From Catellatospora paridis (GTDB lineage Bacteria; Actinomycetota; Actinomycetes; Mycobacteriales; Micromonosporaceae), in assembly GCF_009720365.1 (NCBI RefSeq), contig NZ_WBZD01000021.1:186001-250000 (forward strand): 64,000 bases of DNA, written 5' to 3'. Position 1 is the first letter of the stretch, and each line of letters starts with the position of its first letter. Shown here piece after piece: positions 1 through 64,000 of this stretch. A program made the translations under genes and the position numbers. Under the pieces are notes generated by a model. The model searched no databases and had not been told where the DNA came from. It saw only the letters and a list, made by a program, of their open reading frames with translations.

Positions 1-2
1 GC

Positions 3-1196
3 ACCATCTCGGCCGCCGTGTCGATCAACCTCGTGCTGTACGGGCTGACCTCGCCCTTCGCCGCGGCGCTGATGGAGCGCTTCGGCATGCGCCGGGTGGT
101 GGCCGGGGCGCTGCTGCTGGTCGCCGCGGGCAGCGGGCTGACCGTGTTCATGACCGCGAGCTGGCAGCTGATGCTGCTGTGGGGCGTGCTGGTGGGCCTT
201 GGCACCGGCTCGATGGCGCTGGCGTTCGTGGCCACGTTCACCAACCGCTGGTTCGTCAAGCACCGGGGCCTGGTGACGGGCGTGCTGACCGCCGGTGGTG
301 CGGCGGGGCAACTGGTGTTCCTGCCGCTGCTGGCGAGCCTGGTGCAGGCCTACGACTGGCGGGTGGCGGCGCTGACCGTGGCCGGGTCGGCGCTGCTGGT
401 GGTGCCGCTGGTGCTCTGGCTGCTCCGCGACGACCCGTCCGACCTGGGCATCACCGCGTACGGCGCCTCCGCTAGTGACTCGTCCCGGCAGCCCGCCTGG
501 ACGGCGGGCAGCCGCGGACTCCCCACCAGCGGCCCGGACGCACCTGCGGCCGCGGCGCCGGCGAGCACGGGTGCGGCCCGCCGGGCCCTGGGGGCGTTGC
601 GCGACGCCGCGAAGACCCGGACGTTCTGGCTGCTGGCGGGCGGGTTCGCGATCTGCGGTGCGACCACCAACGGCCTGGTGGGCACGCACTTCATCCCGGC
701 CGCGCACGACCACGGCATGCCGACCACCACCGCGGCGAGCCTGCTGGCGCTGGTCGGCGTCTTCGACATCGTCGGCACCATCGCGTCGGGCTGGCTCACC
801 GACCGCTTCGATCCGCGCTGGCTGCTGGGCGTCTACTACGCGCTGCGCGGGCTGTCGCTGATGCTGCTGCCGGAGCTGTTCGCCGCCGACCCGCACCCGA
901 GCATGCTGGTCTTCATCCTGTTCTACGGGCTGGACTGGGTGGCCACGGTGCCGCCGACGATCGCGCTGTGCCGGCAGCACTTCGGGGCTTCGGCGGCGAT
1001 CGTGTTCGGCTGGGTGTTCGCCTCGCACCAGTTCGGCGCGGCGGGCATCGCGCTGGTCGCCGGTCTGGTCCGGGACAGCAGCGGCTCGTACGCCGCGGCG
1101 TTCTACGGTGCCGGACTGCTGTCACTGGCTGCGACCGCGATGTCCCTGGCCATCACCCGTCCGGGCGTGTTGCGGCGCTGGCGTTTGGCTGCATGA
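3..1196 (+). CDS. MFS transporter, 5' end outside window
   Basis: Membrane transporter of the major facilitator superfamily. The frame is already open at the first base, and the visible part begins inside the first helices with an MFS motif-A-like stretch (LMERFGMRR), so the true start lies upstream. About ten further hydrophobic helices follow, with a central hydrophilic loop near residues 150-195 (rich in Ala, Ser and Pro) and a second motif-A-like segment (SGWLTDRFDPRW). The overall look resembles the oxalate/formate-antiporter-like (OFA) MFS group. The substrate cannot be told from sequence. It ends 71 bases before the glycosyltransferase gene and is probably a separate unit. Confidence 0.85.
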   Translation, partial: TISAAVSINLVLYGLTSPFAAALMERFGMRRVVAGALLLVAAGSGLTVFMTASWQLMLLWGVLVGLGTGSMALAFVATFTNRWFVKHRGLVTGVLTAGGAAGQLVFLPLLASLVQAYDWRVAALTVAGSALLVVPLVLWLLRDDPSDLGITAYGASASDSSRQPAWTAGSRGLPTSGPDAPAAAAPASTGAARRALGALRDAAKTRTFWLLAGGFAICGATTNGLVGTHFIPAAHDHGMPTTTAASLLALVGVFDIVGTIASGWLTDRFDPRWLLGVYYALRGLSLMLLPELFAADPHPSMLVFILFYGLDWVATVPPTIALCRQHFGASAAIVFGWVFASHQFGAAGIALVAGLVRDSSGSYAAAFYGAGLLSLAATAMSLAITRPGVLRRWRLAA

Positions 1197-1267
1197 TCGC
1201 GGTTTGACCTGTCCCGATCTGGATCTTGTCTGGGTCGGGGCAGGCATGAAAACCGGTTACTCCGGGT

Positions 1268-2485
1268 ATGCACACACCTGTGATAACCACGCTGGTGAAG
1301 GGTGTACCCACGCCCGAACATCTCGCCAGGGTGCAGAGCACCCTGCCTGCCAACGGCACCGCCCCGTTGAAGATCGCGATGGTGGCGCCGCCCTACTTCG
1401 ACGTGCCACCGGCCGCGTACGGGGGGATCGAGGCGGTTCTCGCAGACCTGTCCAACGCGCTGGTCGACCTGGGGCACCGGGTGACCGTGATCGGCGCCGG
1501 TCGGGATGGCACGAAAGCAAGGTTCTGGCAGGTGTGGGAACGGGCCGTGCCGGAACGGCTGGGTGAGCCCGGACCCGAGATCATCTACGCCACGCTCACC
1601 CGCCGGGTGGTGGAGAGCATGGCCGCCGCGGGCGAGGTCGACGTGGTCCACGACCACACCTTCGCCGGGCCGCTCAACGCCCCCGCGTACGACGCGATGG
1701 GCCTGCCCACGATCGCCACGGTGCACGGTCCGGTCGACTCGGAGCTGCGTGGCTACTACCAGACCCTGGACCGAGACCTGTCCCTGGTCGGCATCAGCCA
1801 GCGGCAGCGCTCGCTGGCCCCGGAGCTGAACTGGATCGGGGTCGTGCACAACGGGCTGCGCCCGCAGGACTGGCCGTTCCAGCGGGAGAAGAAGGACTAC
1901 GCGCTGTTCCTGGGCCGTTTCAACGCCGACAAGGGCGCGCACACCGCGGTGCTCGCGGCGCACGAGGCGGGGCTGCCGCTGATCCTGGCCGGCAAGTGTG
2001 CCGAACCGGCGGAGAAGAAGTACTACGCCGAGCAGGTCGAGCCGCTGCTCGGGCCGAACGACCAGATGATCGGCATCGCCGACGCGACACTCAAGCGTGA
2101 GTTGCTGGCAAATGCCCGCTGTCTGCTGTTTCCTGTGCAGTGGGAGGAACCTTTCGGCATGGTGATGATCGAGGCGATGGTCTGCGGCACGCCCGTGGTG
2201 GCGCTGCGCGGCGGTGCGGTGCCCGAGGTGGTGGAGCACGGCGTGAGCGGCTTCATCTGCGAGGACCCGACCGAGCTGCCGGCGGCTCTGCGGGCGGCGT
2301 CGGAACTGGACCCGGCGGAGTGCCGCGAGCAGGTGGTGCGGCGCTTCAGCGACCAGCGCATGGCGGTCGGCTACGTGCAGGCGTACCGGACCGCGCTGGC
2401 GGAGCGGCGTGGGCCGCGCACGTCGGGCCGCAACGGGCACTCGGCGGTCCGTGCCGGACGGCTGACCACGGCGGGTGAGCGGTGA
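1268..2485 (+). CDS. Glycosyltransferase family 4 (GT-B fold)
   Basis: Retaining GT4-type glycosyltransferase of 405 residues, the usual length. The N-terminal Rossmann half has the acceptor-side glycine-rich loop (PPAAYGGIEAVLADL, about residues 47-61) and VDVVHDHTF. The C-terminal half has LGRFNADKGAH and the donor-binding EPFGMVMIEAMVCGTPVVA with the E-x7-E pattern near residues 298-306. No signal peptide or membrane segment is seen, so it should be cytosolic. The stop overlaps the GTG start of the debranching-type enzyme by four bases, so the two are translationally coupled and probably act on one glucan or trehalose-type pathway. The acceptor is unknown. Confidence 0.9.
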   Translation: MHTPVITTLVKGVPTPEHLARVQSTLPANGTAPLKIAMVAPPYFDVPPAAYGGIEAVLADLSNALVDLGHRVTVIGAGRDGTKARFWQVWERAVPERLGEPGPEIIYATLTRRVVESMAAAGEVDVVHDHTFAGPLNAPAYDAMGLPTIATVHGPVDSELRGYYQTLDRDLSLVGISQRQRSLAPELNWIGVVHNGLRPQDWPFQREKKDYALFLGRFNADKGAHTAVLAAHEAGLPLILAGKCAEPAEKKYYAEQVEPLLGPNDQMIGIADATLKRELLANARCLLFPVQWEEPFGMVMIEAMVCGTPVVALRGGAVPEVVEHGVSGFICEDPTELPAALRAASELDPAECREQVVRRFSDQRMAVGYVQAYRTALAERRGPRTSGRNGHSAVRAGRLTTAGER

Positions 2486-4578
2486 CGAATCCCGCACCGC
2501 TCAACGCAGGCGACCCGCAGCCGATCGGCCAGGGTCAGGTCACCATCGTCGAAGGCACCACGTTCAGCATCTGCGCGCCCAACGGGGACATGGACCCGGG
2601 GGGCGCGCAGGGCCTGTTCTTCCGGGACACCCGGATCATCTCGCGCTGGCAGCTGCGCATCGACGGGCAGCCTCCGCAGCCGCTGTCGGTGGCCGACACC
2701 GACACGTTCGCGTCGCGGTTCATGCTGCGGCGCGCGCCGGCGGCGGGGCACGCCGACAGCACGCTGCTGGTGGTGCGACAGCGCGTGGTGGGCGAGGGCA
2801 TGCGCGAGGTCGTCACGCTGACCAACGTCGGCCGCGAGGCCACCCTGGTGCACCTGGAACTGCACGTCGACGCCGACTTCGCCGACCTGTTCGCGGTCAA
2901 GGAGGGCCATGCGGCCGGCTCGGCGACGCACGCCCAGGCCAGCGGGGTCAACCTGGTGTTCAGCCGGCCCGACAATTCGCGCGGCCTGCTCGTGCACGCC
3001 ACCGGCGAGCCCATCAGCAGCCACAACGGGCTGAGCTGGCAGGTGGTCATCCCGGCCCGCGACGAGTGGCGCACCGAGATCATCGTGCATCCGGTGGTGG
3101 AGAGCCGCCGCATCGAGCCGCGCTTCCGCGAGCACCTGACGCCTGAGGAGGCCGAGGAGCACTCGTGGCGCCGCCAGGTCACCTCGATCCGGACCCAGCA
3201 CGAGGGGCTGGGTCTGGTGCTGCGGCGCAGCGTGCGCGACCTCGACGCGCTGCGCATCGCCGCGGGCGAGGACTCCGCGCACACCTTCGTGGCCGCGGGC
3301 GCGCCCTGGTTCATGACCCTGTTCGGCCGCGACAGCCTGCTCACCTCGTGGATGGCGCTGCCGCTGGACCCGTCGCTGGCCGTCGGCACGCTGTACACGC
3401 TGGCCGCGCTGCAGGGCCGCCAGGTCGACCCGTGCAACGAGGAGGAGCCGGGGCGCATCCTGCACGAGCTGCGGCTCGGCCCGCAGAGCACGTCCGCGCT
3501 GGGCGGGATGCACTACTACGGCACGATCGACGCCAGCCCGCTGTTCGTGGCGCTGCTCGGCGAGGCCTGGAAGTGGGGCGCGGCCGAGTCCGACGTGCGG
3601 GCGCTGCTGCCGGCCGCCGACGCGGTGCTGGCGTGGATGGACGGCTTCGGCGACCGGGACGGCGACGGGTTCATCGAATACCAGCGCGCCACCGACCGTG
3701 GCCTGTTCAACCAGGGATGGAAGGACAGCTGGGACGGGATCAACGACGCGGCGGGCCAGCTCGCCGAGCCGCCGGTCGCGCTGGCCGAGGTGCAGGGGTA
3801 CGCCTATGCCGCGTGGCTGGCCCGCGCGGACCTGGCCGACGCGTTCGGTGAGACGGCGCTGGCCGAGTCCTGCCGGGCGCGGGCCGACAAGCTGCGCTCG
3901 CTGTTCGCCGAGGCGTTCTGGCTGCCCGACGACGGCTATTTCGCGATCGCGCTGGACGGGCGCAAGCGCCGCATGGACGCCATGTCCAGCAATCCCGGGC
4001 ACTGCCTGTGGACCGGCATCGTCACCGACGAGCACGCCGCGCAGCTGATCGCGCGGCTGTCCGAGCCGGACATGGACAGCGGGTACGGGCTGCGCACGCT
4101 GTCGGACCGGATGGGCGCGTACAACCCGATGAGCTACCACAACGGGTCGGTGTGGCCGCATGACACCGCGCTGTGCGTGGCCGGGCTGATGCGGTACGCC
4201 CACATCCCCGGCGCGGTCGAGCTGGCCCACCGGCTCACCGACGGCCTGCTGCGGGCCGCGATGTCGTTCGGCGGGCGGCTGCCCGAGCTGTTCTGCGGCT
4301 TCCCGGCGGACCGCTACCGCCCGCCGGTGCCGTATCCGACCTCGTGCTCGCCGCAGGCGTGGGCCAGCGGGGCGCCGCTGCTGATCGTGCGCGCGTTCCT
4401 CGGCCTGGACCTGGACGTGCCCAAGCGCAGACTGGTGCTGCGGCCGCGGCTGCCGCAGGAGTGGGGCACCGTGACGGTGGACCGGCTGCCGTTCGCCGGG
4501 TCGCTGCTGAAGATCGCGGCGTCGGGCACCGATGCCCAGGTGCACGGCCTGCCCGAACCCTCCACTGTGATCAACTGA
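2482..4578 (+). CDS. Amylo-alpha-1,6-glucosidase / glycogen debranching-type glycoside hydrolase
   Basis: 698-residue protein with an N-terminal beta-sandwich domain of the bacterial GDE type (about 1-215; EGTTFSICAPNGDM, FFRDTRIISRW) and a C-terminal (alpha/alpha)6-barrel (about 250-660). Catalytic-barrel landmarks are FGRDSLLTSWMALPLDP, NQGWKDSWDGI and NPMSYHNGSVWPHDTA. The family hydrolyses alpha-1,6 branch points or related alpha-glucosides. Coupling to a GT4 gene through a GTGA overlap suggests a glucan-remodelling pair. No secretion signal is evident. Exact substrate specificity is inferred only from the family. Confidence 0.9.
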   Translation: MTNPAPLNAGDPQPIGQGQVTIVEGTTFSICAPNGDMDPGGAQGLFFRDTRIISRWQLRIDGQPPQPLSVADTDTFASRFMLRRAPAAGHADSTLLVVRQRVVGEGMREVVTLTNVGREATLVHLELHVDADFADLFAVKEGHAAGSATHAQASGVNLVFSRPDNSRGLLVHATGEPISSHNGLSWQVVIPARDEWRTEIIVHPVVESRRIEPRFREHLTPEEAEEHSWRRQVTSIRTQHEGLGLVLRRSVRDLDALRIAAGEDSAHTFVAAGAPWFMTLFGRDSLLTSWMALPLDPSLAVGTLYTLAALQGRQVDPCNEEEPGRILHELRLGPQSTSALGGMHYYGTIDASPLFVALLGEAWKWGAAESDVRALLPAADAVLAWMDGFGDRDGDGFIEYQRATDRGLFNQGWKDSWDGINDAAGQLAEPPVALAEVQGYAYAAWLARADLADAFGETALAESCRARADKLRSLFAEAFWLPDDGYFAIALDGRKRRMDAMSSNPGHCLWTGIVTDEHAAQLIARLSEPDMDSGYGLRTLSDRMGAYNPMSYHNGSVWPHDTALCVAGLMRYAHIPGAVELAHRLTDGLLRAAMSFGGRLPELFCGFPADRYRPPVPYPTSCSPQAWASGAPLLIVRAFLGLDLDVPKRRLVLRPRLPQEWGTVTVDRLPFAGSLLKIAASGTDAQVHGLPEPSTVIN

Positions 4579-4591
4579 GATTCCCGGCGGC

Positions 4592-5440
4592 TCAGGTCAG
4601 TCCCTGCGCGGCCAGGGTCTGGCGCAGGTGCTGCAGGCAGCGGGCGAGCAGGCGGGACACGTGCATCTGGGACAGGCCGAGCCGCTGGGCGATCTCGGCC
4701 TGGGTCAGGTCGGCGGCGAAGCGCAGCGCCAGGATGTGCCGGTCGCGGGGCGACAGCCCGGCCACCGCGCGTCCGATGGCGTGGCGATCGGGCAGCGACT
4801 CCAGCCGCCGGTCCTGCTCGCCGAGCAGCTCGCCCAGTTCGGCGAAGCCGCTGCCGCTGCGCACCACGCTGTTGAGCGAGCCGATGGCATACGCATGCGC
4901 GCATTCCAGCCCGTCCCGGATGTCGTTCTCGTCCCGGCCCAGGAACGTGGCCAGGTCGCCGATGTCGGGGGTGCGCTGCAGGGACTGGCACAGCTGCGGC
5001 ACCGCTCGGCTGATCTCCAGGTGCAGTTCCTGCAGGTGGCGGTGCACTCGCAGCGCCCAGCCGCGGTCGCGGAAGTGCCGGCGCAGCTCGCCGAGCATGG
5101 TCGGGGCGGCGAAGTGTTCGAACCGGACGCCGTGGCTGCTGTCGTAGCGGTCCACCGACTTGATCAGCCCCAGCAGCGCGACCTGGACCAGGTCGTCGGG
5201 GTCCTCGCCGCGGAAGCTGAACCGCCGGGCCAGCCGCCGGGCCAGCGGCATGCCGGCGCGGATGACGGCGGCCCGGGCCCGCTCCCGTGCGGGGTCGTCC
5301 GCCGGGATGCGGTGCAGCCTGGCCAGCGCCACCGACACGCGGCGGTCGCGCTCGGCGGTCCACGCCTCACCGGCGAGCTCCGTGGAGCCCAGCACGGCAT
5401 CGATCCTCAACGCGTCCGCATGGGTGCTCATCGCCGCCAT
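4592..5440 (-). CDS. RNA polymerase sigma factor, SigB/SigF/SigG type
   Basis: Stress or developmental sigma-70 factor lacking region 1.1. Region 2 is visible as DPDDLVQVALLGLIKSVDRYD followed by FAAPTMLGELRRHFRD, region 3 follows, and region 4 ends with LTQAEIAQRLGLSQMHVSRLLARCL, a helix-turn-helix. This is the SigB/F/G family of actinobacteria. The start is uncertain: ATG at 5440 or 5430 is preferred because the residues encoded upstream to a GTG at 5485 look non-coding and its GAAGG sits only 3 nt away. No anti-sigma gene of the RsbW type is adjacent. It lies convergent to the debranching gene. Confidence 0.88.
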   Translation of the reverse strand: MAAMSTHADALRIDAVLGSTELAGEAWTAERDRRVSVALARLHRIPADDPARERARAAVIRAGMPLARRLARRFSFRGEDPDDLVQVALLGLIKSVDRYDSSHGVRFEHFAAPTMLGELRRHFRDRGWALRVHRHLQELHLEISRAVPQLCQSLQRTPDIGDLATFLGRDENDIRDGLECAHAYAIGSLNSVVRSGSGFAELGELLGEQDRRLESLPDRHAIGRAVAGLSPRDRHILALRFAADLTQAEIAQRLGLSQMHVSRLLARCLQHLRQTLAAQGLT

Positions 5441-5507
5441 CCGCCGGTCATGCCGGTCGCGCCGCTCTGCGCGGCATCGGGTCACCGGCCTTCAGCAGTC
5501 AGACTCA

Positions 5508-5921
5508 CTAAGCGGATTTTAGCGACATGTCAGCTTCGGTGGCCGGGGTTGCCGGCTTTCTAGGGCGCGGCAACCTCGCCACCTCCGCCTGCACCGCGGT
5601 GCCGTACGCGCAGATCTCGATCCACGACTCGGTGATCGGGCGGTGGTCGAACCGCATGGCCAGCACGGCGTTCGCGCCCATCCGCGACGCGACGCGCGCC
5701 ATGCGGTCGACGGCCTCCAGGCGGCACTCGGTCAGCATGTGGATGCGCACGTCCATGCTCACCCCGGTGCCGTCCAGGGGCGACTTGAAGCCCTCGCTGT
5801 AGGCGCTCAGCGTGCGCGCCGACAGGCCCAGCACCTCGCCGTACACGGCCCGGATCACGTGACCTGGCAGCTGGTCGGTGGTCACCACCAGCACGCCCCC
5901 GCGGTTGACGACATCACGCAT
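5508..5921 (-). CDS. UPF0145 (YbjQ-like) family protein
   Basis: 137-residue protein matching the YbjQ/UPF0145 family, often described as a putative heavy-metal-binding domain. The core GLSARTLSAYSEGFKSPLDG, then RMGANAVLAMRFDHRPITESWIEICAYGTAVQ fits the family, which forms a pentameric beta-rich ring. Molecular function is unknown. The start at 5921 is fixed by AGGAGGTGG seven bases upstream of the ATG; the longer open frame to 6002 has no such site. The 139-base region to the divergent NUDIX gene is AT-richer than its surroundings and probably carries both promoters. Confidence 0.8.
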   Translation of the reverse strand: MRDVVNRGGVLVVTTDQLPGHVIRAVYGEVLGLSARTLSAYSEGFKSPLDGTGVSMDVRIHMLTECRLEAVDRMARVASRMGANAVLAMRFDHRPITESWIEICAYGTAVQAEVARLPRPRKPATPATEADMSLKSA

Positions 5922-6060
5922 GAACACCACCTCCTGAACGTCCGATAAGAGTGGTATGTCCATCGTGAATGAAAACGTAATCATTCGGTACTCATTTACC
6001 ACCTTTTTGTGTTAATGAGGCAGACGGGGCATCGTCCGTACGGCGTGCGACCATCGCGTC

Positions 6061-6546
6061 ATGCCGCTGACGCCGATCATCGCCACCCTCGCCTACGTGC
6101 TGTCCCCCGACGGGGACAGCGTGCTGCTGCTGCACCGCGACAAGCGGCCCGACGACATCCACTTCGGAAAGCACGTCGGCCTGGGCGGGCGGGTCGAGCG
6201 CGACGAGGACGTGCTGACCGGCGTGAAACGCGAGGTCCAGGAGGAGTCGGGGCTCATCGCCCGGCGGCTGTCGCTGCGCGGCACGGTCTCCTGGCCGGGC
6301 TTCGGCCGCCGCGGCGAGGACTGGTTCGGGTTCGTGTTCCGGGTCGACGAGTTCGACGGCGAGCCGCACCAGGGCAACCACGAGGGCACCCTGGGCTGGG
6401 TGCCCCGCGAGCGCCTGTACGACGTGCCGATGTGGGCCAGCGACCGCGAGTGGCTGCCGATGGTCTTCGACGACGACCCGCGTCCGTTCCACGGCGTCAT
6501 GCCCTACCGCGACGGCGAGATGGTGAGCTGGAGTTACGTGCGCTGA
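6061..6546 (+). CDS. NUDIX hydrolase (MutT/8-oxo-dGTPase-like)
   Basis: 161-residue single-domain NUDIX pyrophosphohydrolase. The box reads GGRVERDEDVLTGVKREV followed by QEESGL (about residues 43-66), matching G-x5-E-x7-REVQEESGL with the Mg2+-binding glutamates intact. The start of the fold (PIIATLAYVLS) and length resemble the MTH1/MutT-like 8-oxo-dGTP diphosphatase branch, but substrate cannot be assigned firmly. No strong ribosome binding site precedes ATG 6061. The gene is convergent with the SARP regulator. Confidence 0.88.
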   Translation: MPLTPIIATLAYVLSPDGDSVLLLHRDKRPDDIHFGKHVGLGGRVERDEDVLTGVKREVQEESGLIARRLSLRGTVSWPGFGRRGEDWFGFVFRVDEFDGEPHQGNHEGTLGWVPRERLYDVPMWASDREWLPMVFDDDPRPFHGVMPYRDGEMVSWSYVR

Positions 6547-6568
6547 CGGCGGAGCGGATACGCGGATC

Positions 6569-6584
6569 GGTCAATATATCGACC
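6569..6584. repeat. AT-centred palindrome after the NUDIX gene
   Basis: GGTCAATATATCGACC is palindromic except for one symmetric mismatch pair, in a region otherwise over 65% GC. It lies 23 bases after the NUDIX stop. It could be a terminator element or a protein-binding site; nothing in the sequence decides. Confidence 0.4.
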
Positions 6585-6652
6585 GCTGTATGCGCTACTG
6601 CCTAGAGTGTGCTCACCGCGTCCGGGACGGGGGTGCGGTCGCGGGGAAGCGG

Positions 6653-6721
6653 TGATGGCCCGGCCATCCCACGCTGGCAGCGCGAGCTGCCTACGGAGGG
6701 TGCGGGAGGGCCGGGCCATCA
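6653..6721 (-). terminator. Inverted repeat at SARP 3' end
   Basis: TGATGGCCCGGCC (6653-6665) and its exact reverse complement (6709-6721) form a 13-bp stem with a 43-nt loop. The inner arm overlaps the last codons of the SARP gene. It sits between convergent genes and could end transcription from either side. No U-tract is seen, as is common in actinobacteria. Confidence 0.5.
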
Positions 6722-9561
6722 TCGGCGAGGAAGACCTCGATTGCCTGCTCCTGCGACTTGCCGTACTGGTTGAACAGCCGGGACGCCTCGGCCCGGCAGC
6801 GCGCCGCCGCCGCGCGGTCGCCGGCGGCCTGCTGCACCTTGGCGATCTGTCGCAGCGCCGCGCCCTGCCGACCGTAGTCGTCGATGTCGCGGGCCCGGCG
6901 CAGCGCCGTCTGCGTGTCCGAGCGGGCCAGGTCGGGGCGCCGGACGCGCAGGTGGATCTCCGAGCGGACCAGGGTCATGTCCACGAAGTACGCGCCGTCA
7001 CTCTGCTCGTCGGCCATCGCGATGCTGCGCCGGCAGTAGCTCAGGGCCCGCCGGTGGTCGCCGGCCTTGGCGTGCAGCAGGGCCAGGACGCCCACCGCCA
7101 TCATGGCGTGGACGGTCCCCTGCTCGCCGCGGACCAGTTCGAGGCTGCGGTGCACGGTGGCGATGGCCTCGTCGACCCGGTCCTGGGAGGTGAGCACCTC
7201 GCAGGCGTTGAGCAGCACCAGCGCTCGCAGCTTGGTCGCGCCGAGGCCGGCGAGCGCGTCATGGCTGTCCTGGAAGTGGCGCAGTGCCAGGTCCGGCTCG
7301 CCCGTGCGGCTGGCCAGGATGCCCAGGCTGTTCGTCACCGCCGCGATGCCGTCGAGGTCGTCATGCGCCCGCCAGAGCGCCAGCGCCCGCTCCAGCGACT
7401 CCCGCGACTCGGCGTAGCGCCGACGGAAGTAGAACGCCTGGCCGCGCATGTTGTGCGCGATGGCCGCCGAGTGCGGGTCGTCGGAACTGTGCAGCCGCAG
7501 GGCCAGCGCGGCGAGCCGATCGACCTCGTCGGGCGTGCGCCGCAGCAGGTAGAGGCTCGTTGCGCGCAGCAACTGCGCCGGATACCGCCGGTCCACGGGG
7601 GTCGCCTCGCCGGCCTGTGTGGCGACCGCGGCGGCGGCGGCCAGCTCGGCGTCGAGCCAGCTGCTCGCCTCCGCCAGCGTGCTGATCGGCACCAGGCCGG
7701 TGCCCTCTGGGCCCTGCAGCGCGGCGTCGACGGGCCGGACCATGCCCACGACCTGCTGCAGAGCCCGGTGTGCGGTGCCCACGTAGTACACGAACAGTTG
7801 GTGCAGCGCCTGGGCCCGCTCCTGCGGCGGATCGTCGTGCAGCGCGCACTCGGCCGCGTAGAGGCGCAGCAGGTCGTGCAGCTGGACGCGGCCCGCCGAC
7901 ATGTCCACCAGGCGCGCCTCGACGAGCCGGTCCAGCGCGGAGGCGGCGACGGCGCGCGTCTGGCCGAGCAGCGCCGCCATCGCGGTGACGCTCAGGTGCG
8001 GTGCGCGGGCCAGGCCCGCCATCCGGAACGCGCGCGCGGCCGGCGCGTCCAGGGCCCGGTAGCTGGCCTGGAAGCAGGAGCGTACGGCCATGTCGTCGGT
8101 GTGCAGCTCGTCGAGCCGGCCGCGTTCGTCGACCAGCCGCTCGACGAGGTCCGCCGCTGACCAGTCCGGCCGGGCGTCGAGCCGGGCCGCGGCGATGCGC
8201 AGCGCCAGCGGCAGTCGCCCGCACAGGGCCGCGAGCTGCTGCGCGGCGCGGGCGTCGGCGCGGCTGCCGAGCAGCCGCAGCGCGTCGGCCTCGTCGAGCA
8301 CGTCCAGAGGCAGCAGCGCGGCGGAGTCCAGCGAGGTGAGCGCGCGGCGGCTGGTGACCAGCACCAGGCAGCCGGGGGTGCCGGGCAGCAGCGGGCGCAC
8401 CTGTGCGGCGTCCACGGCGTTGTCGAGCAGCACCAGCAGGCGCCGCCCGGCCAGCCGGGTGCGGAACATCGCGCCCGCCTCGGCGGCGTCGGCCGGGGTG
8501 TCGCCGTCGGGTGTGCCGAGCGCCCGCAGGAACCGGTGGAGCACGTCGCCGGGGTCCAGCGGGGTGAGCCGGGGGTTGGAGCCCTGCAGGTCGAGATAAA
8601 GCTGGCCGTCGGGATAGTCCTCGGCGAGGGTGTGGGCGAGCCGGATCGCCAGCGCGGACTTGCCCACCCCGCCGGGACCGTGGATGTTGCGCACCCCGGC
8701 GGTGGCGCCGCTCATCTCGGCGAGTTCACGCTCGCGCCCGACCAGGTCGGCGGGGTTCGGCGGCAGCTGGCGGGGCCGCACGGCGGAGTTCGCGGGTTTC
8801 GGGGCGAGCGCCGGGTCGCGGCGCAGCACCGCGGCCTGGACCTCGCGCAGCGCGTCGCCCGGTTCCAGGCCGAGCTGTTCGGCGAGCGCCTGCCGGGCCT
8901 GCTGGTAGACGTCGAGTGCGGCGGCGGCGTCGCCGCCGGTGTACAGCACCCGCATGAGCTGGCCGTAGGCGCGTTCGCGGGTGGGGTGCCCGGCGATGTG
9001 CTCGCGCAGTGGCGTGACCAGCGCGATGTCCTCGCCTGCCAGCAGCCTCGCTTCGAACAGGTCCTCGGTGCGGGCGGTGCGCAGCTCGTCGAGCGCGGTC
9101 GCGCGGGCGGCCAGCGCCGGGCCGACCGGGACGTCGGCCAGTGCCGGACCGGTCCAGCAGGCCAGCGCCTTGCCCAGCCGCGTCACGGCGTCGTGGACCC
9201 GGCCCTCGGCGAGCGCCGCGGTGCCCTCGTCGGCCAGCGCCTCCCAGACCGACACGTCGTACTCGCCGGGCGCGACGTGCAGCCGGTATCCGCCGGGTGT
9301 GGTGGCCAGCCGGTCGGGGTCGATGTCCGCGGCGGCCAGGGCGCGGCGCAGCGCGAGGGCGTACGAGCGCAGGTTGGCCACAGCCGAGCGGGGCGGTTGG
9401 TCGCCCCACAGTTCATCGGTGAGCCGTTCCAGGCTGACCACCCGGCCGGCGTCGAGCAGCAGCACCGCCAGCATGCACCGGACTTTGGGCACGGGGACGC
9501 CGCCCGGGTTCCCGCCCCGGCCGAGGGCCACCGGCCCCAGCAGCCGGAACAAGATTGACAC
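6691..9561 (-). CDS. AfsR/SARP-family transcriptional regulator (wHTH-BTAD-NB-ARC-TPR)
   Basis: Large pathway-type regulator of 956 residues. It has an OmpR-type winged-helix DNA-binding domain (about 1-95; VSLERLTDELWGDQPPRSAV), a bacterial transcriptional activation domain (about 96-250), a P-loop NTPase domain with GPGGVGKSALAIRLA near residue 285 and LLVLLDNAVD as Walker B-like, and C-terminal TPR-like helical repeats (about 600-940). The GTG start at 9561 is chosen because GGGGAGG lies just upstream and the residues before it come from the neighbouring gene's reverse frame. SARPs usually activate secondary metabolism or transport genes; the adjacent MacAB-like cassette is a possible target. 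No biosynthetic cluster is visible. Confidence 0.9.
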   Translation of the reverse strand: MSILFRLLGPVALGRGGNPGGVPVPKVRCMLAVLLLDAGRVVSLERLTDELWGDQPPRSAVANLRSYALALRRALAAADIDPDRLATTPGGYRLHVAPGEYDVSVWEALADEGTAALAEGRVHDAVTRLGKALACWTGPALADVPVGPALAARATALDELRTARTEDLFEARLLAGEDIALVTPLREHIAGHPTRERAYGQLMRVLYTGGDAAAALDVYQQARQALAEQLGLEPGDALREVQAAVLRRDPALAPKPANSAVRPRQLPPNPADLVGRERELAEMSGATAGVRNIHGPGGVGKSALAIRLAHTLAEDYPDGQLYLDLQGSNPRLTPLDPGDVLHRFLRALGTPDGDTPADAAEAGAMFRTRLAGRRLLVLLDNAVDAAQVRPLLPGTPGCLVLVTSRRALTSLDSAALLPLDVLDEADALRLLGSRADARAAQQLAALCGRLPLALRIAAARLDARPDWSAADLVERLVDERGRLDELHTDDMAVRSCFQASYRALDAPAARAFRMAGLARAPHLSVTAMAALLGQTRAVAASALDRLVEARLVDMSAGRVQLHDLLRLYAAECALHDDPPQERAQALHQLFVYYVGTAHRALQQVVGMVRPVDAALQGPEGTGLVPISTLAEASSWLDAELAAAAAVATQAGEATPVDRRYPAQLLRATSLYLLRRTPDEVDRLAALALRLHSSDDPHSAAIAHNMRGQAFYFRRRYAESRESLERALALWRAHDDLDGIAAVTNSLGILASRTGEPDLALRHFQDSHDALAGLGATKLRALVLLNACEVLTSQDRVDEAIATVHRSLELVRGEQGTVHAMMAVGVLALLHAKAGDHRRALSYCRRSIAMADEQSDGAYFVDMTLVRSEIHLRVRRPDLARSDTQTALRRARDIDDYGRQGAALRQIAKVQQAAGDRAAAARCRAEASRLFNQYGKSQEQAIEVFLADDGPALPHPP

Positions 9562-9631
9562 CGTGCCTCCCCGCGGACGCTTGCCGGCGTACAGACTACG
9601 ATCCGCTGACGGCGGTTCACTCACGTTCCCG

Positions 9632-10816
9632 TCACTCGGTACGCAACGCCACGACCGGGTCGAGCCGGCCGGCCCGCTGCGCGGGCACCACGCCGAACAC
9701 GATGCCCACCGCGCAGCTGACACCGAACGCCAGCGCGATCGACCACCAGGTCAGCGCCGCGGGCACCGGGCTCAGCGCGGCCGTGGCCAGCGACGCGCCG
9801 ACGCCGAAGGCGATGCCGAGCAGGCCGCCGATGGTGGTCAGCAGCACCGCCTCCAGCAGGAACTGCAGCCCGATGTCGCGCGGCCGCGCGCCCAGCGCCA
9901 TGCGCAGCCCGATCTCGCGGGTGCGTTCGCGTACCGAGACCAGCATGATGTTGGACACGCCGACCCCGCCGACCAGCAGTGAGATGCCCGCGATCGCGGC
10001 CAGCACGGCGGTCAGCACGCCCAGGATGTCGCCGAGCACGCCGAGGATCTGCTCCTGCGTGACGGCGCTGAACTCCTCGTCGGGGTGGCGGCGGTGCAGC
10101 TCGGCGACGATGTCGCGGCCCAGCCGGTCGATGGTCTGCGCGTCGGGCGCCTTGACCGCGAACGCGTCCACCCGCTTGGTCGCGAGCAATCGCTGCGCCG
10201 TGGACAGCGGGATGTGCACCTCGTTGTCGCGGTCCACGCCCAGGCTCTGCCCCAGCGGGGCGAACACCCCGATCACCCGGAACCGCACCCCGGCGATGGT
10301 GACCTGCTGTCCGACCGGGTCCCGTTCGCCGAAGAGGGTCCTGGCCACGGAACTGCCGAGCACCGCGACGCGGCGTCCGGTCTCCACGTCGGTGCGGGTC
10401 AGGTATGCCCCGCTGCGCACGTCGCGCAGGAACACCTTCGGGGTCGTCTCCAGCACGCCGAGCAGGCTGGTGAACACCTGTTCGTTGCCGGCGCGCACGT
10501 TCTCGCCGGAGGTCAGTGACACGGCGACCCGGTCGCGGTCACCGGCGATGCGGATGATCGCGTCCAGATCGGACTGGTCGAGCCGGGAGACGGCCGGGGC
10601 GGCATTGAGGCTGACCTGCCCGGGGACGACCAGCAGCAGGTTCGAGCCGAGCCCTTCGACCTGGGCCTGCACCTCGTTCTTGGTGCCGGTGCCCAGCGCC
10701 ACCAGGATGACCACCGCGCCGACGCCGATCACCATGCCGAGCATGGTCAGTCCGCTGCGCATCCGGTTGGCCCGCAGCGCGTCCAGAGCCACCCGCCATG
10801 CTTCCGCGAGCCTCAT
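9632..10816 (-). CDS. MacB-like ABC transporter permease (FtsX fold)
   Basis: 394-residue permease with an N-terminal membrane helix (about 20-45; GLTMLGMVIGVGAVVILVAL), a long extracytoplasmic MacB_PCD domain (about 50-270) and three C-terminal helices with the FtsX signature region (VGGVGVSNIMLVSVRERTRE). These are the usual topology and length for MacB/LolC-type permeases. ATG overlaps the stop of the ATPase gene (ATGA), so the unit adaptor-ATPase-permease is translationally chained. It probably exports a peptide, lipid or drug across the membrane. Confidence 0.92.
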   Translation of the reverse strand: MRLAEAWRVALDALRANRMRSGLTMLGMVIGVGAVVILVALGTGTKNEVQAQVEGLGSNLLLVVPGQVSLNAAPAVSRLDQSDLDAIIRIAGDRDRVAVSLTSGENVRAGNEQVFTSLLGVLETTPKVFLRDVRSGAYLTRTDVETGRRVAVLGSSVARTLFGERDPVGQQVTIAGVRFRVIGVFAPLGQSLGVDRDNEVHIPLSTAQRLLATKRVDAFAVKAPDAQTIDRLGRDIVAELHRRHPDEEFSAVTQEQILGVLGDILGVLTAVLAAIAGISLLVGGVGVSNIMLVSVRERTREIGLRMALGARPRDIGLQFLLEAVLLTTIGGLLGIAFGVGASLATAALSPVPAALTWWSIALAFGVSCAVGIVFGVVPAQRAGRLDPVVALRTE

Positions 10817-11610
10817 CGCCGGTCCTCCCCGGCGTCGGTGGGCGTGCCGTGGCCGCCTGCGGGACCCGCGTGGTCGGCCCGCGCGGCGTCCGGTGCGCCG
10901 GCCGATGCGGTCCGGTCGACGACGGCGGTGTCGGCGACGATGCGACCGTCGCGCATGGTGATCTGGCGGCGGGCCCGCGCGGCGACCTCGCGGTCGTGCG
11001 TCACCAGCACCACCGCCACGCCCTCGGCGGTGTTGAGCTGCTCCAGCAGTTCCAGCACCGCCGCGCCGGTGGCCTGGTCGAGGTTGCCGGTCGGTTCGTC
11101 GGCCAGCAGCACGACGGGCTCGGTGACCAGTGCCCGCGCGATCGCCACGCGCTGCTGCTCGCCGCCGGAGAGCTGGTTGGGCCGGTGCCCGATGCGGTGG
11201 CCGAGCCCCACGCGTTCCAGCATCTGCGCGGCCCGCTCGCGGCGTTCGCGCGCGCCCATCCCGCGGTAGACCAGCGGCAGCGCCACGTTGTCCAGCGCGC
11301 TGGTGCGCGACAGCAGGTGGAACGACTGGAAGACGAAACCGATGGTCGCGTTGCGCAGGTGCGCCATCTCCGCCGCGGTCAGCCCGGCCACGTCGCGCCC
11401 GCCGATGCGCAGCCTGCCCGACGTCGGCTGGTCCAGGCCGCCGAGCAGGTGCATCAGGGTGGACTTGCCCGAGCCCGACGGTCCGACGAGAGCCACGTGC
11501 TCGCCGTGCCCGATGGACAGGCTCACCCCGCGCAGCGCCGGCACGCTCACCCCGTCCAGGGCGTACGTGCGGGCCACGTCGATCGCCTCGATCGCGGCGT
11601 CGGAGGTCAC
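10813..11610 (-). CDS. MacB/LolD-like ABC transporter ATP-binding protein
   Basis: 265-residue ABC ATPase with Walker A GPSGSGKST (about residues 41-49), Q-loop VFQSFHLL, signature LSGGEQQRVAIARAL, Walker B VVLLADEPTGNLD and switch histidine in LVTHD. The NLD after Walker B and the overall pattern are those of the MacB/LolD/FtsE group that powers FtsX-fold permeases. A 35-residue low-complexity tail rich in Ala, Gly and Asp follows the domain. It overlaps the adaptor gene and the permease gene by four bases each. Confidence 0.93.
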   Translation of the reverse strand: MTSDAAIEAIDVARTYALDGVSVPALRGVSLSIGHGEHVALVGPSGSGKSTLMHLLGGLDQPTSGRLRIGGRDVAGLTAAEMAHLRNATIGFVFQSFHLLSRTSALDNVALPLVYRGMGARERRERAAQMLERVGLGHRIGHRPNQLSGGEQQRVAIARALVTEPVVLLADEPTGNLDQATGAAVLELLEQLNTAEGVAVVLVTHDREVAARARRQITMRDGRIVADTAVVDRTASAGAPDAARADHAGPAGGHGTPTDAGEDRR

Positions 11611-12944
11611 GGCAGGGTCGCCCCCTCGGTGACGCGGTCCACGCCGCGTACCACGATCCGCTCGCCCTCGCGCAGCCCGTCGGTGATCTGCAGGGTGTCC
11701 ATCCCGGACGCGCCGACCACGACCGTGCGCCGCTGCGCCTTGCCGTCCGCGCCGCGCACCCAGACGCTGTCGCGGCCTTCGCCGGTGAACACGGCCGCGG
11801 CGGGCACCGCGGTCACGTCGGCGGCCTCGCGCACCTTCAGCCGCGCCACCGCGCTCATGCCGGGCCGCGGCGTCGGCGCACCCGACGGCGTCTCCAGCGT
11901 CAGGTGCACCCGGTAGGCCACCGCGCCGCGGCTGTTCGGCGTCGGCAGCACGTCGACCGCGCCGACCCGGGCCGGATACCGCACCCCGGGCGCGGCGTCG
12001 AGCTCCACCTCGGCGGTGATCCCGGTGCGCACCAGCAGGATGTCGGTCTCGTCGACGTCGGCGACGATGCCGAGCACGCTCGTGTCGACCACGGTGACGA
12101 TCGCGGAGCCGGCGCTGACCGGAGCCCCCACGGCCGGGGCCGCGGCGACCCCGGCGGGCGCCGCGACCGGACCCGTCACCCCGGCGGGCGCGCCGGTGCC
12201 CAGGCCGCCGAGCAGGCTGCTCAGGTCCGGGCCGGCCGCGGCGGACGAGGTGCCGCCCAGCTGCACCACCCCGGCGATGGGGGCGCGCAGGGTCAGTGCG
12301 TCCACGCTCGCCTTCGCCAGGTCGTACGCCTGCTGGGCCTGCAGCCGCTGCGCCGAACCCAGCGCCTGCATCGCCGAGCCGAGCGACGCCACGCCGCGCT
12401 GCACCGCGGCGGCGGCCGCGGCCACGCCGGCCGACGCCTGCCGGTAGCCGGCCTCGGCGGCGGTGACGTGGGCGAGCAGCGCGTCCCTGGTCGACGGGTC
12501 GGCGACCTGCTCGGCGGCGGCACGGGCGTGGTCGAACGCCTCGCGGGCCGATGCGTCGAGCTTGCGCCGTGCGGCCGACAGGTCGACCCGCACCGTGCCG
12601 CCGCCGGAGCGCTTCGACGCGTCCAGGGCCTGCTTGGCCTGGCGCAGCCGGGTGCGGGTGGCGGGGGAGTCGATCACGGCCAGCAGCTGGCCCTTGGCGA
12701 CCTGCTGGCCCGGCGTGACGACGAGACCGGCCAGGGTGCCCTCGGCGGGCGCGGTGACGGTCGCGGCGGCGCGGGCGGTGACCGAGGCGGGGGCGTCGAC
12801 GACCTCGCTGACGGTGGACCGGCCGACCTCGGCCACGGTCACGTCGGCGGTGTCCTCGCAGGACGCCGCGGTCAGCGAGGTCAGCAGGAGCACCGTGCCG
12901 AGGGCGAGCGCGGGTCGTGCGGTGCTGCGAAGGGGGGTGCGCAC
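11607..12944 (-). CDS. Efflux periplasmic-adaptor-like lipoprotein (MacA/HlyD family)
   Basis: Membrane-fusion-type adaptor of about 445 residues. A signal peptide with a lipobox-like end (LTSLTAASC) is followed by a biotinyl-lipoyl half-motif (GTLAGLVVTPGQQVAKGQLL), an Ala-rich coiled-coil hairpin (about 100-200), a second lipoyl half (LRAPIAGVVQLGG) and beta-barrel domains with RPGMSAVARLKV. The GTG at 12944 gives an ideal 28-residue lipoprotein signal and keeps clear of the divergent gene; the frame also stays open to an ATG at 13022. It is the first gene of the adaptor-ATPase-permease operon. Confidence 0.88.
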   Translation of the reverse strand: MRTPLRSTARPALALGTVLLLTSLTAASCEDTADVTVAEVGRSTVSEVVDAPASVTARAAATVTAPAEGTLAGLVVTPGQQVAKGQLLAVIDSPATRTRLRQAKQALDASKRSGGGTVRVDLSAARRKLDASAREAFDHARAAAEQVADPSTRDALLAHVTAAEAGYRQASAGVAAAAAAVQRGVASLGSAMQALGSAQRLQAQQAYDLAKASVDALTLRAPIAGVVQLGGTSSAAAGPDLSSLLGGLGTGAPAGVTGPVAAPAGVAAAPAVGAPVSAGSAIVTVVDTSVLGIVADVDETDILLVRTGITAEVELDAAPGVRYPARVGAVDVLPTPNSRGAVAYRVHLTLETPSGAPTPRPGMSAVARLKVREAADVTAVPAAAVFTGEGRDSVWVRGADGKAQRRTVVVGASGMDTLQITDGLREGERIVVRGVDRVTEGATLP

Positions 12945-13036
12945 CTGCGCGAGCCTATCCAGGATGGTCAACCCGTGGCCATCCGGGCGCTGCCGTGACG
13001 TCACCCGATGTGGCAGTCTCATCGCGGAGGTGCGCG

Positions 13037-14158
13037 ATGGCGACAGACGACACGACGCAGGACGAGGCCAAGCAGACGGCCCCGGCGCAGCGGCGCCCGG
13101 AAGTGGACCCGGGCACGCCGGACGCGCAGGCGGCCCGCCGAAACCGGCACGTGTTCGTCGTCGGTTTCCTGGGCGGCCTCGGTCTGATGAGCGCGATCGT
13201 GCTCACCTGGGCGGTGCGTGAGACGCTGTCGGTGCTGCTGCTGATGCTCGCCGCGCTGTTCCTGGCGATCGGCCTGCACCCGGCCGTGGCGTGGCTGCAG
13301 CGGCGCGGGCTGCCGCGCGGCCTCGCGGTCACGATCGTCGCGCTGGCCGTGGTGCTGGTCGCGTGCGGCGGCCTGGGCGCGCTGGCGCCACCGCTGGTCA
13401 CCCAGACCGGTGAACTGATCGAGAACCTGCCCGCCTACCTCGACGGGCTCAACCGCAACCCGCAGGTGGCCGACTTCAACCAGCGGTTCGACGTGATCGA
13501 CCGGCTGAAGGACGCCGCCACCAACGAGAACATCACCAAGGCCCTCGGCGGGGCGCTGGGCGGCGTGCAGGCCGTGTTCGGCGTCATCTTCAACGTGCTC
13601 ACCGTGTTCATCCTCACCATCTACTTCCTGGCCGCGTGGACCCGGCTCAAGGAGGGCTTCTACAAGCTGTTCCCGGCCTCGCGCCGGGACACCGCCCGCG
13701 AGATCGGCGACGAGATCTTCGAGAAGATCGGCGCTTACCTGCTCGGTTCGCTGGGGATCGCGTTCGTCGCCGGGGTGAGCACGTTCGTGTTCCTGCTGAT
13801 CGTCGGGGTGTCGTACGCGTTCGCGCTGGCGATGGTGGTCGCGGTGTGCGACCTGATCCCGCAGATCGGCGCGACGCTGGGCGCGGTCGTGGTGGTCATC
13901 GCAGGGTTCGCGCACTCGCCGACGGCCGGCATCGCCTGCGTCGTCTTCTTCATCCTGTACCAGCAGCTGGAGAACTGGGTCATCGCGCCGCGGGTGCTGC
14001 GGCGCTCGGTCGACGTGTCCGACCTGGCCGTGATCCTGTCCGCGCTGATCGGCGCGGTGCTGCTCGGCGCGCTCGGCGCGCTGATCGCGATCCCGGTGGT
14101 CACGGGCGTGCAGCTGACCATGCGGAAGATCGCGATGCCGCACCTGGACCGTATCTGA
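13037..14158 (+). CDS. AI-2E family transporter (PerM-like membrane protein)
   Basis: 373-residue polytopic membrane protein of the AI-2E/PerM family. A charged N-terminus (about 1-40) precedes two or three helices (VVGFLGGLGLMSAIVLTWAV, LSVLLLMLAALFLAIGLHP). A central soluble stretch contains LPAYLDGLNRN, and a C-terminal block has the family hallmarks DLIPQIGATLGAV and YQQLENWVIAPRVL. ATG 13037 is fixed by GGAGG six bases upstream. Transported substrates vary in this family (autoinducer-2 or Na+/H+ exchange in characterised cases), so none is assigned. Divergent from the ABC operon across about 90 bases. Confidence 0.9.
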   Translation: MATDDTTQDEAKQTAPAQRRPEVDPGTPDAQAARRNRHVFVVGFLGGLGLMSAIVLTWAVRETLSVLLLMLAALFLAIGLHPAVAWLQRRGLPRGLAVTIVALAVVLVACGGLGALAPPLVTQTGELIENLPAYLDGLNRNPQVADFNQRFDVIDRLKDAATNENITKALGGALGGVQAVFGVIFNVLTVFILTIYFLAAWTRLKEGFYKLFPASRRDTAREIGDEIFEKIGAYLLGSLGIAFVAGVSTFVFLLIVGVSYAFALAMVVAVCDLIPQIGATLGAVVVVIAGFAHSPTAGIACVVFFILYQQLENWVIAPRVLRRSVDVSDLAVILSALIGAVLLGALGALIAIPVVTGVQLTMRKIAMPHLDRI

Positions 14159-14225
14159 GGGCGCGGGCGGCGGGGACGGAAGGCCGACACACCACCACTT
14201 CCATGTATGGGGTATGACTGTCGGC

Positions 14226-14780
14226 ATGCAACCCGACGGCAACCTCCCCTCCGCTGTGTCCACAGTCGACGGTGCCGATCCGCTGGCCAAGCTGATCGAC
14301 TCGGCGCGCGGCTGGCACGGCGTACAACTCGGCGTGCTCGGCTTCATCGGCTTCTGCGGCGTGCTGAAGATGGGCGCGGAAGCGCCCGGCCCCGACTGGC
14401 TGCAGTGGCTGGCCACCGGCGGCTCGGTCGGCGCGTTCGCCACCGCGCTGTGGTCGATCGTCATGGTCGGCAAGGTGGCCTGGCCGACCGGCGACCCCGC
14501 CGCGCCCGCCGACCCGGCCGAGATGAGCGGTCAGCTGCGCTCCGGCATCCGCACCACCATCGTCTCGGTGGCGCTGATGGCGTTCGCCGGCCTGTCCGCC
14601 TGGTGGCCCACCGAGCAGGCGCCGTCCGTCGAGGTCAGCCTCGGCAACGGCGGCAAGGCCTGCGGCCAGGTCGCCGAGGGCGCCCCGGCGGGCGCCATGT
14701 GGCTCAACACCGCCGCGGGCGAGACCCTGGAGGTCCACCTCACCACGGTCGCCAACGTCCGCCCCGTCGCCTCCTGCTGA
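14226..14780 (+). CDS. Predicted membrane protein, unknown
   Basis: 184-residue protein I do not recognise. It has two hydrophobic segments near residues 35-55 (LGVLGFIGFCGVLKMG) and 65-85 (GGSVGAFATALWSIVMVGKVAW), then a third near 108-125 (TTIVSVALMAFAGLSAWW). The C-terminal 55 residues are probably extracytoplasmic, with two cysteines (one near KACGQV, one as the last residue). ATG 14226 is preferred over 14214 because TATGAC lies exactly seven bases before it, the pattern of a leaderless transcript. It ends in a long bidirectional hairpin. Confidence 0.7.
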   Translation: MQPDGNLPSAVSTVDGADPLAKLIDSARGWHGVQLGVLGFIGFCGVLKMGAEAPGPDWLQWLATGGSVGAFATALWSIVMVGKVAWPTGDPAAPADPAEMSGQLRSGIRTTIVSVALMAFAGLSAWWPTEQAPSVEVSLGNGGKACGQVAEGAPAGAMWLNTAAGETLEVHLTTVANVRPVASC

Positions 14781-14787
14781 CCCTCGC

Positions 14788-14848
14788 GCAACTCTTGAAG
14801 ACTCGCGCCTTCGCCCAGCGGCTGAGGGCGCGAGTCTTCAAGAGTTGC
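14788..14848. terminator. Perfect 22-bp hairpin between convergent genes
   Basis: Arms 14788-14809 and 14827-14848 are exact reverse complements over 22 bases, separated by a 17-base loop. It starts eight bases after one stop and ends 15 bases before the opposing stop, so it should terminate both genes. The arms contain ACTCTTGAAGACTCGCGC, less GC-rich than the flanks. Confidence 0.8.
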
Positions 14849-14863
14849 CGCAAGGGGTGAAGG

Positions 14864-16912
14864 TCAGACCTGCCAGACGTCCACGCAGGTGGTGTCGGCG
14901 GTGGACCAGCGGGCCAGCAGGTGGTGGCCGTCGGCGCTGAAGGCGGTGCGCACCGAGCGCGCGGCCGCGATGTCGGTGCGGAACACCTCCTCGTCGGTGC
15001 CGGACTCGTGCAGCCACACCGCGGTGCCCGCGGTCCCGGCACGCAGCCGCCCGTCGGGGCTGTCGCACTGCGGCGCGAAGCCGTCGTGCGGGCTGTGCTC
15101 GGTGTAACCGTCGTAGCGGCGGTGCAGGTCCTCGCCGACCATCTCCTCGACGACCGTGCCCGTGCCCAGGTCCCACATCGTCGCCACGTCACGCACGTAC
15201 CGTCCGACGTGGACCTTGCGGTCCGCTTCGGCGATCAGCCGCCACTGGCCCTCGTGCACCAGCACCTTCACCGGCTTGTTGTTCGACGCCGCCTGGAAGC
15301 TGCTGGTCAGGTGCCCGCTGGCCACGTCCCACACACTGAACTGCCCGCCGGTGCTCCAGGAGACCAGCGCCAGCCGGCCGCCGGGCCCGACGAACACCTT
15401 GCCGCTGCCGTCGCCGGCGCGCTGCTTCGGGCGCACTTCGTTGACGACCGCGCCGTTGGCGATGGACCGCATGCGCACGTACGCCCCGGAGCGCTCGCAC
15501 TCCACCAGCAGCTCGTGGTCGGGGGTGAGCAGCCAGTCCCCGTCCACCCGCAGCTGGTGCCGCTTGGCGGCCCGGTCGCCGCTGAGCAGCTTCGCCGAAC
15601 GCGCCACCGCCGCGACGGTGTCCGAGGTCAACACCGCCCCGGCCGCGACACGGTGCTCCATGAGGATGCCTTCACGCTGCGCGGTCAGGTCGTACACCCG
15701 GTCGTCGGCGGTGCGCACCTGCGCCAGCGCCGCCCCGGGGCCGTACTGCCCGCCCTCGGCGACCAGCCAGCGCACCAGGCGGGCCCGGCCGTCGGGCAGG
15801 TCCCAGCTCAGCGGCTCCATCCGCCACGACGCGATGGTGGCCGGCACCCGCCGTGCGGCGACCCGCCCGGCCCAGCGCGCCGCCCCGCGGATCACCGCGT
15901 ACTCCGGCTCCGCCGGGTGCCGCACCGGGCGGCCCAGCTCGGCGTGCAGCACCGCGCGGGCCGCGGGCAGCCGCGACGCGCCGCCGACCAGCAGCACGCC
16001 GCTCACGTCGGCCAGCCCGAACCCGGACCGGGCGACCACCGCCCGGCAGCTCGCCACGAGCCATCGCAGCGCCGGCTCGGCCAGCCGGTCCAGCCCGCCC
16101 CGGTTCAGCCGGTACGGCGGGGCGTGCGGCGTCATCCGGTCCACCACCTCGTCTGTGTCGGCCAGCCGGTGCTTGACGGAGCGCACGAAGTCGCCTGCCG
16201 CATACCGCGCGTGCAGCCCGGTGTCGCCGCCCGACTGCAGCGCCGGGGTCAGCCAGTCGTGCAGCACCGCCCGCAGGTCGTTGACGAGCAGCAGGTCGAA
16301 GTCCTGGCCGCTGCCCGAGGTCTCGTGCGCCAGCACCTGCGGGCGCTCGTCCTGTATCCGGGCCAGCGACACCGTCCACGACGCACCCAGATCGCAGACC
16401 AGCACCAGCGCGCCGTCCGGCAGGTCGCCGTGGGTGTGCGGGTCCATGACCGCCGCGGTGGCGTCGGCGACCAGTTCGACGTCGGGGAAACCGGCGTCGG
16501 CGGCCAGCGCGATGAGCGCTTCGCGACGCCCGTCGTGCGGGGCGTAGGCGGCCGGCACGGTCAGCGCCAGCCGGTCGACGGTGACGCCGAACCGGCGCTC
16601 GGCCTCCGCATGCAGCGTACGCAGGAACACGGCCAGCACCTCCGGGGCGGAGGCCTGCCGGTCGCCCAGCCGGACCGGCTCGCCGCTGTCCAGCGACTGC
16701 CGCGGCCCGGCGGCGAACCAGCGGGGAATCGCCTCGCGCCGGTGCACCGCGGCCGTGCCTACCAGCAGGTCGCTCCCGTCGAGGCAGACCGCCGAGGGCC
16801 AGCTGAGCGCGCCCGTCACCGGGCACGGCACCGGATGGACCTGCGCCCCGGTGACGAGTGCCGCCGTGGTCTGGTACGTGCCGAAGTCGACTACCAGGAG
16901 GTGCTGTGCCAT
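14864..16912 (-). CDS. Hsp70-like ATPase fused to a beta-propeller-like C-terminus
   Basis: 682-residue protein. Residues 1-360 form an actin/Hsp70-type ATPase: phosphate-1 loop VVDFGTYQTTAALV, connect and phosphate-2 region LVLVCDLGASWTVSLARI, and adenosine motif GVLLVGGASRLPAA. There is no canonical Hsp70 substrate-binding domain. Residues 365-682 instead show repeated beta-strand units with W-D-like ends (GGQFSVWDVASG, ATMWDLGTGTV, RAGTAGTAVWLHESG), typical of WD40/YVTN-like propellers. Such fusions are occasional in actinobacteria; the role is unknown. A GGAG site precedes ATG 16912. Confidence 0.82.
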   Translation of the reverse strand: MAQHLLVVDFGTYQTTAALVTGAQVHPVPCPVTGALSWPSAVCLDGSDLLVGTAAVHRREAIPRWFAAGPRQSLDSGEPVRLGDRQASAPEVLAVFLRTLHAEAERRFGVTVDRLALTVPAAYAPHDGRREALIALAADAGFPDVELVADATAAVMDPHTHGDLPDGALVLVCDLGASWTVSLARIQDERPQVLAHETSGSGQDFDLLLVNDLRAVLHDWLTPALQSGGDTGLHARYAAGDFVRSVKHRLADTDEVVDRMTPHAPPYRLNRGGLDRLAEPALRWLVASCRAVVARSGFGLADVSGVLLVGGASRLPAARAVLHAELGRPVRHPAEPEYAVIRGAARWAGRVAARRVPATIASWRMEPLSWDLPDGRARLVRWLVAEGGQYGPGAALAQVRTADDRVYDLTAQREGILMEHRVAAGAVLTSDTVAAVARSAKLLSGDRAAKRHQLRVDGDWLLTPDHELLVECERSGAYVRMRSIANGAVVNEVRPKQRAGDGSGKVFVGPGGRLALVSWSTGGQFSVWDVASGHLTSSFQAASNNKPVKVLVHEGQWRLIAEADRKVHVGRYVRDVATMWDLGTGTVVEEMVGEDLHRRYDGYTEHSPHDGFAPQCDSPDGRLRAGTAGTAVWLHESGTDEEVFRTDIAAARSVRTAFSADGHHLLARWSTADTTCVDVWQV

Positions 16913-17008
16913 AGCGAACTCCCGAGTTTGCCTCGAAGCGACCCGAAGTGACGCCGTCGTCAGCCGCGTTGATGGTCGCCGATGCTAACGACCGGCTGTT
17001 GCAGGCGA

Positions 17009-17035
17009 GTTAACCGTTCGCGTGTCCGGGTTAAC
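17009..17035. promoter_or_regulatory. GTTAACC inverted repeat in divergent region
   Basis: GTTAACC (17009-17015) and GGTTAAC (17029-17035) are exact inverted arms with a 13-base spacer, in the 223-base gap between the divergent Hsp70-like gene and the unknown gene at 17136. The position suits an operator. No candidate regulator gene is adjacent. Confidence 0.45.
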
Positions 17036-17135
17036 GATCTGTGCGCCAGACCGCCCGCATTGCGGATCCCACCACTGCTCCGGGGCGCTCGGGTATGCCC
17101 GGCGGCGACGGTGCGGGCTGGTCTACATTGCCCCG

Positions 17136-17969
17136 GTGGGCAGCGACTGGGTGCCGATGCGGCCGCGTGCCGGGATGACGGCCGCCGAGCTGGCGCGCCG
17201 CATCGCCGCGCAGCGGGCGGCGTTCCTGGCCACGGGCTGGTCTCCGGGCGGCGCGGCCGAGCCGTGCGCGAATGATGCCGTCTCTGCCGGGCGGGACGCC
17301 GCCGACGCGTGGCGGCGGGCCGACGAGGATCTCCGCGACGTGGTGGACCTGCCGGTGGACGGGGCCGGGTGGCCGTCGTTCCGGGTGGCCGTGATCGGCG
17401 CGAATCCGCTGCTCCCGCCCTCGTGGCGGGACGCCGCGTGGTCGAGCCTCGGCCCGGCGCAGGCCGGGGCCGAGTTTGCCCGCTGGCGTTGGTGGTACGC
17501 CGAGGTCACGGCCGGTCGGCTGGACTCCTACCTGGACCGGCTGCGCCTCTGGGACGAGCGCCGAGAGCTGGCCGCCTGCCGACGGGCGTCGCTGGACGCG
17601 GTGGCGTTGGCGGGTGCGCGACCGGTGGCCCGGGCGACGTCGCAGGAGTTCCTGGCCGCCCGGGACCGCCTCGCCGGGATCCCGGCGCCGCCGCCGGTTC
17701 CCGAACCCGGTCCGGCGCCGACCGGCGACGACGAGGCACCGACGCCGGCGGACCTGGGACCCGTCCGGGCGGGTCTGTGCGCCTACCGCCGGTCGCTGGC
17801 CGCGGCGATCGTCGAGGTCAACCGCACGGGCCCGCGCTCACTGCGGCTGCCCATGCCTCCGCCGGTGGGAGAGCCCGCCGGGGAGGTCCACGACCCGTGG
17901 CTGGAGGACTTCTTCACCTGGGCGGCTCCGTACTTGAGCGACGGCTGCGGCCTCTACCTGTGGGCGTGA
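17136..17969 (+). CDS. Unknown protein
   Basis: 277-residue hydrophilic protein with no signal peptide, membrane segment or motif that I recognise. It is Arg- and Trp-rich in the middle (ARWRWWYAEVTAGRLDSYLDRL), has a Pro-rich linker near residue 190 (PAPPPVPEPGPAP), and ends in an aromatic segment (EDFFTWAAPYLSDGC). GTG 17136 is chosen because TACATT lies six bases upstream, a leaderless-type -10; the open frame continues to 17022 but that part looks non-coding. It ends 14 bases from the opposing gene. Confidence 0.6.
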   Translation: MGSDWVPMRPRAGMTAAELARRIAAQRAAFLATGWSPGGAAEPCANDAVSAGRDAADAWRRADEDLRDVVDLPVDGAGWPSFRVAVIGANPLLPPSWRDAAWSSLGPAQAGAEFARWRWWYAEVTAGRLDSYLDRLRLWDERRELAACRRASLDAVALAGARPVARATSQEFLAARDRLAGIPAPPPVPEPGPAPTGDDEAPTPADLGPVRAGLCAYRRSLAAAIVEVNRTGPRSLRLPMPPPVGEPAGEVHDPWLEDFFTWAAPYLSDGCGLYLWA

Positions 17970-17983
17970 CCGGGTGCGTCACG

Positions 17984-18676
17984 TCAGGTGGTCAAAAATT
18001 CGAGCTGCTCCAGCGCCTGGCCGAACCAGTCCGCCGCCTCCGGGTCGTCGGTCGCCAGAAATGCCGCCTCCAGCCTGCCGGCGGGAGTGCCGGTGCGCAG
18101 CCAGGCCCGGACCTCCCGGTGGTAGCGGTCGTCGCGGGAGAAGGTCCAGCCGAAGTCGTCGATGAGGTAAGCCAGCCGCAGCGTCGCCGCCTCGCCGGGC
18201 TCGTCCGCCCAGACGGCCAGATACGGCTTGACCGTGTGCCCGTTCTCGGCGGCGCCCTCCAGCAGCGCGGTGATCCGGAGAGGGGAGTCGCGGTCGGTGA
18301 GGACCTGCCGCATCAGCGCCAGCAGGTAGCCTTCGACCGCCGCCAGCTCGTCCGGTGCCCAGGCCGTCCCGTGGTAGCGGACGTTGCTCAGCGTCTTGGT
18401 CAGCAGGTGGCCGTCGCGCTGCTCGCCGGTGGCGAACAGCTCCAGGATGCGCGGCAGGAAGTGCCGGAGATCGGCTTCATCGCCCCAGGTGGACAGCAGC
18501 TTGAAGGTGAAGCGTTCCAGGTCGCCCGCGGTCAGCCGGCGCAGCGGCACCCGCTGCAGGACCAGGGCCTCCGCGTCGTTCACGCAGTGGCCGCAGTAGC
18601 CGATGCGCTCGGCACGCGGGTGCCGCGCGAACACGGCGTAGAGCTCCGTTACGGCCGCGTGCAGATCGGGGTGCAT
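17984..18676 (-). CDS. Unknown protein with a CGHC motif
   Basis: 230-residue soluble, mostly helical protein, not recognised. Near the N-terminus YCGHCVNDAEA carries a CxxC pair that could bind metal or be redox-active; many Asp, Glu and Arg residues and HFLPRILELFATGEQRDG follow. ATG 18676 is preferred; the residues encoded upstream to 18799 overlap the neighbouring gene and look non-coding. No operon partner. Confidence 0.6.
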   Translation of the reverse strand: MHPDLHAAVTELYAVFARHPRAERIGYCGHCVNDAEALVLQRVPLRRLTAGDLERFTFKLLSTWGDEADLRHFLPRILELFATGEQRDGHLLTKTLSNVRYHGTAWAPDELAAVEGYLLALMRQVLTDRDSPLRITALLEGAAENGHTVKPYLAVWADEPGEAATLRLAYLIDDFGWTFSRDDRYHREVRAWLRTGTPAGRLEAAFLATDDPEAADWFGQALEQLEFLTT

Positions 18677-18777
18677 GGCGGCGATGGTAGGCGAGACAGC
18701 GGCACGCTCTCCTGCCGTTTCCGGCTCGCCTTCGTCGGCGGGATCGGGTCTGCCGGTGACGCCGTGACGGACGCCGG

Positions 18778-19100
18778 TCAGTCGTAGGGCCTTTCGCACT
18801 CGTCGGCTCCCCGCATGGAGACCACCGAGTCCGCCCGGAGCATGAAGTCTCTTACATACGGTGTGTGCACGGTGAGGTTCCCGGTGACCTTTTCGGGTTC
18901 CGTCACCGTGACCACCACGAATCCGGCGTCGATGCCTTTCACGTCACCGCAGATCTCCCGGCCGTCGCCGTAGACGACGACCAGCAGGCCGCTCGGGCCG
19001 GCGGGTGCCGACGTGGTCGGGGGAACCAGCCAGGCGATGGCGAACGCCGCGGCGAGCGTGTCGCAGCCTCGTCCGGTACAGGGGACTCGGTGGTGGACAT
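18778..19100 (-). pseudogene. Frameshifted small membrane-anchored or secreted protein gene
   Basis: The ATG at 19100 reads MSTTESPVPDEAATR in one frame. After about 14 codons the coding look moves to another frame: LAAAFAIAWLVPPTTSAPAG, LLVVVYGDGREICGDVKG, then NLTVHTPYVRDFMLRADSV, stopping at 18778. Joined, this gives a plausible protein of about 105 residues with one membrane segment and a beta-rich domain. The span is 323 bases, two more than a multiple of three, so one indel near 19050-19060 breaks it. It may be a true pseudogene or a sequence error. Confidence 0.55.
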
Positions 19101-19153
19101 CGCCACATCGTAGGAAGTGATCACCACTTGTGCTGTCCGGTGCGGCTCACGCC

Positions 19154-19687
19154 TCAGATGGGAGCGCCGGTCTTGCCCCACGGTTTGTAGACGGACAGCA
19201 CGGTGGCGACGGTCAGGACGACGACCGAGGCGATGGAGCCGTCGAGGACCTGTTGGGCGGGCTCGGTGAGCAGGCCGGCGCGGGCGGTGTCGACGGCGTC
19301 CACCAGGGCGGGGTGGCGGGTCAGCATCGGGACGACCAGCACGGCGATGTTGAGGACGAGTTTGACGGCGACCCACCAGTGGCGGAGCACGCCCCAGTGG
19401 CTGCCCACGCCCAGGATCACGCCGGTGACCAGGGCGGCCAGGCCAAGGGGCAGCATCGCGGCGTTGTCGAAGGACAGCATCAGGGCGTACGTCGCCACGC
19501 GGGTGCCCGGGTCGGCGGACGCCTGCGCGCTCAGTGCCATGACGAGCAGCGCGTAGGCGACGCCGAGCCAGCCGACGGACGTGACGACGTGCGCGGTGAG
19601 CAGGAGGCGGCGGGCGTTGCGGGGCAGCCGCGGCGGGCCGGGCCGCGTGCGCGGGGTGCGCCGGACGGGGGTGGCGGTGGCGGTCAC
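19154..19687 (-). CDS. DUF2269-like integral membrane protein
   Basis: 177 residues with four predicted helices: LLLTAHVVTSVGWLGVAYAL (the ARxxLL-TAHV-GW opening is typical of DUF2269-like proteins), MLPLGLAALVTGVILGVG, WWVAVKLVLNIAVLVVPML and ASVVVLTVATVLSVYKPWG. A basic 30-residue N-terminus precedes them. GTG 19687 overlaps the response-regulator stop (GTGA), with AGGAGA upstream inside that gene, so it is the last gene of a kinase-regulator-membrane-protein operon and may be linked to the sensed signal. Function unknown. Confidence 0.78.
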   Translation of the reverse strand: MTATATPVRRTPRTRPGPPRLPRNARRLLLTAHVVTSVGWLGVAYALLVMALSAQASADPGTRVATYALMLSFDNAAMLPLGLAALVTGVILGVGSHWGVLRHWWVAVKLVLNIAVLVVPMLTRHPALVDAVDTARAGLLTEPAQQVLDGSIASVVVLTVATVLSVYKPWGKTGAPI

Positions 19688-20367
19688 GGGTTGTCTCCTG
19701 TCCAGCCGGGCCGGACCAGGCCCGTCTCGTACGCCTCGACGACCAGGTGGGCGCGGTCGCGCGCGCCGAGTTTCACCATGGCGCGGCTGACGTGGGTCTT
19801 GGCGGTGGCCGGGCTGACGAACAGCCGTTCGGCGATCTCGTCGTTGGACAGCCCGGCGGCGACCAGGGCCATCACCTCGCGCTCGCGGTCGGTGAGCGCG
19901 TCCAGCGCGGCCAGCCGGCCGGAGTCCCTGGGCCGCCGCGAGCGCTGGGCGTACTCGGCGATGAGCCGCCGGGTGACGCCGGGGGACAGCAGCGCGTCGC
20001 CGCGGGCGACCACCCGTACCGCCTGGATCAGGTCGGCGGGTTCGGTGTCCTTGACCAGGAAGCCGCTGGCCCCGTCGCGCAGCGCGTCGAACACGTACTC
20101 GTCGAGGTCGAACGTGGTCAGGATGACCACCTTGACGTCGGCCAGCGCCGGGTCGGCGGCGATGCGGCGGGTGGCCTCGATGCCGTCCAGGCGCGGCATG
20201 CGGATGTCCATGAGCACGACGTCGGGGCGCAGCGCGGCGGTCTGGCGTACGCCCTCCTCGCCGTCGCCGGCCTCGCCCACCACGGTGATGTCGTCCTGCG
20301 CGGACAGCAGGGCCCGGAATCCGGCGCGGACCAGCGCCTGGTCGTCGACCAGCAAGACGGTGATCAT
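19684..20367 (-). CDS. NarL/LuxR-family response regulator
   Basis: 227-residue two-component regulator. The receiver domain (1-120) has the acidic pair DD near residue 8, phospho-acceptor D in VVLMDIRMPRLDG, T in ILTTFD and K in LVKDTEPADL. The C-terminal LuxR helix-turn-helix (about 155-215) reads LTDREREVMALVAAGLSNDE followed by IAERLFVSPATAKTHVSR. The start overlaps the kinase stop (ATGA), so kinase and regulator are cognate partners. Targets are unknown but could include its own operon. Confidence 0.93.
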   Translation of the reverse strand: MITVLLVDDQALVRAGFRALLSAQDDITVVGEAGDGEEGVRQTAALRPDVVLMDIRMPRLDGIEATRRIAADPALADVKVVILTTFDLDEYVFDALRDGASGFLVKDTEPADLIQAVRVVARGDALLSPGVTRRLIAEYAQRSRRPRDSGRLAALDALTDREREVMALVAAGLSNDEIAERLFVSPATAKTHVSRAMVKLGARDRAHLVVEAYETGLVRPGWTGDNP

Positions 20368-21488
20368 GATTCGCTCCCGGTGGGCAGGACCGCGCAGACG
20401 GTGAACCCGCCCTCGGCACGCGGTCCGATCGCGACCGTACCGCCCAGCGAGGCGACCCGTTCGCGGATCCCGGACAGGCCGTTGCCGTCGGCGGTGTCTC
20501 CGCCGCGGCCCCGGTCGGTGACGTCGACGACCAGCTCGTCGGCGTCGTAGCCGATCGTCACCTGCGCGTGGTCGACCCCGGCGTGGCGGTGCACGTTGGT
20601 CAGCGACTCCTGCACGATCCGGTACGCCGCCAGATCCACGGACGTGGGCAGCTCGCGGGGTGTGCCGGTGACCCGGACGTCGACCCGCAGCCCGGCCCCG
20701 GCGAACCGCTCGACCAGCTCGTCGAGCCGGTCGATGCTCGGCGCAGGGCTGCGGGGTGCCTGCTCGTCGACGCCGCGCAGCACGCCGAGGGTCGCGCGCA
20801 GCTCGCGCAGGGTGTCCCGGCTGGCCGTCTTGATCGCGGCGAGCGCCGTGCGGGCCTGCTCCGGGTCGTCGTCGAGCAGGTGCAGCGCGACCCCGGCCTG
20901 CACGTTGATCAGGGAGATGTGGTGGGCGACGACGTCGTGCACCTCGCGGGCGATGCGCAGCCGCTCGTCGCCGACCCGGCGGCGGCGCAGCTCCAGCATC
21001 CGGTCGCGGTTGCTGCGCATCACCTGCGCGATGAGCAGCACCCCGACGAGCACGCCCGCGACCACGACCCAGTGCCAGGACAGCAGGGCCTGCTCGCGCA
21101 GCCGCCAGCCGACGAGCACGAGCAGGGCGTACCCGAGCCCGGCGGTGACCCAGGCCGCGGCCCGGTGCCCGAGCACCACGGCGGCGATCAGGCTGAACAG
21201 GAAGGCGAGGAAGAACGGGCCCCATGGATAACCGAGTGCGACGTAGGCCAGGGTGAGGGCGCTGACCGTGGCGAGGGCGGCGTACACGTGCACGCGGGCC
21301 AGCCACATCGCGGCGGCGGACCCGGCCAGCAGGGCGTAGCCGAACCAGTCGAGCGCGCGGGGTGCGACCACATCGTTGTGGCTGCCGGCAACTGTCGCGG
21401 CGAAGGTCACCCCGACCATCTGAATCAGGGCGATGAGCACGGGGAGGAATCGGCGGCCCCGGACTCGTTGAGGGTGTTCCCAGGTCAT
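20364..21488 (-). CDS. Sensor histidine kinase (HisKA_3 type)
   Basis: 374-residue NarX/DesK-like membrane kinase. The N-terminal half carries about five or six hydrophobic segments with very short loops, so sensing is probably intramembrane. The dimerisation/phospho-acceptor box is RIAREVHDVVAHHISLINVQ with the histidine near residue 190. The HATPase_c domain shows ESLTNVHRHAG (N box) and DRGRGGDTADGNGLSGIRER (G boxes). ATG 21488 is chosen over the longer frame to 21530. First gene of the operon with the response regulator and the membrane protein. Confidence 0.9.
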   Translation of the reverse strand: MTWEHPQRVRGRRFLPVLIALIQMVGVTFAATVAGSHNDVVAPRALDWFGYALLAGSAAAMWLARVHVYAALATVSALTLAYVALGYPWGPFFLAFLFSLIAAVVLGHRAAAWVTAGLGYALLVLVGWRLREQALLSWHWVVVAGVLVGVLLIAQVMRSNRDRMLELRRRRVGDERLRIAREVHDVVAHHISLINVQAGVALHLLDDDPEQARTALAAIKTASRDTLRELRATLGVLRGVDEQAPRSPAPSIDRLDELVERFAGAGLRVDVRVTGTPRELPTSVDLAAYRIVQESLTNVHRHAGVDHAQVTIGYDADELVVDVTDRGRGGDTADGNGLSGIRERVASLGGTVAIGPRAEGGFTVCAVLPTGSES

Positions 21489-21625
21489 GGTCACCACGCT
21501 AGGCGCGGCGGGGGTGCCCCGTCGTCGCACGGCGGGAGTGAACGCGCCTACTCCCCGGGGAGTAGGCGCGGGTGTTCAGTCGCAGCCGGGGCTGCATGCG
21601 GTGATCGCCTCGGCCTTGCCGAGGT

Positions 21626-22066
21626 TCAGGCGGGGATCGGGCGAGTGGCGGTGGCCAGGCCGGCCAGCACGGCCATCGCCTGGTCGGCGTCGGCGCAGCC
21701 GACGAACAGGTGGTCGTGGAAGTATCCGGCCACCACGTTGCAGCTGATGCCGACGTCGGCCAGGGCGGTGGAGACGGCTGCGGTCAGCCCGACGGCGTCC
21801 AGTGCCGAGTGCACCCGCAGGGTGATCCACGCGGCGACGAAGTCGTAGGGCAGCCCGGCCGCGTCGGCCTCGGCCCGCATCACCACCAGCGTGGTGCCCT
21901 CCGGCTCGGCGACCATGACGACCGGGTGCACCCCCGGCGGGACCTTGCCCGTGACGGTGGTGAAGACGTATTCGTACGGGTGGCGCTGGGGCTGCAGGCC
22001 GTGCAGCAGCGCGCCCAGGTCGCGTTCTCCGGTCACGACTGCCATCCTGTCAGGTCCGCGGGTCAT
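21626..22066 (-). CDS. ACT-domain protein
   Basis: 146-residue protein made of two ACT-like halves: PYEYVFTTVTGKVPPGVHPV, then AAWITLRVHSALDAVGLTAA with VSTALADVGISCNVVAGYF. This matches the small stand-alone ACT-domain proteins that are thought to bind amino acids or similar ligands. It has no catalytic domain. Its ATG follows the upstream oxidoreductase stop by one base (TGAgATG), so it is read by coupled translation; an alternative start is 22045. A metabolic link to the oxidoreductase is not obvious. Confidence 0.82.
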   Translation of the reverse strand: MTRGPDRMAVVTGERDLGALLHGLQPQRHPYEYVFTTVTGKVPPGVHPVVMVAEPEGTTLVVMRAEADAAGLPYDFVAAWITLRVHSALDAVGLTAAVSTALADVGISCNVVAGYFHDHLFVGCADADQAMAVLAGLATATRPIPA

Positions 22067-22067
22067 C

Positions 22068-23663
22068 TCAGGTCACCGTGACCGCGAGCGTCTGCCAACC
22101 TGTCGCGCCGTCGGGGAACGGGTCGGCCCGCTGCTCGGTCTGCACCGCTCCGGTGGCGTCGACGGCACGTACCCGCAGCGTGTGGCTGCCGGCGGTGGTG
22201 GCGGGCCAGTCCCAGACCCACTGCACCCAGGTGTCGGTGGACGGCACGGGCAGCAGTCGGGCCTGCTGCCACGGCGTGTCGTCGACCTGGACCTCGACCG
22301 CGCTGATGCCGCGGTGCTGGGCCCAGGCGACCCCGGCGACGGTCACCGTGCCCGCCGCCAGCTGCGCGAACGCCTTGGGCCGGTCGATGCGCGAGGCGGT
22401 CTTGACCGGGCCCATCGCGGCCCAGCCGCGCTGCACCCAGTACGCGTCGAAGCTGCTGAAGGTCGACAGTTCCAGTGAGGTGATCCATTTGGCGGCGCCG
22501 ACGTAGCCGTAGAGGCCGGGGGTGAGCATGCGGACCGGGAACCCGTGCTCCGGTGGCAGCGGCTGGCCGTTCATGCCCAGTGCCAGCATCGCGTCGCGGC
22601 CGTCGAGCACGGTGGCGACCGGGGTGCCGATGGTGATGCCGTCCGCGGCCCGGGCGACGATCTGGTCCGCGCCGGCCTGCACGCCCGCGGCACGTAGCAG
22701 CGGTGCGAGCGCCACCCCGAGCCAGCGCGCGTTGCCCACGTACGGGCCGCCGACCTCGTTGGACACGCAGTTGAGCGTGATGTCGCGTTCGATCAGCGGC
22801 TGCTTGAGCAGGTCGTCGAAGCTGAGCTCGACAGGCCGGTCGACCATCCCGGTGATCTGCAGGCTCCACTGGCGTGGATCGATGCGCGGCACGGTGAGCG
22901 CGATGTCGACGCGGTAGAAGTCCTGGTTGGGCGTGTAGAAGCCGGGTGTCTGCTCCGGGGGCGGTCCCGCGTCGGCCGGAGCGGGCAGGGTGATCGCGTC
23001 GCGGGCCTCGTCTGCGGCCTGGGCGCCGGTGCGGCGGATGATCGCGGCGAGGCCGCCCGCGAGCGCGGTGCCCAGTGCCACCAGCCCGGCCGCGACGAGG
23101 AACGAGCGCCGTCCAGTCGGGCCTGGTGCGGCCGCCGTCTCGTGGACTGGCGGTGTTCCCGACTCTGGCGCAGTCGCGGGTTCGGACGTGCCTGCGGCTG
23201 GGCTCGTCCCGGACGCCGGGGATGGGGGCGGGGGTGCGGTGACGGCTTTCGGAGCCAGCCAGGCGAGCAGTCCGGCGGAGACCGCTCCGGCGAGCAGGGA
23301 GGGCAGGGCGTCGAGCGGGCGGGCGCCGGGGCGGGCCAGCGCGGCGGCCGCGCCGACCAGGCCGAGCGCGCCGATGGCGAGCAGTGCGGCGGTGCGGTGG
23401 CGCACCGCGAGCACGCCGACCGCGGCGGCCAGGGCCGCGAGCACGACCAGGATGGTGCCGATGAGCAGCGGTTTGTCGTTGGTGCCGAAGGTCGCGACGG
23501 CGAATTCCTTCACCGGCGTCGGGGTGGCGTCGATGACGGTGCCGCCGATGGCGACCAGCGGCGAGGACTCGGGCCGCACCAGCGAGGCGACGAGTTCGGC
23601 GGTGGCGATGCCGCCGGCGGCGGCCAGCAGCCCGCTGAGCGCGGGACGGATGAGACGTCGCAT
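22068..23663 (-). CDS. Membrane-anchored molybdopterin oxidoreductase (sulfite oxidase family)
   Basis: 531 residues. The N-terminal part (about 1-185) has five hydrophobic helices interrupted by a Pro/Ala-rich loop. From about residue 235 the sulfite-oxidase-type molybdopterin domain follows: FYTPNQDFYRVDIALTVP, molybdenum-ligand cysteine in TLNCVSNEVGGPYVGNARW, then the C-terminal dimerisation (Mo-co_dimer) domain with VAGVAWAQHRGISAVEVQVD. The catalytic domain probably faces the outside. In mycobacteria a comparable oxidoreductase travels with fasciclin-domain genes under SigK control, and the same neighbours are present here. Confidence 0.9.
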   Translation of the reverse strand: MRRLIRPALSGLLAAAGGIATAELVASLVRPESSPLVAIGGTVIDATPTPVKEFAVATFGTNDKPLLIGTILVVLAALAAAVGVLAVRHRTAALLAIGALGLVGAAAALARPGARPLDALPSLLAGAVSAGLLAWLAPKAVTAPPPPSPASGTSPAAGTSEPATAPESGTPPVHETAAAPGPTGRRSFLVAAGLVALGTALAGGLAAIIRRTGAQAADEARDAITLPAPADAGPPPEQTPGFYTPNQDFYRVDIALTVPRIDPRQWSLQITGMVDRPVELSFDDLLKQPLIERDITLNCVSNEVGGPYVGNARWLGVALAPLLRAAGVQAGADQIVARAADGITIGTPVATVLDGRDAMLALGMNGQPLPPEHGFPVRMLTPGLYGYVGAAKWITSLELSTFSSFDAYWVQRGWAAMGPVKTASRIDRPKAFAQLAAGTVTVAGVAWAQHRGISAVEVQVDDTPWQQARLLPVPSTDTWVQWVWDWPATTAGSHTLRVRAVDATGAVQTEQRADPFPDGATGWQTLAVTVT

Positions 23664-23684
23664 GGGAGTCCTCCTTGGAGGAGT

Positions 23685-23761
23685 CGGGAAGGGCGCCTTC
23701 CGCGCGGAAGGCTGGCGGAGCCGATGCTCGTGCCGCGGCTGCGGCGGAGGCGCCCTTCCCG
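23685..23761 (-). terminator. 13-bp inverted repeat with nested palindrome
   Basis: CGGGAAGGGCGCC (23685-23697) pairs exactly with 23749-23761. Inside it, GCCTTCCGCGCGGAAGGC (23695-23712) is a perfect 18-base palindrome that competes with the left arm. It lies between the fasciclin stop and the oxidoreductase start on the minus strand, so it may end or attenuate read-through between them. Confidence 0.6.
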
Positions 23762-23768
23762 CCGTCGG

Positions 23769-24413
23769 TCAGGACGGAGGCATGAGCACGCTGTCGACGA
23801 GGTAGACCACGCCGTTGCGGGTCTGGATGTTGCCGCAGACGATCATCGCGGTGTCGTTGACCTTGAATTCGGTGCCGCTGCCGGTGACCGTGACGTCCGC
23901 GCCTTCGAGCGTCTTGTGGGTGCCGGCGAGCGCGTCGGGCGCGGTCTTTCCGGATACCACGTGGTAGGTCAGGATCTTCTTGAGCATGTCCTTGTCGGCG
24001 AGCACCTTGTCCAGGTCGGCCTTCGGGATCTTCGCGAATGCCTCGTTGGTCGGCGCGAAGACGGTGACGGCCTCGGCGCTGTTGAGCGTGTCGGCCAGGT
24101 CGCCGGCCTGGATCGCGGCGACCAGCGTGGACAGCTGCGGGTTGGCCGCCGCCGCGGTGGCGACGGGCTGCTGGGCCATCATCTCCAGGCTGCCCGGGTT
24201 GGCCGGGTCGGTGGGAATGCTGGCGCAGGCCGGTCCGAACTCGCCGCCGGCGGTGCCGGCGGGCATGGACGGCAGGGCCGTCGGGACCGTGGTCGGCAGG
24301 GCGGTCGGCACCGCGGCCGGCGCCACGGTCTCGCTCCCGCAGGCGCTGAGCGCCAGCGAGAGCGAGAACGCGGCGACGGCCGCGAGCGCGGTGAGCTTCC
24401 TCTTCCCGTACAT
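23769..24413 (-). CDS. Fasciclin (FAS1) domain lipoprotein, MPT70/MPT83-like
   Basis: 214-residue secreted lipoprotein. The signal peptide ends in LSLALSACGSE, a clear lipobox (lipidated cysteine near residue 26). A Pro/Thr/Ala linker precedes one FAS1 domain: LVAAIQAGDLADTLN, VTVFAPTNEAFAKIP (H1 box), ILTYHVVSGKTAPDAL (YH motif) and VYLVDSVLMPPS (H2). Similar single-domain proteins MPT70 and MPT83 are SigK targets in mycobacteria. GGAGGAAAGGAACC precedes the ATG. The upstream CCGGTG...CACCGG pair may be a control site. Confidence 0.9.
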   Translation of the reverse strand: MYGKRKLTALAAVAAFSLSLALSACGSETVAPAAVPTALPTTVPTALPSMPAGTAGGEFGPACASIPTDPANPGSLEMMAQQPVATAAAANPQLSTLVAAIQAGDLADTLNSAEAVTVFAPTNEAFAKIPKADLDKVLADKDMLKKILTYHVVSGKTAPDALAGTHKTLEGADVTVTGSGTEFKVNDTAMIVCGNIQTRNGVVYLVDSVLMPPS

Positions 24414-24512
24414 GACGGTGGTTCCTTTCCTCCGGTGAAAACCTCCACCGGTGATTCGACACTGAACCCGTCATGGTTTGGTGCGATTAGCGCGATTTTT
24501 GTCGGTTTTTTT

Positions 24513-25250
24513 CTATTTCATAGGTATCTCAGCAATGATGGGCAGTGTCGGGCTGGCCGAACCACCGGCCGGCTCCACGGTCAGGCCCATCGCGTCGGCG
24601 GCGTTGACCCCGCTGACCAGGTGCGTGGCGGTGCCCTGCCCGGCGGCCAGCACCCCGGCCGAGTGCGGCGTCGTGCCCTCCATCAGCCAGAACTGGTACG
24701 CCTTCTGCGCCCCCGGCGAGTGCGTGGCCAGCAGGATCACCGCGGCGTCCTGGCTGGGTGAGGCCACCACGGTGACCTTGCCGCCACCGGCCACGGTGGA
24801 CGTGCGCACCGTCGCGTCCTGCGCGGTCAGCACCGCCTGCGTACGCGCCAGCTGCTGCTGCGCGGCCTGCGCCGTGGCCCGCTCGTCGCGCAACCGCTGC
24901 TCCTGCACCGTCCAGGTCGCCCCGCCGACCAGCGCCGCGACCAGCAGGCACGCGGCCGTGGTCAGCGCCGCCGGATGCCGCCACCAGCGCGTGGGCTCGC
25001 GCCGTACGCGCACCGGCCGGGCCGGCGGGATCTGCCGGGTGCGCCGCACCGCGGCCAGCACGTTCTCCCGCAGCGCCGGCGGCGGCACCGACCAGGCATC
25101 GTCGGCCAGCCGCGCCACGGTCTCGTTCAGCTCGGCCACCTCGGCCGCGCACGTCTCGCACCCGCGCAGGTGCTGGATGAACGTCTCGCGCTCGGACTCG
25201 TCCAGCGCGTGCAGCACATACGGACCGGCCAGGGAGTGGATCTCGCTCAT
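24513..25250 (-). CDS. rskA: Anti-sigma-K factor (RskA-like)
   Basis: 245-residue single-pass anti-sigma factor. The N-terminal cytosolic zinc-binding ASD is seen as HALDESERETFIQHLRGCET then CAAEVAEL, giving the H-x3-C-x2-C pattern. A helix near 95-118 (ALTTAACLLVAALVGGATW) and an extracytoplasmic RskA domain with AYQFWLMEGTTPHSAGVL follow. Such proteins hold SigK until regulated proteolysis. ATG 25250 overlaps the stop of a 23-residue micro-ORF (ATGA), replacing what would normally be direct coupling to sigK. Confidence 0.92.
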   Translation of the reverse strand: MSEIHSLAGPYVLHALDESERETFIQHLRGCETCAAEVAELNETVARLADDAWSVPPPALRENVLAAVRRTRQIPPARPVRVRREPTRWWRHPAALTTAACLLVAALVGGATWTVQEQRLRDERATAQAAQQQLARTQAVLTAQDATVRTSTVAGGGKVTVVASPSQDAAVILLATHSPGAQKAYQFWLMEGTTPHSAGVLAAGQGTATHLVSGVNAADAMGLTVEPAGGSASPTLPIIAEIPMK

Positions 25251-25318
25251 GCCGACACCTCGCTCCGCTCGCCGTCGGCATATACCGAGCCCATGATTCG
25301 CTCGCTCTGCTCGCTCAT
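25247..25318 (-). CDS. Micro-ORF 2 in the sigK-rskA chain (23 aa)
   Basis: 24 codons including the stop, starting MSEQSERIMGSVYADG and ending EVSA. Its ATG overlaps the stop of micro-ORF 1, and its TGA overlaps the rskA ATG, both as ATGA. It could serve only to carry ribosomes from sigK to rskA through the inserted repeat; no function as a peptide is claimed. Confidence 0.5.
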   Translation of the reverse strand: MSEQSERIMGSVYADGERSEVSA

Positions 25319-25386
25319 GCCGACACCTCGCTCCGCTCGCCGCCGGCATATACCGAGCCCATGATTCGCTCGCTCCGCTCGCTCAT
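25315..25386 (-). CDS. Micro-ORF 1 in the sigK-rskA chain (23 aa)
   Basis: 24 codons including the stop, starting MSERSERIMGSVYAGG and ending EVSA. ATG 25386 overlaps the sigK stop, and its TGA overlaps the ATG of micro-ORF 2. It differs from micro-ORF 2 at two residues (R/Q and G/D). The 72-base length with a 4-base overlap exactly explains the 68-base repeat period. Confidence 0.5.
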   Translation of the reverse strand: MSERSERIMGSVYAGGERSEVSA

Positions 25387-26000
25387 GCCGACACCTCCAC
25401 GCCGAGGCAGTCGCGCAGCCGGATCAGGCCGTCGCGCATGCGGGTCTTCACGGTGGGCAGCCCGGCGCCCAGCAACTGGGCCACCTGCTGATAGGTGTAA
25501 CCGCCGTAGTAGGCCAGGGTGATCGCCTCGCGCTGCAGGTCGGTGAGGGTCTTGATGCACCGGCGCACCTGCTGGCGCTGCAGCCGCGCGGTGGCCTGCT
25601 CGACCACCTCGTCGGCGGGCGTCTGCGTCGCCTCCGGCGCCATCCGCTGCACCCGGTCCAGCGCGGCCTGCTCGGAGCGCACCCGGTCCACGGCGCGGCG
25701 GTGGGTGATGGTGAAGACCCACGCGGTCGCCGAGCCGCGGGCCGGGTCGAAGCGGCTGGCCGTGCGCCACACCTCGACCAGCGCCTCCTGCGCGACCTCC
25801 TCGGCCTGCGCCGGGTCGCGCACGACGCGCCGGGCCAGCCCGTAGACGCGCGGCGCGACCAGCTCGTAGAGCCTGGTGAAGGCGGCCTCGTCGCCGCGGG
25901 CCACGGCCCGCAGCAGCGTCTCGGCGTCGGCGGGCGGCGCCACGTCGGGCACGCTCGACAGCCGATCGGGCCGTTGGTACGGCTGTTCGTCACCGTTCAC
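25383..26000 (-). CDS. sigK: ECF sigma factor, SigK-like
   Basis: 205-residue ECF factor. Region 2 is FTRLYELVAPRVYGLARRVV with EEVAQEALVEVWRTASRFDP and SATAWVFTITHRRAVDRVRS; region 4 is LTDLQREAITLAYYGGYTYQ then QVAQLLGAGLPTVKTRMRDG. Sequence and context (RskA-like anti-sigma downstream, fasciclin lipoprotein and molybdopterin enzyme beyond) fit the SigK group. GTG start at 26000 with AGGGCGG upstream. It would be held inactive by the neighbouring RskA and would switch on the fasciclin cluster and itself. Confidence 0.92.
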   Translation of the reverse strand: MNGDEQPYQRPDRLSSVPDVAPPADAETLLRAVARGDEAAFTRLYELVAPRVYGLARRVVRDPAQAEEVAQEALVEVWRTASRFDPARGSATAWVFTITHRRAVDRVRSEQAALDRVQRMAPEATQTPADEVVEQATARLQRQQVRRCIKTLTDLQREAITLAYYGGYTYQQVAQLLGAGLPTVKTRMRDGLIRLRDCLGVEVSA

Positions 26001-26235
26001 AGTTCCGCCCTTCCGGCGTGGATCTGTTCACCCGTCACTTGCGTATCACCGATGATTCGGCGCCGAACCCGCCGCGGATGGGTCCGATCTCGTCTACCAC
26101 CCACTGCGATCATCGCCCGCCTCGTGTCGTCACCGCGACAGGAAGGAACCGGCGGTCACGTGAAGGTCGACATCGATCAGGTGATCCACCTCTCAGGGGA
26201 GCGCGCCTGACCAGGTCATCTGCGTATGGTCAGGA

Positions 26236-26252
26236 AACGGAACCGTACCGTT
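26236..26252. promoter_or_regulatory. Candidate TetR operator
   Basis: AACGGAACCGTACCGTT has inverted arms AACGG/CCGTT, and it overlaps GGAAC...GTTCC. It lies 30 bases before the TetR start and upstream of the exporter, where an autoregulatory operator would be expected. Confidence 0.5.
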
Positions 26253-26281
26253 CCGCATCTCCCTTCCCCCCGGAGCCTGTC

Positions 26282-26842
26282 ATGAGCCGTGCCCGCGTGC
26301 CCGCCGGAGCGCCCCTGTGCGCCGCCGTGCGCGAGCTGCTGTGCGAGGTCGGCTACGACAAGATGACCATGGACGCGATCGCGTCGCGCGCGCACATGAG
26401 CAAGGCGACGCTGTACCGGCACTGGCCGGGAAAGCCCGACCTCGTCGCCCAGGTGCTGCGCCAGCAGCAGGTCGAGGACGTCACGCCCGCCGACACCGGC
26501 AGCCTGCGCGGCGACCTGATCGAGCTGCTCGCCGCTGCGGCCCGCTGCGTGGTCGACGAGGGGCCGCTGATCCACGCGCTGTCCTTCGCGATGCAGACCG
26601 ACCCCGAACTTGCCGGCATCGTCCGCGGCCAGGTGTATCCCGAGATCCACCGGCACACCGAGGCGCTGCTGGAGCGCGCGGTGCAGCGCGGCGAGATCAA
26701 GCCGCAGCCCTTCGACAGCCTTTTCCCCGACCTCGTCACGGCACTGCTGATGGCGAGGCACCTCGGACACGGCCGGCCGCTCGACGACGAGTACCTGGCC
26801 CGGGTCTGCGACGAGGTCCTGCTCCCCGTCCTGGCCCGCTGA
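26282..26842 (+). CDS. TetR-family transcriptional regulator
   Basis: 186-residue TetR repressor. The N-terminal helix-turn-helix (about 15-60) reads VGYDKMTMDAIASRAHMSKA then TLYRHWPGKPDLV, canonical for the family. The C-terminal ligand domain is of the TetR_C type seen with drug exporters (HALSFAMQTDPELAGIVRG). ATG 26282 has a GGAG eight bases upstream. It is 24 bases ahead of a DHA2 exporter in the same direction, so it probably represses both and is relieved by the exported compound. Confidence 0.92.
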   Translation: MSRARVPAGAPLCAAVRELLCEVGYDKMTMDAIASRAHMSKATLYRHWPGKPDLVAQVLRQQQVEDVTPADTGSLRGDLIELLAAAARCVVDEGPLIHALSFAMQTDPELAGIVRGQVYPEIHRHTEALLERAVQRGEIKPQPFDSLFPDLVTALLMARHLGHGRPLDDEYLARVCDEVLLPVLAR

Positions 26843-26866
26843 AAACCCCCACCGAAAGGCACGACG

Positions 26867-28378
26867 ATGACCACCACGGTCTCCCGACCCGAGGCAGCGG
26901 AGCCTTCCGCCGCCGCCCCGAACCCCCGGCGCTGGCTCGCCCTGACGATCATCGCCATCGCGCAGCTGATGGTGGTGCTCGACGCGACCATCGTGAACAT
27001 CGCCCTGCCCAAGATGCAGCCCGACCTCGGCATCTCCGACGCCGAGCGCCAGTGGGTGCTCACCGCGTACACGCTGACCTTCGGTGGCCTGCTGCTGCTC
27101 GGCGGCCGTATCGCCGACTACTGGGGCCGCAAGCGCACCTTCATCGCCGGTGCGATCGGCTTCGCGGCCGCGTCCGCGCTGGGCGGCCTGGCCTGGGACG
27201 GGCCGAGCCTGTTCGCCGCGCGCGGCCTGCAGGGCGCGTTCGGTGCGCTGCTCGCCCCGGCCGGCCTGGCCCTGCTGACCGTGCTGTTCACCGACGCCAA
27301 GGAGCGCGCCAAGGCGTTCGCCGTGTACGGCGCCATCGCCGGCGGCGGCGCGGCGGTCGGCCTGCTGCTGGGCGGTGTGCTCACCGAGTACGCCGACTGG
27401 CGCTGGTGCCTGCTGGTGAACATCCCGATCGCGGTCATCGCCATCGCGGCGGCGATCCCGTTCGTGCCCGAGAGCAAGGCCCACGGCAACACCCGCTACG
27501 ACATCCCCGGCGCGGTCGCGGTCACGCTCGGCCTCGTCGCCCTGGTGTACGGCCTGACCAAGGCCGCCGAGCCGGAGCACGGCTGGGACTCCCCGGAGGC
27601 GCTGGCCTACATGGGCGGCGGCCTGCTGCTGCTGGTCGTGTTCGTGGTCATCCAGAAGTTCTCGAAGAACCCGCTGCTGCCGCTGCGCATCCTGCTCGAC
27701 CGCAACCGCGGTGGCGCGTACCTGTCCAGCACCCTGACCGGTGCCGGCCTGATGGGCGCGTTCTTCTTCCTGACCTTCTACTTCCAGGGCGTGCTCGGCT
27801 ACACCCCGATCGAGGCCGGTCTGGCCTCGCTGCCGATCTCCGGCGGCGTGTTCATCTCCGCCGGCATCGCCAGCCAGCTGCTGCCCAAGCTCGGCGCCAA
27901 GCCGCTGATGATCGCCGGTGCGGTCCTGGCCGCGGGCGCGATGCTGTTCTTCACCCAGATCGGCGTGACCACCGGGTACGCCAGCCACGTGCTGCCCGGC
28001 GCGCTCGTGCTGGGTCTGGGCCTGGGCTTCACGTTCGTGCCGCTGTCCAGCCTCGCGCTGGTCGGCGTGCCGCAGCACGACGCCGGTGCGGCCAGCGCCA
28101 CCCTGAACGCCACCCAGCAGGTGGGCGGCTCGCTGGGCGCGGCGCTGCTGAGCACGTTCGCGCTCAACGCGACCACGGACTACGCGACCGAGCACCTCAA
28201 GCCGGGCATGGACCCGCAGCTGGCGGGCTTCGTGCAGGCCGAGGCCGCGGTGCACGGGTTCGCGACGGCGTTCGCCTGGGGCGGCGGCCTGCTGGTCGTC
28301 TCCGCGATCGTGATCACGGTCCTGATCAAGGTCCGCAAGTCGGACCTGCCGACGGAGGGCGCGGTCCACGTCGGCTGA
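26867..28378 (+). CDS. DHA2-family (14-TM) MFS drug exporter
   Basis: 503-residue EmrB/QacA-type exporter with about 14 hydrophobic segments. Family marks: LMVVLDATIVNIALPKMQPD in helix 1, motif A GGRIADYWGRKR, and an antiporter motif C-like AVYGAIAGGGAAVGLLLGGV. The tail carries a long Gly-rich stretch and ends in a short basic cytosolic end. AAAGG precedes ATG 26867. Forms a two-gene unit with the TetR regulator. Substrate unknown; this group exports hydrophobic toxic compounds by proton antiport. Confidence 0.93.
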   Translation: MTTTVSRPEAAEPSAAAPNPRRWLALTIIAIAQLMVVLDATIVNIALPKMQPDLGISDAERQWVLTAYTLTFGGLLLLGGRIADYWGRKRTFIAGAIGFAAASALGGLAWDGPSLFAARGLQGAFGALLAPAGLALLTVLFTDAKERAKAFAVYGAIAGGGAAVGLLLGGVLTEYADWRWCLLVNIPIAVIAIAAAIPFVPESKAHGNTRYDIPGAVAVTLGLVALVYGLTKAAEPEHGWDSPEALAYMGGGLLLLVVFVVIQKFSKNPLLPLRILLDRNRGGAYLSSTLTGAGLMGAFFFLTFYFQGVLGYTPIEAGLASLPISGGVFISAGIASQLLPKLGAKPLMIAGAVLAAGAMLFFTQIGVTTGYASHVLPGALVLGLGLGFTFVPLSSLALVGVPQHDAGAASATLNATQQVGGSLGAALLSTFALNATTDYATEHLKPGMDPQLAGFVQAEAAVHGFATAFAWGGGLLVVSAIVITVLIKVRKSDLPTEGAVHVG

Positions 28379-28401
28379 CGCGACGACCCCGGTTGTCATA
28401 G

Positions 28402-28458
28402 ACGCTGGCCTATCTGGATGAGTTCGATCGCCGAATTCTCATCCAGATAGGCCAGCGT
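28402..28458. terminator. Perfect 21-bp hairpin between convergent genes
   Basis: Arms 28402-28422 and 28438-28458 are exact reverse complements; the 15-base loop itself holds TTCG/CGAA, and CATAG/CTATG pairs lie just outside. It starts 24 bases after the exporter stop and ends 17 bases before the opposing stop, so it can terminate both. The arms include CTGGCCTATCTGGATGAG, AT-richer than the flanks. Confidence 0.8.
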
Positions 28459-28474
28459 TTATCTATGGGGGGTG

Positions 28475-29161
28475 TCAGGCGCCCTTGGGCGGCTTGGTGG
28501 AGCAGCCGTTCTTGCTTTCCCAGGTGGTGATCTCGGGGACCGGGGACTTGGCGGTGTTCTTGCGCCACGCGTCGAGGTAGCGCCAGGGCCAGATCACGCC
28601 ACGGCGGATCCACCAGTCGCCCGTGCGGGCGCACACCGGGGACATGCCGAAGTGCAGGTGGCAGGCGCTGGCCAGGCCGGTACGGCCGACCTTGCCCAGC
28701 TGCTGCCCGGCGGTGACCCGTACCCCGGCGCGGATCTTCGAGTCGATCGCGGAGAAGTGCGAGCCGTAGTAGCGCACGCCGTCGTCGCCGAGCACGGACA
28801 CCGCCTTGCCGCCGCGGGTCGCGCCGTCGTCGGTCTTCGGGTCGTAGAGGTCCACCGGCGAGATCTCCAGCACGACGCCGTCGATGGCCGCGACGACGGT
28901 CGCGCCGCACGGCGCCATGATGTCCGTGGCCTGGTAGTCGTGGTGGGTGCGCCCGTAAGAGGTCTTGCCCAGCACGGGGAACACGTGGTGGACCGCGGGC
29001 GGCGACGCGGCGGGGGAGGGCGAGGGTGCGGCGTCCGGTGTCGCGCTCGGCGCGGGCGTGGCCGCCGCCGCGGGCGTGAACACGGGCCTTTCCGCAGCCC
29101 CGCCGCATGCGGCGAGCGCCAGGACGGTCACGAGGCCGAGCGGTACAAGGTGGGAACGCAC
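28475..29161 (-). CDS. M23-family (LytM-like) peptidase lipoprotein
   Basis: 228-residue exported protein. The signal peptide ends in VTVLALAACGG, a lipobox. A Pro/Ala/Ser linker (about 24-58) leads to an M23 domain with zinc ligands in RTHHDYQATD (H-x3-D class) and CHLHFG (HxH). In place of the usual glycine-rich run the domain has a charged loop (DLYDPKTDDGATRGGK). M23 enzymes cut peptidoglycan cross-bridges; a structural, non-hydrolytic role is also possible. TAGGGT lies six bases before GTG 29161, suggesting a leaderless transcript. Confidence 0.88.
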   Translation of the reverse strand: MRSHLVPLGLVTVLALAACGGAAERPVFTPAAAATPAPSATPDAAPSPSPAASPPAVHHVFPVLGKTSYGRTHHDYQATDIMAPCGATVVAAIDGVVLEISPVDLYDPKTDDGATRGGKAVSVLGDDGVRYYGSHFSAIDSKIRAGVRVTAGQQLGKVGRTGLASACHLHFGMSPVCARTGDWWIRRGVIWPWRYLDAWRKNTAKSPVPEITTWESKNGCSTKPPKGA

Positions 29162-29284
29162 CGCCCGACCCTACTCCCGCGGGTCGGGCCGGGCAGCCCG
29201 CCGCAATCCGACGGCAGCCGCCACGACATCGCCGGGGCGGCGCGTGCGAGGAGGCCGTCCGTGACGCTGAGCTGCCCTTCCGTT

Positions 29285-29731
29285 TCAGGGGCCGCGTTCG
29301 GCGTAGCGGACGACGGTGCCGAAGAGGCGGTCGTGCCAGGCGCGGCGCCTGTCGTCGGTGAGCACGCCGACCATCCCGACCAGCCACAGCACGGGGATGG
29401 CCAGGCCGATGAGCGCGCGCAACAGGGCGCGGCAGAACCCGACGTGGCGGCCGTCGGTGCGGCGTACGACGGTGCCGAACAGCAGCGCGCCCAGGGTCTG
29501 GCCGGTCATCCACCAGCAGCCGGTGAAGTAGACGACCGGCAGCACCGCGGCGACCACCGCCGACGCGGCCTTGAGCCAGCCGGGGGGCTCGCCGGCCAGT
29601 GCGGACCAGACCGCCGGCACGCCGGACACGGCGAAGGACGAGGCGACGGCGAGCAGGCCGGCGTCGATGGCCAGCCCTGCGATCCGGGAAACCATGCCTG
29701 CATACGGTGGATGTTGGCCAGCCGCGGTCAC
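29285..29731 (-). CDS. RDD-family membrane protein
   Basis: 148 residues with three hydrophobic segments. RDD marks are the opening MVSRIAGLAIDAGLLAVAS (R and D in helix 1) and TGQTLGALLFGTVVRRTDG, ending in DDRRRAWHDRLFGTVVRY. Function of the family is uncertain; some members relate to Na+ transport. The GTG start overlaps the upstream gene stop (GTGA). Confidence 0.85.
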   Translation of the reverse strand: MTAAGQHPPYAGMVSRIAGLAIDAGLLAVASSFAVSGVPAVWSALAGEPPGWLKAASAVVAAVLPVVYFTGCWWMTGQTLGALLFGTVVRRTDGRHVGFCRALLRALIGLAIPVLWLVGMVGVLTDDRRRAWHDRLFGTVVRYAERGP

Positions 29732-30459
29732 CGATCACCGTTCGCGCTGTGGCGGTGGAAGACCCGGCGGAACGAGGACTCGATCCGGTCGTCGGCGGTC
29801 GCGGAGGTTTCGCGCAGCTCGTCGGTGGCGTTGGCGAGCACGCCGCGGCTCTGCTCGGTGATCAGTTCCTGGAGCCGCGGGTCGCGGGTCATGTCGTCGA
29901 TCACGACGGGGATGACCTTGCGCCTGATCTCGGGGATGGCTCCCTCGACGAGCCGCGGCACCACACTGTTGATCAGGTACGGCATCAGGTTGTCCACCAT
30001 GCGCGGCACGATCGACTTCTCGACCCAGGTCAGGCTCTCGTCGACGGTGTCGCGCAGCGCGACGGCCGCGGCGGCGCGGCTGGAGACGAGGGTGTCGCGC
30101 CCGCGCAGCCCGGCGGCGGTGACGACGTCGCGGGCGGTGTCGATCGGCGACGCCGAGGGCAGTGCGGCGCGGGTCGCGCCGGCCAGCCGCCGGGCCTGGT
30201 CGCGGGTGGCCTCGCCGACCCGGGTTCCGGTGCGTACGGCGAGGTCGAAGCTCTGTTGGGTGAGGCCGACGGCGATGGCGACCGGGGAGCGTGCGCTGGC
30301 CGGGGACGGCTCGACGCCGCTGGTGAGCATGTCCTCGATGCGGGCCTGCTCGGCCGGGTCGACCGGGCCGGTGAGTCTGCGGAGTCGTTCGGCGACGAGC
30401 ATCGCGGCGCCGAGGGCGAGGCCCGGCACGCCATGCCGCGCCCTCGCGGGATCGGTCAT
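29728..30459 (-). CDS. Conserved actinobacterial protein, unknown
   Basis: 243 residues, no signal peptide or clear membrane helix, rich in amphipathic helices. It contains RDVVTAAGLRGRDTLVSSRA, then VEKSIVPRMVDNLMPYLINS and VVPRLVEGAIPEIRRKVIPV, repeated hydrophobic-polar blocks that could lie on a membrane. I do not recognise a functional domain. TAAATT lies exactly six bases before ATG 30459, a near-consensus leaderless promoter. Coupled to the RDD gene by a GTGA overlap. Confidence 0.7.
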   Translation of the reverse strand: MTDPARARHGVPGLALGAAMLVAERLRRLTGPVDPAEQARIEDMLTSGVEPSPASARSPVAIAVGLTQQSFDLAVRTGTRVGEATRDQARRLAGATRAALPSASPIDTARDVVTAAGLRGRDTLVSSRAAAAVALRDTVDESLTWVEKSIVPRMVDNLMPYLINSVVPRLVEGAIPEIRRKVIPVVIDDMTRDPRLQELITEQSRGVLANATDELRETSATADDRIESSFRRVFHRHSANGDR

Positions 30460-30686
30460 AACATGAATTTACGCCAGACAGCCACATAGCGGGGTGAATG
30501 CCCAAGTAATACCCGCCGGTAGCGGATGTTCGCGTCCGACGGCCGGCGCACCGGTCCCGCCCGTCGGCCGGCGATCGGTCGGCGGTGGGACAAACGCCCG
30601 GACGGGGGCGGCCCGTTTCCGGGCGCGCACCGGTTTACAGCGGTGGAGCGGGCCACGGCGGCCCGCCGCAACGCTGGAGGCGGCAC

Positions 30687-31994
30687 TTGTCCCGGATCTT
30701 CGACGGCGTCTGGTCGTGGCTGGTCGCCGCGGCCGCCGAGACCTCGTGGCGCGAGCTGATGCCGCTGGGGCTGGCCGGCGCGTTCGTGTGGGGGCTGTGG
30801 CTCTACCGGGTGCTGCTGTCCCGGCTGGACCGGCCGATCCTCAACGACTTCCGCACCTCGGTGTCGGTGGTGGTGCCCTCCTATCGCGAGGATCCCGACA
30901 TCCTGCTGGAATGCCTGCGCAGCTGGCTCGCCCAGGACCCCGACGAGGTCGTGATCGTGCCCGACGTCGGCGACACGGAGGTGCTGCGGCGGCTGGCCGC
31001 CGTCGACGACCGGCGGCTGCGCGTGCTGCCGTTCACCCACCGCGGCAAGCGCTCGGCGCTCGGCGTCGGCATCCGCGCCGCCCGCGGCGAGCTCGTCGTG
31101 CTGGTGGACTCCGACACGCGCTGGCAGCGGGGGCTGCTGGCGGCCGTGCAGATGCCGTTCGCCGACCCGACCGTCGGCGGCGTCGGCACGCAGCAGAACG
31201 TGCACCAGCGCACCACCAGCGTCTGGCGGCGCGTCGCGGACTGGCTGGTCAACCTGCGCTACTACGACTACGTCCCGGCGATGGGCCGGGCCGGGGCGGT
31301 GGCCTGCCTTTCCGGCCGCACCGCCGCGTACCGGCGGGCGGTGGTCCTGCCCGTGCTGGATCACCTGGAGAACGAGTTCTTCCTCGGCCGGCGCTGCGTG
31401 GCCGGCGACGACGGCAGGCTGACCTGGCTGGTGCTGGCCTCGGGCTACCGCACCGTGCACCAGTCCTCGGCCCGGGCGATGTCGATGTTCCCCGCGACGT
31501 TCTCGGCCTTCGTGAAGCAGCGCGTGCGCTGGAGCCGCAACTCGTACCGCTGTTACCTGACCGCGTTGTGGAAGGGCTGGTTGTGGCGCACCCCGCTGGT
31601 CACGAAGATCACCGTGCTGCAGATCCTGCTGACCCCGGTGACCATGGGCATGGCCCTGGGCTACCTGCTGCTGTCCCGGCTGGAGCTGAGCCCGCGCGGC
31701 GCGGTGGTGGTGCTGTTCTGGCTGCTGGCCGGTCGCGGCATCCGCGGCTGGTCGCACCTGCGCCGGCATCCGCGGGAACTGCTGATGCTGCCGCTGGTGG
31801 CGGCCGTCGTCATTCTGATCTCCCTGCCGATCAAGCTGTACGCGTTCGCCACCATGAACCGGCAGGGCTGGCTCACCCGCGGCGCCGACCGGATCGGCGG
31901 CGACGGCCAGGCCGCGAGCACGCTGTCCCCGTCCCCGTCCCCGTCCACTCCCGCCGGTCGGCGGGCCGTGGCCGTGCCGTCGGAGGCGGCGTGA
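30687..31994 (+). CDS. Membrane glycosyltransferase family 2 (hyaluronan/cellulose-synthase-like)
   Basis: 435-residue processive-type GT2. An N-terminal helix (LGLAGAFVWGLWLYRVLL) precedes the GT-A domain with SVVVPSYREDPDILLECLRS, DSD in VVLVDSDTRWQRG, a GDD acid in RRCVAGDDGRLTWLVLA and the acceptor-tunnel QxxRW-type motif VKQRVRWSRNSYR. Three or four C-terminal helices follow. The TTG start at 30687 is fixed by GGAGG six bases upstream. Together with two beta-helix proteins it probably makes and modifies an extracellular polysaccharide; the polymer is unknown. Confidence 0.9.
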   Translation: MSRIFDGVWSWLVAAAAETSWRELMPLGLAGAFVWGLWLYRVLLSRLDRPILNDFRTSVSVVVPSYREDPDILLECLRSWLAQDPDEVVIVPDVGDTEVLRRLAAVDDRRLRVLPFTHRGKRSALGVGIRAARGELVVLVDSDTRWQRGLLAAVQMPFADPTVGGVGTQQNVHQRTTSVWRRVADWLVNLRYYDYVPAMGRAGAVACLSGRTAAYRRAVVLPVLDHLENEFFLGRRCVAGDDGRLTWLVLASGYRTVHQSSARAMSMFPATFSAFVKQRVRWSRNSYRCYLTALWKGWLWRTPLVTKITVLQILLTPVTMGMALGYLLLSRLELSPRGAVVVLFWLLAGRGIRGWSHLRRHPRELLMLPLVAAVVILISLPIKLYAFATMNRQGWLTRGADRIGGDGQAASTLSPSPSPSTPAGRRAVAVPSEAA

Positions 31995-33964
31995 TGCGGC
32001 CGGCCCGCCCCATGGAGTCCGCGCCCGGCCGCCGCGGCCCGGCCGCTGCCACGCTCCGGCGCTCGGCTAGGGCCGCGGCCGTGCTCGCCCTACTGGCCGC
32101 GCTGCTGCTCGTCGCGGGCGGGGCACCCGGCGCGGCCGCCGCGCCCCCGTCCGCGGCCCGCACCGCGACCCACGCCGCCGCCGCCGACACCGCGGCGGCC
32201 GACTCCGAGCGCCAGGCCGCGCTGGTCGCCGCCGAGGACCAGTGGCTCAACCAGGTGCGCGCGGTCACCGCGGTGGCCCCGCTGCGCGACCTGCTCAGCC
32301 GCGCCCCGGGCAGCAGCACGCAGAAGTGGAACCAGCCCTACCGGCTGGACACCGCGGGCGGCTACACGCTGGTGCTGACCGCGCGCACGGCCGCGTACAC
32401 GGTCGACGACCTGCTGCGCCTGGCGCCGCAGACGTTCGTCCGCCAGCCGCAGGGCGCGTACCTGCTCACCGAGAACATCTACGTCAACTCCGGGGCCCGG
32501 CTGAAGCTGGCCCACCCCGGCGGACTGGAACTGCGCCTGGCCAGCCGCAGCAGCGGGTTCGTGGCGATCGTGTCGTTCGGCGGCGGCCTGACCCTGGAGG
32601 GCACCAAGCAGGCCCCGGTACGGGTGACCAGCTGGGATCCGCGCACCGGCAAACCCGACACCGAGGTCGGCGACGGCCGGGCCTACCTGCGGGCCATCGG
32701 CGGGCACTTCGCGATGAGCCATACCCGCGTGTCCCACCTGGGTTTCTGGAGCGGCCGCACCGGCGGGGTGAGCCTGACCGGCACGGACCGGCCCGACACC
32801 GGCGCGGTCGAGGGCCCCGGCGCAGCCAGCCCCGGCCGGCTCCTGCCGGGCGAGGTTCGGGTCCTGTCCGGCGGCCGTGTCGCCACCCCGGACAGCCGGT
32901 TCACCGTGCCCAGCCTGTCCTACGTGTCCGGGGCCATCCGCGACAGCGAGCTCATCGGCAACGCGTACGGGCTGTTCGTGTCCAGCGCCGACGGCATCAA
33001 GATCACTGACACGACGGTGCGCGACAGCCTGCAGCACGGAGTCGTGCTGCACCGTTTCGCCACCAACGCGGTCATCGAACGGACCGTGTCGAAGGACAAC
33101 GGCGGCGACGGCTTCCTGCTCTCCCGCGCCACCCAGCAGGTGCGCATCACCAACACCACCGCCGAACGCAACGGCGGCAACGGGTTCACCCTCAGCGGCC
33201 GGCCGCTCGCCGACGGCCCCTCGGCGTCCGGGCAGTCGACCGCCAGCTACGGCGCCAACACCGTCTCGCACAGCACCGCCCGGGGCAACGGCCACTACGG
33301 CTTCGAGATCCTCGGCGGCATCGCCGTCAGCATCCAGGAGAACCAGGTCGAGGGCGGCGACATGGGCATCGTGGCCCGGCTCGGCGCCCGCGACCTGACC
33401 GTCACCGCCAACCGGCTCAAAGGCCAGCGCCGCCAGGCGATCGCGATCCGCGACGGCGTCGCCAAGGCCCGCATCACCGGCAACCTCATCGAGACCACGC
33501 AGACCGGGGTGTACGTGCGCGACTCCGTCGCCGAGGTCCGCGGCAACACCATCCACGACGCCAACGGCCACGGCGTCACCTTCGTCGGCGCGGTCGGCGG
33601 CTCGGTCGCCGCGGGCAACGCGGTCACCGGCATCGGCCCCAGTGCGCTGGACACCGGCCGGGCCGCGGGCAAGGTCACCCTGCGCGACAACCAGACCGAC
33701 GCCTGGCTGGACACCAGCACGCTCTGGGCGCGGGTGCGCCACTACGCCAGCCCGATGACGCTGCTGTGGACCGCGATCCTGCTGCTGATCGTCGTGCTGG
33801 CGTTCCGCCGCCGCCGCGACGACCACGGCCACCCGTACGCGGCGACCAAACCGCTGTTCCCCCACGACGGCGGCGAGCCGGCCGGCGGACGGCACGAGCA
33901 CGGCAGGCCGAGCCCGCGCGAGGTCGCCCGCGGCCGGGCCCGGGTGCCGGTGATGGCCGAGTGA
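31994..33964 (+). CDS. Secreted right-handed beta-helix protein with C-terminal membrane anchor
   Basis: 656 residues. A signal peptide (AAVLALLAALLLVAGGAPGA) precedes a long right-handed parallel beta-helix (about 180-590) made of PbH1-type turns such as VIERTVSKDNGGDGFLLSRA, VRITNTTAERNGGNGFTLSG and NTIHDANGHGVTFVGAVGG. A single helix near 605-625 (LLWTAILLLIVVLAF) and a basic tail anchor it. Such folds occur in polysaccharide epimerases and lyases (AlgG-like). ATG 31994 overlaps the synthase stop by one base, with GGAGG seven bases upstream. Confidence 0.85.
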   Translation: MRPARPMESAPGRRGPAAATLRRSARAAAVLALLAALLLVAGGAPGAAAAPPSAARTATHAAAADTAAADSERQAALVAAEDQWLNQVRAVTAVAPLRDLLSRAPGSSTQKWNQPYRLDTAGGYTLVLTARTAAYTVDDLLRLAPQTFVRQPQGAYLLTENIYVNSGARLKLAHPGGLELRLASRSSGFVAIVSFGGGLTLEGTKQAPVRVTSWDPRTGKPDTEVGDGRAYLRAIGGHFAMSHTRVSHLGFWSGRTGGVSLTGTDRPDTGAVEGPGAASPGRLLPGEVRVLSGGRVATPDSRFTVPSLSYVSGAIRDSELIGNAYGLFVSSADGIKITDTTVRDSLQHGVVLHRFATNAVIERTVSKDNGGDGFLLSRATQQVRITNTTAERNGGNGFTLSGRPLADGPSASGQSTASYGANTVSHSTARGNGHYGFEILGGIAVSIQENQVEGGDMGIVARLGARDLTVTANRLKGQRRQAIAIRDGVAKARITGNLIETTQTGVYVRDSVAEVRGNTIHDANGHGVTFVGAVGGSVAAGNAVTGIGPSALDTGRAAGKVTLRDNQTDAWLDTSTLWARVRHYASPMTLLWTAILLLIVVLAFRRRRDDHGHPYAATKPLFPHDGGEPAGGRHEHGRPSPREVARGRARVPVMAE

Positions 33965-35280
33965 GTCGACCCTCGGCTGATACGCCCGAGGTCTGCAGGC
34001 CCGGGCACCGGCGGGCGGGGTCGTGGTCCCGCCGACGTCGGGCGACACCGCGGGCGGTGGCGCGGCTGGAACCGTCGCTGGCCGACGGCCTCGGGGCGCA
34101 GCCTGCGGGTGTCGCGCAGCGTCCGCGGCGGCGCTGGCTCGCCCGGGCGCTGCCGTTCGCCGCGACGTCGTTGCTGGCAGGGACGCTCGTCCTGCTGCTG
34201 ATGGCACTGGCCGCCTGCGCCGGGCCGCAGCCGGGTCCGGCCACCGGACCCGGTGCGACCCCGTCGCCTTCCCACGACGCCGGGTCGGCCCCCGGCACCA
34301 CGACCACGACGGGCAGCCCGCACGCGAACACGGCGGCCGCGCCGAGCAGCGCTCCAGGCCGGTCTCCTGCCCGGGCCGCGGACGCCTGCCCGCCTGCCAC
34401 GGTGGCCGTCGGTGACGCCTCCGCGCTGGCCACCGCCCTGTCGCGGGCCGAGCCCGGCGACAGCATCAGGCTCAAGGACGGGGTGTACGAGGGCCGCTTC
34501 GCCGTCACCACCCCCGGCACCGCCGGAAAGCCCGTGCATCTGTGCGGTGGCCCCGGCGCGGTCCTCGACGGCGGGGGCACCGGCCACGGGTACGCCCTGC
34601 ACCTCGAAGGCGCAGATCACTGGCGGCTGACCGGGTTCACGGTCCGCAACGGGCAGAAGGGCGTCATGCTCGACCGCACCAGCCACGCCGTGCTCACCGG
34701 CCTGACCGTGGAACACGTCGGCGACGAGGCGATCCACCTGCGCGCCAACAGCACCGACAACGTGGTGCAGCACAGCACCGTGCGCGACACCGGGCTGCGG
34801 CGGGCGAAGTTCGGCGAGGGCGTTTACATCGGTACCGCGACGAGCAACTGGTGCGACGTCACCGCCTGCGAGCCCGACCGCAGCGACCGCAACGTGATCC
34901 GCGGCAACCGGATCAGCGCCGTGACCGCCGAGCCCGTCGACGTCAAGGAGGGCACCACCGGCGGGATCGTCGAGGGCAACACGTTCGACGGCGCGGCCAT
35001 GACCGGCTCGTACGCCGACTCGTGGGTGGACGTGAAGGGCAACGGCTGGCTGATCCGCGGCAACACCGGCCGGCATTCGCGCGGTGACGGCTTCCAGACC
35101 CACCGGGTGGCCGACGGCTGGGGCGACCGCAACGTGTTCACCCGCAACACCGCCGCCGTCGACGGCCCCGGCTGGGGCTTCCACCTCGCGCCCGTCGCCG
35201 CGAACATCGTCGCCTGCGACAACACCGTCACGGGCGCTACGAAAGGCCTGGCCAACACGGCCTGCCGCCGGACATGGTGA
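33961..35280 (+). CDS. Right-handed beta-helix lipoprotein (polysaccharide lyase/epimerase-like)
   Basis: 439 residues. A basic N-terminal tail is followed by a hydrophobic segment ending LLLMALAACAG, lipobox-like though unusually far (about 80 residues) from the start. A Ser/Thr/Pro linker and a beta-helix domain (about 145-435) follow, beginning VAVGDASALATALSRAEPGD and containing GGIVEGNTFDGAAMTGSYAD. The opening resembles pectate-lyase/chondroitinase-B-like proteins. GTG 33961 overlaps the previous stop (GTGA), so synthase and two beta-helix genes form one operon. The catalytic residues are not identified. Confidence 0.82.
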   Translation: MSRPSADTPEVCRPGHRRAGSWSRRRRATPRAVARLEPSLADGLGAQPAGVAQRPRRRWLARALPFAATSLLAGTLVLLLMALAACAGPQPGPATGPGATPSPSHDAGSAPGTTTTTGSPHANTAAAPSSAPGRSPARAADACPPATVAVGDASALATALSRAEPGDSIRLKDGVYEGRFAVTTPGTAGKPVHLCGGPGAVLDGGGTGHGYALHLEGADHWRLTGFTVRNGQKGVMLDRTSHAVLTGLTVEHVGDEAIHLRANSTDNVVQHSTVRDTGLRRAKFGEGVYIGTATSNWCDVTACEPDRSDRNVIRGNRISAVTAEPVDVKEGTTGGIVEGNTFDGAAMTGSYADSWVDVKGNGWLIRGNTGRHSRGDGFQTHRVADGWGDRNVFTRNTAAVDGPGWGFHLAPVAANIVACDNTVTGATKGLANTACRRTW

Positions 35281-35281
35281 A

Positions 35282-35308
35282 GCCCGGGGGAGTGTCCTTC
35301 CCCCGGGC
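35282..35308 (+). terminator. GC-rich hairpin after beta-helix operon
   Basis: GCCCGGGGGA (35282-35291) and TCCCCCGGGC (35299-35308) form a 10-bp stem with a 7-nt loop, starting two bases after the stop. It may also stop minus-strand transcription from the noncoding RNA pair. Confidence 0.85.
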
Positions 35309-35347
35309 CTCGGAGTGCCGCCGAATTGCACACACCAGCACGTTTAA

Positions 35348-35455
35348 GCGGACGGGTCAGCATGAAGACCCCGTGTCTCTGCCGTTTGGACTACCGCACC
35401 AGGAAGAGGTGCGGGCCGGGCTCGAACCGGCACCCCGGGGGTTTCGCCCGTACGC
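35348..35455 (-). ncRNA. Y RNA-like, tRNA-mimicking RNA 2 (YrlA-type architecture)
   Basis: Read on the minus strand: 5' basal strand GCGTACGGG (35455-35447), short strands GAA and ACCCC (35445-35438), a T-arm GCCGG-TTCGAGC-CCGGC (35431-35415), CCGCACC (35414-35408), 7-nt loop UCUUCCU, GGTGCGG (35400-35394), TA, a D-arm with GG (35391-35375), then GGGGT, TTC and basal strand CCCGTCCGC (35356-35348). The 7-bp acceptor-like stem is perfect and the basal helix has one mismatch. The T-arm precedes the acceptor stem, so a normal tRNA is excluded. The topology equals that of bacterial YrlA Y RNAs. The exact ends are estimates. Confidence 0.75.
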
Positions 35456-35477
35456 GGTCGATCTGGTGATCGGCGGC

Positions 35478-35613
35478 GAATGCTGAGTCTGGAGCGAGAA
35501 TCTGAGATTGATCGCGGCTGCCTCTGCCATGTTGGGCTACCCCCGCAGGTGGTGCGGGGGGTGGGACTCGAACCCACACTGTGACCGCGTTGTTCAGCTT
35601 CGACTTCAGCTTC
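35478..35613 (-). ncRNA. Y RNA-like, tRNA-mimicking RNA 1 (YrlA-type architecture)
   Basis: Minus strand, 5' to 3': basal strands GAAGCTGAAGTC (35613-35602) and GAAGCTGA (35601-35594), closing strand CGCGGT (35589-35584), T-arm GTGGG-TTCGAGT-CCCAC (35577-35561), CCCCCGC (35560-35554), 7-nt loop ACCACCU, GCGGGGG (35546-35540), TA, a D-arm with GG and 3-bp stem GCC/GGC (35537-35520), closing strand GCCGCG (35518-35513), then TCAGATTC (35505-35498) and GACTCAGCATTC (35489-35478). The acceptor-like stem is perfect over 7 bp and the closing helix over 6 bp. The loop happens to read ACCA. Topology as in YrlA RNAs; ends are estimates. Confidence 0.75.
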
Positions 35614-35631
35614 AGCTTGCGCTTCCGCGCC

Positions 35632-35649
35632 CCCCGCCCTCCGGCGGGG
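35632..35649 (-). terminator. Hairpin between the 243-aa gene and the RNA pair
   Basis: CCCCGCC and GGCGGGG arms (7 bp, 4-nt loop) begin 10 bases after the stop of the upstream protein gene on the minus strand and end about 20 bases before RNA 1. It may terminate the mRNA, or mark a processing point if the RNAs are co-transcribed. Confidence 0.55.
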
Positions 35650-35659
35650 AGTTCATGGG

Positions 35660-36391
35660 TCAGGCGAACAGGTAACCGAAGACCCGGTCGCCGACGTGCT
35701 TGTCGACCGCCTCGGCGTTGTTGGCCTCCTCGCGGGCGAACTTGACCGCCTGCTGCAGCTTCTCCACCCGCTCCAGCAGCGTCGACACCCGCTTGGCCGG
35801 CAGCGCCCCGGAGAACTTCACCGTGGTCCAGTAGCCCACCGCGATGTCCTCGTAGTACACCTCGACCTGCGCCGGGTGCTTCTCGGTCGCCTCGGCCTTG
35901 ACGTGGTTGCGGGGCACCTTCTTGGTGCGGATGGTGCGCACCGGCTCCGTCGACCAGCAGTCCGCGGAGTCACTGAACACCCACGACTCGGCGGCGTCCA
36001 GCACCGGCAGCTTCTTGACGAAGGTGTGCAGGTCGGTGAGCTGCTTCTCCAGGAACAGCAGGTAGGTCACCGGCACGTCGGACAGCAGCACCCGGTCGTC
36101 GACCGTCACGTCGGCGCGTGCCACGCAGTTGGTCGAGTCCTTGGTCGCGGTCACGTCGAACAGCCGGGTCAGCGTCGTGCCGATCTGGCGCAGCACGTCC
36201 TCGGCGCGGGTCTGCACCTTCGTGGACTCCGGCGGCAGCTGCTCGCCCTCCTCGTCCTTGGCCTGATACGTCCGCGAGATGCCCGACAGCAGCGCCGGCT
36301 TCTGCACGGCGTGGTGGGCCTCGGTCAGGTCCTGGAACGAGCGGCTCTTGATGCCCTTCTCGACCGCGATGATCTGGTTCAGCTTCGCCAT
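35660..36391 (-). CDS. Unrecognised 243-aa protein next to Y RNA-like genes
   Basis: Soluble protein without signal peptide or membrane helix; I cannot place it in a family by eye. The N-terminus is helical (MAKLNQIIAVEKGIKSRSFQ, DLTEAHHAVQKPALLSGISR), the middle mixed alpha/beta (VPVTYLLFLEKQLTDLHTFV), and a predicted coiled coil lies near 205-230 (LLERVEKLQQAVKFAREEAN). Codon use is less extreme, with more Lys than its neighbours. GGGAGGAACACTTC precedes ATG 36391, a strong site. It is not a TROVE/Ro60 protein. Position just upstream of the two tRNA-mimic RNAs, same strand, suggests a functional link. Confidence 0.8.
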   Translation of the reverse strand: MAKLNQIIAVEKGIKSRSFQDLTEAHHAVQKPALLSGISRTYQAKDEEGEQLPPESTKVQTRAEDVLRQIGTTLTRLFDVTATKDSTNCVARADVTVDDRVLLSDVPVTYLLFLEKQLTDLHTFVKKLPVLDAAESWVFSDSADCWSTEPVRTIRTKKVPRNHVKAEATEKHPAQVEVYYEDIAVGYWTTVKFSGALPAKRVSTLLERVEKLQQAVKFAREEANNAEAVDKHVGDRVFGYLFA

Positions 36392-36413
36392 GAAGTGTTC
36401 CTCCCGACGGGTG

Positions 36414-36443
36414 ACGCTAGAGGATCACCCATGCGGGCGGCAA
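36414..36443 (-). promoter_or_regulatory. Candidate promoter for the 243-aa gene
   Basis: On the minus strand TTGCCG (36443-36438), an 18-base spacer, and TAGCGT (36419-36414) resemble a sigma-70 promoter, about 25 bases before the ATG. An inverted repeat GGGTGA/TCACCC (36409-36414 and 36425-36430) overlaps it and could be an operator. Confidence 0.4.
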
Positions 36444-36482
36444 TCCGGATTCCCGCCGCCGGAACTCTGTTGATCAAGTACG

Positions 36483-37484
36483 GTGAACTCCTGGCGGAGT
36501 CGGGGGTGGTCGGCCGTGGTGATCGGCTTTGCGATGCTGGCCACCGGGTTCGTCTTCGTCTGCGGCGCCAACGACGGCGCGGCCCTGCTCGCCCTGGCCT
36601 TGCGCCAGCGGGAACTGCCGCTCTACGGAGTGCTGGCCGTGCTGCTCGCCGCGATCATCGCCGGTCCCGCACTGTTCGGCCTGGCCGTCGCGCACACCTT
36701 CACCGACCGCCTGGTCAACGCAAGCGGCGTCCGCGGACCCCTGGTCGTGCTCGCCGGGGTCGGCGTGGCCCTGGCCCTCGTGCTCACCCTGGCCTGGCGA
36801 GGCGTGCCGACCAGCGTCACCCTCGCGGTCCTCGGCGGACTCGCCGGGGTCGGCGCCGGGCTCGGCGTGCCGCCCGCCTGGTCCACGCTGGCCGTCGTGC
36901 TCGCCGTCGCCGCGCTCGCGCCCCTGCTCGGCGGCGGCCTCGGCTACCTGCTGGGCCTGGCCGCCCGCCGGCTGCCGACCACCGCGCGGCTGCCCCGCGC
37001 GATGCGGTACGCGCATGTCACCGCGTTCGCCGGGCAGAGCCTGGCCTATGCCGCCAACGACGGGCAGAAGATGTTCGCCGTGGTCGGCGTCGCTCTCGGC
37101 GTCGCCCACCGGGCCCCCGGCATGCAGGCCCCGCCGCTGCTGCTGCTCTGCGCGACGGCGGCGGTGTTCGCGGCCGGGGCGGTGCTGAGCCTGCGGCGCA
37201 TGGCCCAGGGCGTGACCGGCGGGCTCACCCCGCAGCGTCCGTGGACGCTGGTCACCGCCGGGCTCGCCTCGGCCACCGCCGTGTTCGGCAGCGCCGGCAT
37301 GGGCGTGCCCGTCAGCATGACCCAGTCCGCCACCGCGGGCCTGGTCGGCGCGGGAGCCAGCACCGGCGTACGCCGCATCCGCTGGCAGTTCGCCACCCCG
37401 GTGCTGACCGCCTGGCTGGTCACCGTCCCCGCGAGCCTCGCCCTGGGCTACGCCGCGGGCCTGGCCCTGCGGAGCACGCTGTGA
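36483..37484 (+). CDS. PiT-family inorganic phosphate transporter
   Basis: 333-residue PHO4/PiT permease with about nine or ten helices and the two inverted family signatures: FVFVCGANDGAALLALAL near the N-terminus and SLAYAANDGQKMFAV in the second half, plus PVSMTQSATAGLVGAG. Both GANDG/AANDG aspartates that bind cation and phosphate are present. The GTG at 36483 has no good ribosome site; GTG at 36516 is an alternative. It is followed after 25 bases by a DUF47/PhoU-like gene, the usual partner. Confidence 0.9.
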   Translation: MNSWRSRGWSAVVIGFAMLATGFVFVCGANDGAALLALALRQRELPLYGVLAVLLAAIIAGPALFGLAVAHTFTDRLVNASGVRGPLVVLAGVGVALALVLTLAWRGVPTSVTLAVLGGLAGVGAGLGVPPAWSTLAVVLAVAALAPLLGGGLGYLLGLAARRLPTTARLPRAMRYAHVTAFAGQSLAYAANDGQKMFAVVGVALGVAHRAPGMQAPPLLLLCATAAVFAAGAVLSLRRMAQGVTGGLTPQRPWTLVTAGLASATAVFGSAGMGVPVSMTQSATAGLVGAGASTGVRRIRWQFATPVLTAWLVTVPASLALGYAAGLALRSTL

Positions 37485-37509
37485 CCGCCCGGCCCGCGAC
37501 GACACCGGG

Positions 37510-38157
37510 GTGGCGACCGTGATCAGGCTGCGGCGGGTGCTGGACGATCTCGCGGGGCGTGCGCCCAAGCGGGTGCTGGCGATCGTGCTGGCGCAGATCG
37601 ACGCCGCCCTCGAAGGGGTGGCGCTGGCGGTGTCGGTCACCATCGGGGACATCGAGCCGCCGCTGGCCCGGCTGCGCATCGCCGAGATCGAGCACGACGG
37701 CGACGCCCACCGGGGGCGGCTGGTCGCCGAGCTGGCCGCGACGCTGACCACCCCGATCGACCGCGAGGACCTGTTCCGGCTGTCCCGCTCCGTCGACGAC
37801 GTGCTCGACCACCTGCGCGACTACGTACGCGAGACGGACCTCTACGGCGTGCGCCTGGACCACAACGCGGTGGCGATGCTGGAGCAGGTCGCCGTCGGGC
37901 TGCGCGACCTGCGCCGAGCCCTGGACCGGCTGGTCGACCGCCCGGCCGAGGCCGCCGAGGCGGCGCTGGCCGCGCACAAGCGCTCCGGCCGGGTCCGCCA
38001 CCTCTACGCCCAGGGCCTGGCCGAACTGCTCAGCGGCGAGGTCACCGGCCCGGTGCTCAAGCAGCGCGAGCTGCTGCGCCGCCTCGACGTGGTGGGGCTG
38101 CGGCTGGCCGAGTGCGCTGACGCGCTCGCCGACGCGATGCTCAAACGCAGCCTGTGA
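37510..38157 (+). CDS. DUF47/PhoU-like phosphate transport accessory protein
   Basis: 215-residue all-helical protein of the DUF47 (PhoU-like, formerly TIGR00153) type: VLAIVLAQIDAALEGVALAV, then IAEIEHDGDAHRGRLVAELA with the E-x3-D metal-contact pattern, and PIDREDLFRLSRSVDDVLDH, which is highly typical. Members regulate or accompany PiT transporters. Direct adjacency to the transporter supports this role. GTG start at 37510. Confidence 0.9.
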   Translation: MATVIRLRRVLDDLAGRAPKRVLAIVLAQIDAALEGVALAVSVTIGDIEPPLARLRIAEIEHDGDAHRGRLVAELAATLTTPIDREDLFRLSRSVDDVLDHLRDYVRETDLYGVRLDHNAVAMLEQVAVGLRDLRRALDRLVDRPAEAAEAALAAHKRSGRVRHLYAQGLAELLSGEVTGPVLKQRELLRRLDVVGLRLAECADALADAMLKRSL

Positions 38158-38166
38158 CCGCCGGGG

Positions 38167-38481
38167 TCACTTGTCGTTCGCGCCCGGCCCGACCCAGCGG
38201 CCCAGCGGCCGGTCGGTGGCGTTGTCGTCGTCGTCCTTCTTGGACCGGTCGACGGCCGCCAGCAGGCCCGCCAGCCCGCCGCTGCCGATACCGCTCTTGG
38301 ACAGGCGCTGGTCGAGTTCGGTCGGGCCACCCGAGCCGGCGTCGGTCAACGCCAGCATCTGGGCGGCCTCCTCTGGGCTCAGCCCGTATTCGGCGGTGAC
38401 CTCGTCTGGGTTGGCGCGGGCGTGCGCGGCGAACTCGGGGTCGATCGCCATGCGCTCGACGACCTCAGGGAACCGGGACAT
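38167..38481 (-). CDS. Small DPEF/YGL-motif protein (LigA-like, possible RiPP-precursor type)
   Basis: 104 residues. The first 45 (SRFPEVVERMAIDPEFAAHA, EYGLSPEEAAQMLALTDAG) look like the short LigA-like helical domain used as a leader in Franean1_4349-type RiPP precursor families and in small dioxygenase subunits. The rest is low-complexity (Gly, Ser, Asp, Lys) without Cys. AAAGGA precedes ATG 38481. No obvious RiPP-modifying enzyme is adjacent, so a precursor role is only a possibility. Confidence 0.65.
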   Translation of the reverse strand: MSRFPEVVERMAIDPEFAAHARANPDEVTAEYGLSPEEAAQMLALTDAGSGGPTELDQRLSKSGIGSGGLAGLLAAVDRSKKDDDDNATDRPLGRWVGPGANDK

Positions 38482-38613
38482 GATCAAGGTCCTTTCGCTG
38501 GGTGGTCCATTGTGCGGCGTTGGTGCGACATCGTCCATACGTGGTCACGATGACGACGGTCACGTGACAGCGCGACTTGCGGCATCATGGTGGCACCTAC
38601 GGGGAGGTTGACG

Positions 38614-39315
38614 ATGCTGCTGACGGTCGTGGGATGTGCCGGGTCCGTGCCCGGCCCGGACAGTGCCGGGTCCTGCTACCTGGTCGAACAGGACGGACAC
38701 TCGGTGCTGCTGGACCTGGGCACGGGTGCGGCGGGGCCGTTGCAGCGGCACTGCGATCCGGCGGCGCTGGACGCGGTGCTGATATCCCATGCGCACGCGG
38801 ACCACTGTGCCGATCTCAGCTCGGTCGCCTACCTGCGGCAGCGGGTCGGGGCCGCGCCGCTTGACGTGTACGGGCCGGCGAACCTGCGCGACGAGCTGAA
38901 CTGGCGGCATCCGGCGCCGCAGTTCGCCTTCCACGAGCTGCCGTCGGGGCCGCTGCGCTCCGGCCCGCTGGAGGTCGCCGTCGCGCCGGTCGAGCACGGC
39001 ATCGAGGCGTACGCGTTCCGGGTCGGCGACGCACTGTGCTACTCCGGCGACACCGCGCCCTGCGAGGCGTTGGACAAGCTCGCCCAGGGCTGCGAGGTGC
39101 TGCTGGCCGAGGGTGCGGGGTTCGACGACACGGGTGTGCCGCGGCACCTCACCGCCGGTGACGCGGGGCGGCTGGCGGCGCGTTCCGGGGCGCGCCTGCT
39201 GGTGCTGACGCACCTGCGTTCCTGGTTGGACCACGGGCGCCTGCTCGACGAGGCCGCCCGGTATGCGGGCTGCCCGGTGATCCTGGCCCAGCCGGGCCTG
39301 CGCCTGCGGATCTAG
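38614..39315 (+). CDS. MBL-fold metallo-hydrolase (RNase Z-like)
   Basis: 233 residues with a metallo-beta-lactamase fold. The metal motif is ISHAHADHCADL (HxHxDH), with further ligands in VEHGIEAYAF, CYSGDTAPCEAL (D) and VLTHLRSW (H). The pattern resembles the cyclic-phosphodiesterase/RNase Z branch rather than beta-lactamases. ATG 38614 is fixed by GGGGAGG six bases upstream. Substrate unknown. Divergent from the small DPEF/YGL gene. Confidence 0.88.
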   Translation: MLLTVVGCAGSVPGPDSAGSCYLVEQDGHSVLLDLGTGAAGPLQRHCDPAALDAVLISHAHADHCADLSSVAYLRQRVGAAPLDVYGPANLRDELNWRHPAPQFAFHELPSGPLRSGPLEVAVAPVEHGIEAYAFRVGDALCYSGDTAPCEALDKLAQGCEVLLAEGAGFDDTGVPRHLTAGDAGRLAARSGARLLVLTHLRSWLDHGRLLDEAARYAGCPVILAQPGLRLRI

Positions 39316-39354
39316 TTCACCCTCGGCACAGCCGGCACGGTCGGGCGGTGGGGC

Positions 39355-40503
39355 TCACCGGCGGCGGTTCAGGCCGGCCAGCTGCCAGGCCAGGCGGCGC
39401 TGGAAGGCGGTGCTGTGGCCGAGCAGCCCGAGCACCAGGTTGCGGGCCGGTCGCCAGGCCGCCGGCACGGTCGCCAGGGTGGTGAGCCGGTCTGCCAGCG
39501 CGACGACCTGGTGGGCGTGCGCGCGATGCGTGGCGGCGTACTCGTCGAGCAGGTCCGGTGAAGCGCCGTCGAGGACCTGGGCGAGCCGGTCGCCGAGGGC
39601 GGCGGCGTCGTCGATGCCGAGGTTCATGCCCTGGCCGCCGGCCGGGGAGTGGACGTGGGCGGCGTCGCCGGCCAGCAGCACCCGGCCCTGGCGGAACGTG
39701 TCGGCGACGCGGTGGTGCACCCGGAACCGGGAACCCCACAGCACCTCGCGTACGACGACCGGTGACGCCTTCGGCCCGCGGGTGTCGAGCAGGTGCTGCA
39801 CGAACGCGATGTCGGGCCGTTCGGGCGCTTCGTCCACGGTGGCGACGATGCGGTGCGTGCCGTCGGGCAGCGGAGCGACGACGACCATCCCGGCGGGGGA
39901 GAAGTACAGGATGACCTCGGTGCGGTCGACCGCGCCGTCGAGGCGGACGTCGGCCAGCGCGAACGACTCGGCGTAGGCGCCGCCGGTGAAGCCGATCCCG
40001 GTGCTGTCGCGGACTGTGCTGTGCATGCCGTCGGCCCCGATGAGGTAGGCCGCGCGGAGCTGCCGCCCGTCGTCGAGGGTCGCGGTGACCTCGGTGTCGT
40101 CCTGCGTGACCGTGCGCACCGTGGCAGGGCGCAGCACCGTGCCGCCCAGCTCCTTGAGCCGGGCCAGCAGCACGGCCTCGGTCTCCGCTTGGGAGATCAT
40201 CAGCGTGTACGGGAAGGGCGTGGGCAGCCCGCCGAACGGCACCGCGACGAGCAGCCGGTCGCGGTCGCGGATGGTGAACCGCGACGCGCGGATCCCGCGG
40301 GCGTCGAGGGTGGCGCTGACGCCGAGCGGCTCGAGCACCTCCAGGGTGCGGGCGTGCACGACGGCGGCGCGGGACGTGTTGGCGCCCTCGGCCTGCGTGT
40401 CGACGACGGTGACGGTGTGTCCGCGCTGGGTGAGCGCGACCGCTGCGGTGAGTCCGGCGGGGCCGGCTCCGACGATCAGGACGTCGACGGTCGGGGTGGA
40501 CAT
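39355..40503 (-). CDS. FAD-dependent aromatic monooxygenase (PHBH/UbiH fold)
   Basis: 382-residue group A flavoprotein hydroxylase. Dinucleotide-binding GAGPAGLTAAVALTQRGH at the N-terminus, DG motif in LIGADGMHSTVRDSTGI, and FAD-ribityl motif VLLAGDAAHVHSPAGGQGMN. Length is short for the family (no C-terminal thioredoxin-like domain). Likely uses NAD(P)H and O2 to hydroxylate an aromatic or a drug such as a tetracycline- or rifamycin-like compound; substrate not determined. The ATG is preceded by a palindromic operator shared with the divergent TetR gene. Confidence 0.9.
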   Translation of the reverse strand: MSTPTVDVLIVGAGPAGLTAAVALTQRGHTVTVVDTQAEGANTSRAAVVHARTLEVLEPLGVSATLDARGIRASRFTIRDRDRLLVAVPFGGLPTPFPYTLMISQAETEAVLLARLKELGGTVLRPATVRTVTQDDTEVTATLDDGRQLRAAYLIGADGMHSTVRDSTGIGFTGGAYAESFALADVRLDGAVDRTEVILYFSPAGMVVVAPLPDGTHRIVATVDEAPERPDIAFVQHLLDTRGPKASPVVVREVLWGSRFRVHHRVADTFRQGRVLLAGDAAHVHSPAGGQGMNLGIDDAAALGDRLAQVLDGASPDLLDEYAATHRAHAHQVVALADRLTTLATVPAAWRPARNLVLGLLGHSTAFQRRLAWQLAGLNRRR

Positions 40504-40515
40504 GGCTTCCTCCAG

Positions 40516-40545
40516 GTCAACGTTTGTTGGCCAACATCTGTTGAC
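40516..40545. promoter_or_regulatory. TetR operator upstream of the monooxygenase
   Basis: A 30-base palindrome with arms GTCAAC/GTTGAC outside and TGTTGGCCAACA at the centre. It lies 13 bases before the monooxygenase ATG. The same GTCAAC-n3-TGTTGG half-site recurs before the TetR gene. Confidence 0.75.
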
Positions 40546-40574
40546 ATCGACGATAGGCGTACCCCGGATTGATT

Positions 40575-40604
40575 GTCAACAGTTGTTGGCCTACAGTTGT
40601 TGGC
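40575..40604. promoter_or_regulatory. Second TetR operator overlapping its own promoter
   Basis: GTCAACAGTTGTTGG is followed by a direct TGTTGG copy ending at the TetR start codon. TACAGT (40592-40597) is a -10-like hexamer seven bases before ATG 40605, so the repressor would block its own leaderless transcript. Confidence 0.7.
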
Positions 40605-41153
40605 ATGCGGCGTACCTCGACGGAAACGAAGTCGATCATCCTCTCGGCCGCCCGTGAGCGGTTCGCCGCCGACGGGTACGAACGGGCCACCATCCGGTCC
40701 ATCGCCGCCGACGCGCAGATCGACCCCGCCATGGTGATGCGCTACTTCGGCAGCAAGGAGAAGCTGTTCGCCGCGGCCGCCGAGTTCGACCTGCGCTTCG
40801 ACGCCCTCGCCGACGTACCGCGCGACCAGCTCGGGTCGGCGTTCGTCCGGCACTTCCTGCGGCAGTGGGAGGCCGGCGAGGCACTACAGGTGCTGCTGCG
40901 GACCGGCATCACCAACGATGGCGCGGCCGAGCGCATGCGCGAGATCTTCGCCAGGCAGCTCGCCCCGCGCATCGCCGCCCTCACCGGCGACCCGGCGAAC
41001 GCGCCGGTGCGCGCCGCGATGATCAGCGCACAGATGCTCGGCATCGGGCTGGCGCGCTACATCCTGCGGTTCCCGCCGGTGGTGGCGATGTCCGAGGATG
41101 AACTGGTGCACTGGCTCGGCCCGACGATCCAGCGCTACCTCACTGCTGACTAG
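40605..41153 (+). CDS. TetR-family transcriptional regulator
   Basis: 182 residues. The helix-turn-helix region reads ADGYERATIRSIAADAQIDP then AMVMRYFGSKEKLFAAA, characteristic of the family; the C-terminal part (FVRHFLRQWEAGEALQVLLR) is of the TetR_C type seen with actinobacterial efflux and catabolic genes. Divergent to the FAD monooxygenase, with two closely similar operators in the 101-base gap, so it should repress both. ATG 40605 fits the leaderless spacing. Confidence 0.93.
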   Translation: MRRTSTETKSIILSAARERFAADGYERATIRSIAADAQIDPAMVMRYFGSKEKLFAAAAEFDLRFDALADVPRDQLGSAFVRHFLRQWEAGEALQVLLRTGITNDGAAERMREIFARQLAPRIAALTGDPANAPVRAAMISAQMLGIGLARYILRFPPVVAMSEDELVHWLGPTIQRYLTAD

Positions 41154-41190
41154 AACGGATACCGGAAGCCATGCGCGCCAAGAGCTCTCT

Positions 41191-41667
41191 ATGAGGATTT
41201 CGCCGTACGCGTTCCGGCTGCTCCATTGCATGCGCAAGGTGTACTGGCGAATCGCCAGGCCGACCACCCATGGCGTGAAGGCACTGATCATTCACTCGGC
41301 CGACGCCAACCGGCTGCTCCTCGTCCGACACAGCTACGGCGACCAGTCCTTATGGAGCTTGCCCGGAGGTGGATACAAGCCGGCCCGGGAGACCCCGGAG
41401 CAGGCGGCCAGGCGCGAGTGCAGCGAGGAACTCGGCCTGAAGTCGGAGCCGGTCGCCCTCGTTCTGGAGGAACACCTGACCACCAACGGGGGCAGGCAAG
41501 GCCACCTGAAGATAGTCCGCCTGTGCGCGATCTCGGATGAGCTGAGCCCGAACGGGGAGATCTCCGAAGCCCGGTGGGCAGCCGTCGACCTTGCGGACCT
41601 ACCCGACAACGCGCCAGTCTCCAAGTGGGTGTACTCGGCTCTGAAAGCGCATGCGCGGGCACGGTAG
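41191..41667 (+). CDS. NUDIX hydrolase
   Basis: 158 residues with the NUDIX box GGYKPARETPEQAARREC then SEELGLK, matching G-x5-E-x7-RExxEELG. The N-terminus is basic (RLLHCMRKVYWRIARP), typical of a small group of NUDIX proteins preceded by an amphipathic helix. Codon use is less GC3-biased than its neighbours. Substrate unknown. Followed by decayed sequence. Confidence 0.85.
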   Translation: MRISPYAFRLLHCMRKVYWRIARPTTHGVKALIIHSADANRLLLVRHSYGDQSLWSLPGGGYKPARETPEQAARRECSEELGLKSEPVALVLEEHLTTNGGRQGHLKIVRLCAISDELSPNGEISEARWAAVDLADLPDNAPVSKWVYSALKAHARAR

Positions 41668-41718
41668 CCCACGGCAGGTAACCTCCACAGCGCGGAGGAG
41701 ATCGTTACTTATGTCGAG

Positions 41719-42156
41719 ATGACCGCCGTGGTCAACTCAGTCCGGCAGCTTCTGTACCCGGCCTGGCCCTGGAAGCGTTGGACCGAAGCTCGCCGGTGAT
41801 CGTCGACCTGCGGGCCAGGATCGGCGCGCCCTACGGTTGGCGGAGCGCCAGCCGGACCGAGGAGGGAAGGGCAGCTCTGGTTTGCCGAGTGCTCGGATCG
41901 GACTTTCTAGTTGCTGTCCTTCGAGGGCGAGCCCGCCGGCCTGGTCACCTGCGATCTTCAGCCGGGTGACGAGGTCGAGATCAGAAGCTTCGGCCTGCTC
42001 CCGGAGTTCGTCGGCAGGGGTCTCGGGGATACGCCCTGACCCCTCGGCATCCTGCGGGCATGGGACCCCGCGCCGACCGTGACCAGAGTCTGGCTGCGCA
42101 CCTCGACGTCCGACCACGAGAACGCACTACCCAACTATCGCGGCCGGGGGTTGTGA
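41719..42156 (+). pseudogene. GNAT acetyltransferase pseudogene
   Basis: Fragments of one GNAT domain are readable in different frames: ARIGAPYGWRSASRTEEG (frame of 41778), then after a frameshift near 41880-41910 LLSFEGEPAGLVTCDLQPGD, EVEIRSFGLLPEFVGRGLG (acetyl-CoA loop region), an in-frame TGA at 42037-42039, and LRAWDPAPTVTRVWLRTSTS followed by ALPNYRGRGL. The order and motifs match GNAT enzymes, but stops and frameshifts make it non-functional. It ends where the TnpB-like element begins, so insertion may have removed the C-terminus. Confidence 0.75.
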
Positions 42157-42159
42157 ACT

Positions 42160-43990
42160 GCTGCTGGCCAAATGTGTATATCTGTTTATGCATGTATGTG
42201 GGTGGATGTTAGGGTGCGGTTCGTGACGGTTGTGGTGCGGGAGTCCTGCCGCGCCGGCGGGTGCCGGTCGGTGGATACCAGTGCTCGCTGCGGGTTGGCG
42301 GCTGCCGTTTATGGCTGATCTGCGCTCGATCGCTGGGCCGTTCGTGGTGCCGGGCCCGTCTGGGGTGGCGATCCGGACCCGTCTGAAGAACCTCACGGAC
42401 CAGGACGAGTTGGTGCTGCGGGTGGTGGGTGCGCACCTGGGTTCCCTGGCCGCCGGTGATCTCAAGCAGCGTTGTGCTGACGGGCGCGGGCACGACAGCC
42501 GCAGATGGGCCGAGCGTAAGCGGGATTTGACGGGGTTGTCGTCGTCGCGGTGGGCCGGATCGATCACCAAAGCTTCGCATGACCAGTGGGCACTGGCACG
42601 CCGTGGTCTGGCCGCTCATGTCCAGGGTCTGCAGGCGGGCATCGACATGCTGGCCCACCGCCTGTCCCAGCCGGTCGGGCAGAAGGGCACCAAGCGGGTG
42701 CCGGGCGGGTGCCGGTCGCGGCAGGAGTGGCATGCCAAAGCGCGACGTCTGGCGTGCCTGACCGCCCGGCACGCGGCCGCGTTGGCGGAGTACGACGGCG
42801 GCCGGGTCCGGGTGGTCCGTGGCGGCCGTCGCCTGCTCAACGCCCGCCATCACCTCGCAGAGGCGGGACTGACCGAGCCGCAGTGGCGGCAGCGGTGGCA
42901 GGCCGCACGTTGGTTCCTGTCGGCCGACGGCGAGTCCGGCAAACGGTTCGGTAACGAGACCATTCGCGTTACCGACGACGGGCAGCTGTCGATGAAGCTG
43001 CCCGCGCCTATGGCCCATCTGGCCAACGCCCCGCACGGCCGCTACCTGTTCGCCTGCCGTGTCAGCTTCGCCCACCGCGGGCAGGAGTGGGCCGACCGGA
43101 TCGCAGCCGACCGCGCCGTGGCGTACCGGATCAGTTTCGACGCCCAGCGGGTCCGCTGGTACCTCGCCGCGTCGTGGCAGCACCCGTCCGTACCCACCAT
43201 CGGTCTGGCGGCTGCCCTGGTCGCGGGGTGTGTCGGCGTGGACGCCAACGACGACCACCTGGCCGCCTGGCACCTGGACACCCACGGCAACCCGGTCGGT
43301 GCGCCGCGCCGGTTCTTCTACGACCTGTCCGGCAGCGCCAACCATCGTGACGCGCAGGTCCGCCATGCCCTGAGCCGGCTGCTGCACTGGGCCAAGACCT
43401 GCGGCGTGAAGGCGATCGCGATCGAAGACCTGGACTTCGCTGCTGAGAAGACCCGTGAGAAGCACGGGCGTAGGAAGCGGTTCCGTCGGCTCATCTCCCG
43501 GTTCCCGACCGGCCGGCTACGGGCCAGGCTCACCTCGATGGCCGATCAGACCGGCATCACCATCGTGGCGGTAGACCCGGCCTACACCTCCAAGTGGGGC
43601 GCCGAACACTGGCACAAGCCCATGGACAGCCCCACCAAGAAGATCACCCGTCACGACGCGGCGAGCATCGTGATCGCAAGACGCGCCCAGGGACACAAGG
43701 CCCGGCGACGGACGTCACCGCCCCCACCCGACCAGCGTGATCGGGTGGGGCATCGGAGCCTCCAGGCCGGACCGGACGTGCCTGGGTGTGAGGGACCTCG
43801 CCGTCGCATTCCCGGACCGCGCACACGATGCGCGTCGCCGGACTGCGACCCGAACGCGGGCGACCAGTGTGCTCAACACCGTTCGGGGCACACGACTGCG
43901 CATGCGCAACTCATGCACAGTTCGTAGGAACGGTTCCGCACCTTCAAGACCGAGGTGGGCGACCGCAGCTGAGCAGCTGAGGAAGCCGGA
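42160..43990 (+). mobile_element. Orphan TnpB-type insertion element (IS605/IS1341-like), ends approximate
   Basis: The TnpB-like gene lies between the truncated GNAT pseudogene and an unrelated fusion gene, with no TnpA (Y1 or serine transposase). An AT-rich stretch (42170-42215, ATGCATGTATGTGGG) marks the probable left side. Such elements lack terminal inverted repeats, so ends cannot be set by eye; a guide RNA (omega RNA) would be expected to overlap the 3' end. Confidence 0.5.
42230..43927 (+). CDS. TnpB-like RNA-guided nuclease/transposase accessory protein
   Basis: Up to 565 residues. A C-terminal RuvC-like nuclease is visible: CVGVDANDDHLAAWHLDTHG (first Asp), KAIAIEDLDFAAEKTREKHG (Glu), and TRHDAASIVIARRAQG (last Asp), so all three acids are kept. 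Where TnpB normally carries a CxxC...CxxC zinc ribbon, this one reads VDPAYTSKWGAEHWHKPMDS without Cys, as in a branch of actinobacterial TnpB homologues. Start uncertain: TTG 42230, or ATG 42311. No TnpA neighbour. Confidence 0.8.
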   Translation: MWCGSPAAPAGAGRWIPVLAAGWRLPFMADLRSIAGPFVVPGPSGVAIRTRLKNLTDQDELVLRVVGAHLGSLAAGDLKQRCADGRGHDSRRWAERKRDLTGLSSSRWAGSITKASHDQWALARRGLAAHVQGLQAGIDMLAHRLSQPVGQKGTKRVPGGCRSRQEWHAKARRLACLTARHAAALAEYDGGRVRVVRGGRRLLNARHHLAEAGLTEPQWRQRWQAARWFLSADGESGKRFGNETIRVTDDGQLSMKLPAPMAHLANAPHGRYLFACRVSFAHRGQEWADRIAADRAVAYRISFDAQRVRWYLAASWQHPSVPTIGLAAALVAGCVGVDANDDHLAAWHLDTHGNPVGAPRRFFYDLSGSANHRDAQVRHALSRLLHWAKTCGVKAIAIEDLDFAAEKTREKHGRRKRFRRLISRFPTGRLRARLTSMADQTGITIVAVDPAYTSKWGAEHWHKPMDSPTKKITRHDAASIVIARRAQGHKARRRTSPPPPDQRDRVGHRSLQAGPDVPGCEGPRRRIPGPRTRCASPDCDPNAGDQCAQHRSGHTTAHAQLMHSS

Positions 43991-44032
43991 CACCTGGTGC
44001 GAACCGGCGGCCGGCGCCAGGCGGCCCTACGG

Positions 44033-45001
44033 TCAGCGCATCCGCTCCAGCCACGGCACGCTCGCGGTGCCGAACGGCTCGGTGTGGGCGCGTACCGCGG
44101 CGAGCAGCTCTTCGGCGGTGCGCCGGGCTGCGGCGACCACGTCGTCGGGGTAGCCGAACGCGACCCGGTGCTCGTCGAACTCGTCCTCGTCGAGCAGCAG
44201 CACCTCGCCGGACTCGCGGCGGCGTACCACGTCGAGGTCCAGGTCGATCGAGACGACCTCGTCCGGGCTGTGCCACACCGGCCGGTCGGACACGTCGATG
44301 TAGATCTCGGTGCGGTGCGGGGAGGCGTTGAACGCGGCCACCCAGTCGCCCTCGTGCGGGATCAGCACCACGTGCGTGGCCGGGATGAACACGGCAGGTT
44401 CGGCGCCGCGCCGCCACGGGGTGTGCGCGGTGGCGCCCAGCCACACCCCGTGCTCGTCCTCGCCGAGGCGGGGCAGGGTGGCGTGCCAGTGCAGGCGGCC
44501 GTCGTACTTGCGGGCCACCACGCGCACGTCGCCGGGCCGCGGCGTGAGGTCCTTCTCGAGCCAGTGCCGGGCGTTGGGGTTGCCGTTGTAGTCGCCGATC
44601 TCCTGGTAGCCGCTGGTCAGGTAGATCCGCAGCGCCTCGGGCTGGCGGTCGCCGGTGTCCAGCCGGATGCGCCGGTAGCCGCGGCGGCGGGCGACGTCCT
44701 CCAGTTCGGCCATGAGCGTGCGGGCCAGGTTGCGGCCCCGCGCGGCCGGGCGCAGGAAGAGGCGGCGCACCTCGGCGGTGTGGTCGTCGCATCGGCGCAG
44801 GCCGCCGCAGCCGACTGGCTCGTCGCCGTCGTACAGCACCAGCCAGGTGCCGTCCGGGGCGCGCAGTTCGGCGAGGTCCAGTGGGGGCGGGGCGGTCGCG
44901 GCGCCCGCGTACCGGGTGGCGATGTCGGCGAAGAACTCCGCGGTCAGCTCCCGCGACACCGGATCGTCGGCGTTCTCCAGCACGATGCGCACCTGCGCCA
45001 C
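44033..45001 (-). CDS. GNAT acetyltransferase-DUF402 fusion (paralog A)
   Basis: 322 residues in two domains. Residues 1-160 are GNAT: VGCGGLRRCDDHTAEVRRLF, acetyl-CoA loop LRPAARGRNLARTLM, and RRIRLDTGDRQPEALRIYLT. Residues 165-322 match DUF402: RKYDGRLHWHATLPRLGEDE, TPWRRGAEPA, YIDVSDRPVWHSPDEVVSID and LDLDVVRRRESGEVLLLDED, a phosphatase-like/RNA-binding-type fold with acidic DxD residues. GGGAGG precedes GTG 45001. A close paralog lies at 47012-48004. Substrates unknown. Confidence 0.88.
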   Translation of the reverse strand: MAQVRIVLENADDPVSRELTAEFFADIATRYAGAATAPPPLDLAELRAPDGTWLVLYDGDEPVGCGGLRRCDDHTAEVRRLFLRPAARGRNLARTLMAELEDVARRRGYRRIRLDTGDRQPEALRIYLTSGYQEIGDYNGNPNARHWLEKDLTPRPGDVRVVARKYDGRLHWHATLPRLGEDEHGVWLGATAHTPWRRGAEPAVFIPATHVVLIPHEGDWVAAFNASPHRTEIYIDVSDRPVWHSPDEVVSIDLDLDVVRRRESGEVLLLDEDEFDEHRVAFGYPDDVVAAARRTAEELLAAVRAHTEPFGTASVPWLERMR

Positions 45002-45187
45002 GGCACGGCCTCCCTCGGCTCGGTTCGGTTCCGGATCGAGAATGCCCTACCCGCCGTGCGGGGGCGCGGGCGGCACCCGTGGCGGCGGACGAAGTTCACC
45101 GCGGTCGCGCGGCAACACCAACGGCGGGTCGCCGCGTCCTTTGTGGGAGCGGGCACACCACGTCGCCCGTGGAGAGGACCATCCCCC

Positions 45188-46354
45188 GTGCCCAAGCGCC
45201 GCCCCCGTACCCCCGCCGCCCCCACTGCCCGCAAGTCCGCCGCCCGCGGCAAGGCGCCGCTGTGGAGCAAGCTCGTGCTGACGTTCGGCGCCGTGCTGAT
45301 GATGATCGCCGGAACCAGCATCGTCATGCTGCGCTCGGTCGTCGGCACCCTCGAGGACGCCGTCGACCTGGCCGGGGCCGACGTCCTGGCCGGCCCGTCC
45401 GGGCAGGCCGTGCCCGATGCCAAGGCGCTCAAGGGTTCCTTCGACGTGCTGCTGCTCGGTATCGACATCCGGCCCGGGCAGAAGGCCGACGACGCCCGCT
45501 CCGACACGATCATCATCGTGCACGTGTCGGGCACGCATCAGGAGGCGTACCTGATGTCGGTGCCGCGCGACGTGCGGGTGGAGATCCCCGGCAAGGACCA
45601 CCGCAAGATCAACGGCGCCTTCCAGGCCGGCCTCGGGCCGCAAGGCGACTGGAAGGGCGGCCTGAAGGCCGCCACGCAGGCGATCAGCAAGCTCACCGGC
45701 ATCACCTTCGAGGCCGCGGCGGTCATCGACTTCAACGGCTTCAATAAGATCATCACTGCGCTGGGCAGCGTGCGGATGTGCGTCGAGGACGACACGAAGT
45801 CCATCCACCACTTCGTGATCAACGGCAAGCCGAAGTACGTCGGCGGCATGGCCGACGCCAAAGAGGCCGACCGCTACGCCGACCGCACCGGCAACCAGCG
45901 CTTCGTGCACAAGAAGGGCTGCCGGGACATGCAGGCCTGGGAGGCGCTGGACTTCGCCCGCCAGCGCTACCTGCCCGACAACTCCACCGACTACGGCCGC
46001 CAGCGCCACCAGCAGCAGCTCATCCAGGCCATCGTGAGCAAGGCGACTTCGGCCGGCGTGCTAACCGACCTCGGCAAGGTGAACGACCTGATCCGGGCAG
46101 CCGGCGAGTCGATGCTGCTGAGCCTGCCCCAGGGCATGGAGGTGATCGACTTCTTCTTCGCGCTGCAGGACCTCGCCGCGGCGGACCTGGTGTCGCTGAA
46201 GACGAACGCCGGCTGGTTCAACGGCTACAAGATCGACGGCGAGTCGTTCGAGGACATCAACGACGAGTCCAAGCTGATGTTCAAGGCGGCCGCGCTCGAC
46301 AAGCTCGGCGAGTTCATCGCGCTCTACCCGAACTTCGTCAACAGGAAGCCCTAA
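45188..46354 (+). CDS. LytR-CpsA-Psr (LCP) family protein
   Basis: 388 residues. A basic N-terminus and one helix (LVLTFGAVLMMIAGTSIVML) precede the extracytoplasmic LCP domain: FDVLLLGIDIRPGQKADDAR, SDTIIIVHVSGTHQEAYLMS, VPRDVRVEIPGKDHRKINGA, and LDFARQRYLPDNSTDYGRQR. These are the arginines and acids that bind polyprenyl-phosphate and Mg2+. LCP enzymes attach wall glycopolymers to peptidoglycan. GTG 45188 has AGAGGA upstream. Confidence 0.92.
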   Translation: MPKRRPRTPAAPTARKSAARGKAPLWSKLVLTFGAVLMMIAGTSIVMLRSVVGTLEDAVDLAGADVLAGPSGQAVPDAKALKGSFDVLLLGIDIRPGQKADDARSDTIIIVHVSGTHQEAYLMSVPRDVRVEIPGKDHRKINGAFQAGLGPQGDWKGGLKAATQAISKLTGITFEAAAVIDFNGFNKIITALGSVRMCVEDDTKSIHHFVINGKPKYVGGMADAKEADRYADRTGNQRFVHKKGCRDMQAWEALDFARQRYLPDNSTDYGRQRHQQQLIQAIVSKATSAGVLTDLGKVNDLIRAAGESMLLSLPQGMEVIDFFFALQDLAAADLVSLKTNAGWFNGYKIDGESFEDINDESKLMFKAAALDKLGEFIALYPNFVNRKP

Positions 46355-46369
46355 CGGCAGCCGGCGGCG

Positions 46370-46756
46370 TCAGTTCAGGTGGAGGACGTCGTAGTCGTCT
46401 AGGTCGTCGCGCACAGCATCCGGCTCCAGGGTCGCCAGGGACGCCCCGTGCCGGCGGGTCTGGGTGACCGCGTGGGCGAGCGGCAGCGGCAGCCGCAGGC
46501 CGAGTTCGGCGACGTCGAGCAGGTCGTCGGACAGCATGGGCAGGATCAGGGTGTACACGTCGTCGGTGAGCAGCCGGGTCAGGCGTTTGCGCTCGTCCTC
46601 GTCGACGATGCGGTAGGCCTCGGCGAAGACGGGCGCGGGAACGCCGACCGTGCCGCCGTTCTCGGCGACCACCGTGATCAGTTCGCCGACGGCCATGGTG
46701 TCCAGGCGGGCGTAGGCGGCCAGGGCGCTGCTGTCGAGCACGACGTGGATGTTCAC
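46370..46756 (-). CDS. PIN-domain toxin-like protein
   Basis: 128 residues. The opening HVVLDSSALAAYARLDTMAV has the first PIN acid, VGVPAPVFAEAYRIVDEDER the conserved Glu, and LPLPLAHAVTQTRRHGASLA matches the helix before the last strand. The usual terminal TxDxxD is replaced by ATLEPDAV, so the active site may be weakened. It overlaps an RHH protein gene by ATGA, the standard VapBC layout. Likely a ribonuclease toxin if active. Confidence 0.75.
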   Translation of the reverse strand: MNIHVVLDSSALAAYARLDTMAVGELITVVAENGGTVGVPAPVFAEAYRIVDEDERKRLTRLLTDDVYTLILPMLSDDLLDVAELGLRLPLPLAHAVTQTRRHGASLATLEPDAVRDDLDDYDVLHLN

Positions 46757-47007
46757 GCGGCCTGCTCGCGTCCGCGGGCGGCGGTGCGGCGGGCGTCGTG
46801 TTCGGCCAGACGGGTGCGCATGCGCTCGATGCCTTCGGCGGTGAGCTGGTAACCGGCGTCGGCGAGCATGCGCCGGGTGGCGGCGAGGCGTTCTTCGTGG
46901 CGCATCCGGTCGCGGATCGCGGTGGTGACGTACTGGGAGACGTTCGGCTCCCGTTCGAGGCGTTCGGCGACCTCGTCGGGGACGTTGACCGTGACGCGTC
47001 GGCTCAT
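46753..47007 (-). CDS. Ribbon-helix-helix antitoxin-like protein
   Basis: 84 residues. RRVTVNVPDEVAERLEREPN with VSQYVTTAIRDRM is an RHH DNA-binding domain; the rest is a charged helical tail that could wrap the toxin. First gene of the pair with the PIN protein. TAGCAT lies six bases before ATG 47007, so the transcript is probably leaderless and the promoter lies next to the paralog B gene. Confidence 0.78.
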   Translation of the reverse strand: MSRRVTVNVPDEVAERLEREPNVSQYVTTAIRDRMRHEERLAATRRMLADAGYQLTAEGIERMRTRLAEHDARRTAARGREQAA

Positions 47008-47011
47008 AACA

Positions 47012-48004
47012 TCATGCTACATCCTCATACCCGGTCGGCGCGCCCGTCAGCCGGCCCAGCCAGGGCATGTGCGCGGACCCGAACGGCTCGCGAGCGGCGG
47101 TCACGGCGGCCAGCAGGTGATCGGCGGTGCGCCGTGCCTCGGCGACCACGTCTTCGGGGTACCCGTACGCGACCTGATGCTCGGCGAACTCGTACTCGTC
47201 GAGCAGTTCGACCGCGCCGGTGTCGCGGCGGCGTACCACGTCGAGGTCCAGGTCGTGGATGGTGACGTGGGCGGGTCCGGTCCACGACGGGCGAAGGGTG
47301 ACGTCGACGTACACCGCGGTCCGCCGGGGTGGGGCGTGGAAGTTGGCGACCCAGCCGCCCTCGTGCGGCACGAGCATGACATGCGGTGCCTGCGGGAAGT
47401 GCGCTGCGCGTCGGCCGCGCCGCCACGGCGTGTGCGGGGTGCCGCCCAGCCACGTCCCGTGCTCGTCGGTGCCGAGACGGCGCAGGGTGGTGTTCCAGTG
47501 CCGGCAGCCGTCGTACTTGCGGACGTCCACGTACACGTCGTCCGGCCGCGGACTCAAGTCCTTCTCCAGCCGGTGCGGGGTGGGCACGCCGTCGTCGACG
47601 GGCCGGTAGCCGGCGGAGAGGTACAGGCCCAGCGCCTCGGGCTGGCGGTCGCCGGTGCTCAGCCGCAGCCGCGTGTAGCCGAGCTTGCGCGCGGTGTCCT
47701 CCAGCTCGACCAGCAGCGAGCGGCCTGCGTTGCGGCCGCGGGCGGCCTCGCGCAGGTACACCCATTTGATCTCGCCGGTGTGCTCGTCGAGCCCGCGCAG
47801 GCCGCCGCAGCCGATCGGCTGCTTTCCGTCGTACACCACGAACCAGGCCGCCCCCGGCGCGTCCAGCACCGGCAGTTCGTCGGTGACTGCGTCGGCTCCG
47901 AAGTCCTGCTCCGGGTAGCGGCGCGCCAACTCCGCCACGAATTCCCGGCGCAGCTCACGTGACTGCGCACTGCCGGTGTGCTGCCGCTGGATCCGCAGGT
48001 GCAC
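47012..48004 (-). CDS. GNAT acetyltransferase-DUF402 fusion (paralog B)
   Basis: 330 residues, the same architecture as 44033-45001 and clearly homologous along its length: GNAT part with IGCGGLRGLDEHTGEIKWVY, LREAARGRNAGRSLLVELED and DRQPEALGLYLSAGYRP; DUF402 part with DVRKYDGCRHWNTTLRRLGT, TPWRRGRRAAHFP and HDLDLDVVRRRDTGAVELLD. GGAGG lies six bases before GTG 48004. The two copies flank the LCP and toxin-antitoxin genes, suggesting duplication followed by insertion. Confidence 0.88.
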   Translation of the reverse strand: MHLRIQRQHTGSAQSRELRREFVAELARRYPEQDFGADAVTDELPVLDAPGAAWFVVYDGKQPIGCGGLRGLDEHTGEIKWVYLREAARGRNAGRSLLVELEDTARKLGYTRLRLSTGDRQPEALGLYLSAGYRPVDDGVPTPHRLEKDLSPRPDDVYVDVRKYDGCRHWNTTLRRLGTDEHGTWLGGTPHTPWRRGRRAAHFPQAPHVMLVPHEGGWVANFHAPPRRTAVYVDVTLRPSWTGPAHVTIHDLDLDVVRRRDTGAVELLDEYEFAEHQVAYGYPEDVVAEARRTADHLLAAVTAAREPFGSAHMPWLGRLTGAPTGYEDVA

Positions 48005-48021
48005 TCGCGCCTCCTCGTAGC

Positions 48022-48081
48022 CCGGTGCGCGACGTACCGTCCGTGCCGCCCGCGCGGCATGAACGGTACGTCGCGCACCGG
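48022..48081 (-). terminator. Perfect 19-bp hairpin after proS
   Basis: Arms 48022-48040 and 48063-48081 are exact reverse complements; the 22-base loop contains a second stem TGCCGC/GCGGCA. It lies eight bases after the proS stop on the minus strand and upstream of the next gene. Confidence 0.85.
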
Positions 48082-48088
48082 TGAGTGG

Positions 48089-49789
48089 TCACTCGGTGGC
48101 GCGCACCGCGGCGGTGACGTGGGCGATCGCGCCGGCCAGCGGGATGCGCTCGGTGTGGCCGGTGGCCCGGTCGGTGAATTCGACGGTGCCGTCGGCCAGG
48201 CCGCGGGCGCTGACCGTGATCCGGTACGGGATGCCGATCAGCTCGATGTCGCTGAACTTCACGCCGGGGCGCTCGGACCGGTCGTCGAGCAGCACGTCCA
48301 TGCGCTGCCCGCGCAGCCCCGAGTACAGCGACTCCGCGGCGGTGACGACCGGCTCGGCGTCGCCCAGCACCGCGATGGCGATCTCGAACGGCGCGACCGC
48401 GACCGGCCACACGATGCCCTTGTCGTCGTGGTGCGTCTCGACGATCGCGGCCAGCGCGCGCTCGACGCCGATGCCGTAGGAGCCCATGACCGGGTTGACC
48501 CGCTCGCCGTCGGCGCCGAGCACGGTGACGCCGAGGGTCTCGGTGTAGCGGCCGCCGAGTTTGAAGATGTGCCCGATCTCGACGGTGCGCAGCACGTCCA
48601 GGGGCTGCTCGCAGCGGGGGCAGGGCTCGCCGGCGACGACCTCGCGCAGGTCGGCCCAGCGGTCGACGGCGATGTCGCGGGCGACGTCGACGCCGCGCAG
48701 GTGTACGCCGTCGCGGTTGGCGCCCGTGGTCATGTCGCGGCGGCCGGTCAGCGCGAGGTCGGCGAGGATCGGCAGGCCGGTGACGCCGACGCCGCCGAGG
48801 CTGCCGGGCAGCGCGCCGAGCGCGTCGCGGATCTCCTCGGGGTGGGCGGGGCGTACGTTCACCGCGGCGAGGGTGTCGATGAGTTTCTGCTCGACCAGCG
48901 CGTGGTCGCCGCGCATGAGCACCAGGGTGAGCTGGTCGTCGACGACGTAGACGAGGGTCTTGACCTGGCGGTCGGCGGTGACGCCGAAGCCGGTGACCAG
49001 GTCCTCGATGGTGCGCACGTCGGGGGTGTCGAACGCCTCGGGCGCAGCCGGGCCGTCGCCGTCGGCGGCCGCGGGCAGGTGCGAGGTGGCCTTCTCCACG
49101 TTCGCGGCGTACCCGCAGCCGCAGTGCACGACCAGGTCCTCGCCGGCGGCGGTCGGGGACATGAACTCGACCGAGTCGCTGCCGCCCATGATGCCGCTGG
49201 ACGCCTCGACCGCGATGGCGGGGATGCCGAGCCGGCCGAAGATCCGCGTGTAGGCCTCGTGGTGCAGGTCGAAGGAGCGGTCCAGCCCGGCGGCGTCGAC
49301 GTCGAAGCTGTAGGAGTCCTTCATGGTGAACTCGCGGACCCGGATCAGGCCGCTCTTGGGCCGGGGCTCGTCGCGGAACTTGGTCTGGAACTGGTACCAG
49401 CGCTGGGGCAGGTCGCGGTAGGAACGCAGTTCGGTGGCGACGGTCGTGAAGATCTCCTCGTGGGTCATGCCCAGCGCGAGGTCGGCGCCCTTGCGGTCGG
49501 TCAGCCGGAACATCTCCGCGCCGATCTTGTCCCAGCGGCCGCTCTTCTGCCATACCTCGGCCGGCTGCATGGTGGGCAGCAGGAACTCCTGCGCGCCGAT
49601 GCGCGACATCTCGTCGCGGATCACCTCGATGATCTTCGCGCGGACCCGCACGGCCAGCGGCAGCAGCGAGTAGTGCCCGGCCATCAGCTGGCGGATGTAG
49701 CCCGCGCGCAGGAGCAGCCGGTGGCTGACGGCGTCCGCCCCCGCCGGGTCCTGGCGGAGGGTCGGGACGTAGAGCTCTGACCAGCGCAT
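48089..49789 (-). CDS. proS: Prolyl-tRNA synthetase (bacterial type)
   Basis: 566-residue class II synthetase that charges tRNA-Pro. Motif 1 region precedes RVRAKIIEVIRDEMSRIGAQ, motif 2 is QFQTKFRDEPRPKSGLIRVR, motif 3 GSYGIGVERALAAIVE. Between motifs 2 and 3 an insertion (about 225-385) corresponds to the bacterial editing (INS/YbaK-like) domain, and the C-terminal anticodon-binding domain includes VDVLLDDRSERPGVKFSD-like residues (here MDVLLDDRSERPGVKFSD). Length is normal. ATG 49789 (MRWSELYVPTLRQ) is the family start. Monocistronic. Confidence 0.96.
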   Translation of the reverse strand: MRWSELYVPTLRQDPAGADAVSHRLLLRAGYIRQLMAGHYSLLPLAVRVRAKIIEVIRDEMSRIGAQEFLLPTMQPAEVWQKSGRWDKIGAEMFRLTDRKGADLALGMTHEEIFTTVATELRSYRDLPQRWYQFQTKFRDEPRPKSGLIRVREFTMKDSYSFDVDAAGLDRSFDLHHEAYTRIFGRLGIPAIAVEASSGIMGGSDSVEFMSPTAAGEDLVVHCGCGYAANVEKATSHLPAAADGDGPAAPEAFDTPDVRTIEDLVTGFGVTADRQVKTLVYVVDDQLTLVLMRGDHALVEQKLIDTLAAVNVRPAHPEEIRDALGALPGSLGGVGVTGLPILADLALTGRRDMTTGANRDGVHLRGVDVARDIAVDRWADLREVVAGEPCPRCEQPLDVLRTVEIGHIFKLGGRYTETLGVTVLGADGERVNPVMGSYGIGVERALAAIVETHHDDKGIVWPVAVAPFEIAIAVLGDAEPVVTAAESLYSGLRGQRMDVLLDDRSERPGVKFSDIELIGIPYRITVSARGLADGTVEFTDRATGHTERIPLAGAIAHVTAAVRATE

Positions 49790-49884
49790 GACACGTACAC
49801 CTGCACTCTCTGCCGTCGGACCGGCGGTGCGTCCGCCGGGCGATCCGCCGATCCTATGAGCAGGGGGTATGCGGCACGAGCGGA

Positions 49885-50526
49885 TTACGGCGTGGCGCGG
49901 TCCTGCATCTCCCAGGCGTGATCGAGCACGTGCCACGCGATGCGCCGCGCCGCGTACGCCGCGGGCCAGCCCCCGCGCGGCGGTGACGTGCCGTCCGACG
50001 GGCTCGCCAGCACGTCCAGGATGTCGGCGCGCAGGGCCGCGAGCGCCGCGGTGTCGCCGGCGGCGGGCGCGGGATGCTTGACCCCGATCCGGCGGGCGTA
50101 CGACGCCTCGGCGCCGATCACGTGGTCGATCATCTTGTCCCGGTCGCGTCCACCGCCGCGCGGACCCTTGCGCAGCTCGGCGGGGGTCACCGCGGCGACG
50201 TCGGCGAACACGTCCCAGGCGGCCTGCACGAGCGCGGCCTGCCGCTGCGCGGTGTCGCGGTCGCGGGGTGCGAAGTCGGCGCTCGCGGGCTGCTCGGGCG
50301 CGCCGAAGTCGGTGGTCGTGCCGCCGCGGACCCGTTCCACGACGCGCACGTCACCGGGCTCGAACGGGATCTTCGCCTGCTCGGCGACCACGGCGTAGCG
50401 CTCGGCGTACGCGGTCAGCGCTGCCAGCGCCCGCTCCGCGTCGCGGCCGGAGCGGCACCAGCCGGGCCACTCCAGCGCGCACGCGAAGATCCGTTTCGAG
50501 CCGAGCTCGAGGTATACCGTCGTCAC
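49885..50526 (-). CDS. DinB-fold-like protein, unknown
   Basis: 213 residues. The N-terminus (VYLELGSKRIFACALEWPGW) looks like a short HicB-like beta segment. The C-terminal two thirds are helical with KMIDHVIGAEASYARRIGV and AARRIAWHVLDHAWEMQDR, where the spaced His residues resemble the metal triad of DinB-fold proteins. Function unknown. AGGA lies upstream of GTG 50526. Confidence 0.68.
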   Translation of the reverse strand: MTTVYLELGSKRIFACALEWPGWCRSGRDAERALAALTAYAERYAVVAEQAKIPFEPGDVRVVERVRGGTTTDFGAPEQPASADFAPRDRDTAQRQAALVQAAWDVFADVAAVTPAELRKGPRGGGRDRDKMIDHVIGAEASYARRIGVKHPAPAAGDTAALAALRADILDVLASPSDGTSPPRGGWPAAYAARRIAWHVLDHAWEMQDRATP

Positions 50527-50552
50527 ATAGACATCCTGGCATGTCCGATCGG

Positions 50553-51122
50553 TCAGGCGAGGATGTCGTACCGGACAGTCGTCACTCCGCTGCCCAGGTT
50601 GGCGATCTCGGCGAAGGCGGCCCGGGACAGGTCCAGGCAGCGCCCGGCGATGTACGGGCCGCGGTCGTTGATGCGCACCACGACGGATTTGCCGTTGGCG
50701 GTGTTGGTGACGCGGACCCGGGTGTCGAACTTCAGCGACTTGTGCGCCGCGGTCAGCGCGTCCGGGTCGAAGGTCTCGCCGTTGGCGGTGCCCTGCGGTT
50801 CGTCGTAGAAGGACGCCTTGCAGGTGCCGGAGTCGAGCACCGCGGGGGTGCCGGTCGGGCTCGGCGCGGAGGCGTTGCGGTTGCCGCGGGATGGGCGCTG
50901 CGGGGCCTCGCGGCGGGCTGCGGCGTCGGTGACCTTCGGTGACGGCGGCGGCGACGCGGCGGACTCTCCGGAGATCGCGGTGGGATCGGTGTGCTGGGGT
51001 TCGGCGGCCACTTCGTGGGCGATCAGACCGCCTCCGACCAGGACAGCCGTGGCGACGGTGGCGGTGGCGAACGGGGCGAGCTTGCGACGGGGCTTAGGGG
51101 GCAGTGAATGTCGGCCGGGCAA
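50553..51122 (-). CDS. RlpA-like double-psi beta-barrel exported protein
   Basis: About 189 residues. A basic N-terminus and signal-anchor ([20 protein letters not shown]) precede a Ser/Pro/Thr linker and a C-terminal RlpA-like domain: [39 protein letters not shown] and [20 protein letters not shown] with the catalytic-type Asp. Related enzymes cleave peptidoglycan glycan strands. TTG 51122 with GGAAGG eight bases upstream is preferred, since residues up to ATG 51212 look non-coding; both remain possible. Confidence 0.82.
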
Positions 51123-51212
51123 GGTGTTGACCTTCCGTAGGCAACAGGGTCGGGCGCCGGCCGCCACGATCGGCGGACCGGGGCCGAATCGACCGTATCG
51201 AGGCCTACACAT

Positions 51213-51640
51213 GCCATGTCAAAAGGATCGAGCATATTGGGCAGATTTGCCCCACAAGTTTCGCCCGATCGAACGACACCGCCCCGTAGCCTCGTGCCTC
51301 AGCGGCGACGGCTCAGCGGCGCCTGAGCGGCTTCGGCCTCCACCATGGCCGGTCCACGACCGGATAGCTCTCACGGAGGTCATGGGTGGCGCCGCCGCGC
51401 GTCACGCGCCCGCTCCGCTCGTGACGGCACGCCGCTCGGCGTGGGACAGTGCCCGACCGGTGACGCGATGAACGCCGGCACGGCCACGCCCAGCAGGTAG
51501 GGGGCGCTCGGCCGCGCCGGCGGCGACGTGGCCGAGGTGGTCGGGCGTGCCGGACGAGGCTCCGCGCCGGGCCGAGACCCGCCCGCCCCCGTTCGCCCGA
51601 TAGGACGGCACCATGTGTCACCTCGGTTCAGTCAGTTTCT
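51213..51640. other. Non-coding or decayed stretch
   Basis: About 430 bases without a convincing gene. Short minus-strand frames exist (for example 51402-51614, ending PLPAGRGRAGVHRVTGRALS) but none shows a domain or ribosome site, and coding-like bits (APYLLGVAVPAFIASP) appear in another frame, so a decayed gene divergent from the HxlR regulator is possible. I looked for a c-di-AMP (ydaO) riboswitch before the RlpA-like gene and did not see its conserved segments. Confidence 0.4.
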
Positions 51641-51644
51641 TTTG

Positions 51645-51671
51645 GGAACCTACTCAGTTCCGTTGGGGAAC
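51645..51671. promoter_or_regulatory. GGAAC repeats, candidate HxlR operator
   Basis: GGAAC-n7-GTTCC (51645-51661) is an inverted repeat and a third GGAAC follows at 51667-51671, 30 bases before the HxlR-peroxiredoxin start. The region is AT-richer than its surroundings (CAGTTTCTTTTGGG). Confidence 0.55.
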
Positions 51672-51701
51672 GTACCATGGGCGTCATCGGGAGGGAAGCT
51701 G

Positions 51702-52574
51702 ATGATCAAGCCACGTATCGACGAGTCCTGCGGCATAGCCCAGGCCGCCGCCGTCCTCGGCGACTGGTGGAGCCTGCTGGTCCTGCGCGAGATCGCCCGC
51801 GGCCACCACCGGTTCGACGCCCTCGTCGGCGAGCTGGACATCTCCCGCAAGGTGCTGACGGAACGGCTCGGCCACCTCGTCGAGCACGGCGTCGTCGAGC
51901 GCCGGCCGTATCAGACCAATCCGGTGCGACACGAGTACGTGCTGACCGGTTCCGGCCACGGCCTGCTGCCGGTGCTCGTGGGCATGCAGGACTGGGCCGA
52001 CCGGTTCGTGCTCGGCGACGGATCGTTGACCGCGACCACCCACGGCGGCGATGGCGACCGGGAGGCAGCCCGGGTCGCGGCCCTGCCCGGCAGCCGCGTA
52101 CCGGCCGGACTCACCCTGCCGAGCACGCGGGGCGACGTCGGCGACGTGGTCGCGGACGCCGGTCTCACCGTGCTCTTCACCTATCCGGCGACCGGCACCG
52201 CGGTGCCCCCCGGCTGGAGCCGGATTCCGGGCGCTGCCGGCTGCACGCTGGAGAACCGCCTCTTCCGTACGGCGTGGCAGAGCTTCGCCGCAGCCGGTGC
52301 CACCATCCACGGTGTCAGCACCCAGCGACCGGACGAGCAGGCCGCCTTCGCCGCGGCCGAGGAGATCCCGTTTCCACTGCTGTCCGACGTGGATCTGGAA
52401 CTGGCCGCCGCCCTACGACTGCCGACCTTCCGGGCCGCTCAGCAGATCCGCCACAAACGGGTCATCCTCGTCATCGACCGGGATCGGGTGGTGCGGCACG
52501 GCATCTACCCGGTCGCCGACATCCCGGCCGCGGTCGCCGCGGCGCTGGAGGCGGTCCGCCAGATCGGCCGTTAG
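51702..52574 (+). CDS. HxlR-family regulator fused to a peroxiredoxin-like domain
   Basis: 290 residues. Residues 1-110 are an HxlR winged helix: CGIAQAAAVLGDWWSLLVLR, REIARGHHRFDALVGELDIS, KVLTERLGHLVEHGVVERRP. Residues 130-285 look like an AhpC/TSA (BCP-type) thioredoxin-fold domain: GLTVLFTYPATGTAVPPGWS, AGCTLENRLFRTAWQSFAAA (candidate peroxidatic Cys), FPLLSDVDLELAAALRLPTF and VILVIDRDRVVRHGIYPVAD. GGGAGGG precedes ATG 51702. The fusion would let the regulator read peroxide or thiol state directly. Two Cys are present (C10 and the Prx Cys). Confidence 0.85.
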   Translation: MIKPRIDESCGIAQAAAVLGDWWSLLVLREIARGHHRFDALVGELDISRKVLTERLGHLVEHGVVERRPYQTNPVRHEYVLTGSGHGLLPVLVGMQDWADRFVLGDGSLTATTHGGDGDREAARVAALPGSRVPAGLTLPSTRGDVGDVVADAGLTVLFTYPATGTAVPPGWSRIPGAAGCTLENRLFRTAWQSFAAAGATIHGVSTQRPDEQAAFAAAEEIPFPLLSDVDLELAAALRLPTFRAAQQIRHKRVILVIDRDRVVRHGIYPVADIPAAVAAALEAVRQIGR

Positions 52575-52648
52575 CGCACCGGACCGGGCCCGCCCTACCG
52601 CATGACATCGCCCCCGCAGCCAGGCTGCCGCGGGGGCGATGCCGACGG

Positions 52649-53821
52649 TCACGGCCGGATGGGCCGATCCGTCCACTTGGTCTCGTCGCCGTGCGCGCCC
52701 TCGACGATGCGCACCGATCGCGCGTACGCCAGCAGCGGGTCACGGCGCAGCGGTGAGCTGACCTCCAGTGCGAACCCGTCCAGCCCGTGCAGCAACACGT
52801 AGGCGTCACCGACCACCGCGGGACGGCCGTCGACCTGCTCGGTGGCCTGGCCGGGCTTGTCCGCCGGGGTCTCCACCGAGTCCGCGATCACGGTCGTCAC
52901 CACGTCCGGCGGGAACAGCAGCGGGTCGGTGTTGTCCGCCCGGCTGAACGTCAGGCCCGCCCGGACGAACGGGGTGCCATTGGCGTGGATGCCCCGATAG
53001 ATGTTCGTCCCGGTCAGCCGCGAGCACTCCGGCACGCCCGGCACCGTGAACGGCATGGTCACCGCCGTCCCCCGACCGATCACCAGCTCGCCGGCGACCT
53101 GCGCCGCCATGGCCCGCAGCGCGGCCATGGCCTCGGCCGACGGCTCCTGGCCGCTTTCCTGGGCACCGTCGGCGGCCGCGACGAACGCCCATCCGCCGTC
53201 GGCCCACTGCCAGCCCAGCCGGGCCGCGTGCTTGCCGAACATGCCCTGCCGTCCGGGCAGCCACGACGCGGGCCGGCCGCCGATCTGGCCGGCGCTCTCG
53301 GCACCGGTCAGGTCGACCGGTCCGAAGTCGCGGGCCTCAGGCGTGCCGAACATGGGCTTGCCGCCCGCGGCGAACACGATCACCTCGACGGTGAACCGCT
53401 CCTGCGCGTCGTAAAAGTCGACGTACTGCCAGTACCGCCCGGTGATGAACTGCTGCACCGACAGGTCGGAGACGCCGCTGACGTCGACCCAGCGCCGCAT
53501 GACGTCGAACTCGACCGGTGCGGTTCCGGCCGGCTGCGGCGAGGCCGACACCATCGGCGTCGGCACGGGGCTCGGGCAGGGCGGCGGCGGAGGTCCGATC
53601 GTGACCTCCGGGCTCGCCCCCACGTTGCCCGGGCCGTTCGCGGCGGTGAACCAGGCGGGCACCGCCGCACTGCCCGCCAGCAGCAGCACCAGCGCCCCGG
53701 CCGCTCCCGCGGTCCGCACCCGGTGCTGCCGTCGGCCGGTGCGCACCGCGCGCGCCAGGTCCACCCCTGAGGCCGGCAGCGGGTCCTCCCGGAACGCGCC
53801 CAGCACATCCTCGTCTCTCAT
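52649..53821 (-). CDS. Single-pass membrane protein, possible anti-sigma partner
   Basis: 390 residues. A 35-residue cytosolic N-terminus (RDEDVLGAFREDPLPASGVD) leads to one helix (about 38-58, AGAAGALVLLLAGSAAVPAW), a Pro-rich linker and a 300-residue outside domain with no family I recognise (FITGRYWQYVDFYDAQERFT, then LVIGRGTAVTMPFTVPG). ATG 53821 overlaps the stop of an ECF sigma gene (ATGA), the usual place for an anti-sigma factor, but no zinc-binding ASD motif is visible. Confidence 0.7.
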   Translation of the reverse strand: MRDEDVLGAFREDPLPASGVDLARAVRTGRRQHRVRTAGAAGALVLLLAGSAAVPAWFTAANGPGNVGASPEVTIGPPPPPCPSPVPTPMVSASPQPAGTAPVEFDVMRRWVDVSGVSDLSVQQFITGRYWQYVDFYDAQERFTVEVIVFAAGGKPMFGTPEARDFGPVDLTGAESAGQIGGRPASWLPGRQGMFGKHAARLGWQWADGGWAFVAAADGAQESGQEPSAEAMAALRAMAAQVAGELVIGRGTAVTMPFTVPGVPECSRLTGTNIYRGIHANGTPFVRAGLTFSRADNTDPLLFPPDVVTTVIADSVETPADKPGQATEQVDGRPAVVGDAYVLLHGLDGFALEVSSPLRRDPLLAYARSVRIVEGAHGDETKWTDRPIRP

Positions 53822-54345
53822 CGGACTGCTCCCTTCGCTGTGGTCGTCGGGGCGGCTTCGGGCTGCTCGCCGAGCAGCCGCCGCAGGGTGGCCAGGCCGT
53901 CGGAGGTCTGGCTCTTCACCGTCCCCGGCGAGACCTGGAGGATCTCCGCGACCTCCTCGACCGAGCGATCGGCGAGGAAGCGGAGCACCACCGCGGCACG
54001 CTGCCGCGGCGGCATCTGGCCGAGTGCCACCTGCAGATCCAGGCGGGTGTCCACGTCCGCGCCGGTCGCCGCCCGTTCCGTGCCCGCCTCCGGCGCCAGG
54101 TCGACCCGGCTCCAGGCCAGGCGGCGGTCGTCCAGGAAGGTCCGCACCAGGATGGTGTGCAGGTACGCGTCGAGGTTGCGGGCCTGGCTCGCCTGCCGCC
54201 ATTTCACATAAAGCCTGGTGATGGCCTGCTGCACCAGGTCGTCGCCCCGATGCGGGTCTCCTGCCAGCTGTGCGGCGATCCGCCGCAGCGCGGGCAGACG
54301 GGCGGTCACGTACGCGACGTACTCCCGCTCCTGTTCCCCGTTCAT
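53818..54345 (-). CDS. ECF sigma factor, SigE-family (actinobacterial)
   Basis: 175 residues. Region 2: VTARLPALRRIAAQLAGDPH, RGDDLVQQAITRLYVKWRQA, LDAYLHTILVRTFLDDRR. Region 4: MPPRQRAAVVLRFLADRSVE, EVAEILQVSPGTVKSQTSDG. This is the SigE-like group abundant in actinomycetes. ATG 54345 with GGAGG four bases upstream is preferred to 54369. It is co-transcribed with the membrane protein downstream. Confidence 0.9.
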   Translation of the reverse strand: MNGEQEREYVAYVTARLPALRRIAAQLAGDPHRGDDLVQQAITRLYVKWRQASQARNLDAYLHTILVRTFLDDRRLAWSRVDLAPEAGTERAATGADVDTRLDLQVALGQMPPRQRAAVVLRFLADRSVEEVAEILQVSPGTVKSQTSDGLATLRRLLGEQPEAAPTTTAKGAVR

Positions 54346-54429
54346 CACACCTCCGGTAGTCGCACTCACCCGGTCGACGGGTGCCGCGGCGGCTCCGGTT
54401 GGGCGGACCGTGAGACTAGACGAAGGAGG

Positions 54430-54930
54430 TCAGCTGCCGCGGCGCTCGCGTACCCGGGCGGCGATCTGCTTGGAGAGCACGGACAGCCCGGTGGCGATGA
54501 TGACGGCGTTGAACAGCATCTGCGCGCACAGCAGGCCCCGGGCGAACTGGCCCTGCGCGTGCACGTCGCCGAAACCGACCGTGGCCAGCGTGGACAGGGC
54601 GAAGTACAGGGCGTCGAGGCGGGTGTTCAGGTCGACGAACTGGCCCGGACCGTGGATCGCGACGAGGTAGTCGGCGAGCGCGAAGAACAGCACCCCGGCC
54701 ACCAGCGCGGCGAGCAGGCCGGTCAGCGGGGCCTGCGCGTCGCCGAGCTGGCGGTTCACCTGGCGCAGGATGAGCACCACGGCGAGGACCAGCCCGCCGA
54801 GGGTCAGCAGGGCGCGTATGGCCAGTGACCAGGGATTGTCGTCGGTGTCGGTGGGCACGACGAAGTAGACGACCACCAGCAGCGCGCTGTTGACCAGCGC
54901 GTGCCCGAGCGGCCGATGGATAACCGACAT
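54430..54930 (-). CDS. Two-pore-domain-type potassium channel protein (Ion_trans_2)
   Basis: 166 residues, about four hydrophobic segments. The last two frame a pore loop with the K+ selectivity filter ATVGFGD (near residue 118), preceded by LDALYFALSTL. No cytosolic RCK/TrkA_N domain, so gating is not ligand-based in an obvious way. Single-gene unit; GAGAAT lies six bases before ATG 54930 and may serve as a leaderless -10. Confidence 0.88.
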   Translation of the reverse strand: MSVIHRPLGHALVNSALLVVVYFVVPTDTDDNPWSLAIRALLTLGGLVLAVVLILRQVNRQLGDAQAPLTGLLAALVAGVLFFALADYLVAIHGPGQFVDLNTRLDALYFALSTLATVGFGDVHAQGQFARGLLCAQMLFNAVIIATGLSVLSKQIAARVRERRGS

Positions 54931-55021
54931 GTCGGTATTCTCGCCGACGGCGCGCGGTCGGGAGTCGCGCCGCGACGGGGCTCGCCGGTCGGCCTGGGCC
55001 GTCGGCGGGGCACGGGCTCGG

Positions 55022-56065
55022 TCAACCCGCGGCGACGCGGAAGCCGATGTTGCCCGCGGAGCTGTCCGGCGTGTTCGCCGACCGGGCCGCGATGCGGTAG
55101 CGGTTGCAGTACGACGCGTGGCACATGTGCGAGCCGCCGCGCATCACGCGTGACGTGCCGTCGGCGGGCCCGGCCGGGTCGACGCGCGGGCCGGTGACGT
55201 GGAAGTCGACGCTGAACCAGTCCGCGCACCACTCCCACACGTTGCCGGCGACGTTGAACAGGCCGTACCCATTGGGGCGGTACGACTTCACGGGGGCGGT
55301 GCCGAGGTGGCCGTCGGCGGCGGTGTTGCGGGTCGGGAACTCGCCCTGCCAGATGTTGCACAGGTGCCGCCCGCCCGGGGTCAGCTCGTCGCCCCACGGG
55401 TAACGGGCCTGCTCCAGGCCGCCGCGGGCGGCATACTCCCATTCGGCCTCGGTCGGCAGCCGGGTCCCGGACCAGTCGCAGTAGGACTGCGCGTCGTGCC
55501 AGGACACGTGCACCACGGGATGGTTCTGCAGCGCGCCCACGTCGGAGCCGGGCCCGTACGGGCGCCGCCAGTCAGCCCCAGGCACCACCGCCCACCAGGG
55601 TGCGGCCTGCACCCGCTGCGCCTGCCGGGCGACCTGCGGCGGCAGGAAGCCGTCGAACACGAACGAGAACCCGAACCGCTCGGCGTCGGTGACGTGCCCG
55701 GTGGCCTTCACGAAGGTCGCGAACTGGGCGTTGGTGACCGTGGTCGGGTCGATGCGGAACGGGCCCAGTTCGATCTCGCGGACGGGGCCCTCGCCGTCGG
55801 CGGGAAAGCCTTCGGCGTCGTCAGTGCCCATCAGGAACCTGCCGCCGGGCAGTGCGACGGTGCGCGACGCGGCCCGCGACAGCGTCCCCGGGTGTGCGCG
55901 GTCGGCGGCGTGAGAGCGGTGTGGGTGCCCGGCAGCTGGAGCGGCCACGGGGTGCGCAGCAGCGGCGGCGCCTGCTTCGCCCGCCGGTCGTGCGGCAAGC
56001 GTGAGCAGGGCAGGCGTGCTGCTGCCCGCGGCGGGTGCGCAGCAGGCGGGCGGGTGCGCGGCCAT
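55022..56065 (-). CDS. Formylglycine-generating enzyme (SUMF1 family)
   Basis: 347 residues. After an Ala/His-rich N-terminal stretch (about 1-60) the FGE-sulfatase domain begins at VALPGGRFLMGTDDAEGFPA and holds NAQFATFVKATGHVTDAERF, LPTEAEWEYAARGGLEQARY, NVAGNVWEWCADWFSVDFH and the copper/substrate Cys pair in RGGSHMCHASYCNRYR. It oxidises the Cys of CxPxR sulfatase motifs to formylglycine. Lies 60 bases downstream of a sulfatase with such a motif, same strand, so an enzyme-maturase operon. AGGAAGGACC precedes ATG 56065. Confidence 0.95.
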   Translation of the reverse strand: MAAHPPACCAPAAGSSTPALLTLAARPAGEAGAAAAAHPVAAPAAGHPHRSHAADRAHPGTLSRAASRTVALPGGRFLMGTDDAEGFPADGEGPVREIELGPFRIDPTTVTNAQFATFVKATGHVTDAERFGFSFVFDGFLPPQVARQAQRVQAAPWWAVVPGADWRRPYGPGSDVGALQNHPVVHVSWHDAQSYCDWSGTRLPTEAEWEYAARGGLEQARYPWGDELTPGGRHLCNIWQGEFPTRNTAADGHLGTAPVKSYRPNGYGLFNVAGNVWEWCADWFSVDFHVTGPRVDPAGPADGTSRVMRGGSHMCHASYCNRYRIAARSANTPDSSAGNIGFRVAAG

Positions 56066-56125
56066 GGGTGGTCCTTCCTGGGGCCCGGCGGCGGGACGCA
56101 CCCCGCCGCCGGGCAGTCCGGCGGG

Positions 56126-57541
56126 TCAGGGTGCGGTGCTGCCGGAGCTGACGCGGTCGGCGGCCAGCTGCGCCGCGAGCGCGGGGATGCCCAGCGCCTG
56201 TTCCTGCGCCGGGGTGGCGTTGTGCAGTTTGTTGGTCAGCTGGTGCGGGTCGTTGACCAGGTCGTAGTACTCGCGGAACAGGATCGCGCCCGAGCCGGTC
56301 GGCAGGCCGTTGGCGTCGGTGTGCAGCTGGTAGTACTCGGTGTACTGCTTGTTCGCGCCGATGTAGGACGCCCAGGTGTGCGGTCCGCCCGCACCGGTGC
56401 CGTGTTTGAAGAACTCGGTCAGCACGTGGTTGCGCCGGTGCGTGCCGAGCAGCGAGTGCCCGTCCTGCGGGTACTGCGCGTCCGGGGTGATCCCGGCGGC
56501 GTCGAGGATGGTCGGCGCGATGTCGATGTTGGCCGCGAGCCGGTTGTCGTCGGCGCCGGTGTCGAGGCCGCCGGCCGGCCAGGACACGAAGAACGGCACC
56601 TCGACGACGGGGGTGTAGGGCACGGACTTCTTGGTCCAGCCGTGGTCGGCCCAGGCGAAGCCGTTGTCGGCGATGAAGAACACCAGCGTGTTGTCGAGCT
56701 GGCCGAGGGCTTCGAGCTTGTCGTGCACGGCCTGCACGGCGTCGTCGACCGACAGCAGCGTACGCAGCTGGTTGGTGCGGATGTTGCGGCCGTCGGCCAG
56801 CGTGCCGGTGGCGTCCTGGACGAAGCCGGGCTTGTCGCTGCGGTCGGCCTCGGGCACCGACGGGCGGCCGTCCCACGCCGGGACCGCGGTGTCGGCGTAC
56901 TTGGCTTCGGGGGTGTTCGGGCCGTGCGAGGCGTACGGGGCCAGGTAGAGGAACCAGGGGCGGGTGTCGGCGGCGGTGCGGTCGAGGAACTTCAGGGCCC
57001 GGTTCTTCACCACGGTCGTGGTGTAGTTGTTGATCGTCTGCACGGTGCCGTCGACGTTCCAGGTGCCGTTGGTGTAGGTGGGTGGGGCGAGCACCGCGAA
57101 CTCGTCGAAGTGGGGCGGGTTGTCGTCGACGTCCCAGCCGTTGAGGTACTTGCCGTACAGGCCGGTGCGGTAGCCGGCCTGCTGCAGGTAGCGCTGCACG
57201 GTGGAGTGGTGGTTGAGGTTCGTGGCGTGCTGGTTGCCGCGTACGCCGTGGTTGTGCGCGTACTGGCCGGTGAAGATCGAGGAGCGGCCCGGCGCGCACA
57301 GCGGCGTGGTCGCGTGCCCGCGGGTGAACTCGACGCCGTTGCCGGTCAGCCACGCCCGCGTCTTCGGGAGCGCCCACGCGGTCTGCTTCGGATGGTCGTC
57401 GGTGACGATCACGAGGATGTTGGGCCTGGTATCGGCGGCCTGGGCGGCGGCCGTGGGCCAGCCGGCGGCCGCGGTCGCGCCCGCCGCGGCCGACGCCGCG
57501 AGGAACGTGCGCCGCTTGAGCGAGGGGGTGCTCTCGGACAT
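56126..57541 (-). CDS. Tat-exported type I sulfatase
   Basis: 471 residues. A twin-arginine signal (LKRRTFLAASAAAGATAA) precedes the alkaline-phosphatase-like sulfatase fold: NILVIVTDDH (metal Asp pair), the formylglycine motif TTPLCAPGRSSIFTGQYAHN with Cys82 in CAPGR, and LVFFIADNGFAWADHGWTKK. It hydrolyses a sulfate ester outside the cell after activation by the neighbouring FGE, which must act before Tat export. Substrate unknown. Confidence 0.95.
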   Translation of the reverse strand: MSESTPSLKRRTFLAASAAAGATAAAGWPTAAAQAADTRPNILVIVTDDHPKQTAWALPKTRAWLTGNGVEFTRGHATTPLCAPGRSSIFTGQYAHNHGVRGNQHATNLNHHSTVQRYLQQAGYRTGLYGKYLNGWDVDDNPPHFDEFAVLAPPTYTNGTWNVDGTVQTINNYTTTVVKNRALKFLDRTAADTRPWFLYLAPYASHGPNTPEAKYADTAVPAWDGRPSVPEADRSDKPGFVQDATGTLADGRNIRTNQLRTLLSVDDAVQAVHDKLEALGQLDNTLVFFIADNGFAWADHGWTKKSVPYTPVVEVPFFVSWPAGGLDTGADDNRLAANIDIAPTILDAAGITPDAQYPQDGHSLLGTHRRNHVLTEFFKHGTGAGGPHTWASYIGANKQYTEYYQLHTDANGLPTGSGAILFREYYDLVNDPHQLTNKLHNATPAQEQALGIPALAAQLAADRVSSGSTAP

Positions 57542-57876
57542 GGGCTTTCCTTTCGTACGCGCACGGCGGCGTCACGCCGCGCAGCATGGGGTGCCCGGCG
57601 TGCGGCCGGTGGGAGGGGAGCGGGCGGCGGTGGCGGTGCCACGCGACCGCGTCGAGCAGCGCGGGCGGTCAACCGCCCGTGGGCGGCGTGAGCGCGCAGG
57701 TCAGCGCAGACAGAGCGAGCTCGCCTGCCGTCGTAGATCGACGTGCCGGCGGGCCGTGAACAAGGGCCTGCGCTCCATGTGTCAGAGCCTAGGAAGCACC
57801 GGCGAGGATCTCAAGAAACTCAATATTTCGTGATGCGAAAGTTTGTGAACAGCTCGGTGCCGGACTGCGGGAGCGG
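57542..57876. promoter_or_regulatory. 335-base upstream region of the sulfatase operon
   Basis: No gene seen. It contains an AT-rich stretch (57810-57850) with the inverted repeat TTTCG-n5-CGAAA at 57826-57840, a plausible operator, and GC-rich sequence nearer the sulfatase start that would be a long leader. No riboswitch recognised. Confidence 0.4.
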
Positions 57877-58671
57877 TCAGTCGTCCGGCGGGAGCAGGCC
57901 GTCCAGGAGCAGGCGCAGGCCGCCGTCGAGGGCTCGTCTGGCCTGGCGCACCGGGTCGTAGTCCATGTCGGAGGACGCGCCGCCCAGGGCCGTGGAGTGC
58001 GGGAAGCGTGACGCGAAGTCGGGGGCCAGCCGGGCGAGCAGCGCGGATCGTTCGGTCCACCACTGCTGGTCGGAGGTGCCGGTGGCGGCCGCCGCGGCCC
58101 GGCCCTCGGCGGCGGTCTGCGCCGCGCCGCGTACGAGGTGGAACAGTGCGCTGACGCCGGGCCGCAGCGACTGCGGCGGCAGGTCGGCCCCGTGCAGGAT
58201 GCCCAGTAGCGATTCGAGGACCGACTGCTCGTGCGGGCCGAGCACGGGGCGGGCGTAGGAGACCTGCAGCAGCCACGGGTGGCGCAGGTAGCGGTCCCAG
58301 AGGTCGTCGGCCCAGGCCAGCACGGCGGACCGCGGGGCGTCGCCGGTCGGGTAGGTCTGCGGCCAGCCCGCGTGGGCGTGGTCGTACATCAGGTCGACGA
58401 GTTCGCGCTTGCTCGGCACGTAGGTGTACAGCGCCATCGCCGAGGTGCCCAGCCGATCGCCGACGGCGCGCATGGACAGCCGGTCCATGCCGTCGGCGTC
58501 GGCGACGGCGATGGCGGCTTCGATGATCGCGTCGACGGTGAGGCCCTGTTTCGGTCCCGGGGCGGCGCGGCCGGTGCGTTGCCGGGGCGCGTCCTCGGTG
58601 GCGGGGGAGTGGGCCCGCCACAGCAGCGCCATGGTCCGGGCCGGGTCGCCCTGGCCGCCGTACAACGTCAT
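57877..58671 (-). CDS. TetR-family regulator with TetR_C_1-type domain
   Basis: 264 residues. An N-terminal extension of about 45 residues precedes the helix-turn-helix (DADGMDRLSMRAVGDRLGTS, AMALYTYVPSKRELVDLMYD). The C-terminal half resembles the tetracycline-repressor TetR_C_1 type (WADDLWDRYLRHPWLLQVSY). Divergent from an alpha/beta hydrolase, with an inverted repeat between them, so it probably represses that gene and itself. ATG 58671. Confidence 0.9.
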   Translation of the reverse strand: MTLYGGQGDPARTMALLWRAHSPATEDAPRQRTGRAAPGPKQGLTVDAIIEAAIAVADADGMDRLSMRAVGDRLGTSAMALYTYVPSKRELVDLMYDHAHAGWPQTYPTGDAPRSAVLAWADDLWDRYLRHPWLLQVSYARPVLGPHEQSVLESLLGILHGADLPPQSLRPGVSALFHLVRGAAQTAAEGRAAAAATGTSDQQWWTERSALLARLAPDFASRFPHSTALGGASSDMDYDPVRQARRALDGGLRLLLDGLLPPDD

Positions 58672-58680
58672 GTGACAACT

Positions 58681-58730
58681 CCGTACGCCGTAAGCTAATG
58701 TCTGGTCGAGGATCGCTTTACAGCATACGG
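58681..58730. promoter_or_regulatory. Inverted repeat between TetR and hydrolase genes
   Basis: CCGTACGCCGTAAGC (58681-58695) and GCTTTACAGCATACGG (58715-58730) are imperfect inverted arms (one insertion, few mismatches) filling the 61-base divergent gap. Candidate operator for the TetR repressor. Confidence 0.6.
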
Positions 58731-58732
58731 AG

Positions 58733-59575
58733 ATGATGATGGGAAGCGCGACGCTGCACGACGGCAGCACGATCGGGTTCGAGGTGCACGGTGACGGACC
58801 CGTCCTGCTCCTACCCGTCCCGGCCCCGGCAGAGGGCCCGAAAGCCGAGGCCATGCGCGCCTGGGGCGCCGACCCGGCACTCGGCCGGTCCCTGACCGAC
58901 GGGCTGCGCGACCGGTTCCGGGTCGTCGCCTTCGACTACGAGGGGCACGTCATGGCACACCCCAAGCCCGACACCCTCACCCCCGCCAACGCCGCCCGCG
59001 ACCTGCTCGCCGTCGCCGACGCCGCCGGCGCCGACCGGTTCGCCTACTACGGCTACTCCTGGCTCGGCCTGCTCGGCCAGCAGCTCGCCCTGCACACCGA
59101 CCGGCTGTCCGCGCTGGTCATGGGCGGCTACCCGCCGGTCGGCGGCCCGTACGCGGCGATGCTCGCGGTGACCACCGCCGCCCACGCGGCGTCCCTGGCG
59201 GCCGTGCAGAACCCGCCCGCACCCACCGAGACAGTGCCCGGCGACTGGTCGACCGTCTCCGTCACCACGACCGTCGACCAGACCCGGCAGTTCGTCACCC
59301 TGTACGAGGCACTGCACGACTTCGACGACCGCGCCGCCCAGCCGTCGCTGACCTGCCCGCGGCTGTGCGTCGTCGGCTCCGCCGACACCATCGAGTACGC
59401 CGAGCAGTGGGGCGGCGTCACCGTCGACATCGCCGGACCCGTGCTGCGCGAGCGGACCGGACTCGAGGCGCTCGGCTGGGACGTGGCCGTCCTCGACGGC
59501 CTGGACCACATGCAGGCCATGCAGGCCGCAGCCGTGCTGCCGGTGCTGCGTCCCTGGCTGGAGTCCCGGATCTGA
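58733..59575 (+). CDS. Alpha/beta hydrolase
   Basis: 280 residues with the alpha/beta-hydrolase fold. FRVVAFDYEGHVMAHPKPD is the strand 4 region, FAYYGYSWLGLLGQQLAL holds the nucleophile elbow G-Y-S-W-L-G, and LDGLDHMQAMQAAAVLPVL the catalytic His. Cysteine in LTCPRLCVVGSADTIEYAEQ near the acid position. Three ATG codons in a row make the exact start uncertain. Divergent from TetR and probably induced by its ligand; substrate unknown. Confidence 0.9.
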   Translation: MMMGSATLHDGSTIGFEVHGDGPVLLLPVPAPAEGPKAEAMRAWGADPALGRSLTDGLRDRFRVVAFDYEGHVMAHPKPDTLTPANAARDLLAVADAAGADRFAYYGYSWLGLLGQQLALHTDRLSALVMGGYPPVGGPYAAMLAVTTAAHAASLAAVQNPPAPTETVPGDWSTVSVTTTVDQTRQFVTLYEALHDFDDRAAQPSLTCPRLCVVGSADTIEYAEQWGGVTVDIAGPVLRERTGLEALGWDVAVLDGLDHMQAMQAAAVLPVLRPWLESRI

Positions 59576-59597
59576 GGCCGGGCGCCACCGCGGCCGA

Positions 59598-60188
59598 TCA
59601 GCTCGCCTTCGCCCGCCGCGGCCGCCCCGCGAGCAGGCACAGCGCCGCCGTGGCCAGGTACAGCACGATGACCGCGAGCCAGCTCTGCCGGTGCTCGGTG
59701 AGCTGGCTGGGCAGCATCGGATGCGCCAGCCCGTCCGGATCCTCGACCACGGTCACGGATTCGCCGATGCGGTAGGCGTTCTCGTCGACGGTGAGCTCGC
59801 CGCCGACGGCGCGGCCGGAGTGGGCGGCCATCGCGTAGTGGTAGCGGTCGGCCGACCCGCTGCTCTCCCGCACGGACATGACCTGCGCCTCCACCTGCCC
59901 ACCGCGCAGCTGCAGCAGGCTCGGCCCGGTCTCGCGCAGCACGATCACCACGAACAGGAAACCCAGCACCGCCGCCACCGCGGTCCACACCGGACGGAAC
60001 CCGGACAGCGCGAACCAGCCCGCGGCCAGGCCTGCGGCGAGGATCAGCCCGACCGCCAGCCCGCGATGCTCGGCAGGCAGCAGCGCGGAGCCCGCGAGCC
60101 CCGCCGCCAGCGCGGCCACGGTGATGACGAGGAACAGCCGTAGCCCGCGGAACTGCCGGGGGTGCAGCGCACGGAAGGGGATTCGCAT
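59598..60188 (-). CDS. Membrane protein with DUF3592-like domain
   Basis: 196 residues. Three N-terminal helices (LRLFLVITVAALAAGLAGSA, GLAVGLILAAGLAAGWFAL, VWTAVAAVLGFLFVVIVL), then an outside beta-domain with RYHYAMAAHSGRAVGGELTV and YRIGESVTVVEDPDGL, typical of DUF3592-like modules, then a last helix. Function unknown. TACTCT lies six bases before ATG 60188, a leaderless-type promoter facing the one of the divergent M16-like gene. Confidence 0.72.
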   Translation of the reverse strand: MRIPFRALHPRQFRGLRLFLVITVAALAAGLAGSALLPAEHRGLAVGLILAAGLAAGWFALSGFRPVWTAVAAVLGFLFVVIVLRETGPSLLQLRGGQVEAQVMSVRESSGSADRYHYAMAAHSGRAVGGELTVDENAYRIGESVTVVEDPDGLAHPMLPSQLTEHRQSWLAVIVLYLATAALCLLAGRPRRAKAS

Positions 60189-60250
60189 GGCGTGAGAGTA
60201 AGGCCCGCGCAGGCGGCCCGTCGGTTGCCCCGGGAACGTACGATCCGCGC

Positions 60251-61750
60251 ATGCAGCGGTCGCAGATCGACGGCGTACGGGTGCTCTGGCAGGAAATGCC
60301 CGGTGACTTCACCGCCACCCTGGCGTTCGCGGTGGGCGCCCGCGACGAAGACGTCGACCAGCTCGGCATCACCCACCTGGCCGTCCGGCACCTGCTGCTG
60401 AGCCTGCTCGCGGAGCCCGACGAGACGACGGGCCTGCTCGAGACCTCGTTCACCCTCTCCGGAGACCCGGAACAGGTCGCCGAGGACCTGAGCGACCTCG
60501 CCGCGCTCATCGCCAACCCGGACCTGAGCGGGCTCGCGCTGACCGCGCAGCAGCTCGACCCCGCCGACCGGGCGAGCGAGCTGGACCTCGACATCGACGA
60601 CGCGGTACGCGACCCGTGGGGGTCGCTGCTGGCACACCGCCTCGGCCCGACCGGACCCGGCCTGCTGCGCTGGCCCGCCGTCGACCTGCACCGGCTGACA
60701 GCCGACGAGGTCCGCGCCCACCTGGCCCGCTGGTTCACCGCCGGCAACGCCGTGCTCACCTGCACCGGCCCGCCCCCGGCCGGTCTGCGGCTGCCGCTGC
60801 CGGCCGGGCCGCGCGCCGCCCACGCGACCTCCCCGGTGCGCGGCGGCTCCTCAGGACCGGCCTGGTATGCCGACGAGGTCGTCGCACCCGCCATCGCCGT
60901 CGGGGCCACCGCCGGTCCCCAGGCGTTCCTGCTGCTGCGGCTGCTCGGCACCCGGGTCGACGCGGCGCTGGACGGCGCCGCAGTGAAAGCCTGGTCCACG
61001 GAATGGTCCACCCCGGTCGGCGACGGGCGCCTGGAACTGGGCCTGAGCCTGCACCTGCGCGGCAAGGCCAGGCAGCGCGACAGCGCGCTCGCGGCCCGGA
61101 TCCTGTGGCAGGAGCTGCGGCGGCTGGCCGCCGAGGATCCGGTGCCCGCCGAGCTGGACGCCATCGTCACCCGATACCACCGGTCCCCGGCTGAGGATCC
61201 GCAGCTGCGCGGGCAGCTGGAGCGCCTGGGCCTGCTCGACGCGGCCGAGCAGGCGCACGCGCAGGCTCCGCTGGCCGACGCCGGGCACCGCGAGCTGCTC
61301 GACGTGTCCGACGAGTTCGGCGAGGCCCAGGTGGCAGCCGCGGCCCGGCTGGGTCCGGCGGACGTGCGGGCCGCCGCCGCCTCGTGGCTGCCGTCAGCGC
61401 TGCTGGTGGTCCCCAACGGCGTGGACGCGGCGCTCGACGGCATCGCCCGGACCGGCTGCCCGACCGGCTCGTACGCCCCGCAGGGCGAGCTGCTGCGCCC
61501 GTCACTGGCCCGGCGGCTGCGCGGGGCGAAGGACGGGCTCGTGCTGGGCGACGACGCCTGCCACCTCGTCGCGGCCGACGGCACGGTGCACACCTTCCCG
61601 ATGCGCGACGCCATGCTGGTCCAGCGGCGCGGTGAGACCCTGCTCGGCGACGTCCGCCACGGCTGCCTGGCCGACGTCAGCGGATTCACCGGGGTCGACA
61701 AGCTCGTCACCCGGGTGCCGCCGCGCCGCCACCGGATCGCGCACGACTGA
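60251..61750 (+). CDS. M16-like (insulinase-fold) protein with degenerate metal site
   Basis: 499 residues with the look of a pitrilysin-type M16 repeat protein: QIDGVRVLWQEMPGDFTATL (typical opening strand), then GITHLAVRHLLLSLLAEPDE where active enzymes have HxxEH. Here the motif reads HLAVRH, so the catalytic Glu is missing. The C-terminal part (about 260-499) departs from the family. Probably a non-catalytic relative. TACGAT lies six bases before ATG 60251, indicating a leaderless transcript. Confidence 0.7.
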   Translation: MQRSQIDGVRVLWQEMPGDFTATLAFAVGARDEDVDQLGITHLAVRHLLLSLLAEPDETTGLLETSFTLSGDPEQVAEDLSDLAALIANPDLSGLALTAQQLDPADRASELDLDIDDAVRDPWGSLLAHRLGPTGPGLLRWPAVDLHRLTADEVRAHLARWFTAGNAVLTCTGPPPAGLRLPLPAGPRAAHATSPVRGGSSGPAWYADEVVAPAIAVGATAGPQAFLLLRLLGTRVDAALDGAAVKAWSTEWSTPVGDGRLELGLSLHLRGKARQRDSALAARILWQELRRLAAEDPVPAELDAIVTRYHRSPAEDPQLRGQLERLGLLDAAEQAHAQAPLADAGHRELLDVSDEFGEAQVAAAARLGPADVRAAAASWLPSALLVVPNGVDAALDGIARTGCPTGSYAPQGELLRPSLARRLRGAKDGLVLGDDACHLVAADGTVHTFPMRDAMLVQRRGETLLGDVRHGCLADVSGFTGVDKLVTRVPPRRHRIAHD

Positions 61751-61805
61751 GCGAAACCGCAGGTCAGGCCGTCGAGGATTTGACACCGCTCGTACGATCA
61801 TGCCC

Positions 61806-62234
61806 GTGACCTCGAAATACTTCACTCGACTGCACCGTGCCTCGCTGACGGTCGCTGCTCTGAGCGCCGCGCTGGCGGTCTGGAGCTGGCTGCCCGCGAA
61901 CAGCGGTGACGAGACGATCGGCCTCGTGTCGTTCTGGTTCGTCGTGGTGATCATCCTGCCGGGCATGATCGTGTCGATGCGCCGGCAGTCGAACCGGAAC
62001 AGCCCGCTGGCCATGGGGCGCCACGTGCGGTGGTTCCTGAGCGGCGCCCCGCGCTGGACGGTGGCGCTGTGGGCGCTGACGCTGGCAGGCACGCTGCTCA
62101 CCATGCTGACGGGCCTCCTACCCGGCAATCCCGGCCCGGCCGGCCTCGCCCGCATGTTCGCCATGATGGCCTTCTACTTCGCCGTGACCGGCGTGCTCAT
62201 CTACCGCAAGCTGGCCCAGGAACAGCACGTCTGA
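61806..62234 (+). CDS. Small four-helix membrane protein, unknown
   Basis: 142 residues with four hydrophobic segments: LTVAALSAALAVWSWL, IGLVSFWFVVVIILPGMIVS, WTVALWALTLAGTLLTML and MFAMMAFYFAVTGVLIY. Not recognised. GTG 61806 is chosen because TACGAT ends seven bases before it (leaderless spacing); ATG 61800 is the alternative. Confidence 0.65.
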   Translation: MTSKYFTRLHRASLTVAALSAALAVWSWLPANSGDETIGLVSFWFVVVIILPGMIVSMRRQSNRNSPLAMGRHVRWFLSGAPRWTVALWALTLAGTLLTMLTGLLPGNPGPAGLARMFAMMAFYFAVTGVLIYRKLAQEQHV

Positions 62235-62408
62235 GGCAGCCGTGGCGAAGTTGTGCCAGGCCCGTGTCGGCCCGCGAGTGGTGATTCGGTCCTTATCGGC
62301 CGGTGTTGGATTTCACGTGCGCAGTATTCATCCGCGGGTCATCGGGGTGGGTTTACCTCTTCGTGACCGGCCAGTAGGGTCATCCTCCTAAACCCCAGGA
62401 GGATATCG

Positions 62409-64000
62409 ATGCGTCGCACTTTGCGCGCCGCTGTTGTGCTTGCCGTGCTGGCCGGATTCACCGCGGCGTCACCCGCCGCCCTGGCCGCGCCGACCGACCT
62501 GCTCATCTCCGAGTACGTCGAGGGCAGCTCCAACAACAAGGCATTGGAGTTCTACAACGGCACCGGCTCGGCCGTGGACCTGGCCGCCGGGCAATATGTC
62601 GTGCAGTTCTACTTCAACGGCGCGACGACCGCCGGTGGCACCATCGCGCTGACCGGCACGGTCGCCGACGGTGACGTGTTCGTGCTCGCCCACGCCAGCG
62701 CCAACGCCGCGATCCTGGCCCAAGCCGACCAGACCAGCGCCGCCAGCTTCTACAACGGCGACGACGCGATCGTGCTGCGCAAGGGCGGCGCGGCCGGGAC
62801 GATCGTGGACTCGCTCGGACAGGTCGGCACCGACCCCGGCACCGAGTGGGGCACCGGCCTGAACAGCACCGCCGACAACACGATCCGCCGCGACGCGGCC
62901 GTGCAGCTCGGCGACACCGAGACCGGCGACGCGTTCGACCCGGCGACCGGCTGGGTCGGCTACGCCGTCGACACCGTCGACGGCCTCGGCGCACACAGCT
63001 CCGGCGGCGGCCCCGTCGACGCGCCCGCGACCCTGACCTGCGGCGGCGCGCTCACCGTGGCCCAGGGCGAGGCGGGCGTCCGCGCGGTCACCGCGACCGA
63101 CGCCGACGACACGATCGTCGACCTCGCCATCACGAACATCGCCCCGGCCCCGGCCGCGGGCACGATCACCCGCACCGCGTTCACCCCGGCCACCGCCGCG
63201 GGCGGCACCGCGACCGCGACGATCACCGCCGACGCGGGCCTGCCGCCCGGCTCGTACGCCGTCACGATGACCGCGACCGACCTCGACGGCACCACCTCGA
63301 CGTGCGGGTTCACCGTCACCGTCAACCGGGTGCTGACCGTCGGCGAGGTGCAGGGCCCGACCACCGACGCCGAGAACGGCGTGACCGACCGCTCGCCGCT
63401 CGCCCCGGCCACCGGCACGGGCACCAGCAGCACGCTGTACGACGTCCGCGGCGTGATCACCCAGCGGACCCTGGCCCGCACCGCGGCCGGCGCCGCGCAG
63501 TACGGCTTCTACCTGCAGTCGCGCACCGGCGCCACCGACGGCGACCCGACCAGCTCCGACGGCATCTTCGTGTTCATGGGCGGCTTCTCCTCGCTGATCG
63601 GCGGCTACGTGCCGACCGTCGGCGACGAGGTAGTGCTGCGGGCCCGGGTCTCGGAGTACTTCTTCATGACCCAACTGTCCTCGGCGTCGCTGGTCCGCAT
63701 GATCGAGTCCGGGGTCACCGACACCGGGGTCACCAACGCCGTGCCGCCGCAGGACCTCGCCGCGGCGAACCGGTTCTGGGAGCGCCACGAGGGCGAGCAG
63801 CTGCGGGTCCGCGCGGGCAGTGTCGCGGCCAGCGGCCGTGACGTGTTCGCCTCGACCGCCGACTCCGAGGTGTACGTCCTCGACGTCGACGACGCGCTGC
63901 TGGACCGCACCGACCCGCTGACCCGGCGGGTGTACCGCGACGCGCACCCGATGGACAACGACACCGCGCACGTCTTCGACGACGGCAACGGCACCCGGAT
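62409..64000 (+). CDS. ExeM/NucH-type secreted endonuclease, 3' end outside window
   Basis: The first 530 residues of a large secreted protein. A Sec signal peptide (LRAAVVLAVLAGFTAASPAA) is followed by a lamin-tail domain (LLISEYVEGSSNNKALEFYN), an Ig-like region rich in Thr, Ala and Asp (about 195-310), and the OB-like N-terminal region of ExeM/NucH nucleases (TVGEVQGPTTDAENG, then QYGFYLQSRTGATDGDPTSS). The endonuclease/exonuclease/phosphatase catalytic domain should lie beyond the window. AGGAGGA precedes ATG 62409. Probably degrades extracellular DNA. Confidence 0.88.
   Translation, partial: MRRTLRAAVVLAVLAGFTAASPAALAAPTDLLISEYVEGSSNNKALEFYNGTGSAVDLAAGQYVVQFYFNGATTAGGTIALTGTVADGDVFVLAHASANAAILAQADQTSAASFYNGDDAIVLRKGGAAGTIVDSLGQVGTDPGTEWGTGLNSTADNTIRRDAAVQLGDTETGDAFDPATGWVGYAVDTVDGLGAHSSGGGPVDAPATLTCGGALTVAQGEAGVRAVTATDADDTIVDLAITNIAPAPAAGTITRTAFTPATAAGGTATATITADAGLPPGSYAVTMTATDLDGTTSTCGFTVTVNRVLTVGEVQGPTTDAENGVTDRSPLAPATGTGTSSTLYDVRGVITQRTLARTAAGAAQYGFYLQSRTGATDGDPTSSDGIFVFMGGFSSLIGGYVPTVGDEVVLRARVSEYFFMTQLSSASLVRMIESGVTDTGVTNAVPPQDLAAANRFWERHEGEQLRVRAGSVAASGRDVFASTADSEVYVLDVDDALLDRTDPLTRRVYRDAHPMDNDTAHVFDDGNGTR

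Follow-up and report, generated by a model that had tools for sequence, protein, structure and literature searches.

The window, as we call the whole 64,000-nucleotide stretch of DNA analysed here, carries on its minus strand a gene for a DUF7873 protein and, starting 39 nt past its stop codon, a structured RNA with a core of 304 nt (35620-35317). This RNA contains two modules in which the arms of a tRNA are circularly permuted (T-arm, capped acceptor helix, TA, D-arm); each module sits on a separate basal helix, and its anticodon end is open. The features of the locus are the following:

35660..36391, minus strand: DUF7873 (PF25283) protein, 243 aa; Pfam E 1.7e-119 over profile positions 1-242 of 244
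35619..35650, minus strand: pair of small hairpins separating DUF7873 from the RNA core, a possible 5' region; minimum-energy and centroid folds, similar ones recognised by eye in some relatives
35479..35620, minus strand: domain 1, basal helix P1a/P1b with tRNA-like module 1; model R2 at 137.3 bits (the window sequence being a training member), fold z -3.55, covariation
35513..35589, minus strand: anticodon-stem-like helix of module 1, 35589-35584 with 35518-35513; fold, swap test in 60 loci
35520..35577, minus strand: tRNA-like module 1; sequence, with T-arm, acceptor and D-arm cells paired at 98.9-100%
35560-35553/35547-35540, minus strand: acceptor-like helix of module 1, loop 35552-35548, which starts CCA
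35317..35479, minus strand: domain 2, P2a/P2b with tRNA-like module 2; model R1 at 144.2 bits, E 6.7e-36 (the window sequence again a training member), covariation
35477-35463 with 35338-35317, and 35455-35447 with 35357-35349, minus strand: basal helices P2a and P2b
35375..35431, minus strand: tRNA-like module 2; sequence, with helix cells paired at 97-100%
35414-35408/35400-35394, minus strand: acceptor-like helix of module 2, loop 35407-35401, D-arm 35391-35375
35279..35311, minus strand: terminal hairpin, 13 bp with the 7-nt loop AGGACAC; hairpin search in relatives

The adjoining segment 30585-35280 resembles a polysaccharide locus; two plus-strand reading frames run toward the RNA, one glycosyltransferase-like (recognised by eye), the other encoding a right-handed beta-helix protein that matches Beta_helix and NosD.

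Read on the minus strand, the T-arm of module 1 is GTGGG-TTCGAGT-CCCAC (35577-35561), followed by the acceptor-like helix CCCCCGCA / loop CCACC / TGCGGGGG (35560-35540), which comprises either 8 bp closed by a loop of 5 nt or, as in the original prediction, 7 bp with 7 nt, and then by TA and a D-arm with GG (35537-35520). The same order is found in module 2, with the T-arm GCCGG-TTCGAGC-CCGGC (35431-35415), the acceptor-like helix CCGCACC / TCTTCCT / GGTGCGG (35414-35394), TA and the D-arm at 35391-35375. The original prediction had placed two such modules in tandem on the minus strand and had proposed for them a tRNA-mimicking RNA with the permuted topology of the YrlA type; the tandem modules are borne out by the sequence and by covariation in relatives, and the topology by compensatory changes. 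The linear tRNA, which the prediction had set against this fold, did not appear: ARAGORN over the window found no tRNA and no tmRNA. Rfam at gathering thresholds gave no match over the window, and scanning of 35200-36600 for a sigma-70-type promoter and a U-tailed terminator found none.

Single-sequence folds recovered the T-arms, the capped acceptor helices, the basal helices and, in module 1, the CGCGGT/GCCGCG stem; the D-arms of the two modules and, in module 2, the ACCCC/GGGGT stem were missed, other local pairs being preferred. The 401-nt region folded into two small hairpins, domains 1 and 2 on long interrupted basal helices and the terminal hairpin, with a stability z-score of -3.68 (0/100 shuffles equally stable). 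None of the 200 shuffles was as stable as domain 1, and the z-score of domain 2 alone was moderate only (-1.84; 8/200 shuffles equally stable). Against chance, conservation with covariation is a stronger case than the stability of the folds.

Covariation in homologues, proposed earlier as a check, was found in both domains. In a plain MAFFT alignment of 28 sequences of domain 2 (30 pairs), 95.5% of cells were paired, both sides had changed in 28/30 pairs, and the covariation score was 0.717 compared to 0.224 +/- 0.014 for shuffled and 0.13-0.15 for slid partners. For domain 1 (39 sequences, 35 pairs) the values were 83.1% of cells paired, both-side changes in 25 pairs and a score of 0.364 vs 0.154 shuffled and 0.06-0.17 slid; its T-arm, acceptor and D-arm were paired at 99-100% and its basal helices at 74-79%. 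Among viral and phage loci outside training, domain 2 scored 0.894 vs 0.219 shuffled (97.0% of cells paired) and domain 1 scored 0.593 vs 0.173 (84.8%), in alignments that were fitted to the model and are so biased toward it, that include three rows from the other head of the same RNA, and in which L139 and L200 are near-repeats of training rows. The capped acceptor helix was complementary in 98.9-100% of cells, with both-side changes at all 7 pairs; P2a/P2b were paired in 87-98% of cells and P1 more weakly, in 68-79%. The D-arm pairing is backed by the relatives' alignments, though absent from single-sequence folds. The anticodon-like stem of module 1 aligned poorly (39-57% of cells paired in the MAFFT set, 48-84% in the non-training viral and phage set), and both such stems were assessed by an alignment-free test, in which partners were exchanged between 60 loci: own partners scored 14.9 vs 10.1 +/- 0.5 for swapped ones in module 1 and 13.3 vs 9.6 +/- 0.5 in module 2, with 0/200 swaps as high in either case. 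The pairing of the module flanks, which had also been predicted, holds in the folds for CGCGGT/GCCGCG and the basal helices, fails there for ACCCC/GGGGT, and is favoured for both anticodon-like stems by the swap test.

The DUF7873 protein of the window scored 398.4 bits against a Pfam cut-off of 27; it is the single match in its genome (8.97 Mb, 99.81% complete), and its nearest named relatives belong to Catellatospora. Its AlphaFold2 model, calculated from 79 sequences, had a pLDDT of 93.5 and a pTM of 0.77. Foldseek against PDB and the viral library BFVD returned no match at E <= 1e-3, neither to Ro60 nor to an RNA-binding fold; by sequence, PDB had one DUF7873 match only (E 0.96). Pfam gave no TROVE match on this protein and PHROGs no match at all; in PHROGs, of six phage copies one matched at E 0.0018 and one at 0.094, both to families of unknown function, and one phage DUF7873 protein had a YicC-like match (E 9e-4) under the Pfam cut-off. 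The most constant residues in 87 aligned sequences include P129, K158, T169, H172, P173, A174, Q175, R220 and N224. The protein has a pI of 6.3 and is not basic overall, so that RNA binding would need a local basic patch rather than overall charge. Literature searching retrieved no paper on DUF7873 and, among the matches listed, no title on a twin tRNA-mimic RNA; an earlier description elsewhere is possible. It should be added that the viral locus L153 (4001-4726) has a DUF7873 copy with an internal stop codon in the matched range.

DUF7873 loci were gathered from four sources, genomes, named genomes, viral contigs and phage records, with some genomes occurring in two of them. A script search detected two or more modules after DUF7873 in 23/29, 59/80, 33/78 and 5/8 loci of the four sources, one module in 65/195 loci and none in 10/195. 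Pairs were accepted at a T-arm spacing of 110 to 175 nt, and in 118 loci the T-arm-to-T-arm distance minus the first loop was 134-152 nt, most commonly 142 (18 loci); with this near-constant spacing, the two heads look like one unit. In these paired loci the first T-arm begins 54-230 nt past the DUF7873 stop on the same strand, apart from five exceptions at 307-506.

The terminal hairpin was searched by its loop, N-G-G-[ACT]-[CT]-A-[CTA] (commonest CGGATAT and AGGCTAC). It was present in 36 of 60 non-redundant loci, mostly with 10-14 bp and a 7-nt loop, and absent from 24; mononucleotide shuffling left it in 0.5 of the 60 on average and never in more than 3. The loop lies at a median of 97 nt past the acceptor helix of module 2. 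Acceptor loops started with N-CCA in 24/60 loci for module 1 and 23/60 for module 2, above the expectation from base composition; the loops of the other 36 and 37 loci lacked CCA, and loop lengths ranged from 4 to 72 nt. An isotype-origin comparison placed the module 1 D-arm nearest to tRNA-Leu in 4/10 phage loci. Single ARAGORN tRNA calls occurred in 21/80 bacterial loci, and of the 20 listed among these 21 calls, 18 were miscalls on module 1, often as tRNA-Phe(gaa). In the Streptomyces loci L051, L057, L066, L067, L071, L073 and others, ARAGORN reads module 1 as a linear tRNA, in most near 4759-4858, and such stretches may be mis-annotated as tRNAs in Streptomyces.

In a set of 61 related genomes, an R1 match lay beside DUF7873 in 24/24 genomes that have this protein, at E 2.8e-13 or better in 23 of them and as a partial match at 1.6e-10 in G311. 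The best R1 match in the 37 genomes without DUF7873 (1.2e-11) was partial and about 0.8 kb from a TROVE match, and by score alone it beats that of G311. Matches at E <= 1e-3 occurred in 16 of these 37; of five checked for TROVE, G324 and G308 had it and G314, G307 and G343 did not. A phylum sample of 296 genomes, which shares the window's genome and a few others with the first set, was searched with R1 to E 1e-8: its six DUF7873-positive genomes were exactly those with R1 at E 5.5e-15 or better. Partial matches, none better than 2.2e-10, turned up in five DUF7873-negative genomes of this sample; in two of these a match lay about 1.2 kb or less from TROVE, and the other three (G027, G153, G238) have no TROVE. 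R1 reached at least 95 bits in 79 of 80 named genome loci, 8 of the 80 being training rows, and 42 bits in the remaining one (L045); the RNA-DUF7873 pair was present in 11/11 genomes searched of the window's genus. Five genomes belonging to a single genus had a second partial R1 match, scoring about 50 bits and similar in length, at a distance from both DUF7873 and TROVE (G023:C1:2941492, G193:C1:2539365, G128:C1:6523105, G161:C27:126414, G182:C22:15116).

No further protein was widely shared around the pair: among the families listed, none besides DUF7873 and overlapping frames occurred in more than two of 16 diverse genome loci, and no protein besides DUF7873 in more than eight of 74 non-duplicate viral loci. 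In locus L171 the RNA is upstream of DUF7873, separated from it by a T-run and a hairpin with the loop motif, and in L170 it is on the strand opposite DUF7873; these arrangements indicate that the RNA is more than a trailing part or 3' UTR of the DUF7873 transcript. We regard it as almost certain that DUF7873 and the twin-headed RNA form a conserved two-part unit.

DUF7873 was found in 73 phage records, among them Arthrobacter phage Mimi, Gordonia phages GodonK and Fryberger, Rhodococcus phage NiceHouse, Rhizobium phage RHph_TM30, Vibrio phage K479, Klebsiella jumbo phages and Pseudanabaena phage Pam2; the 60 records listed either label the match a hypothetical protein or carry no annotation. 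R1 or R2 reached at least 50 bits in 80 of 88 viral and phage loci (57/65 of those outside training) and in 6 of 8 named phages, RHph_TM30 and K479 being without a match. ARAGORN called tRNAs in 47 of the 88 loci, three or more in 31, with a total of 394 calls or 0.535 per kb, uncertain calls counted. In 4 of 8 phage records examined (Mimi, GodonK, NiceHouse, RHph_TM30) an annotated tRNA array surrounds the DUF7873 gene, and 409-533 nt after this gene are free of annotation on its strand; Pam2 had no tRNA within the stretch viewed, and KpLz-2_45 just two, about 3.3 kb off. The pair occurs in many soil bacteria and in large phages, often near phage tRNA genes. The viral loci L126, L149, L181 and L198 have a small protein in common, which by its motif may be a von Willebrand A domain, a domain type also present in Ro60.

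To our knowledge, bacterial Y RNAs have been described only with Ro60. A profile search found no TROVE (Ro60) match in the window's genome. TROVE matches, covering part of the profile only, were present in 19 of 29 DUF7873-positive genomes, never at the DUF7873 locus, and absent from ten, the window's own included. A weaker R1 match lay within about 2.2 kb of TROVE in 14 of 15 TROVE-positive genomes of the 61-genome set (the exception being G303), usually confined to T-arm, acceptor and D-arm; four genomes of the phylum set with both TROVE and DUF7873 had no R1 match at E <= 1e-8 near TROVE. In G313, a Y-like RNA 32 nt upstream of the TROVE gene scored 39.6 bits with YrlA and 50.6 bits with R1. 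Ro60-like proteins with partial TROVE profile matches and Y-like RNAs nearby were observed at this locus (L230, G313:C2:2762543-2764191) and at other TROVE loci, and Y-like RNAs of this kind may be overlooked by the Rfam YrlA threshold. Sister genomes carry apparent Ro60-Y RNA loci and, separately, DUF7873 with the twin-headed RNA.

A permissive Rfam scan of 35250-35720 gave YrlA matches of 34.1 bits (E 9e-6), the best in this genome, and 17.9 bits (E 0.44). The YrlA model, suggested earlier as a check, therefore does match here, but under the RF02553 gathering score of 69; the TROVE-adjacent RNA of G313 also has only 39.6 bits, which makes the cut-off a weak test in these bacteria. The YrlA score was dropped as proof, since tandem tRNA arrays yield false scores of up to 30.5 bits with YrlA and 39.4 bits with R1 (L229), and YrlA was matched at E <= 10 in 13/14 control genomes. 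Matches in G314 and G341, considered as further Y RNAs, were also dropped, both being inside tRNA arrays. These arrays (L229, G314:C1:8165000-8176000; L231, G341:C1:8926000-8936000) are dense and belong to actinobacterial chromosomes; L229 packs more than 25 tRNA matches into 11 kb and is accompanied by an Lsr2 match and by one to Phage_zn_bind_8 that falls just short of the Pfam cut-off.

The YrlA of Ro60/Rsr systems (RF02553; 6CU1) likewise has a permuted T-arm, closed acceptor-like helix and D-arm on a basal stem, hides the anticodon and displays elbow and acceptor helix; 6CU1 reportedly superposes on tRNA by circular permutation (PMC11472068). It differs in its partner, which is Ro60, whereas the fixed neighbour of the window RNA is DUF7873, and apparently in size, with one head in a reported 90-150 nt (PMC8394870), whereas the window RNA, under the Rfam threshold, shows two heads at near-fixed spacing in a contiguous unit of about 300 nt and a terminal hairpin. 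Judged by its predicted anatomy, the twin-headed RNA is YrlA-like, but it is not a YrlA as defined by Ro60. The claim of two Y RNAs, understood as RNAs of Ro60, is not supported: the genome lacks TROVE, the spacing of the modules is near constant, the unit goes with DUF7873, and the Ro60-like proteins and Y-like RNAs of sister genomes are at other loci.

Two further phage systems invite comparison. Some jumbo phages are reported to encode a TROVE protein proposed to form a platform with a tRNA-like RNA (PMC7824862), which resembles the present pairing of a phage-borne protein with a tRNA mimic; DUF7873 differs in having no TROVE match in Pfam and no fold match, and is unmentioned in the excerpt of that source. 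GOLLD and ROOL, found in phages and prophages and frequently close to tRNA islands, are likewise large and structured and of unknown function, but are described in PMC12286853 as RNA-only cages with no known protein partner, and Rfam scans of the window matched neither.

By analogy with Ro60-Y RNA, DUF7873 and the RNA may form one ribonucleoprotein that works in the same manner with a different protein, its heads recruiting a tRNA enzyme; we give this reading, the likeliest of those considered, a little less than an even chance. DUF7873, probably an unrelated protein, would take the place of Ro60 and bind the basal helices or the terminal hairpin. Each head would present the tRNA elbow and acceptor helix without an anticodon loop, the parts that many tRNA-binding enzymes reportedly read (PMC4810234). 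The heads could so bring a tRNA-handling enzyme to the side of DUF7873, for example PNPase, RNase P, or an enzyme of tRNA modification or RNA repair, much as YrlA reportedly tethers PNPase to Ro60 (PMC8394870); the same source reports that YrlA is modified by DusA and TruB. Two heads might recruit the same enzyme twice or a different one each, and in phages the particle would serve tRNA or another structured RNA during infection; its retention near phage tRNA genes fits handling or protecting tRNA at that time. Four findings count against this ribonucleoprotein: DUF7873 is not basic overall, its model gave no structural match to Ro60 or an RNA-binding fold at E <= 1e-3, the neighbour comparison of genome and viral loci showed no RNA-repair or nuclease gene conserved beside DUF7873, and eight viral loci (L132, L133, L156, L175, L176, L180, L203, L204) lack a 50-bit match to R1 or R2.

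The chief rival is a decoy, in which the heads would soak up or block an enzyme that attacks or modifies tRNA, such as a host defence nuclease or toxin, with DUF7873 stabilising or displaying it and bacteria having kept or captured a phage cassette. The many viral copies near tRNA genes, inside an array in half of the phage records examined, speak for it, as do the proposal that phage tRNAs counter host tRNA nucleases (PMC10264068) and the suggestion that YrlA is a competitive inhibitor of an anticodon nuclease (PMC7790460). Heads without an anticodon loop would nevertheless suit anticodon nucleases poorly, and the presence of the pair in every genome searched of the window's genus is unlike a phage-only counter-defence, so that a decoy appears unlikely, if worth keeping in mind. 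The regular position of the first T-arm shortly past the DUF7873 stop would be expected if the RNA acted in cis, as a structured UTR (5' or 3') promoting maturation or stability of the DUF7873 mRNA or of tRNA transcripts nearby, for instance through RNase P cleavage at the mimics; this is improbable given the RNA on the opposite strand in L170, the upstream RNA with hairpin and T-run in L171, and two heads at fixed spacing, which exceed the needs of a processing site.

In permuted two-piece tmRNA the 3' half precedes the 5' half in gene order, and the order in our modules is alike. Permuted tRNA or tmRNA-like genes, whose capped acceptor helices would be opened by RNase P and 3' processing into chargeable, CCA-ended two-piece RNAs, could also explain why N-CCA starts exceed base composition, in module 1 of the window too. 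CCA is however missing from the majority of loci and the loops vary widely in length; no coding piece for a tag was seen, there are two heads, the anticodon end opens into a basal helix instead of a loop, and ARAGORN finds neither tRNA nor tmRNA in the window, all of which makes such genes quite improbable. Drifted ordinary YrlA working with Ro60 would account for the head topology, for the genome's best YrlA score and for TROVE in most DUF7873-positive genomes; as TROVE is absent from this genome and nine others, and TROVE-adjacent Y-like RNAs occupy other loci, we consider it very improbable. Tandem tRNAs or their remnants, with the T-arm of one beside the D-arm of the next, do produce false R1 and YrlA scores in L229, but the window has no tRNAs, and the near-complete complementarity of the capped acceptor helix with changes on both sides at every pair refutes this artefact, to which we attach practically no probability.

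Returning to the ribonucleoprotein, it may represent a second, independent Ro60-Y-like class, composed of the new-fold DUF7873 and a twin-headed tRNA mimic in actinobacteria, at least one Ktedonobacterales genome and tRNA-rich phages, with two elbows held at a fixed distance that would dock on a dimeric tRNA enzyme or on two ribosomal tRNA sites; this we put forward tentatively, as somewhat short of an even chance. Y RNA-like tRNA mimics are known, and what is new is DUF7873 as the putative protein partner. If true, a tRNA-mimic RNA with another protein would mean that the Y RNA design originated, or changed its partner, on more than one occasion. For DUF7873, the link to the twin-headed RNA offers a function to look for, and the pair is a new part in the tRNA arrays of phages, the purpose of which is debated.
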